Assembly: GCA_029977665.1 (NCBI GenBank)
Contig: JAPOKK010000012.1
Span: 1 to 32,610 of the forward strand
Source: Pseudomonadota bacterium
GTDB taxonomy: Bacteria; Pseudomonadota; Gammaproteobacteria; Ga0077536
Direction of reading: 5' to 3'
Length of the DNA stretch: 32,610 nucleotides
Shown here: positions 1-32,610 of the stretch, piece after piece
Numbering within the stretch: position 1 is the stretch's first letter
Layout: each line of letters begins with the position of its first letter
Position numbers and translations under genes: made by a program
The notes under the pieces: generated by a model
Database searches by the model: none
What the model was told of the DNA's origin: nothing
The model's input: the letters and a program-made list of their open reading frames with translations, nothing else

Positions 1-267
1 AAGCTGCAGGTCCTCAACGGCCCCATCGCCGGTAAGGAACTCGAGCTGACCAAGGCGCTGATCACACTGGGCAAGCCCGGCACGCAGGTCGCGGTCATCT
101 CGCGGCGTCCCCAGGGCTACTTCCTCACCCACATCGAGGGTGACGGCGAGAACGACAACTACCCCGTCGTCAACGACAAGCCCATCGGTCCCCAGGCCTA
201 CGCGATTCAGAACGGCGACATCATCGAGCTCGCCGGAATCAAGATGGAGTTCAACCTCGTCAAGTGA
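1..267 (+). CDS. FHA-domain protein, 5' end cut off by the window
   Basis: The reading frame is open from base 1 to a TGA at 265-267 and gives 88 residues. The pattern is that of a forkhead-associated (FHA) beta-sandwich: an opening LQVLNGPIAGKELEL strand, a GK where most FHA domains have the phosphothreonine-contacting GR, an ISRR segment, and a closing NGDIIELAGIKMEFNL strand. FHA domains bind phosphothreonine peptides and often pair with Ser/Thr kinases or phosphatases. Because almost a complete FHA domain is visible, only a few N-terminal codons may be missing, so this could be a stand-alone small FHA protein. The GK and the imperfect SRxxH segment suggest a divergent, perhaps non-phosphopeptide-binding, copy. 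It converges on the cyclase gene that ends at 387. Confidence 0.7.
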   Translation, partial: KLQVLNGPIAGKELELTKALITLGKPGTQVAVISRRPQGYFLTHIEGDGENDNYPVVNDKPIGPQAYAIQNGDIIELAGIKMEFNLVK

Positions 268-274
268 CGCCCCG

Positions 275-303
275 TCCCGCCCGGCCGCTGTGGCCGCGCG
301 GGA
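275..303 (+). terminator. GC-rich hairpin after the FHA gene
   Basis: Arms TCCCGC-C-CGGCC (275-286) and GGCCG-C-GCGGGA (292-303) pair over 11 of 12 positions with one C:C mismatch around the loop GCTGT. It starts eight bases after the FHA stop codon. There is no following T tract, so it may be a weak or factor-assisted terminator between two convergent genes. Nothing else was recognised in 268-386. Confidence 0.45.
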
Positions 304-386
304 GCAGCCGGGCATCACGCCCGCGTCACCCCGTTTCCTCGCCCACCGCCTGCGCAGGCCCGCGCGCTAACTCGCGCCTTGCGTCG

Positions 387-2624
387 TCACTTCGTCTTGT
401 GTTCGAACACACCGTCCCAGTCGGGCGCGGGCGGCATCGCCCGGAAATGCTGGATGCGGTCGATGTAGACGCGGTACAGGTCGGGTGAGCGCGACGTCTT
501 CATCAAATTGACCAGATTGAGTTCGGCCATGTCCCACTGCTGCGTGCGGTACAGCCTTATCGCCTCGTGGTACAGCTTGAGTTCCTTCTTCCACGCTGCA
601 TCGAGTTCCTCGCGCAGGCACAAAGGCTCGTAGATGGCGACCGGCTTCGCCTTGCCCTTGACGCGCACCCGGTCGAGTTCACGATAGGCGTATTCCGGCA
701 CCGCGGCGGTCGTCGTCTCACTGCAGATGATGCCGACGCCATAGTTCTTGGTCAGTCCCTCGAGACGCGAACCGAGATTGACCGAGTCGCCCATCACCGT
801 GTAGGCCATGCGGAACTCCGAGCCCATGTTGCCGACCGACATAGTACCGGTGTTGATACCGACGCCAATACGCACCTCGGGCCAGCCGCGCCGGGCGAAC
901 TCGACATTGACCTGCTCCAGCCGCTCGATCATCTGCATGCCGGCTTCGAGCGCATGACGGGCATGGTCCGGATCCGGCAACGGCGCGCCCCAGAAGGCCA
1001 TGATGGCGTCGCCCATGTACTTGTCGATGGTGCCGCGGCGCGTATGGATGATTTCGGTCATCGGCGTCAGGAACTGGTTCATCAGCTCGGCCAGGTCCTT
1101 CGGTGGCAGCCCTTCTGAGATCGTGGTGAACCCGCGTACGTCGGAGAAGAGCACGGTCAGCTCGCGGTTCTCCGCTTCGAGCGAATAGGCGGTCGGCGCG
1201 CGCGCCATCTCGTCGACGAGTTCGGGCGGGACGTACTGGCCGAACAGGCCGGTGAGCTGCCGCTTGCCGCGCGTCTCGACGAAATAGCCGTAGGACATGT
1301 GCAGCAGGAACATCGTCAGTACCATCATCACGCCCGAGGCGACCGGCAGCACGACACCGTTGGTCCACACGAGATGATTGAAGCCGATGTAGGCCACGAT
1401 GCCGCCGATGGTGAATACGGTCGTCACCAGCGGACTCAGCAATGCCCCGGCCACGATCATGCCGATGCCGACGACGAGCAGCAGGATGACCTCGGCACCG
1501 AGGGTGTACTCCGGGAACTGCAGTACGTTGTCGTTCAGAATGCCGGCGATCAGGTTGGCATGCACTTCGACCCCGGGGTAGGCCTCTTCCATCGGCGTCG
1601 CGCGCAGGTCGAGCAGGCCCGGCGCACTGGTGCCGACGAGCACGATCTTGCCCTGCAGAACCCCCTTGTCGGCGGTACCGTGGAGTACCTGCGTCGCCGG
1701 CACGTAGTGGAAGCTCCCCTGGCGGCCGCGAAACGGTACCAGCGTCTTGACGTGACGATCGACGGGGATGCGCGCCTGGCCCACGGTCAGCCACTCGAGG
1801 CCGGGATAGCCGCGGGTGTCGAACAGGGGCTTTTCGAAATGCGGCAGGACTTCGGCACCGCCGAGCGCGTGGCGCACGACCTCGAGCGACAGCGACGAGT
1901 AGTAATTGTCCTCGAAGCGCACGAGCATTGGCACGCGACGCACCACGCCGTCGGGGTCGGGCTGCTGGGAGAAATGGCCGGCGCCGATGGCCTGGGTCGT
2001 CAGGCGCGGCAGGTTGCCACCGTAGCCGGAGGCCTCCAGGAACTGCACCTTCTTGCCCTGGAAGACCGACTTGACCAGGGTCGGGTCGGGCAGGGCCCCG
2101 GAACGCGGCGTATCGAAGCCCTCGCCCGAATCGATGTTGAAGTAATAGCCGAGCACGACCGGATAGCGGCCGATGGTTTCGCTGAAAATGGCATCGTAGT
2201 CAAGGGTCGGACGGACCTCGGCCAGGCTGTCGAGGTACGCCTGATCGCCCTTGAGTTTCTCCGCCGCGAGTCCTTCGAGCACCTTCAGACCGGAACTCTC
2301 GTCGGGCTCGGCGAACACGATGTCGAAACCGAGCAGGCGGATGTCGTAATCCTCGAACAACGTCTCGACCAGCCGCGCCAGCTTGTTGCGCGGCCACGGC
2401 CAGCGCCCCTCTGCGCGCAGGCTGACCTCGTCGATGTCGACGATGACGACCGAATCGTCGAGCGTGCGCGGCATGGTCAGCTTGAGATGCGTGTCGTAGG
2501 CAAGGTTCTCCATCTGGTCGACGAAGCGCAGCCGCCACACGCCTGTCGCGTGGCACAGGAACACGGCCAGCACCAGCGTGCCGAGGGCGAGCCGGATCCA
2601 GTTCTCCTTCAGTTTATCGATCAC
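387..2624 (-). CDS. CHASE2-domain class III adenylate/guanylate cyclase
   Basis: A 745-residue membrane-bound cyclase that makes a cyclic nucleotide in response to an extracytoplasmic signal. One membrane segment (about 11-32) precedes a CHASE2 sensor domain (about 35-350); further hydrophobic segments follow (about 375-450), then a cytoplasmic class III catalytic domain (about 485-640). Catalytic residues are present: metal-binding Asp495 (FSDVRGFT) and Asp539 (DKYMGDAIMAF), and transition-state Asn616 and Arg620 (VNLGSRLE). Substrate-selecting Lys535 and Thr609 (AYTVMGD) fit ATP and the class IIIb pattern, so adenylate cyclase is the better guess. The start is GTG with a GGGGAG ribosome-binding sequence about ten bases upstream. 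It is the last gene of the minus-strand block, 213 bases beyond the PqiC-like gene, so it may have its own promoter. Confidence 0.93.
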   Translation of the reverse strand: MIDKLKENWIRLALGTLVLAVFLCHATGVWRLRFVDQMENLAYDTHLKLTMPRTLDDSVVIVDIDEVSLRAEGRWPWPRNKLARLVETLFEDYDIRLLGFDIVFAEPDESSGLKVLEGLAAEKLKGDQAYLDSLAEVRPTLDYDAIFSETIGRYPVVLGYYFNIDSGEGFDTPRSGALPDPTLVKSVFQGKKVQFLEASGYGGNLPRLTTQAIGAGHFSQQPDPDGVVRRVPMLVRFEDNYYSSLSLEVVRHALGGAEVLPHFEKPLFDTRGYPGLEWLTVGQARIPVDRHVKTLVPFRGRQGSFHYVPATQVLHGTADKGVLQGKIVLVGTSAPGLLDLRATPMEEAYPGVEVHANLIAGILNDNVLQFPEYTLGAEVILLLVVGIGMIVAGALLSPLVTTVFTIGGIVAYIGFNHLVWTNGVVLPVASGVMMVLTMFLLHMSYGYFVETRGKRQLTGLFGQYVPPELVDEMARAPTAYSLEAENRELTVLFSDVRGFTTISEGLPPKDLAELMNQFLTPMTEIIHTRRGTIDKYMGDAIMAFWGAPLPDPDHARHALEAGMQMIERLEQVNVEFARRGWPEVRIGVGINTGTMSVGNMGSEFRMAYTVMGDSVNLGSRLEGLTKNYGVGIICSETTTAAVPEYAYRELDRVRVKGKAKPVAIYEPLCLREELDAAWKKELKLYHEAIRLYRTQQWDMAELNLVNLMKTSRSPDLYRVYIDRIQHFRAMPPAPDWDGVFEHKTK

Positions 2625-2837
2625 GACCGTCGCGCTCCCCGATTCTCAACCCGTTACGCAAACACCGCTTCTGGCGCGCCGCGCTTCGTCGCGCCGCCAA
2701 CCGACACGGGCGTTCATGCGCATAATCGCACTTCCTCGCTTCGCATGCCCCGCATACCGTTCCCACTCGCTGCGCCAACCGAACGACCCTGCGTGGCCAC
2801 CGTCGCGCCGGGCCCGCGCAAGGCCGGACGCATGGCT
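2625..2837. other. Intergenic region between cyclase and lipoprotein genes
   Basis: These 213 bases hold no convincing gene. On the minus strand a GATTAT sequence (around 2719-2724) could be a poor -10 element for the cyclase, but no good -35 was found. No clear terminator for the transporter operon was seen. Confidence 0.4.
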
Positions 2838-3443
2838 TCACGGCCCGAGCAGGGGTTTCAGTTCCTCCGCCAGAGCCTCGAAGATCTCGCGCGTTGCCCG
2901 GCTCGTCGCATCGACGTAGTCGGCGAGGTCGTCGCTGGCCAAGGACGCTTCGCGTTCATAGCTGCGCGTCAGTACCGGTACCGCCCCGCGCGCCCGGTAG
3001 ACATCGAACTGCAGACCGACCACGGCTGCACCGGCACCGTCACCATGATCGACCCGCTCGAAGCGCTCGATCCGGCCGCGCACCACGAGCCCTTCATCGG
3101 CACCCGGTTCGGTCAACACGCGGGCTGGCAGCGTCCCGCGCAGTGTCGCTGCGAGTCCCTGCTGCAACATCACGCGCGGACTGTCGATCCAGTAATGGTA
3201 GCCGTACTGCTCCAGCGAGGTGCCGTCGGCGTGAGCGTAGACGAGTGCACGCTGCCCGTGCAGTCCACTGGCGCCGAACGGCGCGACGAACACCCAGGGC
3301 GCATCGACGGCCGGCGTCGCCGCTGCCCCGACCGCCGCAGGCACGAGACGGTGGAACTGGTCGCGCGGCGGGGCCGAGAGCGTGCCGCAGCCGGCCACGG
3401 TCATGACGATGAGCGCCAGCGCGAGCGTGCGTGTCTCCGTCAT
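2838..3443 (-). CDS. PqiC-like / ABC-transport auxiliary outer-membrane lipoprotein
   Basis: A 201-residue lipoprotein. The N-terminus has a short charged stretch, a hydrophobic run and a lipobox VAGC, with the predicted lipidated Cys at residue 19. After it comes the pattern of the ABC-type transport auxiliary lipoprotein family (PqiC-related): a YxL/HRL-like opening, alternating beta strands, a VxRGRIERFE segment and a helical end (ATREIFEALAEELKPLL). In PqiABC such a lipoprotein sits in the outer membrane and meets the tip of the MCE protein. Here it lies 13 bases after the MlaD-like gene, on the same strand, and is probably the outer-membrane end of that transporter. Family assignment rests on pattern and context rather than a strong motif. 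Confidence 0.82.
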   Translation of the reverse strand: MTETRTLALALIVMTVAGCGTLSAPPRDQFHRLVPAAVGAAATPAVDAPWVFVAPFGASGLHGQRALVYAHADGTSLEQYGYHYWIDSPRVMLQQGLAATLRGTLPARVLTEPGADEGLVVRGRIERFERVDHGDGAGAAVVGLQFDVYRARGAVPVLTRSYEREASLASDDLADYVDATSRATREIFEALAEELKPLLGP

Positions 3444-3456
3444 GATCTGAACGGGC

Positions 3457-4467
3457 TCACGGCGTGCCGGGCTCCGCAGATGCCGACTGCCGGATCAGGC
3501 GCGCCGGGTTTTCTCGCACACTGCGTGCGAACTCGTTCATGTTCCTGGCGCTGCCTTCGATGTCGTACATGATGGTACCCAGGTGCTGGTTGATGGTACG
3601 CAAGGCCCGCTCCAGCTCCGTCATCGAGTCATCGGCTGATTCCACCGTGTTCTTTATCGCAGCGTGATTGTCGCTGACCACGCTGCCCAGCGAGGTGAGC
3701 ACGCCGTTCATCTCGACGCGGGTGTCCTCAATGCGTCCTATCAGGCCATTGAGATTCAGCGCGACCTCGTCCATATGCACGAGAAAATCGCGCACGCGCG
3801 TCTGGTTGCCGTCAGCCACCATGGCCTGGATACCACGTGCGCTCTCGTCGAGATGCCGTAGCAAGCTGCGTGTCTCGACCAGTACGTCCTGCTCGAGACG
3901 CTCATGCACCATCTTCACGAACGGCGTGAGGTCGTCGCGGCGAAAACTCAGGAACTCGTCGGACAGCGTCGTGATGGTCCGGTTGAGGTTGTCGAGAACT
4001 GGTAACAGGCCGTCCTCGGAGAGCACGCGAAAATCGTTCGCTGCCCGGTTCAATACCGCGACGAGATCGGCCTTGCCTGCGCCCTCGATGGTCGCGCCCG
4101 GCTCCAGCATGCGCGTCGCCTCGCCTTCGACAATCTCGATCGTCACCGCCGAGATGAGGCCGGACGCAGCCACCCGTGCGATGCTATCCGCCGGGATCTG
4201 CCAGCCCTCGGTGATGCTGAGTTCGACGCGGTAACGCATCCCATCCGGGCTTGCCTGCGGCTCGATGTGCTCGATCTGACCGACCTGGTAACCCTCGTAG
4301 TAGACGCCGGTGCCGAATTTCAGGCCCGCAACGTTCTCGTAATCGACGTAGTAGGTGTCGGTCGGGCCGCTGCGACCGGTGATGGTGAGCAAGAGCACGA
4401 CGAAGGCCAGCGCCATCGCCACGACGAAAGCCCCCACCATCACGTAGTTGACCGTATCGCGTTTCAT
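3457..4467 (-). CDS. MlaD-family MCE protein with long helical C-terminus
   Basis: A 336-residue inner-membrane-anchored, periplasmic substrate-binding subunit of an MCE lipid transporter. One transmembrane helix (about 8-29) is followed by a single MCE domain (about 37-115, with YENVAGLKFGTGVYYEGYQV and ASGLISAVTIEI segments). Residues from about 130 to the end look almost entirely helical, rich in Asn, Asp, Glu and Arg, like the needle-forming helices of PqiB-type and Mce1-type proteins. E. coli MlaD is only about 183 residues, so this is a long form. The gene lies 25 bases behind the ATPase gene and 13 ahead of the lipoprotein gene. Role by homology: it conducts phospholipid or another hydrophobic molecule between the membranes. 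Confidence 0.92.
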   Translation of the reverse strand: MKRDTVNYVMVGAFVVAMALAFVVLLLTITGRSGPTDTYYVDYENVAGLKFGTGVYYEGYQVGQIEHIEPQASPDGMRYRVELSITEGWQIPADSIARVAASGLISAVTIEIVEGEATRMLEPGATIEGAGKADLVAVLNRAANDFRVLSEDGLLPVLDNLNRTITTLSDEFLSFRRDDLTPFVKMVHERLEQDVLVETRSLLRHLDESARGIQAMVADGNQTRVRDFLVHMDEVALNLNGLIGRIEDTRVEMNGVLTSLGSVVSDNHAAIKNTVESADDSMTELERALRTINQHLGTIMYDIEGSARNMNEFARSVRENPARLIRQSASAEPGTP

Positions 4468-4492
4468 ACTCGGAGCGGCCCTGCGGCGCGCA

Positions 4493-5284
4493 TCATCCCC
4501 CGGTGAGCCGACGCAGGTAGTCGTCGGGATCGATCTCTTCTTCTCGCGGACGCCGATTGAGCAGATCCTGCACGCGTTGAATGCTGGAACTGCGGACTTC
4601 TTCGACGCTGCCGGTCAACAGGATTCTGCCATGATCGAGCACGGTGATGCGATCGGCGATCTTGAAAGCGCTGTCGAGCTCGTGGGTCACCACGACGATG
4701 GTCATCTGCATGGTGTCGCGCAGCTTGATGATGAGCTCGTCCAGATCGGCCGCGACGACAGGGTCGAGTCCGGCTGACGGTTCGTCGAAGAACAGCAGCT
4801 TGGGGTCCATGACGATGGCACGTGCCAGCGCGGCGCGCTTGATCATGCCGCCCGACAACTGCGCCGGCTTGAGTTCACCGAAACCGCCGAGATTGACCAC
4901 TTCGAGCTTCATGCGCGCGATGATCTGCATGGTCTGTTCGTCGAGCGCGGTGTGCTCGCGCAGCGGCAGCATCACGTTCTCCGCGACGGTCATCGAGCTC
5001 AGCAGAGCGCCGCCCTGGAAAGACACGCCCATGTTGCGCCGTAGCGCCTGGAGTTCGGCCGCGGAGCTCTCGGTGATGTCCATGCCGAGCAGCCTGATGG
5101 ATCCCGAGGTAGGGCGCTGCAGCCCGAGCAGGTGGCGCAGCAGCGTGCTCTTGCCCGAGCCGCTGCCGCCCATGATGACCATGATCTCTCCGGACTCCAC
5201 GCGCAGGTCGACTCGATCGAGGATGCGTCGGCTGCCGTAATGCGTGACGAGTTCGTCGACCTCGATCGCGGCGCCGGTACTCAT
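4493..5284 (-). CDS. MlaF-like ABC transporter ATP-binding protein
   Basis: A 263-residue cytoplasmic ATPase that powers the MCE transporter. Walker A is GGSGSGKST, the ABC signature is LSGGMIKRAALARA (the GGM form is typical of MlaF), Walker B with catalytic Glu is LLFFDEPSAGLDP, and the switch His is in VVVTHEL. The length matches MlaF (about 270). Its ATG overlaps the TGA of the permease gene in an ATGA, so the two are translationally coupled. The C-terminal extension after about residue 230 (IQRVQDLLNRRPREEEIDPDDYLRRL) could correspond to the MlaF tail that swaps onto a neighbouring subunit in E. coli; that is inference. Confidence 0.95.
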   Translation of the reverse strand: MSTGAAIEVDELVTHYGSRRILDRVDLRVESGEIMVIMGGSGSGKSTLLRHLLGLQRPTSGSIRLLGMDITESSAAELQALRRNMGVSFQGGALLSSMTVAENVMLPLREHTALDEQTMQIIARMKLEVVNLGGFGELKPAQLSGGMIKRAALARAIVMDPKLLFFDEPSAGLDPVVAADLDELIIKLRDTMQMTIVVVTHELDSAFKIADRITVLDHGRILLTGSVEEVRSSSIQRVQDLLNRRPREEEIDPDDYLRRLTGG

Positions 5285-6093
5285 CGGTTGAGGAAATAGG
5301 TGAAAGCCATGTCGGCGAGCACGATGTAGGAAATCGCGAGCACTACAGCGCGCGTGGTCGATTTGCCGACGCCCTCGGCGCCACCGCTGACGGCAAAACC
5401 GTTGGTGACCCCGACCAGGGCGATGATGACGCCGAAGACGACGCTCTTGGCGAGCCCCTGGAGGACGTCGTCGGTGGTCATGAAACCGGTCGACTGGTCC
5501 CAGTAGGCGGCGTAGCTGAGGCCGAGCTCGATGTTGCAGAACGCGGCCCCGCCGAGCAGCGCGGCGAAATCGGAGAACAAGGTGACCAGCGGCACCATCA
5601 CGAGCATTGCGATCAGCACCGGCGAGACCAGGTAACGTACCGGGTTGATGCCCATCACGCGCAGCGCGTCGATTTCCTGGTTGACCACCATGGTGCCTAT
5701 GCGCGCTGCCAGCGCGGAACCCGAGCGTCCGGCAATCAGGATGCCGGTGATGAGTGGCCCGAACTCGCGCGTCACCGACAGCGCGATACCGAGCACGACC
5801 TGGGTCTCGGCGCCGAACTGCTTGAGTGTGTGGATGCCCTGAATGGCCAGCATCACACCGATCGCGAACGACAGCACGAAGACGATGGGCAGCCCGTTGA
5901 TTCCGATCTCGACCATCTGCTGCACGGCGGCCGAAAGGCGCACCGGCTGGCGCCGCGACGGACCCAGCAGGATCCAGAAGAAGCTCTCTACAATCAGCGC
6001 GAGGTAGTAACCGAACTCCTCGAGAAGTTCGACGAAAGCCCTGCCGGCGCGCGCGAGCGAGAGCGCGAGCGCCGCCTGGCGCGTTTCAGCCAT
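5281..6093 (-). CDS. MlaE-family ABC transporter permease
   Basis: A 270-residue inner-membrane permease of the MlaE family, which forms the channel base under the MCE ring. Typical segments are visible: an N-terminal interfacial helix, GINGLPIVFVLSFAIGVMLAIQG, EFGPLITGILIAGRSGSALAARIGTM, an EIDALRVMGINPVRYLVSPVLIA loop (the coupling helix to the ATPase), and a C-terminal VGKSTTRAVVLAI segment. Length agrees with E. coli MlaE (260). Its start codon lies inside the preceding STAS gene (8-base overlap) and its stop overlaps the ATPase start, so STAS, permease and ATPase should be made in matched amounts. Confidence 0.95.
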   Translation of the reverse strand: MAETRQAALALSLARAGRAFVELLEEFGYYLALIVESFFWILLGPSRRQPVRLSAAVQQMVEIGINGLPIVFVLSFAIGVMLAIQGIHTLKQFGAETQVVLGIALSVTREFGPLITGILIAGRSGSALAARIGTMVVNQEIDALRVMGINPVRYLVSPVLIAMLVMVPLVTLFSDFAALLGGAAFCNIELGLSYAAYWDQSTGFMTTDDVLQGLAKSVVFGVIIALVGVTNGFAVSGGAEGVGKSTTRAVVLAISYIVLADMAFTYFLNR

Positions 6094-6418
6094 CCGCCTC
6101 GAGGCGAGCAGCGAGGTCTGCGTGGATCGGGAAGACCTTGTCGAGCCGTGCGAGTTCGAGAACGCTCAGCGCGGCTTCGCTGACGCCGATGAGGCCGAAG
6201 CGCAGACCGCCTTTCTTGGCCGTCTGGAAGCCTTCGACGAGGCTCGCCACGCCGGAACTGTCGATGTAGGTGACACCGCTCAGGTCGACCAGCGTGTGGT
6301 GACCCTGCTCGAGACTCGCCAGAATGGCCTTACGCGCATCCGGCGAACAGGACAGATCGACGTCGCCGGTGAGCAGAACGATGTCGTAGCCGTCCTGCGT
6401 CTTCACTTGGTAGGCCAT
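6086..6418 (-). CDS. STAS-domain protein, MlaB position / SpoIIAA-like antagonist
   Basis: A 110-residue single STAS domain. The phospho-acceptor loop is YIDSSGVASL (residues 51-60), with Ser54 or Ser55 equivalent to the serine that SpoIIAA-type antagonists carry. ATG at 6416-6418 is preferred over the adjacent upstream GTG. The gene overlaps the MlaE-family gene by 8 bases, exactly where MlaB sits in relation to its transporter in many bacteria, yet it is preceded by a HATPase kinase-like gene and a PP2C phosphatase gene. MlaB binds MlaF and stabilises the transporter; SpoIIAA-like proteins are switched by a kinase/phosphatase pair. The sequence alone fits both roles, and both at once is possible. 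Confidence 0.9.
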   Translation of the reverse strand: MAYQVKTQDGYDIVLLTGDVDLSCSPDARKAILASLEQGHHTLVDLSGVTYIDSSGVASLVEGFQTAKKGGLRFGLIGVSEAALSVLELARLDKVFPIHADLAARLEADG

Positions 6419-6526
6419 CACACAAACCCCGGAATAGTTTCGTTGTCGTTGTCAGCGGGCCGCGGCGCTCGGGTCACGGCCGCAACCGGGCGGCGACGCG
6501 GCGCGCGCACCGCGCGCGGGCAGCGC
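6419..6526. other. Spacer between STAS and HATPase genes with a GC hairpin
   Basis: The 108-base gap contains a 7-bp perfect inverted repeat GCGCGCG (6501-6507) and CGCGCGC (6511-6517) with loop CAC, eight or more bases beyond the HATPase stop codon on the minus strand. It could limit read-through into the STAS-transporter genes. No promoter was confidently found. Confidence 0.35.
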
Positions 6527-6973
6527 TCACGATTCCGCATGCTGGTCGTCGAGTCGCTTGATCATGCGCAGCACGTGGCCGCGTTCGTCCTGCAGGTGGG
6601 CATAGGCACACTCGTCCATCAACTCCTTGATGAAGAACGTGCCCAGTCCGCCCGGGCGCAGCTCGTCGAGGTCGCGCGGCTGAATCTGCTCGAAATCGAC
6701 TGCGGCCGCGAAGTCGGTGATAACAACCTCGATCTCGCCGCCATTATCGTTTATCTCCAACACGATTTCACCAGAACGATCACCCTTGTAGGCGTGCTCC
6801 ATGATGTTCATGCAGGCCTCGTTGACCGCGATGATGAGATCGGACACGAGCTTCTTCGTCAACGTTACCTGGCTGGCCGCCTGCTGCACCTGGTCGCGCA
6901 CCATCTTGAGGCGTTTGGGATCGGCCGCGAAGCGCAATTCCAGCAGGCGGTTGCTCATGGTCAACAAGGCCAT
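6527..6973 (-). CDS. HATPase_c anti-sigma-factor-type serine kinase (RsbW/SpoIIAB-like)
   Basis: A 148-residue GHKL-fold ATP-binding protein of the kind that phosphorylates STAS antagonists. The N box is NEACMNIMEHAY (residues 51-62) and the G2 box is GGLGTFFIKELMDE (108-121), both well kept. The G1 box, usually DxGxx(F/P), reads ITDFAAAVDFE (86-96): the Asp is kept but the Gly is Ala. ATP may still bind, as some family members vary here, but kinase activity is not certain. Two Met starts are possible (6973 and 6958), neither with a good ribosome-binding sequence. It lies between the PP2C gene (64 bases upstream) and the STAS gene. No sigma factor gene is nearby, so the partner is likely the STAS protein. 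Confidence 0.88.
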   Translation of the reverse strand: MALLTMSNRLLELRFAADPKRLKMVRDQVQQAASQVTLTKKLVSDLIIAVNEACMNIMEHAYKGDRSGEIVLEINDNGGEIEVVITDFAAAVDFEQIQPRDLDELRPGGLGTFFIKELMDECAYAHLQDERGHVLRMIKRLDDQHAES

Positions 6974-7037
6974 GGACTGCGCGGCCGCGCGCGCGGGTGG
7001 AGCCGCCGGCCTGTCACGACTGGGCGTGGGTGAGGCG

Positions 7038-8303
7038 TCATCTCGCCAGGTCCACGAGCATCAGGGTTATGTCGTCATGCGTGGTAAAGCCGTCCTGCCG
7101 CCAGTTCTCGACGATGCCCGTCAGGCGGTTCGCCGGCGGCAGGCTCACGGAGGATTCTATCATCTGAACGACGCCCGCGGTCTCGAGCGGGGTGCCGTTT
7201 TCGTCGGCGCTCTCGCTCAAGCCATCGGTGTAGAGATAGATGGACGCGCCGTCCAGCGGCAGGCGGCTGACCGGGAACTCGATCCCCGCGAGCACGCCGA
7301 GCGGCGGCGCCTCCGCGGCGAGCTCGGCGTAGTCACCGGCCGCGTGTCTGAGCAGGGCCGGCTGGTGACCGGCATTGGCAATCGCGACCTGCCCGCTGGC
7401 CGGGTCGAAGAAGCCGGCGATGATGGTCACGAACATTCCCATGGTCGACGTCTCGCACAGCTCGTCGTTGACGCGGGCCAGCAGCAGCCCGGGATCCCGG
7501 GCCTGCTTCGCCAGGCAGCGCAGCAGGCTCGTCGTCTTCGCCATCAGCAGCGCCGCGTTCATGCCCTTGCCGGAGACGTCGGCGAGCGAGAAGTACACGC
7601 GGCCGTCACCGAGATGCAGGTAATCGTAGAAATCACCCGACACCTCGCGCGCCGGCAGGTTGAGCCCGTGCACCGGCGAAGGCCCCGAACCGGCGACCGG
7701 CAACAGGCTCTCCTGGATCTGGCGCGCAAGCTCGAGTTCCTTGCGCACGCGTTCCTGTTCGACGAGTTCGAGTGCCATGCGCGCATTGTGGATGGCGAGC
7801 GCGGCAGCCGAGGCCACGGTGGTCGCGAGCTGCATGTCGTTCAGATCGAACAGGCCATCGGCGGTACGCTTGTTGAGCAGTTCGAGCGCACCGAGGCACT
7901 GGCCGCGCACCGAGAGCGGCGCGCACAGGATCGAACGCGTGGCGAAGCCGGTGTCGGCATCGACCACGGCGGCAAAGCTCGGGTTGTTGGAGACGTCGCG
8001 GACGATCTTCGGTTCGTTGTGCTGCACGGTCTGGCCGACGATGCCCTGGTCGGGGGCGAGCCTGAGACCGCGAATGTCGACCGGCCCGGCGCATTCGCGG
8101 CAGACCAGCGCCTGGCCATCCTCCTCGAGCAGGAAGATCGACGCCGCCTCGGCGTTGAGATAGGCCATGAAGCGGTCGATAGCGTTGCGCAGCGTTTCGT
8201 CGATGTGCAGCGAACTCGCGAACTCGTGCGTCAGCTTGGCAAGGAACACGGCTGCCCGGTCGGGGCGCGCGTCCAGCAGGCCCGCGGCATCGTCGTCGAT
8301 CAC
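7038..8303 (-). CDS. GAF-domain SpoIIE/RsbU-type PP2C serine phosphatase
   Basis: A 421-residue cytoplasmic phosphatase. A GAF sensor domain (about 20-175) is followed by a helical linker (LVEQERVRKELELARQIQ, about 180-198) and a SpoIIE-type PP2C domain (about 205-420). Metal-binding acidic residues are all present: Asp224 (VSGDFYD), Asp242 (ADVSGKG), Asp360 (YTDGLSE) and Asp410/411 (HDDITL). Such enzymes dephosphorylate STAS antagonists in partner switching. The start is taken as the GTG at 8301-8303, which overlaps the TGA of the DUF1841 gene (GTGA) and places the GAF domain near the N-terminus. The frame stays open further upstream, but that part lies inside the DUF1841 gene and does not look like protein. 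Confidence 0.9.
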   Translation of the reverse strand: MIDDDAAGLLDARPDRAAVFLAKLTHEFASSLHIDETLRNAIDRFMAYLNAEAASIFLLEEDGQALVCRECAGPVDIRGLRLAPDQGIVGQTVQHNEPKIVRDVSNNPSFAAVVDADTGFATRSILCAPLSVRGQCLGALELLNKRTADGLFDLNDMQLATTVASAAALAIHNARMALELVEQERVRKELELARQIQESLLPVAGSGPSPVHGLNLPAREVSGDFYDYLHLGDGRVYFSLADVSGKGMNAALLMAKTTSLLRCLAKQARDPGLLLARVNDELCETSTMGMFVTIIAGFFDPASGQVAIANAGHQPALLRHAAGDYAELAAEAPPLGVLAGIEFPVSRLPLDGASIYLYTDGLSESADENGTPLETAGVVQMIESSVSLPPANRLTGIVENWRQDGFTTHDDITLMLVDLAR

Positions 8304-8731
8304 GGCACGAGCCGCCTGACCTGCGCAAGGTAGGCCTCGGCATCCGGGCCGCGCCCCTCCTGTCCCGCCTGCCACAACTCGTGCGCGAGACAATCCAGCA
8401 CGCGGTGTTCGGCCGCGTGGGCGTCGCCACCGGCAGCGCCGACCACGGCCCGGTAGGCAGCACGGATACCGGGTGGCCGGTCCGTCTGCAGCTGCTCGAC
8501 GAGCGCGATGTGCAGGCCCATGTGCAGGAACGGGTTGCTGCGCCCGTCGCGGCCGTCGAACTCCGCCGCGAGCGCCGCGTCCGGCCGCGCCAGCACGGCG
8601 TGGTACTCGGGATGCGCGGCGATGACGTCGGCGATGAGCCGCTCGAGCGGTTCGAGCGGTTCGCCCGCCTGCATCCTGCGCCATACGCGCAGGAAGAATT
8701 CGCGCGAGTCGTTACGATCGTCGACAAACAT
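8300..8731 (-). CDS. DUF1841 family protein
   Basis: A 143-residue soluble protein of unknown function. The opening MFVDDRNDSREFFLRVWRR and the following EPLERLIADVIAAHPEYHAVL and NPFLHMGLHIALVEQL segments are those of the DUF1841 family, common in beta- and gammaproteobacteria. The ATG at 8729-8731 is chosen because family members begin with MF just before this segment and are about 140 residues long; the frame is open for 25 more codons upstream. No catalytic motif was recognised. It lies 35 bases after nth and shares a GTGA with the phosphatase gene, so it opens the signalling part of the operon. In other genomes it is often next to nth. Confidence 0.88.
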   Translation of the reverse strand: MFVDDRNDSREFFLRVWRRMQAGEPLEPLERLIADVIAAHPEYHAVLARPDAALAAEFDGRDGRSNPFLHMGLHIALVEQLQTDRPPGIRAAYRAVVGAAGGDAHAAEHRVLDCLAHELWQAGQEGRGPDAEAYLAQVRRLVP

Positions 8732-8766
8732 GATCGATGGTCCGCAAAGGTCGCTGACGGCGTGCC

Positions 8767-9411
8767 TCAAACAGTCGCATGGCGATTCTTTTCGCGCCAG
8801 TCGCACAGGTCAAGTACACAACAGTCCGCGCAGCGCGGTTTGCGGGCGAGACAGGTATACCGGCCGTGCAGGATGAGCCAGTGGTGAGCGTCGCGGCGAA
8901 ACTCGGCCGGCACCACCTTGAGCAGTTTCTGCTCGACCGCGAGCGGGGTACGCCCGCGCGCTAGGCCGGTGCGATTGGCGACCCGGAAGATATGGGTATC
9001 GACGGCGATCGTCGGTTCGCCGAAAGCCGTGTTGAGGATCACGTTGGCGGTCTTGCGGCCGACACCGGGCAGGGCTTCGAGCGCGGCGCGCTCGCGCGGC
9101 ACCGCCCCGTCATGCTGCTCGAGCAGGATGCGGCAGGTCTTGATGACGTTCTTCGCCTTGGTGTTGAACAGGCCGATGCGCTTGATGTGCTCGCGTACGC
9201 CCGCCTCACCGAGTTCGAGCATGCGCGCGGGGTCGGGCGCCGCCGCGAAGAGGCCGCGGGTGGCCTTGTTCACGCTCACGTCGGTGGCCTGCGCCGACAA
9301 CATCACGGCAATGAGCAGTTCGAATTCGGACGCGTACTCGAGCTCCGTGGTGGGTGACGGGTTGCGTTCGGCGAGACGCCGGAAGAATTCCTGCCGCGTG
9401 TGCCGGTTCAT
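8767..9411 (-). CDS. nth: Endonuclease III, DNA glycosylase/AP lyase
   Basis: A 214-residue base-excision repair enzyme that removes oxidised pyrimidines and nicks the abasic site. The helix-hairpin-helix is LPGVGRKTANVIL, containing the catalytic Lys; the catalytic Asp is in VDTHIFRV. The [4Fe-4S] cluster ligands follow C-x6-C-x2-C-x5-C (CLARKPRCADCCVLDLC). Length agrees with E. coli Nth (211). The ATG at 9409-9411 overlaps the TGA of the upstream rnfB in an ATGA, so the two iron-sulfur proteins are translationally coupled. Confidence 0.97.
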   Translation of the reverse strand: MNRHTRQEFFRRLAERNPSPTTELEYASEFELLIAVMLSAQATDVSVNKATRGLFAAAPDPARMLELGEAGVREHIKRIGLFNTKAKNVIKTCRILLEQHDGAVPRERAALEALPGVGRKTANVILNTAFGEPTIAVDTHIFRVANRTGLARGRTPLAVEQKLLKVVPAEFRRDAHHWLILHGRYTCLARKPRCADCCVLDLCDWREKNRHATV

Positions 9412-10043
9412 GTGCCGTCGCGCGCCTGGCGTCGCCGGACCGCGGCGAGCACGGTATCGGCGAGTTCGTCCACCGAGTAGTCGGCGAGGTCGAGGTAGCC
9501 GGGGCCTTCCTCCGCCTCGGCGCGCCGTGCGCGGCGCTCGACCAGTGCCTGGTGGCGAGCACGCGCCTGCGCGGCGCGGGCTGCGGCGGCGTGTTCGCCG
9601 TCGTCGTACCCGTCTGCCGCTACCGGGTCGAGGACGATGCAATCCGTCGGGCAGACGGGCAGGCACAGTGCGCAGCCCGTACACCATGCGGCGACGACAC
9701 CGTGGAGCAGCCCGGCGGCACCGACGATGGCGTCGACCGGGCACGCCTGGATGCATTTCGTGCAGCCGATGCAAGCCGGGTCCTCCACGCGCGCGACGAC
9801 CGGCGGCTCGGCGGCGTGCACGACGCCGGTCGGCTGCGGCCGTCCGAGCACCCGGGCGAGCGCATGGCGCACGCGCTCGCCGCCGGGCGGGCAGCCGTCG
9901 ATCGAGACGCCCTGCTCGACCAGCGCCCGCGCGTAAGGCAGGCAGCCGTCATACCCGCAGCGCCGGCACTGGGTCTGCGGCAGGCAGGCGTCGACGCGCG
10001 CGATCAGTTCCGCGCGCGTCGCTTCGGCAGCGTGGGCGGACAC
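9408..10043 (-). CDS. rnfB: RnfB/RsxB-like iron-sulfur protein lacking the membrane helix
   Basis: A 211-residue iron-sulfur protein. Residues 20-50 form the Fes-type four-cysteine site (C-x2-C-x4-C-x16-C, from QCRRCGYDGC). Two ferredoxin motifs follow, CIGCTKCIQACP and CTGCALCLPVCP, each ligating a [4Fe-4S] cluster. RnfB of the Rnf/Rsx electron-transport complex normally begins with a transmembrane helix; here the N-terminus (MSAHAAEATRAELIARVDA) is soluble and no other rnf gene is in the window. It is therefore probably a free-standing electron carrier rather than part of a full Rnf complex here, though other rnf genes may lie elsewhere. The last 65 residues are Ala/Arg-rich and divergent. 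It starts 18 bases after metG and overlaps nth. Confidence 0.88.
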   Translation of the reverse strand: MSAHAAEATRAELIARVDACLPQTQCRRCGYDGCLPYARALVEQGVSIDGCPPGGERVRHALARVLGRPQPTGVVHAAEPPVVARVEDPACIGCTKCIQACPVDAIVGAAGLLHGVVAAWCTGCALCLPVCPTDCIVLDPVAADGYDDGEHAAAARAAQARARHQALVERRARRAEAEEGPGYLDLADYSVDELADTVLAAVRRRQARDGT

Positions 10044-10061
10044 GCTCTCGGCGCGGCGGCG

Positions 10062-12095
10062 CTACTTGGCCCGCATCCCGGGCGTGGCGCCGGCGTCGGG
10101 CGAGACGAGGAAGATGTCGGCGCCGCCGGGACCGGCCCCCAGCACCATGCCCTCGGACACGCCGAAGCGCATCTTGCGCGGCGCCAGGTTGGCGACCATC
10201 AGCACCTGCCGTCCGATCAGGTCGGCAGGCGCGTAGGCCTGCTTGATGCCGGCGAACACGTTGCGCTTCTCGTTGCCGATGTCGAGGGTCAGCTGGACCA
10301 GCTTGTCCGCGCCTTCGACCTCGCGCGCGTCCTCGATCAGCGCCACGCGAAGATCGATACGCGCGAAATCGTCGATCGTGATCTGCGGCGCGACGGGATC
10401 CACCCCGGCCGCGGCGTCGGCGGTGACCGGCGCGGCTGCGGCCGGCTGCGCCTCCCTGCTCGATTCGATCATCTTGTGCACCTTCTCCTTGTCGACCCGC
10501 TGCAACAGCGGCTTGAATTTCTCGACCTGAACACCGAGCGGCGTCGCGGCAACGTCGTCCCAGGCGAGCGGCGCACCGCCCAGGAAAGCCTCGGCGCGGG
10601 CGATCGTCGCCGGCAGGACCGGCTTCAGGTACAGCGCGAGCACGCGGAACAGGAAGATCCCCATGCTGCAGGCGCGGTGAAGCTCTTCCTCGCGTGCCGG
10701 GTCCTTGGCGATGACCCAGGGCGCGCGCCGGTCGATGTACTGGTTGGCGCGGTCGGCGAGCGCCATGATCTCGCGCATCGCACGTCCGAACTCGCGCGCC
10801 TCGTAGTGCGCCGCGATGGCGTCGGCGGCGCCGATGAAGTCGCCGAGCAGTGCCGGTTCGTCGACATGCTCGCTGAGCTTGCCGCCGAAACGCTTGTTGA
10901 TGAAACCCGCGCAGCGACTCGCCAGGTTGACGAACTTGCCAACGAGGTCGGCGTTCACGCGCAGTTCGAAATCCTCGAGATTGAGGTCGATGTCCTCGAT
11001 CGCGGCACCGAGCTTGGCCGCGAAGTAGTAGCGCAGGTACTCGGGATCGAGGTGGTCGAGGTAGGTCCGCGCGGTGATGAACGTGCCGCGCGACTTCGAC
11101 ATCTTCTGCCCGTCCACGGTGAGGAAACCGTGCACGAAGACATTCGTCGGCAGGCGAAAGTCGGCCCCGGCGAGCATGGCCGGCCAGAACAGCGTGTGGA
11201 AGTACATGATGTCCTTGCCGATGAAGTGCACCATCTCGGCATCGCTGTCGGCCCCGCAGTAGGCGTCGAAGTCGATGCCGGTGCGGTCACACAGGTTGCG
11301 GAAGCTGGCCAGGTAGCCGATCGGCGCATCGAGCCAGACATAGAAGTACTTGCCGGGCTCACCCGGAATCTCGAAGCCGAAGTACGGCGCGTCACGCGAA
11401 ATGTCCCAGTCCTGCAGGCCGGCGGCGAACCATTCCTCGAGCTTGTTGACGATGCCCGGCTGCAGGTCGTGCGCCACGAGCCAGTCGCGCAGCAGGCCTT
11501 CGAAGTCGGCCAGGCGGAAGAACAGGTGCTCGGATTCGCGCAGCTCGGGCGTGGCGCCGGAAAGCGCCGAGACGGGGTCGATGAGATCGGTCGGCGTGTA
11601 GGTCGCGCCGCAGACCTCGCAGCTGTCACCGTACTGGTCGGCCGCCTTGCAGCGCGGGCACGTGCCGCGGATGAAGCGATCGGGCAGGAACATGCCTTTG
11701 ACCGCATCGTAGGCCTGCCGGATGGTGCGGCGCTCGATGTGGCCGCCATCGCGCAACCGCTCGTAGATGTGCGCCGAAATCGCGCGATTCTCGGGCGAGT
11801 GCGTCGAATGGTAGTTGTCGAACGCGACGTCGAAACCGGCGAAGTCGCGCCGATGTTCGGCGCCGACGCGCTCGATGAGCTGCTCGGGCGTGATGCCTTC
11901 CTGCTCGGCCTTGAGCATGATGGGCGTGCCGTGCGCATCGTCGGCACAGACGTAGTGACACTCGTGGCCACGCATCTTCTGGAACCTGACCCAGATGTCG
12001 GTCTGGATGTACTCGACCAGGTGGCCGATGTGGATCGGCCCGTTGGCATAGGGCAATGCGCTGGTGACCAGGATCCGGCGACGGTTATCGGGCAT
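10062..12095 (-). CDS. metG: Methionyl-tRNA synthetase
   Basis: A 677-residue class I tRNA synthetase that charges tRNA-Met. The HIGH motif is HIGH in [10 protein letters not shown], the KMSKS motif is KMSKSRGTF, and the zinc knuckle is [18 protein letters not shown]. The C-terminal part (about 575-677) is the Trbp111/EMAP-like tRNA-binding and dimerisation domain, linked by an Ala/Pro-rich hinge. Length equals E. coli MetG (677) when started at the ATG at 12093-12095 ([16 protein letters not shown]); the frame is open for 16 more codons upstream but they do not look conserved. It is divergent from apbC and first in the minus-strand block. Confidence 0.98.
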
Positions 12096-12145
12096 GGGAT
12101 ATCCAAAAAGCCTGCAGAAAATTGAGGAAAAGCGTGGGGCCACGA

Positions 12146-12151
12146 ATTATA
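12146..12151 (-). promoter_or_regulatory. -10 element for metG
   Basis: A perfect TATAAT on the minus strand, 50 bases upstream of the metG ATG. The -35 region 16-18 bases further upstream (ATGGCC/TGGCCG) is poor, so the promoter may need an activator or be read by an extended contact. Confidence 0.5.
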
Positions 12152-12180
12152 GGGAGCGATGGCCCGCACGGCCATTGGTG

Positions 12181-12186
12181 TAGAAT
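12181..12186 (+). promoter_or_regulatory. Extended -10 element for apbC
   Basis: TAGAAT preceded by TG one base before it (TGTAGAAT), 30 bases upstream of the apbC ATG. No good -35 was found, which fits an extended -10 promoter. The same TAGAATCG string occurs before ispG. Confidence 0.5.
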
Positions 12187-12216
12187 CGTCGCCCCGCAAC
12201 AGGCTAGAGATGGCCC

Positions 12217-13302
12217 ATGGAACAGCTCGAACAAGACATCCGCGACCGCCTCGCCGGCGACATCGATCCCTACCTCGGGTGCGACCTGGTCAGCGCCGGC
12301 GCGATCCGGGCGATCACGGTCGACGGTCGGCGTGCCACGGTCGACATCGAGCTCGGCTTTCCGATCGAGCGTTACCGTGACGAGCTCACCGCGCGCCTGG
12401 AGGGCGTGCTCGGCGACCTTGCCGACGCCGAGATCAGGTTCGACATCTCGGCGCGCATTCTCGCGCGCGAAGTACAGAAAGGTACCAAGCCACTGCCGGA
12501 GGTACGCAACATCATCGCCGTCGCGTCCGGCAAGGGCGGCGTCGGTAAATCGACCACCGCCGCGAACCTGGCCATCGCCCTGCAACAGGAGGGTGCCCGG
12601 GTCGGCGTGCTCGACGCCGACATCTACGGCCCCAGCCAGACCCGTATGCTGGCGACCCAGGGGCGCCCCGAGAGTCGTGACGGCAAGTCGATGGAGCCGC
12701 GCGTCAGCTACCAGCTGCAGACCATCTCGATCGGCAACCTGATCGAAGAAGACACGCCCATGATCTGGCGCGGCCCGATGGTTACCGGCGCCCTCGAGCA
12801 GCTGCTCAACGACACCAACTGGCACGACCTCGACTATCTGATCGTCGACCTGCCGCCGGGCACCGGCGACATCCAGCTCACGCTGTGTCAGCGGATCCCG
12901 GTCAGCGGCGCGATCATCGTCACCACGCCACAGGACATCGCCCTGCTCGATGCACGCAAGGGCCTGAAGATGTTCGAGAAGGTCAATGTGCCGGTACTCG
13001 GTATCGTGGAGAACATGAGCGTGCACATCTGCAGCAACTGCGGACACGCCGAGCACATCTTCGGCAGCGGTGGCGGCGAATCGATGGCCAAGCAGTACGG
13101 CGTCGATCTGCTCGGCGCATTGCCGCTGGACATCAGCATTCGCGAAGGCGTCGACAGCGGCCGCCCCACCGTCGCCATCGAGCCGGAATCACGGATCGCG
13201 CAGATTTACCGCGAGATCGCGCGCCGCACGGCAGCGCGGCTGGCGCTGCGTGCGCGCGACTTCTCCGCGCGCTTCCCCAAGATCGTCATCCAGAACACCT
13301 GA
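12217..13302 (+). CDS. apbC: Iron-sulfur cluster carrier protein ApbC/Mrp (P-loop NTPase)
   Basis: A 361-residue cytoplasmic P-loop ATPase that binds and passes on [4Fe-4S] clusters. An N-terminal DUF59/MIP18-like domain (about 1-85) is followed by the ParA/MinD-type ATPase with deviant Walker A GKGGVGKSTTAANLA (about 107-121), the LIVDLPPGTGD Walker B region and the cluster-binding CxxC in HICSNCGHAEH. Length fits E. coli Mrp (369). The apbC-dcd order next to metG is recalled from Pseudomonas and supports the assignment. The position beside the iron-sulfur genes nth and rnfB is suggestive but may be coincidental. Confidence 0.96.
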   Translation: MEQLEQDIRDRLAGDIDPYLGCDLVSAGAIRAITVDGRRATVDIELGFPIERYRDELTARLEGVLGDLADAEIRFDISARILAREVQKGTKPLPEVRNIIAVASGKGGVGKSTTAANLAIALQQEGARVGVLDADIYGPSQTRMLATQGRPESRDGKSMEPRVSYQLQTISIGNLIEEDTPMIWRGPMVTGALEQLLNDTNWHDLDYLIVDLPPGTGDIQLTLCQRIPVSGAIIVTTPQDIALLDARKGLKMFEKVNVPVLGIVENMSVHICSNCGHAEHIFGSGGGESMAKQYGVDLLGALPLDISIREGVDSGRPTVAIEPESRIAQIYREIARRTAARLALRARDFSARFPKIVIQNT

Positions 13303-13362
13303 GCCGCGGCGCCACCGGTCGCGCCCCGCGCGCCGCGCCGCCCCAACCGGAGGAACGCTATC

Positions 13363-13929
13363 GTGCCGGTCAAGTCCGACACCTGGATCAAGCGCATGGC
13401 ACGCGAGCATGGCCTCATCGAGCCCTTCGAGCCCGGTCAGGTGCGCGCGGTCGACGGTCGCCCCGTGATTTCCTACGGCACCTCGAGTTACGGCTACGAC
13501 TTGCGCTGCGCGTCCGAGTTCAAGGTGTTCACCAACATCAACTCGACCATCGTCGACCCCAAGGACTTCGACTCCGGCAGCTTCGTCGACATCGACAACG
13601 ACGTCTGCGTGATCCCGCCCAATTCGTTTGCGCTCGCGCGCACCGTGGAGTACTTCCGAATCCCGCGCGACGTGCTGACCATCTGCCTCGGCAAGTCGAC
13701 CTACGCGCGCTGCGGCATCATCGTCAACGTCACGCCGCTCGAACCGGAATGGGAAGGCCACGTGACGCTCGAGTTCTCCAACACGACGCCACTGCCAGCC
13801 AAGATCTACGCCAACGAGGGCGTTGCGCAGGTCATCTTCCTGCAGTCCGACGAGCCGTGCGAGGTGTCCTACGCCGATCGCGTCGGCAAGTACCAGGGGC
13901 AACGCGGCGTGACCCTACCCAAGGCCTGA
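13363..13929 (+). CDS. dcd: dCTP deaminase
   Basis: A 188-residue enzyme that deaminates dCTP to dUTP on the way to dTTP. It is of the dUTPase-like fold; the catalytic Glu lies in [16 protein letters not shown], and the [21 protein letters not shown] segment is the conserved nucleotide-binding core. The start is GTG at 13363 with a very good ribosome-binding sequence GGAGGAA seven bases ahead. It follows apbC by 60 bases and is probably co-transcribed. The sequence is of the shorter Pseudomonas-type Dcd rather than the 193-residue E. coli type. Confidence 0.96.
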
Positions 13930-13938
13930 GTCCCCTTT

Positions 13939-13960
13939 GCCGCCGCGTTCAGGCGGCGGC
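13939..13960. terminator. Hairpin between convergent dcd and PilZ genes
   Basis: Perfect 8-bp arms GCCGCCGC (13939-13946) and GCGGCGGC (13953-13960) with loop GTTCAG. It begins ten bases after the dcd stop and overlaps the last codons of the PilZ gene. No T tract follows on either strand, so efficiency is uncertain. Confidence 0.4.
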
Positions 13961-14539
13961 GCCGCGCCGCGCCGAACGCAGCTCGGCGGCCTGCTTACGC
14001 AGGACGTGCTGGATCAGCACCTCGCGATCTGCTTCGCGAATGTCTTCGAACTCGATGGCGATGGCGAAGCCGCCGCCCTCGGCCTTGCGGCAATCGACCA
14101 CGCGACCGATGGCGCGCATCGGATGATGCGCCGGCAGCAACACGAGGTCGATCGCGAGCCGCGCATTCAACGCCAGAGGCGTCTCCGCCGTGATGGCGAT
14201 GCCGCCACCGCTCAGGCTGACCTCGCTCGGTTCGTGTTCGCGATGCCCATCCATCCCTCCGGCGCCGCCTTCGAGCGCGACGACGCGCTCGATCAACGTC
14301 AGCTTGCGATTGAGCAGTTCGAGCGCCTGCGCCATGGCCTTGCTCTCTTCGCGCACCGCATCGAACGCCTCCTGCAGGCGCATGTCGATACCGAGCAGCG
14401 CCGTGTGCAGGTTCTCGGAGCGGATCTCGTTGTCCTGGATGAAACGCCGCTCGCGCTCGAGCTCCTCCTCGGGAATGATGCGGTACTTGAGCAGTGCGCG
14501 GTCTTCGATGCGGAAATAGCGTCGGCGATCGGTGGTCAT
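13949..14539 (-). CDS. PilZ-domain protein with long helical insertion
   Basis: A 196-residue protein with a split PilZ motif. The c-di-GMP-binding RxxxR element is RRYFR (residues 6-10), and the second element is EVSLSG (106-111), where Glu replaces the usual Asp/Asn of DxSxxG. Between them lie about 95 residues of charged, heptad-like helix (about 23-90), instead of the usual 20-30. A tetrameric PilZ protein from Xanthomonas (XC6012) is recalled to have a comparable helical part, so this may oligomerise. Start ATG at 14537-14539 has a GGGGAG ribosome-binding sequence. It lies 163 bases behind the stator genes on the same strand and could be co-transcribed with them; a role in c-di-GMP control of motility is inferred. 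Confidence 0.82.
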   Translation of the reverse strand: MTTDRRRYFRIEDRALLKYRIIPEEELERERRFIQDNEIRSENLHTALLGIDMRLQEAFDAVREESKAMAQALELLNRKLTLIERVVALEGGAGGMDGHREHEPSEVSLSGGGIAITAETPLALNARLAIDLVLLPAHHPMRAIGRVVDCRKAEGGGFAIAIEFEDIREADREVLIQHVLRKQAAELRSARRGAAA

Positions 14540-14702
14540 GGCGTGACTCCCCGGCGTGAGGTTGACGAAACACGGCTGCGCGCGTGGCTCCCGAAAGCGT
14601 GCGGATGCAGCGTCAGGGGCGGCGTGGCGACTCGACAAGGCTCGGCAGCACCCGCGCGCCGCGACGGGCGGCCAGGCATCGAGTTGACGGGCGTCATGAT
14701 TC

Positions 14703-15800
14703 TCAGCCCCCGCTGACGCCGTCGCGAATCGCGTCGAGCCGCGACGGCGGCTGCGACGGCGTCGCGCTCATCGGGCCCGGCGCCGGCGCAACAGCACCCG
14801 CGGCGCTTCCGGCCTGGGGTACCCAGTCCGGCGTACTCGCCCCCGGGACCCAGTCGGGCGTACCCGTCGGTGCACCCTCCGGCGCGATATCCGGCCCCGT
14901 CGCCGGCGCAATATCCGGGTAGGCCGCCATCGCCTCGCGCGGGGTGGACTCCTGCTCCGCGTCCTGGCGGATGGTGATCTCGACGCGGCGGTTGAGCGCG
15001 CGATTGGCAGGCGTGTCGTTGGGCGCGAGAGGCTGCGCCTCGCCGTGCCCCTCGACCACGAAACGTTCCGGAGCCAGGCTGCTGCCGTCGAGCAACGCAT
15101 GGACCACCGACACCGCACGCGCCGAGGACAGGTCCCAGTTGGAACGATAGCGTGCCGTTCGAATCGGGATGTTGTCGGTGTGGCCGGCGACCGCGATGCG
15201 GCCGGGGATGTCGACCAGCGAGTCGCGCAGCTTCTCGATCACTGGCGCGAAATCCGGATCGAAACGCGCTGCACCGGACGGGAAGGAACCCTTCTCGCGG
15301 ATCCGGATGACGATACTCGCGCCTTCGGTCTCGATCTGGATCATGCCTTCGTCGACCTCGTCGCGCAGCGCAGCCGCCAGGCGCGCCGCTTCGCGTATCG
15401 CCTGTTCCTCGCTGAGCGTGCCCCCGCCATCACTCTCCTGGGGATCGGAGCCGTCCGGGTCGTCGACCAGGGCATCGGTGAACTCGAGCGACTGCTTGTC
15501 CTCGTCGGTCGTCTGCTGACGTACTTCGTTGATGAGTGTCGGTTCGGGTTTACCGGCACTGAAGTCCTGCGCCACGATGCTGGTGCCCTTGGGAACCTCG
15601 ATCGCGCGGATTTCGCGCTGCACACCGAAGGCGAGCTTCATCGAGCCGGCAATGGCCTTGAACTTCATGATGTCGAGTTCGGCGAACGACAACAGCAGCA
15701 CGAAGAAGCACATCAGCAGGGACATCAGGTCGGCGAAGGTCATGATCCAACCTGCGCCGCCCTCCTCGTCCTGCTTGCGTGGTGCCGCGTCCTCAGCCAT
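14703..15800 (-). CDS. motB: Flagellar motor stator protein, MotB/PomB type
   Basis: A 365-residue stator subunit. One N-terminal transmembrane helix (about 17-38) carries the ion-carrying Asp24 in TFADLMSLLMCFFVLLLSFAE, the same position as in Vibrio PomB. A variable linker (about 50-160) leads to an OmpA-like peptidoglycan-binding domain (about 165-278; GHTDNIPI and NRRVEI). The last 85 residues form a Pro/Ala-rich tail with repeated PDIAP and TPDWVP units, not usual for the family. A strong AGGAGG ribosome-binding sequence precedes the ATG, and the gene starts 14 bases after motA. PomB-type is preferred over proton-type MotB because its partner resembles PomA. Confidence 0.93.
   Translation of the reverse strand: MAEDAAPRKQDEEGGAGWIMTFADLMSLLMCFFVLLLSFAELDIMKFKAIAGSMKLAFGVQREIRAIEVPKGTSIVAQDFSAGKPEPTLINEVRQQTTDEDKQSLEFTDALVDDPDGSDPQESDGGGTLSEEQAIREAARLAAALRDEVDEGMIQIETEGASIVIRIREKGSFPSGAARFDPDFAPVIEKLRDSLVDIPGRIAVAGHTDNIPIRTARYRSNWDLSSARAVSVVHALLDGSSLAPERFVVEGHGEAQPLAPNDTPANRALNRRVEITIRQDAEQESTPREAMAAYPDIAPATGPDIAPEGAPTGTPDWVPGASTPDWVPQAGSAAGAVAPAPGPMSATPSQPPSRLDAIRDGVSGG
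14821..14918. repeat. Imperfect tandem repeats encoding the MotB tail
   Basis: ACCCAGTCCGGCGTACTCG (14821-14839) recurs as ACCCAGTCGGGCGTACCCG (14848-14866), a 27-base step with two changes. GCGATATCCGG (14884-14894) recurs as GCAATATCCGG (14908-14918), a 24-base step. Both pairs are in frame and encode TPDWVP and PDIAP units. Confidence 0.75.
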
Positions 15801-15814
15801 GGGCGTTAGCCTCC

Positions 15815-16576
15815 TCAGTCCTCGCCCGCGGCCTGGCGCTTGGAGCTCGGCAGGTAGGTCTTGAGGATCTCTTCGATGACGCGCGGATTACGCCCTTCCT
15901 GGATACCCTGCAGGCTATCGATGATCATCGACTTGACCATGCGTTCCTCGTTCGCACGCAGGCCGAGCTTGTCGGCGATGGGAATGGCAAAGACGTTGGC
16001 GATGACCGCGCCATAGAGTGTGGTCAGCAGCGCGACCGCCATGGCCGGACCGATGGATGCCGGGTCGCTCATGTTCGAGAGCATCTGCACGAGGCCGATA
16101 AGCGTACCGATCATGCCCATCGCGGGTGCGGCGTCGCCGATCGATTTGAAGATGCTGCGACCGACGTCGTGGCGATCGACGGCGGCGTTGAGATCGTTCA
16201 GCAGGGTCTGGCGCACGACTTCCGGCTCGTGGCCGTCGACCATCATCTGGATGCCCTTGGCAAGGAACGCGTTGCTGGTTTCCTTGCCCTCGAGCGCGAG
16301 CAGACCGCCCTTGCGTGCCTCGTTGGCCATCTCGACGGTCTGCGCGATGAGCTCCTCGGGCTTGTCGAGCTTGTAAATGAATGCCCGCATCGCGACCTTG
16401 AAGGCGCCGAAGAATTGCCCCATCGAGAACTTCATCATCACTGCACCGACGGTGCCGCCGACAACCACGAGCAGCGACGGCACGTTGACGAACAAGCCGA
16501 AGTCACCGCCGGTCAGGATGGCGACGAGCAGAATGCCGATGGCACCGACCAGGCCGAGCAGGGTAGCCAGATCCAC
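15815..16576 (-). CDS. motA: Flagellar motor stator protein, MotA/PomA type
   Basis: A 253-residue four-helix inner-membrane stator subunit that surrounds the MotB/PomB helix and drives the flagellar rotor. It opens with MDLATLLGLVGAIGI, very like Vibrio PomA, and keeps VGGTVGAVMMKFSMGQF, the cytoplasmic EMANEARKGGLLALE loop, and APAMGMIGTLIGLVQMLSNM and GPAMAVALLTTLYGAVIANV in helices 3 and 4. Length equals PomA (about 254). The start is GTG at 16576 with an AAGGAG ribosome-binding sequence. PomA similarity suggests sodium coupling, but ion choice cannot be proven from sequence. A sigma-28-like promoter lies about 100 bases upstream. Confidence 0.95.
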   Translation of the reverse strand: MDLATLLGLVGAIGILLVAILTGGDFGLFVNVPSLLVVVGGTVGAVMMKFSMGQFFGAFKVAMRAFIYKLDKPEELIAQTVEMANEARKGGLLALEGKETSNAFLAKGIQMMVDGHEPEVVRQTLLNDLNAAVDRHDVGRSIFKSIGDAAPAMGMIGTLIGLVQMLSNMSDPASIGPAMAVALLTTLYGAVIANVFAIPIADKLGLRANEERMVKSMIIDSLQGIQEGRNPRVIEEILKTYLPSSKRQAAGED

Positions 16577-16678
16577 GGTGTCTCCTTCTTCTCAGGGTGG
16601 GGTCGTCCAGGGCGCGCTACCGCGTGCGGCCGCCTGTGCGCGAACGGGGCCGCGGACGGGCCCGCACGCTCTTTCGCA

Positions 16679-16705
16679 GTAGCGGTCGGGAGGGGCGCAA
16701 CTTTA
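16679..16705 (-). promoter_or_regulatory. Sigma-28 (FliA)-like promoter for motA-motB
   Basis: On the minus strand TAAAGTTG (16705-16698) is followed after exactly 11 bases by ACCGCTAC (16686-16679). The FliA consensus is TAAAGTTT-N11-GCCGATAA, giving 7 of 8 and 5 of 8 matches with correct spacing. The site lies about 100 bases ahead of the motA start codon. Motor genes are usual FliA targets. Confidence 0.55.
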
Positions 16706-16750
16706 GCTCTCGCGGGTGCCGCGCCAGCATGCCGAGCCCCCCCCGGCTGC

Positions 16751-16756
16751 TATACT
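16751..16756 (+). promoter_or_regulatory. -10 element for cysG
   Basis: TATACT, five of six matches to consensus, 49 bases before the cysG ATG. The -35 position (CATGCC) is poor and the spacer contains a C8 run. Confidence 0.4.
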
Positions 16757-16804
16757 CTCGAACCGTCCACGATGCCCCGCGCTGCCTGGCAACACCCTGA
16801 TTCC

Positions 16805-18184
16805 ATGGACTATCTCCCGGTATTTCTCGCGCTGCGCGGACGCCCCTGCCTGGTCGTCGGCGGTGGTAGCGTGGCGGCACGCAAGATCGCACTGCTGCTG
16901 CGCGCGCAGGCCACGATCACGGTGCTCGCGCGACGGGCCGGCAGCGAGGTCGCAGCGCTTGCTGCCGAGGGCCGCCTGATACTGCGCGAGCGAACGTTCG
17001 CCCCCGCCGATGTCACCGGGTACGCGTTCGTCATCGCGGCCACAGACGACGCGGCGGTCAACGCGGAAATCGCCCGCGCGGCCGACGCACAGGGCATCCT
17101 CGTCAACGTCGTCGACCAACCCGCGGACAGCACGGCGATCATGCCTTCCATCGTCGACCGCTCACCGGTCGTCGTCGCGATCGGCACCGGCGGCAAGGCG
17201 CCGGTCCTGGCGCGCATGCTCCGCGCCCGGCTCGAAAGCCTCATCCCACCGGCCTACGGCGAGCTCGCGAGTCTGCTCGGCGGCCTGCGCGAGCGCGTCA
17301 AGGCCGCGCTGCCAGACGCCACGGCACGGCGGCGCTTCTGGGAAGACGTCCTCGACGGACCGATCGCGGAACTCTTCTTCGCCGGTCGCCGTGCCCAGGC
17401 GGCAGCCGCGATCGAGACGCTGCTGACATCGAGCAAGACCGCACCCCGACGCCGCGGCGAGGTCTACCTGATCGGCACCGGCCCCGGCGACCCGGACCTG
17501 CTCACCTTCCGCGCGCTGCGCCTGATGCAAATCGCCGACGTCATCGTCCACGATCGCCTGGTCGGCGACGACATCCTCGAGTTGTGCCGTCGCGACGCCG
17601 ACCGTATCTACGTCGGCAAGGCACGCTCGCGGCACGCGGTGCGCCAGGAGGACATCAACACCCTGCTCGCGCGCGAGGCCAGCGCCGGGCGGCGCGTGGC
17701 GCGCCTGAAGGGCGGCGACCCGTTCACGTTCGGCCGCGGCGGCGAAGAGATCGAGCACCTCACCGAGGCCGGCATCGATTTCCAGGTCGTGCCGGGCATT
17801 ACGGCCGCGCTCGGCTGTGCCGCTTATGCAGGCATTCCGTTGACCCATCGCGACCACGCACATGCCTGTCTCTTCGTCACCGCGCACCTCAAGGACGGCG
17901 AACTCATGCTCGACTGGGCGTCACTGGTCCGCCCGCGGCAGACGCTGGTCGTGTACATGGGGATGTCGGGACTGCCGGCACTTGTCGATGGCCTGCGTGC
18001 CGCCGGCATGGCAGACGAGATGCCCGTGGCAATCGTCGAACGCGGCACGACCAGCGCACAACGGGTGCTGAGCGCGACGCTCACCCCCGTGGCGAGCCGC
18101 GCCGCCGCCGAGGATTATGGCAGTCCCGCGATCATCATTATCGGCAGCGTCGTCAGACTGCGCGACAAGCTGCGCTGGTGCTAG
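16805..18184 (+). CDS. cysG: Siroheme synthase CysG (methyltransferase/dehydrogenase/ferrochelatase)
   Basis: A 459-residue trifunctional enzyme making siroheme from uroporphyrinogen III for sulfite and nitrite reductases. The N-terminal half (CysGB, about 1-210) has the NAD-binding LVVGGGSVAARKIALL loop and does precorrin-2 oxidation and iron chelation; the C-terminal half (CysGA, about 215-459) is the SAM-dependent uroporphyrinogen methyltransferase with VYLIGTGPGDPDLLT, VARLKGGDPFTFGRGGEE and VVPGITAALGCAAYAGIPLTHR motifs. Length agrees with E. coli CysG (457). The ATG at 16805 (MDYLPVFLALRGRPCLVVGG) is the family start; the frame is open far upstream but that part overlaps the oppositely directed motA gene. 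No sulfite or nitrite reductase gene is beside it. Confidence 0.97.
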   Translation: MDYLPVFLALRGRPCLVVGGGSVAARKIALLLRAQATITVLARRAGSEVAALAAEGRLILRERTFAPADVTGYAFVIAATDDAAVNAEIARAADAQGILVNVVDQPADSTAIMPSIVDRSPVVVAIGTGGKAPVLARMLRARLESLIPPAYGELASLLGGLRERVKAALPDATARRRFWEDVLDGPIAELFFAGRRAQAAAAIETLLTSSKTAPRRRGEVYLIGTGPGDPDLLTFRALRLMQIADVIVHDRLVGDDILELCRRDADRIYVGKARSRHAVRQEDINTLLAREASAGRRVARLKGGDPFTFGRGGEEIEHLTEAGIDFQVVPGITAALGCAAYAGIPLTHRDHAHACLFVTAHLKDGELMLDWASLVRPRQTLVVYMGMSGLPALVDGLRAAGMADEMPVAIVERGTTSAQRVLSATLTPVASRAAAEDYGSPAIIIIGSVVRLRDKLRWC

Positions 18185-18345
18185 GAGCAACCGGTCTCGC
18201 GGGCGTTACGGTGCGGCCCGTCGGTGCCCGGCGATAAAGTCCGGCATCGGTGCAGTCGTTATAGTTCCATGTGAGGCGCCGGCGGCATGCGGCGCATGGC
18301 ACGCCGTGACGGTCGAACACGCACGGGCGTGCCCCCCGGGCGGCG

Positions 18346-18374
18346 TTTCCGCACGGGGTCATCGGGGTTATCAT
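18346..18374 (+). promoter_or_regulatory. Candidate promoter for the response regulator, with a tandem 9-mer
   Basis: TTTCCG (18346-18351), 17-base spacer, TATCAT (18369-18374; five of six matches). A tandem repeat GGGGTCATC/GGGGTTATC (18355-18372) runs into the -10. The rest of the 291-base gap 18185-18475 shows no gene or clear terminator for cysG. Confidence 0.35.
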
Positions 18375-18475
18375 GCGTTCGCCGAAGACCTTGCAGAATT
18401 CGCGCCCGTGCAGCGTATGCCCGGCCGCCGAGCAGCAACAGCGAACGTGACGTAAACGAATTCGGGAGACTGCAT

Positions 18476-19168
18476 GTGAGGGTCGCACTGCTAGAGGATG
18501 ATCCGGACCAGGTTGCCCTGTTCGGCGAATGGCTGAAGGCGGCCGGACACGCCTGCGAGACTTTCGATAACGGCAAGTCTTTCGTGCGCACCATCAAGCA
18601 CGACAGCTACGACGCGTTGATTCTCGACTGGATGGTGCCGGACATGGATGGCTTCCAGGTCCTGCGCTGGGTCCGCGAGAACTTCGACTGGCCGATTCCC
18701 GTGGTATTCGTCACGGCACGCGATCTCGAGGACGACATCGTACGCGCGCTCGAGGAAGGCGCCGACGATTACATCGTCAAGCCAGCCAAGCAGCGCGAGC
18801 TGATCGCCCGCCTCACCGCTGTGGTGCGCCGCGCGAGCCCCATCGACGAAGGTCAGACCACCATCGAGCTGGAACCGTTTCGCATCGACCTCGGCAACCA
18901 CATGGTTCAACGCGACGGCGAGACGATCGAGGTCACGCAGAAGGAGTACGAACTCATCGTCTTCCTGTTTCGCAACATCGGCCGCGTGCTCTCTCGCGCA
19001 CACATCCTGGAAAGCGTGTGGGGACGGAATCCGGACATCAACACGCGTACCGTCGACACCCATGTCAGCCGTATCCGCTCGAAGCTCGCGCTGGCATCGA
19101 ACAGCGGCTGGAAGCTGTCGTCGATTTACCAGCACGGCTACCGGCTGGAGAAACTCACGCTCAATTGA
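18476..19168 (+). CDS. OmpR-family DNA-binding response regulator (orphan)
   Basis: A 230-residue two-component regulator. The receiver (about 1-118) has acidic pocket Glu7/Asp8/Asp9, phospho-acceptor Asp51 (LILDWMVPDMDG), Thr80 and Lys102 (IVKPAKQ). A winged-helix effector of the OmpR/PhoB type follows (about 130-228; LTQKEYEL-like VTQKEYELIVFLF, RTVDTHVSRIRSKL). The start is the GTG at 18476, with GGGAG eight bases ahead; the frame is open further upstream but that part does not resemble the family. No histidine kinase gene is adjacent and the next gene is convergent, so the partner must be elsewhere. Regulated genes cannot be told. Confidence 0.93.
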   Translation: MRVALLEDDPDQVALFGEWLKAAGHACETFDNGKSFVRTIKHDSYDALILDWMVPDMDGFQVLRWVRENFDWPIPVVFVTARDLEDDIVRALEEGADDYIVKPAKQRELIARLTAVVRRASPIDEGQTTIELEPFRIDLGNHMVQRDGETIEVTQKEYELIVFLFRNIGRVLSRAHILESVWGRNPDINTRTVDTHVSRIRSKLALASNSGWKLSSIYQHGYRLEKLTLN

Positions 19169-19183
19169 GCCCGGTCGCGGCGC

Positions 19184-20107
19184 TCAGGTCCGCGCCGCCG
19201 CCTCCTCGGCGGACCACAGGCAGGCCGCGCCGCGCACGCCACTGCTGTCGCCGAAGCGCGCCGTGACGACGCGCGTGGCGATGACGTCGGAGAAGGCCAG
19301 CCCGGGCAGCAGGTCGGCCACCGAGTCCGCGAGGTGCGGCAGGTTGGAAACGCCACCGGCGAGGACGATGAGTTCGGGGTCGAGCACGTTGACGACGCTC
19401 GCGAGGCAGCGCGCGAGCTGCTCGCGATAACGCGCTAGCGTCGTGCGGGCCTGTATCTCGCCGGCGTTCGCGCGCGCCACGATGGTTTCGACGCGTGTCG
19501 CGTCGGCGCGGCCCTGCGCGGCATAGGTGCGCAGCAGGCCCGGCCCGCTGAGATAGGTCTCTACGCAGTCGCGCGAACCGCAGTAGCAGGGCCGCGACGC
19601 GGAGGGCGCCACCGACCACGGCACGTGGTTGTGTCCCCATTCCCCGGCGATCGCGCTCGCGCCGCGCAGCAGCGCGCCGTTGACGTGCACGGCCCCGCCG
19701 GTACCGGTGCCGATGATGACGCCGAACACGCACTGCCCGGATGTCGCCGCGCCGCCGTTGACTTCCGACAGCACGAGACAGTTGGCGTCGTTCTCGAGCC
19801 GCACCGGCCGTTGCAGCAGGCGCGACAGGTCTGCCGCCAGCGGACGCCCGTTGAGGCACACGGTGTTCGCGTTGCGCACCAGTCCCGTGCGCGGCGACAG
19901 GCTGCCCGGCATGCCGATGCCGACCGTCGCCCGCGCGCCGTGCTCGGCCTCGAGGGCAGCCACGAGCCCGCTAATGGCCGCACAGATCGCAGGGTAGTCG
20001 GCTGCCGGCGTCGCGATCCGGCACGAATGCAACAATTTCCCCGTGGCATCGAGCAGCGCGCCCTCGATCTTGGTGCCGCCCAGATCGATGCCGATGCGCA
20101 CGCTCAC
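19184..20107 (-). CDS. ROK-family sugar kinase (fructokinase/NagK-like)
   Basis: A 307-residue sugar kinase. The ATP-binding phosphate-1 motif is [15 protein letters not shown]; the sugar-binding region has [13 protein letters not shown] with catalytic Asp, then [12 protein letters not shown] and EWGHNHVPW, and the zinc site is [18 protein letters not shown]. These features place it with the ROK kinases Mak and NagK (about 303 residues). Substrate (fructose, N-acetylglucosamine or glucose) cannot be fixed from sequence; the GHNHVPW segment favours the NagK/Mak branch over glucokinase. It converges with the response regulator gene (15-base gap) and diverges from ispG. Confidence 0.9.
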
Positions 20108-20122
20108 CGGCGTCGTTCGCCT

Positions 20123-20152
20123 TTGGCCACCCCCGGGCGGCTACGGTAGAAT
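20123..20152 (+). promoter_or_regulatory. Sigma-70-type promoter for ispG
   Basis: TTGGCC (20123-20128), 18-base spacer, TAGAAT (20147-20152), 51 bases before the ispG ATG. The -10 and following CG match those upstream of apbC. Confidence 0.55.
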
Positions 20153-20202
20153 CGCGGCATTCAGCATGCACTCCGGTACGCGTTCAATTCGCAGGTATTT
20201 TC

Positions 20203-21462
20203 ATGAATCCGAGCTACCAACGTCGTAAGTCCGTACCCGTCCGCGTCGGCGACGTGGTCGTCGGCGGCGATGCCCCGATCGTCGTCCAGTCGATGACCAA
20301 CACCGACACCGCCGATGCCGTGGCGACGGCCAGGCAGGTGCAGGCCCTCGCCGCGGCCGGCTCGGAAGTCGTGCGCATCACCGTCAACACCGAAGATGCC
20401 GCGCGCCAGGTGGCGCGCATCCGCGACCTGCTCGACGCGACCGGCTGCCGCGTACCCCTGGTCGGCGATTTTCATTACAACGGTCATCTCCTGCTGCAGA
20501 AGTACCCGGAATGCGCCGAAGCCCTCGCCAAGTACCGCATCAACCCGGGTAACGTCGGCTTCGGCCGCAAGAAGGACGCCCAGTTCGCGACGATGATCGA
20601 AACCGCCATTGCGCGCAACAAGCCAGTGCGCATCGGCGTCAACTGGGGCAGCCTCGATCCGGCGCTGGTGGCGCAGATGATGGACGAGAACGCGGCCAGC
20701 CCGCAGCCGCGCGAAGCCGCCGAAGTGACCCGCGAAGCACTCATCCGCTCAGCGCTGAACAGCGCGGCCAAGGCCGAGGAGCTCGGTTTGCCGCGCGATC
20801 GTATCGTGCTCTCGTGCAAGGTCAGCGGCGTGCAGGATCTGATCGCCGTCTACAGCGAGCTGGCGCAACGTTGTGATTACGCCCTGCACCTCGGCCTGAC
20901 CGAGGCCGGCATGGGTTCCAAGGGTATCGTCGCGTCCTCGGCGGCAATGGGTATCCTGCTGCAGGCCGGTATCGGCGACACCATCCGCGTCTCGCTGACA
21001 CCCGAGCCGGGCGGCGATCGCACCCAGGAGGTCGTCGTCGCCCAGGAGTTGCTGCAGACGATGGGGCTGCGCTCGTTCACCCCGCTCGTGACCGCGTGTC
21101 CCGGCTGTGGCCGCACCACGAGCACCGTCTTCCAGGAGCTCGCCGGCGACATCCAGGCCTACGTGCGCACGCAGATGCCGGCCTGGCGGGAACGCTACCC
21201 GGGCGTCGAGGACATGACACTCGCGGTGATGGGCTGTGTCGTCAACGGGCCGGGCGAAAGCAAGCACGCAAACATCGGCATCAGCCTGCCGGGCACCGGC
21301 GAAGCGCCGGCAGCCCCGGTCTTCATCGACGGCGAGAAACGCATGACGCTGCGCGGCGACAACATCGCCGCCGAGTTCAAGCAGATCCTCGACGACTACG
21401 TGCGCCAGCACTACGGCAACACGTCGCCGGATGAACGCGGCGAAGAGCTGCCGGCCGCTTGA
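20203..21462 (+). CDS. ispG: 4-hydroxy-3-methylbut-2-en-1-yl diphosphate synthase
   Basis: A 419-residue [4Fe-4S] enzyme of the MEP isoprenoid pathway that converts methylerythritol cyclodiphosphate to HMBPP. It begins [30 protein letters not shown], has the TIM-barrel segment [14 protein letters not shown], and keeps the cluster cysteines in [10 protein letters not shown] and [22 protein letters not shown]. Compared with the E. coli protein (372 residues) it is longer by an insertion around the middle and a C-terminal tail, as in the Pseudomonas/Xanthomonas-like forms. ATG at 20203 follows a short leader from its own promoter. It is the first gene of a long plus-strand run. Confidence 0.97.
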
Positions 21463-21567
21463 CGCCGCGCGCTCAGCCCGGGCCAGGCACGCGCGTACCC
21501 TGCGGCGAGGCCACGATAGGCCGGGCGTTCGCGTCCCCCGGGGCAGGATGAAGGCGGGAAACCCGGC

Positions 21568-22065
21568 GTGCTGACCATCATCCGTGCCTTCTGGCAGATC
21601 TGCATCTTCCGCCTGGCGCCGCAGGACGTACCGCGCTCGAGCGTCCTCCTGCTCGCCACGGCGCTCGTCAACCTGTCGCTGAGCGCCTCGATCAACAGCC
21701 TCCAGCTACCCTTTCGCTACGCGCTGCTCATCGCGCTACTCGAGATGGGCGTGATCGTCGGTCTCACCGCCACCCTGCTCTACGCGTTCCGCCACACCGG
21801 CCGGCTTACGCAGACCCTCACGGCGCTGATGGGTAGTGGTGCCGTGATCGGTGCCATCGTGCTCGTCCTGTTCGTGGTCTTTGCACAGCTTCCGGCGCTG
21901 CCGCGCCTGGGCGTGTTCCTGTGGAACCTGCTGGTCATGGGACATATCCTGCGGCATGCGTTGAGCACTCATCTCGTGGCCGGCTTCTTCATCGCCGTCG
22001 GCTACGCGGTGGTGCTGCGTCAACTCATCCTTTTCGCCGATCGGCTGCTCAGCGCGGCCATCTGA
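21568..22065 (+). CDS. Uncharacterised inner-membrane protein, four helices
   Basis: A 165-residue protein not recognised as any named family. It has four hydrophobic segments (about 25-45, 50-72, 83-105 and 113-160, the last perhaps two helices), with conserved-looking polar positions in RLAPQDVPRSS at the N-terminus and GHILRHALSTHLVAG near the end. It resembles small Yip1-like or DUF-type membrane proteins only in general make-up. GTG at 21568 is the likely start, with AAGGCGGGAA ahead. It lies between ispG and mpl, 105 bases after ispG and 13 bases before mpl, so it is probably transcribed with mpl. A link to cell-wall recycling is only suggested by position. Confidence 0.8.
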   Translation: MLTIIRAFWQICIFRLAPQDVPRSSVLLLATALVNLSLSASINSLQLPFRYALLIALLEMGVIVGLTATLLYAFRHTGRLTQTLTALMGSGAVIGAIVLVLFVVFAQLPALPRLGVFLWNLLVMGHILRHALSTHLVAGFFIAVGYAVVLRQLILFADRLLSAAI

Positions 22066-22078
22066 CGGGGACGCGACC

Positions 22079-23434
22079 TTGCATCTGCACATTCTCGGCA
22101 TCGGCGGTACGTTCATGGCCGGGCTGGCACGCCTCGCCGTCGCCCTCGGGCACCGCGTGACCGGCTCCGACCAGGCCCTCTATCCGCCCATGAGCACGCA
22201 GCTCGAGGAGCTCGGCGTGGTCGTCAGCGAGGGCTACGACCCGGCGGTCCTCGACCCTGCGCCGGATGTCGTCGTCGTCGGTAACGCGCTCGCGCGCGGC
22301 AATCCCGCCGTCGAGTACGTACTCAGCAACAACCTGCCCTACCTGTCCGGACCGGACTGGCTCGAGCGCCACGTGTTGCCGGGACGCCACGTCATCGCCA
22401 TCGCGGGCACGCACGGCAAGACCACGACGGCAACGCTCGCGACCTGGATGCTCGAGCACGCCGGCCTCGCGCCGGGCTTCCTGGTCGGCGGCGTGCTCGA
22501 GAATTTCGGTGTCTCGGCGCGGCTCGGCGACTCGCCGTGGTTCGTCATCGAGGCCGACGAGTACGACACCGCGTTCTTCGACAAGCGCTCCAAGTTCATC
22601 CACTACCATCCTCGCACGCTCGTCATCAACAACCTCGAGTTCGATCACGCAGACATCTTCGAGGACCTGGAAGCGATTCAGACGCAGTTTCACCACCTCA
22701 TTCGCACCCTGCCGCGAGAAGCGGTGATCCTGCGCCCGCACCCGTCCCCGACCATCGACGAACTGCTGGCGCGCGGCTGCTGGTCGCACGTGCAGCGTTT
22801 CGGTGACACGGCGGAATGCGACTGGCGTTTCGAGTGGGAAGACGGGTCCGCGCCGCGCATCCGCCTCACCGCGTCGGACGGCACCATGGCGGCGGCCGCC
22901 ACCCCGCTGCTCGGCCTGCACAACGCCTGGAACGTCACCGCGGCTGCCGCGGCAGTGGCCGTTGCCGGGGTCGCGCCGGCCACGGCGCTGGCCGCACTGG
23001 CAGACTTCGCCAGCGTCAAGCGCCGCCTAGAGCTGCGCGGCGAGGTTGGCGGCATCCGCGTCTACGATGACTTCGCCCATCACCCGACGGCGATCGCGGC
23101 AACCATCAAGGCGCTGCGCGGCAGCCTCAACCAGGGCCGCGTGCTGGCCGTGCTCGAACCGCGCTCGAATACGATGCGCATGGGCATCCATCAGGAATCA
23201 CTGGCTGCAGCGCTCGATGGCGCCGAGCGTGCGTTCATCCTGGTGCCGGGCGACCTCTCCTGGGACATCCGCACGGTCATGGCGACGCGCGAAGAGGTCG
23301 AGCTCTACACCGACAGCGGGCGCTTGATCGAAGCCGTGGCACGCGAAGCACGTGCCGGTGACCACGTGCTGATCATGAGCAACGGCGGTTTCGAGAACGT
23401 GCACCAGCGCCTGCTCGACAGGCTCGCGGCATGA
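22079..23434 (+). CDS. mpl: UDP-N-acetylmuramate:L-Ala-gamma-D-Glu-meso-DAP ligase
   Basis: A 451-residue Mur ligase that re-attaches recycled murein tripeptide to UDP-MurNAc in the cytoplasm. The opening LHILGIGGTFMAGLARLA is the Mpl form of the MurC-like nucleotide-binding fold. The ATP loop is GTHGKTTTATLATWML, with FVIEADEYDTAFFDKRSKF and HHPTAIAATIKAL further on. Length matches E. coli Mpl (457). The start is a TTG at 22079 (rare), with GGGGA eight or so bases ahead and no other start codon nearby that keeps the N-terminal strand. The stop overlaps the next gene in an ATGA. Confidence 0.96.
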   Translation: MHLHILGIGGTFMAGLARLAVALGHRVTGSDQALYPPMSTQLEELGVVVSEGYDPAVLDPAPDVVVVGNALARGNPAVEYVLSNNLPYLSGPDWLERHVLPGRHVIAIAGTHGKTTTATLATWMLEHAGLAPGFLVGGVLENFGVSARLGDSPWFVIEADEYDTAFFDKRSKFIHYHPRTLVINNLEFDHADIFEDLEAIQTQFHHLIRTLPREAVILRPHPSPTIDELLARGCWSHVQRFGDTAECDWRFEWEDGSAPRIRLTASDGTMAAAATPLLGLHNAWNVTAAAAAVAVAGVAPATALAALADFASVKRRLELRGEVGGIRVYDDFAHHPTAIAATIKALRGSLNQGRVLAVLEPRSNTMRMGIHQESLAAALDGAERAFILVPGDLSWDIRTVMATREEVELYTDSGRLIEAVAREARAGDHVLIMSNGGFENVHQRLLDRLAA

Positions 23435-24045
23435 GCGGGCAGCCGCTGCGCGAACTCGCGCTGTTCCCGCTGCGCACGGTGCTGTTCCCGGGCGGTGCGC
23501 TGCCGCTGCGCATCTTCGAGCCGCGCTACGTCGACATGGTGCGCGATTGCCTGCGCGACGAGCGGCCTTTCGGCGTCGTGCCGATCCTGCACGGCCCGGA
23601 AGCCGGTGCGCCGGCCGAGTTCTACCCCAGCGGGGTGCTGGCGGAAATCGAGTCGTGGGACCAGGGGGATGATGGCCTGCTGCACCTGCTCGCCCGCGGC
23701 ACCGAGCGCTTCCGCGTCACGCGGCACGAACGGCGCGACGACGGCCTCGTCGTTGCGAATATCGCGACGACCCCCGACGTCCATGCCGCGGTCCCGACGG
23801 AGTACGCGTTCCTTGCCGAACTGCTCGACGGCGTCTACGCCGAGCACCCCGAACTACGCCCGGCGGCGCGCCCGGCTCCCGCGGATGCGACCTGGGTCGC
23901 CTACCGGCTGGCCGAACTCCTGCCCCTCGGCATCCGCGCGGCGCTCGACATCCTCGAGCTCGACCTGCCGACCCTGAAGCTGGCCCGCGTGGCCGCCTTC
24001 ATCGCCGACCAGGGCAATAGCGGGAACGAATCGACAAGTCATTGA
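23431..24045 (+). CDS. LON substrate-binding-domain protein without protease
   Basis: A 204-residue protein consisting of only the N-terminal (LAN/PUA-like) domain of Lon protease: LALFPLRTVLFPGGALPLRIFEPRYVDMVRDCL, FGVVPIL, ARGTERFRV and a helical C-terminal part. There is no AAA+ or protease domain. Such stand-alone domains are common in proteobacteria; the function is unknown and relation to Lon substrate choice is untested. It shares an ATGA with mpl, so it is translationally coupled to it, and lies ahead of lptD. Confidence 0.9.
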   Translation: MSGQPLRELALFPLRTVLFPGGALPLRIFEPRYVDMVRDCLRDERPFGVVPILHGPEAGAPAEFYPSGVLAEIESWDQGDDGLLHLLARGTERFRVTRHERRDDGLVVANIATTPDVHAAVPTEYAFLAELLDGVYAEHPELRPAARPAPADATWVAYRLAELLPLGIRAALDILELDLPTLKLARVAAFIADQGNSGNESTSH

Positions 24046-24142
24046 TTCGATGAGATACATCGACGCCAGCGCGTGTTGATGCCGATCCCGATATGTGACA
24101 TTTTTACGCCACGCTGGATCACCCGACGCATCGCGCGTTCCA

Positions 24143-26425
24143 ATGATAAAAAACAAACCTGGGCACCGGCCGCGCCGCGTGACCACGGGACTCGCTCACC
24201 TTGCGAGCCTGTTGACCTGCCTGCTGGCCATGCCCGCGCCGGCGCTTGCCGGCGTGCTGGGCGAGCGTGCCGATGACTATCAATGGCGCCTGTGCCCACC
24301 CGCGCGCATGGTTCCCGTGCGCCCCGAATACAGCGACGAGACGATCAACCCGGACGCCATCGAAATCCGCGCCGACACCTCGCGCATCGTGCAACAGGGC
24401 GTGAGCCAGTTCACCGGTGATGTCGAGATCGTCAAGGGTGGCCAATCCGTGCGCGCCGAGGTCGTGAACTACGACGACACCACGGGCGTGTTCACGGCAG
24501 AGGGGCGCGCCCACCTGTGGAATGCCGGCATGATCTGGTCGGGCGAAAGCGCGACCTACGACACCAACAGTGAGGTCTCGGAACTCGACACCGGCCGCTA
24601 CTGGCTGCTCGACGGTCGCGGCCGCGGCTTCGCCACCAGCCTGCGCAACGACAAACTGAACGACGTCACGGTGTTGGAGAACGTCGAGTACTCGACCTGC
24701 CCGCTGTCCGACGAGGTGTGGCGCATATCGGCCGGACGCATCAAGCTCAATCACCGCAGCGACCGCGGCTCGGCCACGCATGCCGTGCTGCGCGTGCGCG
24801 ACATTCCGGTGTTCTATTTTCCCTACCTGAACTTTCCGCTCAGCGACAAGCGCAAGTCCGGCTTCCTCGCGCCGCAGCTCGGCACCACCAACCAGTCCGG
24901 CTTCGATGCGCGCACCCCCTACTACTGGAACATTGCGCCGAATCGCGACGCGACCATTACGCCGCGCCTGCTCACCGACCGCGGAACCATGCTCGAGAAC
25001 GAGATCCGTTACCTCGATCACGACTACGAGGGGCGCGCCATCGTCGAGTATCTCCCGGGAGACGATCTTCGCGGCGGGGATGACCGCTCGCTGTTCGGGC
25101 TGACTCACCGCCAGACCTTCTACAACGAACGCGGCCAACTTTACCTGTCGTTGAACAACGTCTCCGACGACGAGTATTTCGAGGACTTCGGCAGCAACAT
25201 CGCGGTGACCAGCCAGCGCTTTCTCGACCGCCGCGCCGAGTACCGTTACTACGGCAGACAGACAGTCTTTTATGGCCTCGTTCAAAGCTACCAGACCATC
25301 GACCCGACCATTCCCGATCGTGCCAAACCTTACCGGCAACTGCCGCGCACGCTGTACATGACGACCCTGCCGCTGGGTCACGGCTGGCTCACTCAGCTGC
25401 GTACCGATGCCGTGTATTTCCATCGCGACGTGGGGTTGACCGGCGGACGCATCAATCTCGCGCCCACACTGCAGTATCGCTTTTTCCGCCCGTATCTCGA
25501 CATCATCCCGCGGCTGACCGTGAAACACACCGCTTACATGCTCGATGACCCGGACGGCAATTTCGACGATCACGAGTCGAGCACCGTGCCGATTCTGAGC
25601 GTCGACGCAAAGCTCTTCGCCGAGCGGCATCTCGATATCTTCGGGCGCCACCACCTGCAGACGTTCGAACCTCGACTGTTCTACCTGCTCACGCCCAACA
25701 TCAGCCAGGACAACCTGCCGCGCTTCGACACCGGCCTGTTCGAGACGTCTTTCCGCAGCATCTTCCTCGAGAACCGCTTCAGTGGCGGCGACCGCGTCGG
25801 GGACGCCAACCAGGTCACCGCGGCAATTACCTCGCGCATTCTCGATACCGAGGACGCGCGCGAACTCGGCCACCTGAGCTTCGGCCAGATCTATTACTTC
25901 CGCGATCGCGAGGTCGCGCTGCCCGGCGGCCTGGAAGTCGAGGACAGCGTCTCGGAACTGGTATTCGAAGGTGCCGCCAACCTCGGTACCGACTGGAGCC
26001 TGCGTGGCATCCTGTTGTGGGATCCGAACCAGCCACGCACGGAGAAGGCAACGTTCAACCTGCGCTTCAACCCCAATCTCGATACGGTCGTGAACCTGAG
26101 CTACCGCCTGCGGCGCGCGCGCACTGACGTCGAACAAACCGATTTCTCGTTTCGCCTGCCGGTCATGGAGAATCTCGCGGTGGTCGGCCGCTGGAACTTC
26201 TCACTGCCCGAGCGGCGCTCGCTGGAGACGGTCGCAGGCCTCGAGTACGAGAGCTGCTGCTGGGGTCTGCGACTGGTCGCGCGGCGCTTCCTGCGCAACG
26301 CGGAGGGCCAGTTCGAGACGGGCATCTTCATGCAGGTGCAGTTCCGCGGGCTCGGAGGCGTGGGCCAGGACTCGGCATCGCTCCTGCGCCGCGGTATTCC
26401 GGGCTACATCGATCCCTTCGACTGA
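24143..26425 (+). CDS. lptD: LPS-assembly protein LptD
   Basis: A 760-residue outer-membrane beta-barrel that inserts LPS into the outer leaflet with LptE. A signal peptide (about 1-35, ending PAPALA) precedes an N-terminal jellyroll (about 60-200; DTSRIVQQGVSQFTGDVEI and VVNYDDTTGVFTAEG) and a large barrel. The four disulfide cysteines known from E. coli are all present: one in WRLCPP, one in YSTCPLSDE, and an adjacent pair in YESCCWGLR. Length is close to E. coli LptD (784). The ATG at 24143 (MIKNKPGHR) is chosen because it directly precedes the signal peptide; the ribosome-binding sequence is weak. It starts 97 bases after the LON-domain gene. Confidence 0.97.
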   Translation: MIKNKPGHRPRRVTTGLAHLASLLTCLLAMPAPALAGVLGERADDYQWRLCPPARMVPVRPEYSDETINPDAIEIRADTSRIVQQGVSQFTGDVEIVKGGQSVRAEVVNYDDTTGVFTAEGRAHLWNAGMIWSGESATYDTNSEVSELDTGRYWLLDGRGRGFATSLRNDKLNDVTVLENVEYSTCPLSDEVWRISAGRIKLNHRSDRGSATHAVLRVRDIPVFYFPYLNFPLSDKRKSGFLAPQLGTTNQSGFDARTPYYWNIAPNRDATITPRLLTDRGTMLENEIRYLDHDYEGRAIVEYLPGDDLRGGDDRSLFGLTHRQTFYNERGQLYLSLNNVSDDEYFEDFGSNIAVTSQRFLDRRAEYRYYGRQTVFYGLVQSYQTIDPTIPDRAKPYRQLPRTLYMTTLPLGHGWLTQLRTDAVYFHRDVGLTGGRINLAPTLQYRFFRPYLDIIPRLTVKHTAYMLDDPDGNFDDHESSTVPILSVDAKLFAERHLDIFGRHHLQTFEPRLFYLLTPNISQDNLPRFDTGLFETSFRSIFLENRFSGGDRVGDANQVTAAITSRILDTEDARELGHLSFGQIYYFRDREVALPGGLEVEDSVSELVFEGAANLGTDWSLRGILLWDPNQPRTEKATFNLRFNPNLDTVVNLSYRLRRARTDVEQTDFSFRLPVMENLAVVGRWNFSLPERRSLETVAGLEYESCCWGLRLVARRFLRNAEGQFETGIFMQVQFRGLGGVGQDSASLLRRGIPGYIDPFD

Positions 26426-26442
26426 ACCGGCGCAGGCCGGCC

Positions 26443-26473
26443 TTGTCTCATCGGTGAACGGATACGCTACAAT
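26443..26473 (+). promoter_or_regulatory. Candidate promoter ahead of surA
   Basis: TTGTCT (26443-26448), 19-base spacer (long), TACAAT (26468-26473). It gives surA its own start site, about 105 bases before the ATG. The leader holds a 10-bp perfect palindrome GAACCGGTTC (26508-26517). The lptD stop is 18 bases before the -35. Confidence 0.4.
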
Positions 26474-26587
26474 GCGCCGTGTCTCGCGCTGCGCCGTCAC
26501 GGTGCACGAACCGGTTCCCGCGCGCGGCGTGGCGAACGTCACCGGCAGACCACTCATCCACTCCTGTTTTTCAGCATCAACTCTTTG

Positions 26588-27886
26588 ATGATCAAGGAAA
26601 AATTACGCTCAGCCGCAAACTGCCTGGGGCTTCTGCTGCTGCTGGCTTGCGAAGCCCATGGCGCTTCTACCGAGCTCGATCGCATCGTTGCCGTGGTCGA
26701 GGAAGACGTCATCATGGAGAGTGAGCTCGAGGACCAGATGCAGCGGGTACGCGCCGCGCTGCGTCAGCAGGGCACGCAGATGCCGCCGACCGCAGTGCTC
26801 GAGCGCCAGGTCATGGAACGCCTGGTGCTGGAGAAGATCCAGCTGCAGGTCGCCGACCGTGCGGGTGTCGAGGTCGAGGAGCGAGCGCTCGACCAGGCCG
26901 TGAGCGACATCGCCAAGCGCAACAATCTCTCGCTCGACCAGTTCCGCGAGATCATCGAGTCCGAGGGCTACCAGTTCGAAAGCTTTCGCGAACAGATCCG
27001 CCAGGAGATCCTCATCGCCAAGCTGCGCCGCGAGGAGGTCGACAACCGCGTGCGCGTACGCGACAGCGAGATCGACAACTACCTGCACAATGAATTGCAG
27101 GGCTCCGACAACGAGGAATACCGTCTCTCGCACATCCTCATTTCGACACCGTCCGGCGCCGACGACCAGGAGATTCGCGCCGCGCGCGCCAAGGCCGAGG
27201 AAACCCTGGCCCGTATCGAAGGCGGCGAGGACTTCGCCACGGTAGCGATCAGCGTCTCCGACGGCCAGCAGGCGCTCGAGGGCGGCGATCTCGGCTGGCG
27301 CAAGGGCGGCGAGATCCCGAGCCTGTTCGCCGATGCCGTCAGCACGATGGAGCCCGGAGATACCAGCGGTATCATCACCAGCACGAGCGGTTTCCACATC
27401 GTGCAACTCAGCGACAAGCGCAGCGGCGAGAAGATCATGGTGCCGCAGTGGCGGGTACGGCATATCCTGATCAAACCGAACGAGCTGCTGCCGCCGGATG
27501 CCGCGCTCAACCGCCTGCGCCAGCTCCGCCTGCGCATCGAGAACGGCGCCAACTTCGCGCTGCTGGCGCGGACCAACTCCGACGACCGCGGTTCCGCCCT
27601 GCAGGGGGGCGATCTCGGCTGGGTCAGCAAGGGACAGATGGTGCCGCAATTCGAGGAAGTGATGCTCGCCATGGAGGTCGGCGAACTCAGCGCACCGTTC
27701 GAAAGCGAGTTCGGCTTCCACGTGCTCGAGGTCACCGATACCCGCGAGTACGACGGTACCGAGGAAATCCGCCGCAACCAGGCGCGTCAGGCACTGCGCC
27801 AGAAGAAGATCGACGAGCGGCGGCAATCCTGGCTCCGGCGCCTGCGCGACGAAGCCTATGTCGAGTACCGCGACATCATCGAATGA
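26588..27886 (+). CDS. surA: Periplasmic chaperone and peptidyl-prolyl isomerase SurA
   Basis: A 432-residue periplasmic chaperone for outer-membrane barrel proteins such as LptD. A signal peptide (about 1-26, LGLLLLLACEAHGA) is followed by the SurA N-terminal chaperone domain (about 28-165; DRIVAVVEEDVIMESEL), two parvulin PPIase domains (about 175-275 and 285-390; each with a GGDLGW motif) and a C-terminal helix. Length agrees with E. coli SurA (428). ATG at 26588 is taken over the preceding in-frame TTG; neither has a good ribosome-binding sequence. lptD-surA-pdxA-rsmA is the usual gammaproteobacterial order. Confidence 0.96.
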   Translation: MIKEKLRSAANCLGLLLLLACEAHGASTELDRIVAVVEEDVIMESELEDQMQRVRAALRQQGTQMPPTAVLERQVMERLVLEKIQLQVADRAGVEVEERALDQAVSDIAKRNNLSLDQFREIIESEGYQFESFREQIRQEILIAKLRREEVDNRVRVRDSEIDNYLHNELQGSDNEEYRLSHILISTPSGADDQEIRAARAKAEETLARIEGGEDFATVAISVSDGQQALEGGDLGWRKGGEIPSLFADAVSTMEPGDTSGIITSTSGFHIVQLSDKRSGEKIMVPQWRVRHILIKPNELLPPDAALNRLRQLRLRIENGANFALLARTNSDDRGSALQGGDLGWVSKGQMVPQFEEVMLAMEVGELSAPFESEFGFHVLEVTDTREYDGTEEIRRNQARQALRQKKIDERRQSWLRRLRDEAYVEYRDIIE

Positions 27887-28883
27887 CACCGAGTGCCTGC
27901 GCCTGGCGTTGACGCCGGGCGAGCCGGCCGGCATCGGCCCAGACCTCGCGGTCCTCATCGCGCGCGACGCGTTTCCCGCCGCCATCGTCCACTACGCCGA
28001 CCCCGACTTGCTGCGCACGCGCGCCGCGGCGCTCGGAATATCGCTCGAGATCCACGAACTCGCCGATCCTGCCGCGGCCCGTCCCCTGCCCGCCGGGCAT
28101 CTGCAGGTGCTGCCGGTACCCCTGGCGCGCGAGGTGACGCCCGGACGCCTGGACGTCGCCAACGCGGACTACGTCCTGCGCTGTCTCGACCGCGCCTGCG
28201 ACGCCTGCGCCGAAGGCACGCTGCACGCCATGGTCACCGGGCCTGTGCAGAAATCCGTCATCAACGAATCCGGACGCGCCTTCTCCGGCCACACCGAGTA
28301 CCTCGCCGAACGCCTCGGGGCACCATTGCCGGTGATGATGCTCGCGAGCGGCGATCTGCGCGTCGTTCTGCTGACCACCCATATCGCACTCAGCGAGGTA
28401 CCGGCGCAGGTTACAGCCAGCCGGCTCGAGGCAGTCATCTCCATCACCATGCGTGACCTCGCGGCACGATTCGGTATCGCCGCGCCGCGCCTCGCCGTGT
28501 GCGGCCTGAACCCGCATGCCGGCGAGGCCGGCCACCTCGGGCGCGAGGAAATCGAGATCATCGCACCGACCCTGGACGCATTGCGCGCACGCGGGCTGCG
28601 CATCGACGGCCCACTGCCGGCCGACACCGCCTTCACCGGGACGCATCGTGCCCGCTACGCTGCGATCCTTGCGATGTACCACGACCAGGGACTCGCTGCG
28701 CTCAAGGCGGTCAGCTTCGGCGACGCGGTCAACATCACCCTGGGCCTGCCCGTCATCCGCACCTCGGTCGACCATGGCACGGCCCTCGATCGCGCCGGCA
28801 GCGGCGATGTCGACACCGGCAGCCTGCATGCGGCACTCGGTATGGCCGTCGAGATGGCGCTCGGTTCCAGCGCCGGTGGCTGA
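27858..28883 (+). CDS. pdxA: 4-hydroxythreonine-4-phosphate dehydrogenase
   Basis: A 341-residue metal- and NAD-dependent enzyme of pyridoxal phosphate synthesis. Family motifs are LALTPGEPAGIGPDLA at the N-terminus, TGPVQKSVINESGRAFSGHTEYLAE, the metal-binding His regions (VLLTTHIALSEVP, CGLNPHAGE, YHDQGLAALK) and TSVDHGTALDRAGSGDVDTGSL at the end. Length is close to E. coli PdxA (329). ATG at 27858 lies inside surA (29-base overlap), the only Met or GTG before the conserved start; the nearest later candidates would cut it. The stop overlaps rsmA by 8 bases. Confidence 0.95.
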   Translation: MSSTATSSNDTECLRLALTPGEPAGIGPDLAVLIARDAFPAAIVHYADPDLLRTRAAALGISLEIHELADPAAARPLPAGHLQVLPVPLAREVTPGRLDVANADYVLRCLDRACDACAEGTLHAMVTGPVQKSVINESGRAFSGHTEYLAERLGAPLPVMMLASGDLRVVLLTTHIALSEVPAQVTASRLEAVISITMRDLAARFGIAAPRLAVCGLNPHAGEAGHLGREEIEIIAPTLDALRARGLRIDGPLPADTAFTGTHRARYAAILAMYHDQGLAALKAVSFGDAVNITLGLPVIRTSVDHGTALDRAGSGDVDTGSLHAALGMAVEMALGSSAGG

Positions 28884-29670
28884 GCAGAAACCCGGCCCCC
28901 TGCGCAAACGTTTCGGCCAGCATTTCCTGGCCGACGAGGCGGTGGTCGATGCGATCATCGCCCTGGTCGCGCCGGCGCGCGGCGACCGCGTGCTCGAGAT
29001 CGGACCTGGCAACGGTGTCCTGACCAGCCAGCTGGTCGCCAGCGGCGCCGCGGTCACGGCCATCGAGATCGACCGCGACCTCGCCGAATGGCTGCGAGCA
29101 CATTTCGCCGCGGACGCGAATTTTGCATTGCACAACTGTGACGTGCTCAAGTTCGACTTCGATACCCTGGGCGAGGTCGAGAAGCGCTGGAAGGTCATCG
29201 GCAACCTGCCGTACAACATCTCGACACCGCTGCTCATGCGCCTGCTCGACCATGCCGCCCGCTTCAGCGAGCTGACCCTCATGGTCCAGGCCGAGGTCGC
29301 CGAGCGGCTCGCCGCCGGGCCGGGCAGTGCGGCTTACGGCCGGCTCGGTGTCATGGCGCAGCGCCGCGCACGGGTGGAGATGCGTCTTGCCGTCGCACCG
29401 GAGAGCTTCACCCCGCCCCCGCGGGTCGATTCGGCGGTGGTCCAGATCTACCCGCTCGAAGGCCGTTTCGACCCCGAATTCGAGCGCACTTTCGCCGACG
29501 TCGTGCGTCTCGCCTTCGGCGCCCGCCGCAAGACGCTCGCCAACGCCCTCAGGCGCCGGCTCAGCGCAGCCGACCTCGTGGCCATCGGCATCGACCCGGG
29601 CGCCCGCGCCGAGGTCCTGAGCGTGGCGGATTTCGTTCGCCTGGCCGGGGCCCTGCACGCCGGCGACTGA
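28876..29670 (+). CDS. rsmA: 16S rRNA (adenine1518/1519-N6) dimethyltransferase
   Basis: A 264-residue methyltransferase (KsgA) that dimethylates two adjacent adenines in helix 45 of 16S rRNA. The start KPGPLRKRFGQHFLADE is the family opening, the SAM-binding motif is VLEIGPGNGVLTSQL, and the catalytic motif is NLPYNIST. Length fits E. coli RsmA (273). The start is the GTG at 28876, inside the end of pdxA; the frame is open further upstream but lies within pdxA and is not conserved. The usual apaG and apaH genes do not follow; instead there are 423 non-coding bases. Confidence 0.95.
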   Translation: MAEQKPGPLRKRFGQHFLADEAVVDAIIALVAPARGDRVLEIGPGNGVLTSQLVASGAAVTAIEIDRDLAEWLRAHFAADANFALHNCDVLKFDFDTLGEVEKRWKVIGNLPYNISTPLLMRLLDHAARFSELTLMVQAEVAERLAAGPGSAAYGRLGVMAQRRARVEMRLAVAPESFTPPPRVDSAVVQIYPLEGRFDPEFERTFADVVRLAFGARRKTLANALRRRLSAADLVAIGIDPGARAEVLSVADFVRLAGALHAGD

Positions 29671-29827
29671 GCGCGGACACGGCGCGAAGCGAGCCCAGTA
29701 GCACGCGCAGGACGGCCGCGGCAGGCACCACAGGTACCGCGAGCGCGCGGTCGCTGCGACGGGGCGAATTCGAGGCGTGTTTGGTCAGCCAGGTAACGAT
29801 TCGAGCGAGTCCGGCAGCCGCCCGGGG

Positions 29828-29850
29828 TTACCCACAGATCCTGTGGATAA
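29828..29850. promoter_or_regulatory. Head-to-head pair of DnaA-box-like 9-mers
   Basis: TTACCCACA (29828-29836, plus; one mismatch to TTATCCACA) and TGTGGATAA (29842-29850), which is a perfect TTATCCACA on the minus strand. Five bases (GATCC) separate them, forming arms TTACCCACAG and CTGTGGATAA around ATC. DnaA binding is inferred only from the sequence match; the same repeat could form a hairpin in RNA. Confidence 0.55.
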
Positions 29851-29911
29851 GGTTGTGCACGAAGGGTGCAACAGGGCCACATGACAGGCGCATTACAGTG
29901 ACGATGGTCAG

Positions 29912-29975
29912 ATTGGCGAAGAATTAGCCAATACAAGAACAAATCTATAAATTTCAATAAATTACGAAATAACTT
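29912..29975. other. AT-rich island with inverted repeat
   Basis: The lowest-GC stretch noticed in an otherwise very GC-rich window. It opens with an inverted repeat ATTGGC (29912-29917)/GCCAAT (29927-29932) and then has repeated AAAT/AATT runs, including ATTTC/GAAAT. It could be an easily melted region, a protein-binding site or leftover foreign DNA. Confidence 0.6.
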
Positions 29976-30036
29976 GCGAGCGCAATCGCGGCAATGCGCG
30001 ATAAGTACTCGACGCGCGCCGGCACGTCGCCCTGGA

Positions 30037-30045
30037 TGTGCATAA
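30037..30045 (-). promoter_or_regulatory. DnaA-box-like 9-mer
   Basis: TGTGCATAA on the plus strand, read as TTATGCACA on the minus strand, a full match to TTATNCACA. It lies on the other side of the AT-rich island from the head-to-head pair and 49 bases after the aroE stop codon. Confidence 0.5.
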
Positions 30046-30093
30046 CGCCGGCTCAGAAGAGGCGCGGCGGCGCGTTTCAACGGCGTCCCGCTG

Positions 30094-30945
30094 TCAGCTG
30101 GTGCCGCGTAGCGCGGCGATCACGGGCTGCGTCGCCGGACGTACCCCGTGCCAGCGCGCAAAGGATTCCGCGGCCTGCTCGACGAGCATGCCGAGGCCAT
30201 CAAGCGCCAGCCGCGCGCCCAGGCTCCGCGCCCAGGCGACGAACGGGGTCGCCGCGTTGGCGTACATCATGTCGTAACACACGCTGTCCGCATGCACCGC
30301 CGCCGCCGGCAGCGGCGGCACGTCGCCGTGCATGCTGAGCGTCGTGCCGTTGATGATGACGTCGGGAGGCTGTTCGGGCATCTCGCCCCACGGTACCGCC
30401 TCGAGGCTGGCCCGTTCGGCGAAGGCGGCGCACAGCGCCGCGGCCCGCGCGCTGGTGCGGTTGCTGACCGCAAGCGTTGCCGGTGCCGCGTCGAGCAGCG
30501 CCGGCACCACGCCGCGGGCTGCGCCCCCGGCGCCGAGCAGCAGGATATGGCGGCCGGCGAGGGCAACACCGTGATTGACCTCGAGATCGCGCACCAGGCC
30601 CGCACCGTCGGTGTTGTCGACGGCGACCGCGCCTTCGTCAGTGAACCACAGCGTGTTCGCGGCCCCGGCCTGGATGGCGCGCGGGGTGCGGGTCGTCGCG
30701 AGCTGCCAGGCCTCCTCCTTGAGGGGCAGCGTGATGTTCATGCCGCGCCCACCATACGCCTGGAACTCGGCCACGGCCGCGGCAAGCTGCCCGGTCTGGA
30801 CCTCGACACGCTCATAACGGAGCTGCACGCCCACCTGGGCCGCAAAGGCGCTGTGTATGGCCGGGGACTTGCTGTGGGCAATGGGGCTGCCGACGACGCA
30901 GAAGTACGGCAACTCGGCACGCCCGGCGGGAAACCAGCGGCCCAT
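30094..30945 (-). CDS. aroE: Shikimate dehydrogenase
   Basis: A 283-residue NADPH-dependent enzyme of aromatic amino-acid synthesis. The substrate-binding opening is YFCVVGSPIAHSKSPAIH, the catalytic Lys is in NITLPLKEEAW and Asp in NTDGAGLVRDL, the NADP loop is LLGAGGAARGV, and NRTSARA reads the 2'-phosphate. Length is near E. coli AroE (272). The ATG at 30945 adds about a dozen residues ahead of the conserved strand; no better start is present. It lies 36 bases behind the CNB-rhodanese gene on the same strand and may be co-transcribed. Confidence 0.96.
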   Translation of the reverse strand: MGRWFPAGRAELPYFCVVGSPIAHSKSPAIHSAFAAQVGVQLRYERVEVQTGQLAAAVAEFQAYGGRGMNITLPLKEEAWQLATTRTPRAIQAGAANTLWFTDEGAVAVDNTDGAGLVRDLEVNHGVALAGRHILLLGAGGAARGVVPALLDAAPATLAVSNRTSARAAALCAAFAERASLEAVPWGEMPEQPPDVIINGTTLSMHGDVPPLPAAAVHADSVCYDMMYANAATPFVAWARSLGARLALDGLGMLVEQAAESFARWHGVRPATQPVIAALRGTS

Positions 30946-30981
30946 GGGAACTTGCGCTGCCGGAACGTGCGGTGCCCGCCG

Positions 30982-32049
30982 TCAGGCAGCGGATTCCGCC
31001 GTCGGTCCCTGCTCGAGCAGGCCGCCCTGCAGTACGTAAGTCTCGAAACCGCGCTCGCTGAGCAGAAAGGCTGCTGCCGAACTCCGCCGGCCGGTGTCGC
31101 AATACACGATGTAGGGCACGTCGGGCGCCAGCGAGTCGGCCTTCAGCCGCAGCATGAACAAGGGGATGTTCATGCTGTCCGGCAGGCCGTTGTTGGAATG
31201 CTCGCTCTCGAGGCGGACGTCGAGCAGCCGGGCTCCCTCGCCGACGCGGCGCTGCGCGTCCTCGAGCGAGATCCAGCTCAGCATCGGCTCCTTGAGCAGC
31301 GCGTTGAAATCTTCCTTCGACAGGCGCATCAGCACGCCGTCGCTTTCCATCGTGATGGTCGCGTTACGCTTGGCCTCGGACAACAGCGCTTCCTCGCCGA
31401 ACGCGTCGCCGTCCTTGAGGGTCGCCAGGGTCAGCTCGGCGCCGGTCTTGGAGGCACGCGTGACCTTGGCCCGGCCATGCTTGATGATGTAGTAATAATC
31501 GCCATCGTCGCCCTGGCGAATGACCACTTCGCCTGCGCGCATCGGCACTTCCTGCATGCGCATGAACATCTGCTGGATGTTCGCCGGCGGCACCTGCAGG
31601 AAGGCCTGGGACTGCAGGATGCGGGTCATCCAGTCGCTGTCGTCGTCGCCGTCCTCGTCGACCTGGATCTCGTTGACCTCGATACCGGAAAGCTGGTCCC
31701 AGGTGAGGAGGATATCGAGCAGGTCGCTGTCGAAGCGCGTGATGCGGCAGGCGGAGCGAGCCCGCGCGGTGTGCTTGCGCGGCTGCTGGTTGCCGAGCGG
31801 GTGCTTGGCCGCGTCGCTGCCGCCGCGCACGGTCGTGGTCTGCCCGTTCTCCTCGCTCAGCGCGACTTCGCCGTCGAGCAGGTAGACCGTCTTGCGGTCG
31901 ACGTCGCCCGCCTTGAAGATGGTCTTGCCGGCCGCGATCTCTTCGACGTAGGCCTTGCCGGCCAGTTCCTGGAAGTTCTCCGCATTCAGCGCGTTAGGCG
32001 GAACCAGTGTCTTCAGGATGTTCTTGTCTACGAGTTGACCGTCTGCCAT
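30982..32049 (-). CDS. Cyclic-nucleotide-binding and rhodanese fusion protein
   Basis: A 355-residue cytoplasmic protein. Residues about 10-118 look like a degenerate first cyclic-nucleotide-binding (CNB) domain lacking the phosphate-binding cassette. An acidic linker (about 125-140) leads to a second CNB domain (about 145-255) with DAFGEEALLSEAKRNATI, keeping Glu219 and Arg228 of the cassette. A rhodanese domain (about 257-347) ends the protein, with active-site Cys317 in YCDTGRRS. No DNA-binding helix-turn-helix is seen, so it is not a Crp-type regulator. The start is the ATG at 32049; the frame is open further but reads Arg-rich and unconserved. A cyclic-nucleotide-controlled sulfurtransferase or phosphatase-like role is inferred. 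Confidence 0.92.
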   Translation of the reverse strand: MADGQLVDKNILKTLVPPNALNAENFQELAGKAYVEEIAAGKTIFKAGDVDRKTVYLLDGEVALSEENGQTTTVRGGSDAAKHPLGNQQPRKHTARARSACRITRFDSDLLDILLTWDQLSGIEVNEIQVDEDGDDDSDWMTRILQSQAFLQVPPANIQQMFMRMQEVPMRAGEVVIRQGDDGDYYYIIKHGRAKVTRASKTGAELTLATLKDGDAFGEEALLSEAKRNATITMESDGVLMRLSKEDFNALLKEPMLSWISLEDAQRRVGEGARLLDVRLESEHSNNGLPDSMNIPLFMLRLKADSLAPDVPYIVYCDTGRRSSAAAFLLSERGFETYVLQGGLLEQGPTAESAA

Positions 32050-32188
32050 GTCGTTCCACTGCTGGGATTGCGTGCGAAAGCCCGGCGCCCCGCGAACGGG
32101 GCCGATGCGGCGGCGCCAGTGCCGGGGAGCCGCACGCCGGAATCGCGAACACGGCACCCCGTACCCGGGCCTCGGAAGTCGTCGCGTT

Positions 32189-32217
32189 ATTGTAAGCGCA
32201 GGCCCGAGGCAAGGAAA
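32189..32217 (-). promoter_or_regulatory. Candidate promoter for the CNB-rhodanese gene
   Basis: On the minus strand TTTCCT (32217-32212), 17-base spacer, TACAAT (32194-32189). The -10 is good and the -35 poor. It would give a leader of about 135 bases before the ATG at 32049. Confidence 0.35.
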
Positions 32218-32278
32218 CGGCTAATTGGCCTCGGTTTGCGTGCCAACGTCACCCCGCCGCCCACGCGCGGCGCAGTGC

Positions 32279-32312
32279 CCCGGGGCGCGCGTGGCATACC
32301 GCACGCCCCGGG
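32279..32312 (-). terminator. Long GC hairpin after the ammonium-transporter gene
   Basis: CCCGGGGCG-C-GCG (32279-32291) and CGC-A-CGCCCCGGG (32300-32312) pair over 12 of 13 positions around an 8-base loop. It starts nine bases after the transporter stop. No T tract follows, so it is a terminator-like hairpin rather than a proven one. Confidence 0.45.
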
Positions 32313-32321
32313 TCGAGGCGA

Positions 32322-32610
32322 TCACAAGATGTAACCGCGCTCGTCGTGCTCGCCGATATCGAGGCCCTCGGTCTCGCGCTCGGGAGCGACGCGCAGTCCG
32401 ACCACGGCCTGGGTCAGCTTGAGCAGCAGCCAGGTCGCCACGCCACACCACACCGCCGTGGCAATGACGCCGACGGCCTGGGTGAGCAACTGCGCTCCCA
32501 TGGTCGCGCCTTCCGCGTAGCCGATGCCGCCGAGGGACTCGGACACGAACACGCCCGCCAACAGGGTGCCGAGGATGCCGCCCACGCCGTGCACCGGGAA
32601 GACGTCGAGC
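32322..32610 (-). CDS. amt: Ammonium transporter Amt/AmtB family, C-terminal part only
   Basis: The frame is open from the window edge to TGA at 32322-32324, about 95 residues. The visible VFPVHGVGGILGTLLAGVF segment is the Amt helix with the pore His of the twin-His pair, followed by two more hydrophobic segments (LLTQAVGVIATAVWCGVATWLLLKL) and the cytoplasmic tail GLDIGEHDERGYIL, which in AmtB contacts the PII protein GlnK. The transporter brings ammonium into the cell. The rest of the gene, and any glnK, lies beyond the window. Confidence 0.93.
   Translation of the reverse strand, partial: LDVFPVHGVGGILGTLLAGVFVSESLGGIGYAEGATMGAQLLTQAVGVIATAVWCGVATWLLLKLTQAVVGLRVAPERETEGLDIGEHDERGYIL

Follow-up and report, generated by a model that had tools for sequence, protein, structure and literature searches.

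A partner-switching phosphatase, kinase and STAS gene set in one operon with an MCE/Mla-type lipid transporter

Gene content and residues of the switch proteins

The window, which is the whole stretch of 32,610 nucleotides analysed here, carries on its minus strand an operon at 2838-8303 encoding a GAF-SpoIIE phosphatase, an RsbW-like kinase, a STAS protein, MlaE, MlaF, MlaD and a PqiC-type lipoprotein (Table 1). A first-pass annotation had described GAF-PP2C, HATPase and STAS genes directly ahead of MlaE- and MlaF-like genes at 4493-8303. All of these genes were found on the minus strand and in that place, but the operon runs on beyond this set to MlaD, the lipoprotein and a CHASE2 cyclase; the nearest relatives, too, have the cyclase gene at a downstream place in this operon. 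The phosphatase gene has a GTG start that overlaps the stop codon of a DUF1841 gene (GTGA), the 8 bp overlap reported between the STAS and MlaE genes is real (6086-6093), and the MlaE and MlaF genes share 4 bp. The HATPase_c_2 gene likely starts at ATG 6958 and the STAS gene likely at ATG 6418, the position where its homologues begin.

Table 1. Features of the operon and of the downstream cyclase gene
Feature	Position	Strand	Evidence or remark
GAF-SpoIIE (PP2C/PPM) serine phosphatase, 421 aa	7038..8303	-	Pfam PF07228 6e-41, GAF 1e-16
RsbW/SpoIIAB-like HATPase_c_2 protein	6527..6973	-	PF13581 5e-29
STAS protein, SpoIIAA/RsbV-like	6086..6421	-	PF01740 4e-15
DSSG motif, STAS residues 54-57	6251..6262	-	Ser55 (6257-6259), Ser after Asp
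MlaE-family permease	5281..6093	-	PF02405 2e-72; TIGR00056 above cut-off
MlaF-like ATPase, 263 aa	4493..5284	-	putative STAS target
MlaF C-terminal extension, DDYLRRL (Y256, L260)	4496..4567	-	matches E. coli handshake Y261/L265 (PMC7367683)
MlaD/MCE-domain protein	3457..4467	-	PF02470 6e-12
ABC_trans_aux (PqiC-type) lipoprotein	2838..3443	-	PF03886 8e-14
CHASE2-class III nucleotide cyclase (adenylate/guanylate)	387..2624	-	PF05226, PF00211

Switches built from a phosphatase, a kinase and a STAS protein are best known for the control of transcription. The sequence traits of the RsbU/W/V type are present in the operon: a sensor-SpoIIE/PP2C protein, a HATPase_c_2 protein with the kinase residues and a STAS protein with an acceptor serine in DSxG. 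The SpoIIAA-like DSSG loop, already pointed out in the first-pass annotation, is retained in 111 of 111 STAS sequences, and Y52-G57 is invariant in an alignment of 30 rows. Ser55 aligns with the phospho-Ser of SpoIIAA and with Thr52 of MlaB. The predicted STAS structure is closest to SpoIIAA/RsbV folds (Z about 17 for kinase-bound SpoIIAA and for RsbV, with 111 residues aligned to SpoIIAA). It includes a C-terminal helix (103-110, low pLDDT), unlike the short form of MlaB, which has no such helix, and the protein falls below the cut-off of the MlaB equivalog model NF033618 (26.7 bits against 90).

In the kinase, E52 and N56 (the N-box Glu/Asn), D87 (the G1 Asp) and GGLG are invariant across 24 aligned rows, and the best PDB profile match is RsbW (6m36, 9e-21). 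The PP2C motifs are conserved among relatives, in which the phosphatase gene stays adjacent to that of the HATPase. From their sequences, the HATPase_c_2 protein is a candidate STAS kinase, and the GAF-SpoIIE protein a candidate for both the sensor and the phosphatase of phosphorylated STAS. The designation of GAF as the sensor domain holds for the window but not for the group, since HDOD replaces it in many relatives.

The module shares three protein families, the catalytic residues and the DSSG acceptor with RsbU-RsbW-RsbV and SpoIIE-SpoIIAB-SpoIIAA of Bacillus, and differs from them in having no sigma-B/F/G target, in having MCE lipid transporter genes as its putative output and in using GAF or HDOD sensors. 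BtrUVW, SypA/SypE and RbaV likewise combine PP2C, kinase and STAS proteins with a non-canonical output; a review of these switches calls the target unknown or names type III secretion, and describes no ABC transporter (PMC8256260). No partner switch acting on an MCE/Mla transporter was found in the literature searched, which took in few subscription journals.

Conservation of gene order and exchange of the permease

Among 80 named loci, 58 have the complete series PP2C-HATPase-STAS-MlaE-MlaF-MlaD-PqiC without interruption, 67 have transporter genes 3' of STAS, and nearly all have the kinase gene immediately 5' of STAS. Some of the 58 are from MAGs that bear the labels Rhodospirillales, Rhodocyclaceae and Propionivibrio, and the flanking genes differ between loci. 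We also sampled 370 complete gammaproteobacterial genomes evenly: 56 of them (30 families) have an orthologue of this STAS, 42 have one of this MlaE and 40 have both, nearly always adjacent (Fisher p about 4e-38, relatedness ignored), and mlaE or mlaF adjoins 50 of the 56 STAS genes. Given its recurrence across 30 sampled families, this order is not due to chance, and the first-pass reading, which would have fallen had gene order varied even among close relatives, withstands the comparison. Six of the 56 genomes, as well as the sister genus g4, carry STAS without neighbouring transporter genes. Mere relocation of the transporter was considered and rejected for the same-family cases, because this permease is absent from their whole genomes. 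In another genome (G078), the module is found apart from a separate MlaF-E'-D-A-C operon, and in one family (G100, G306) the transporter genes occur without a STAS set next to them.

The permease is not the same in all of these operons. In types II and III, the phosphatase-kinase-STAS set is encoded with classical mlaE', mlaD, mlaA and mlaC, while type IV consists of STAS-MlaF without a permease. MlaE' and the window-type MlaE share 32% identity. In the tree, MlaE' falls with classical MlaE (support 100), its grouping with the window type being rejected (p-AU 3e-5). The MlaF of types II and III, on the other hand, shares 66% identity with its window-type counterpart (66-70% across the two permease lineages) and 39% with classical MlaF, with the limit that the mirror grouping in the MlaF tree was not rejected by the AU test (p-AU 0.157). 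The permease has thus been swapped while MlaF stays conserved, and therefore STAS travels with the ATPase. In E. coli, MlaF is the subunit bound by MlaB (PMC7367683). Each of the 80 full MlaFs examined has Y-x3-L where E. coli MlaF has its handshake residues (79 by pattern and one, L138, by eye); Y-x3-L is lacking in the MlaF of STAS-MlaE fusions. We also checked whether loss of STAS abolishes the motif: in the G100 family, the C-terminus is near-normal, with Y changed to F, so that Y-x3-L is neither a clean marker nor proof of STAS binding. Taken together, permease exchange and the C-terminal Y-x3-L favour MlaF as the putative STAS target, in agreement with the first-pass proposal that MlaF is the component controlled.

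Compared with MlaFEDB of E. coli and P. aeruginosa, the operon has homologous MlaE, MlaF and MlaD, a STAS gene in the operon and the Y-x3-L at the MlaF C-terminus. It differs in encoding a PqiC-type lipoprotein, a longer, SpoIIAA-form STAS and a dedicated kinase and phosphatase, and in lacking canonical MlaB as well as the MlaC and MlaA of the classical system (MlaFEDCB-MlaA), both of which are present in types II and III. The same genome does contain another mlaB, the finding that the first-pass annotation had named as adverse if it accompanied this transporter; it belongs to a different, classical mlaFEDC operon (C346). Classical mlaFEDC operons without an adjacent mlaB occur in three genomes (G015, G021 and G029), in which other STAS genes are present.

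Possible control of lipid transport and alternative outputs

We consider it likely that the operon encodes a partner-switching module with an ABC lipid transporter, not a sigma factor, as its output, in which MlaF is licensed by STAS acting as a switchable MlaB. Unphosphorylated STAS would act as MlaB: it would contact the helical subdomain of one MlaF and the C-terminal extension of its neighbour, upon which the ATPase could form dimers and engage MlaE. The kinase, the RsbW-like HATPase, would bind STAS and phosphorylate the first Ser of DSSG, and phospho-STAS would leave MlaF, turning transport off; a signal at GAF (HDOD in relatives) would lead PP2C to dephosphorylate STAS, and transport would resume. 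In this scheme, we infer STAS-MlaF binding, STAS phosphorylation, which way the switch runs and its control by a ligand. That cells use reversible serine phosphorylation to switch outer-membrane lipid traffic is made probable by the repeated sharing of one operon by module and transporter. In E. coli, MlaB is needed for the association of MlaF with MlaED, and MlaB Thr52 lies within the MlaF interface, where T52E weakens binding (PMC7367683). The T52A variant keeps MlaF binding and loses function (PMC7367683), so simple phospho-release may be an incomplete account.

The main output might instead be the cyclase, making cAMP or cGMP, or some other signalling protein, with the transporter genes as co-regulated passengers. 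A cyclase follows in the window operon and is found downstream in 14 of 80 named loci; genus g4 and G006 have the order (PP2C)-HATPase-STAS-cyclase and no transporter, as in a further transporter-less locus (L096) with the cyclase directly after STAS, and others adjoin FHA, PrpC-like and CHASE2 genes. This retention of the module without the transporter, in some lineages beside a CHASE2 cyclase, makes a second target or output possible. As the main output the cyclase is unlikely, since a transporter follows STAS in 67 of the 80 loci, cyclase loci belong nearly all to the nth-DUF1841 synteny group, and distant lineages have the transporter without the cyclase. We give little credence to STAS being a constitutive MlaB for MlaF, with the kinase and phosphatase serving another STAS or nothing related to transport. 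E. coli MlaB does function without a dedicated kinase, and the STAS gene directly abuts mlaE or mlaF; against this stand the kinase gene just 5' of STAS and the invariant DSSG, together with the own genome, in which there is a single stand-alone RsbW-like HATPase and searches found no other stand-alone SpoIIAA-type STAS.

A classical anti-sigma circuit with the sigma factor encoded elsewhere would fit the sequence and fold of STAS and kinase, nearest to SpoIIAA/RsbV and RsbW. We regard it as extremely improbable: beyond the first-pass remark that no sigma factor is encoded nearby, no SigB/F/G-type factor in the genome exceeded the TIGR02980 cut-off, and no sigma factor is among the recurrent neighbours of the surveyed loci. 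The switch could also run in the opposite direction, with STAS inhibiting MlaF, or with phospho-STAS as the active form so that the kinase turns transport on. Sequence cannot reveal polarity, and Bordetella BtrUVW departs from the canonical one (PMC8256260), but reversal appears very unlikely given the requirement for MlaB in E. coli MlaF-MlaED association and the weakened binding of T52E (PMC7367683).

If the preferred reading, a switchable MlaB acting on MlaF, is correct, partner switching would act straight on an ABC transporter and bring outer-membrane lipid homeostasis under rapid post-translational control. In Gram-negative bacteria, this homeostasis influences barrier function and the entry of antibiotics. 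The MlaFB structural work (PMC7367683) left open the question of what regulates MlaB and if its conserved Thr/Ser undergoes phosphorylation at all. As these operons provide a candidate kinase and phosphatase in a natural, conserved linkage, that question becomes directly testable. More tentatively, phosphatase, kinase, STAS and MlaF may constitute a 'switchable ATPase' cassette that can be transferred and has come to be joined to two distinct MCE permease lineages, the PqiC-type and the classical MlaA/C-type. More than one lipid transporter might be under its control in trans in some genomes, as type IV lacks a permease and the G078 module lies apart from its MlaF-E'-D-A-C operon; a single signal, relayed through serine phosphorylation, would then set envelope-wide lipid traffic.

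Gene fusions also occur. STAS-MlaE fusion transporters, one of them in the own genome (C190), have the MlaE type nearest to that of the window and, in relatives, a PqiC-type partner; they differ from the window operon in that STAS is fused to the permease, MlaF is without the C-terminal extension and there is no kinase or phosphatase. A natural in-frame HATPase-STAS fusion was found at one locus (L180).

Organization and conservation of the operon

The operon of the window is compact (table below), and the 8-bp overlap of STAS with mlaE and the DSSG loop of the STAS protein, both noted in the first-pass annotation, proved correct. The window STAS exceeds the threshold of TIGR00377, the anti-sigma antagonist superfamily model, and scores far below the cut-off of the MlaB equivalog model. 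The other window ORFs scanned include no recognised sigma factor, and the whole assembly (4.2 Mb, 442 contigs, 100% complete) has no sigma-B/F/G factor over the curated cut-off. The nth-DUF1841-phosphatase neighbourhood (8300-10043), in which DUF1841 is start-coupled to the phosphatase, is syntenic throughout the family and in several others.

Genes of the window operon
Gene	Coordinates	Strand	Remark
DUF1841	8806-8300	-	
GAF-SpoIIE phosphatase	8303-7038	-	GTG start, overlaps DUF1841 stop as GTGA
HATPase_c_2 kinase	6973-6527	-	
STAS	6421-6086	-	
MlaE	6093-5281	-	
MlaF	5284-4493	-	
MlaD	4467-3457	-	
ABC_trans_aux/PqiC lipoprotein	3443-2838	-	
CHASE2-class III cyclase	2624-387	-	213 bp beyond the PqiC lipoprotein gene

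Among 96 related genomes, 32 contain the kinase; most of those in the same family keep the order PP2C-HATPase-STAS-MlaE-MlaF-MlaD-PqiC, and other families show the identical PP2C-to-PqiC order with different flanking genes. Scanning a named genome collection with a STAS alignment yielded 80 loci, a biased set since they were chosen for matching the window STAS best. The link by gene order that the first-pass annotation had proposed held in this survey: the whole order is contiguous in 58 of the 80, and transporter genes lie downstream of STAS in 67. Among their hosts are Thiohalobacter, Methylohalomonas, Candidatus Endoriftia and Thiodiazotropha, together with MAGs that carry the labels Rhodospirillales, Propionivibrio and Rhodocyclaceae; misbinning may account for a few MAGs under the names Marinimicrobia or Deltaproteobacteria. 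Of 370 evenly sampled gammaproteobacterial genomes, 56, belonging to 30 families, have a STAS orthologue (E < 1e-30, clearly separated from the next matches) and 42 have an MlaE orthologue, with both present in 40 (Fisher p ~4e-38, shared ancestry ignored); mlaE or mlaF adjoins the STAS gene in 50 of the 56. Outside Gammaproteobacteria, one of three phylum-level matches (L231) has PP2C-HATPase-STAS-MlaE-MlaF.

Kinase, STAS and phosphatase

The kinase retains an invariant N-box Glu and Asn, G1 Asp and GGLG, together with an invariant Arg aligned with an Arg of SpoIIAB, and the YIDSSG loop of STAS is likewise invariant. The predicted STAS fold is closer to kinase-bound SpoIIAA and RsbV (Z ~17) than to MlaB, the next match (Z 12.7). 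The phosphatase keeps the PPM motifs GDFYD, DVSGKG, TDG and HDD. Its sensor, joined by a helical linker, is either GAF or HDOD, depending on the lineage; HDOD-SpoIIE with a long linker replaces GAF in many relatives (L098, L129, L133, L171, L205 and L190:5765-7453, the last confirmed by Pfam), consistent with the exchangeable-sensor, coiled-coil model of SpoIIE-type phosphatases (PMC12143880). Since inputs vary and the STAS-MlaF end is constant, these sequences suggest that selection preserves the output rather than the input. Apparent phosphatase-kinase fusions in one open frame occur at many loci (L083, L087, L107, L109, L112, L158, L174), and a single frame at L180 holds kinase and STAS.

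Permease exchange and the proposed STAS-MlaF contact

In E. coli, the STAS protein MlaB contacts MlaF as well as the C-terminal extension of the adjacent MlaF (Tyr261, Leu265, Leu266); its Thr52 lies within the interface, T52E weakens binding, MlaF association with MlaED requires MlaB, and the regulation of MlaB was named an open question (PMC7367683). The corresponding Y-x3-L was found in 80 of 80 full MlaFs (79 by pattern, one by eye). Unlike these module-linked proteins, the MlaFs of STAS-MlaE fusion transporters, where the permease itself carries the STAS domain, have neither the extension nor its motif (L036, L209, L213, L215, L217, L220, L224). The motif supports a STAS-MlaF contact without proving it, because the only MlaF readable to its end in a STAS-less family retains it with Y changed to F.

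Among the 16 genomes with STAS that lack window-type MlaE, mlaF adjoins STAS in 10, as STAS-MlaF-MlaE'-MlaD (type II; L190, L192, L099), as STAS-MlaE'-MlaD with mlaF on the opposite strand (type III; L188, L193, L195, L200) or as STAS-MlaF alone (type IV; L103, L189, L194). Pfam confirmed MlaA and MlaC in both type II/III operons scanned (L190, L188). Mean identity of MlaE' is 32% to window-type and 44% to classical MlaE, with which it groups with full support; grouping with window-type MlaE was rejected (p-AU 3e-5). Type II/III MlaFs are 66% identical to window-type MlaF, itself 70% identical internally, and 39% to classical MlaF; the two former make up one group (support 94), the mirror topology not being formally rejected (p-AU 0.157). 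On a plain reading, the permease is swapped whereas regulator and ATPase stay together, as expected if STAS acts on MlaF.

Most likely, unphosphorylated STAS would bind and license MlaF, the kinase would take it off by phosphorylation, and the phosphatase, driven by a putative ligand of its sensor, would restore it, a polarity that we infer. Both partner switches and MlaB have been described before; the open-access literature searched contained no conserved operon system that combines them, and Mla goes unmentioned in a review of STAS-only proteins.

Own genome and loci lacking an adjacent transporter

The genome carrying the window has four MlaE genes: in the window operon, in a classical mlaFEDC operon that includes an mlaB of its own (contig C346), in a STAS-MlaE fusion operon (C190) and on a truncated mlaF-E-D-C contig (C290). 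The window kinase is its only HATPase_c_2 match in a short frame, the others lying in frames of at least 311 aa; besides the window STAS, only the C346 MlaB, the C190 fusion and frames of 737 and 680 aa match STAS.

Transporter genes do not adjoin the module or STAS in G015, G021, G029, G078, G143, G207 and G396. G078 has a separate MlaF-E'-D-A-C operon with an MlaF of the STAS-linked type, so the module may act there in trans. Conversely, G100 and G306 have the transporter but lack an adjacent STAS set. The sister genus g4 and G006 carry (PP2C)-HATPase-STAS-cyclase and no transporter, the permease being absent from those genomes; our best guess for the g4 group is a second output, perhaps the cyclase. 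At L085, L089, L092, L095 and L096, HATPase-STAS immediately precedes the CHASE2 cyclase, with the transporter and (in g4) the phosphatase absent, suggesting a second or replaced output. Three loci (L214, L216, L218) have classical mlaFEDC without mlaB directly 3' of mlaC in genomes that keep a stand-alone kinase-STAS module, whose STAS might serve that transporter in trans. Six transporter-less loci (L115, L117, L118, L122, L135, L157) have FHA and PrpC-like genes next to them on the opposite strand, in many cases along with CHASE2 genes, making up a second Ser/Thr signalling cluster.
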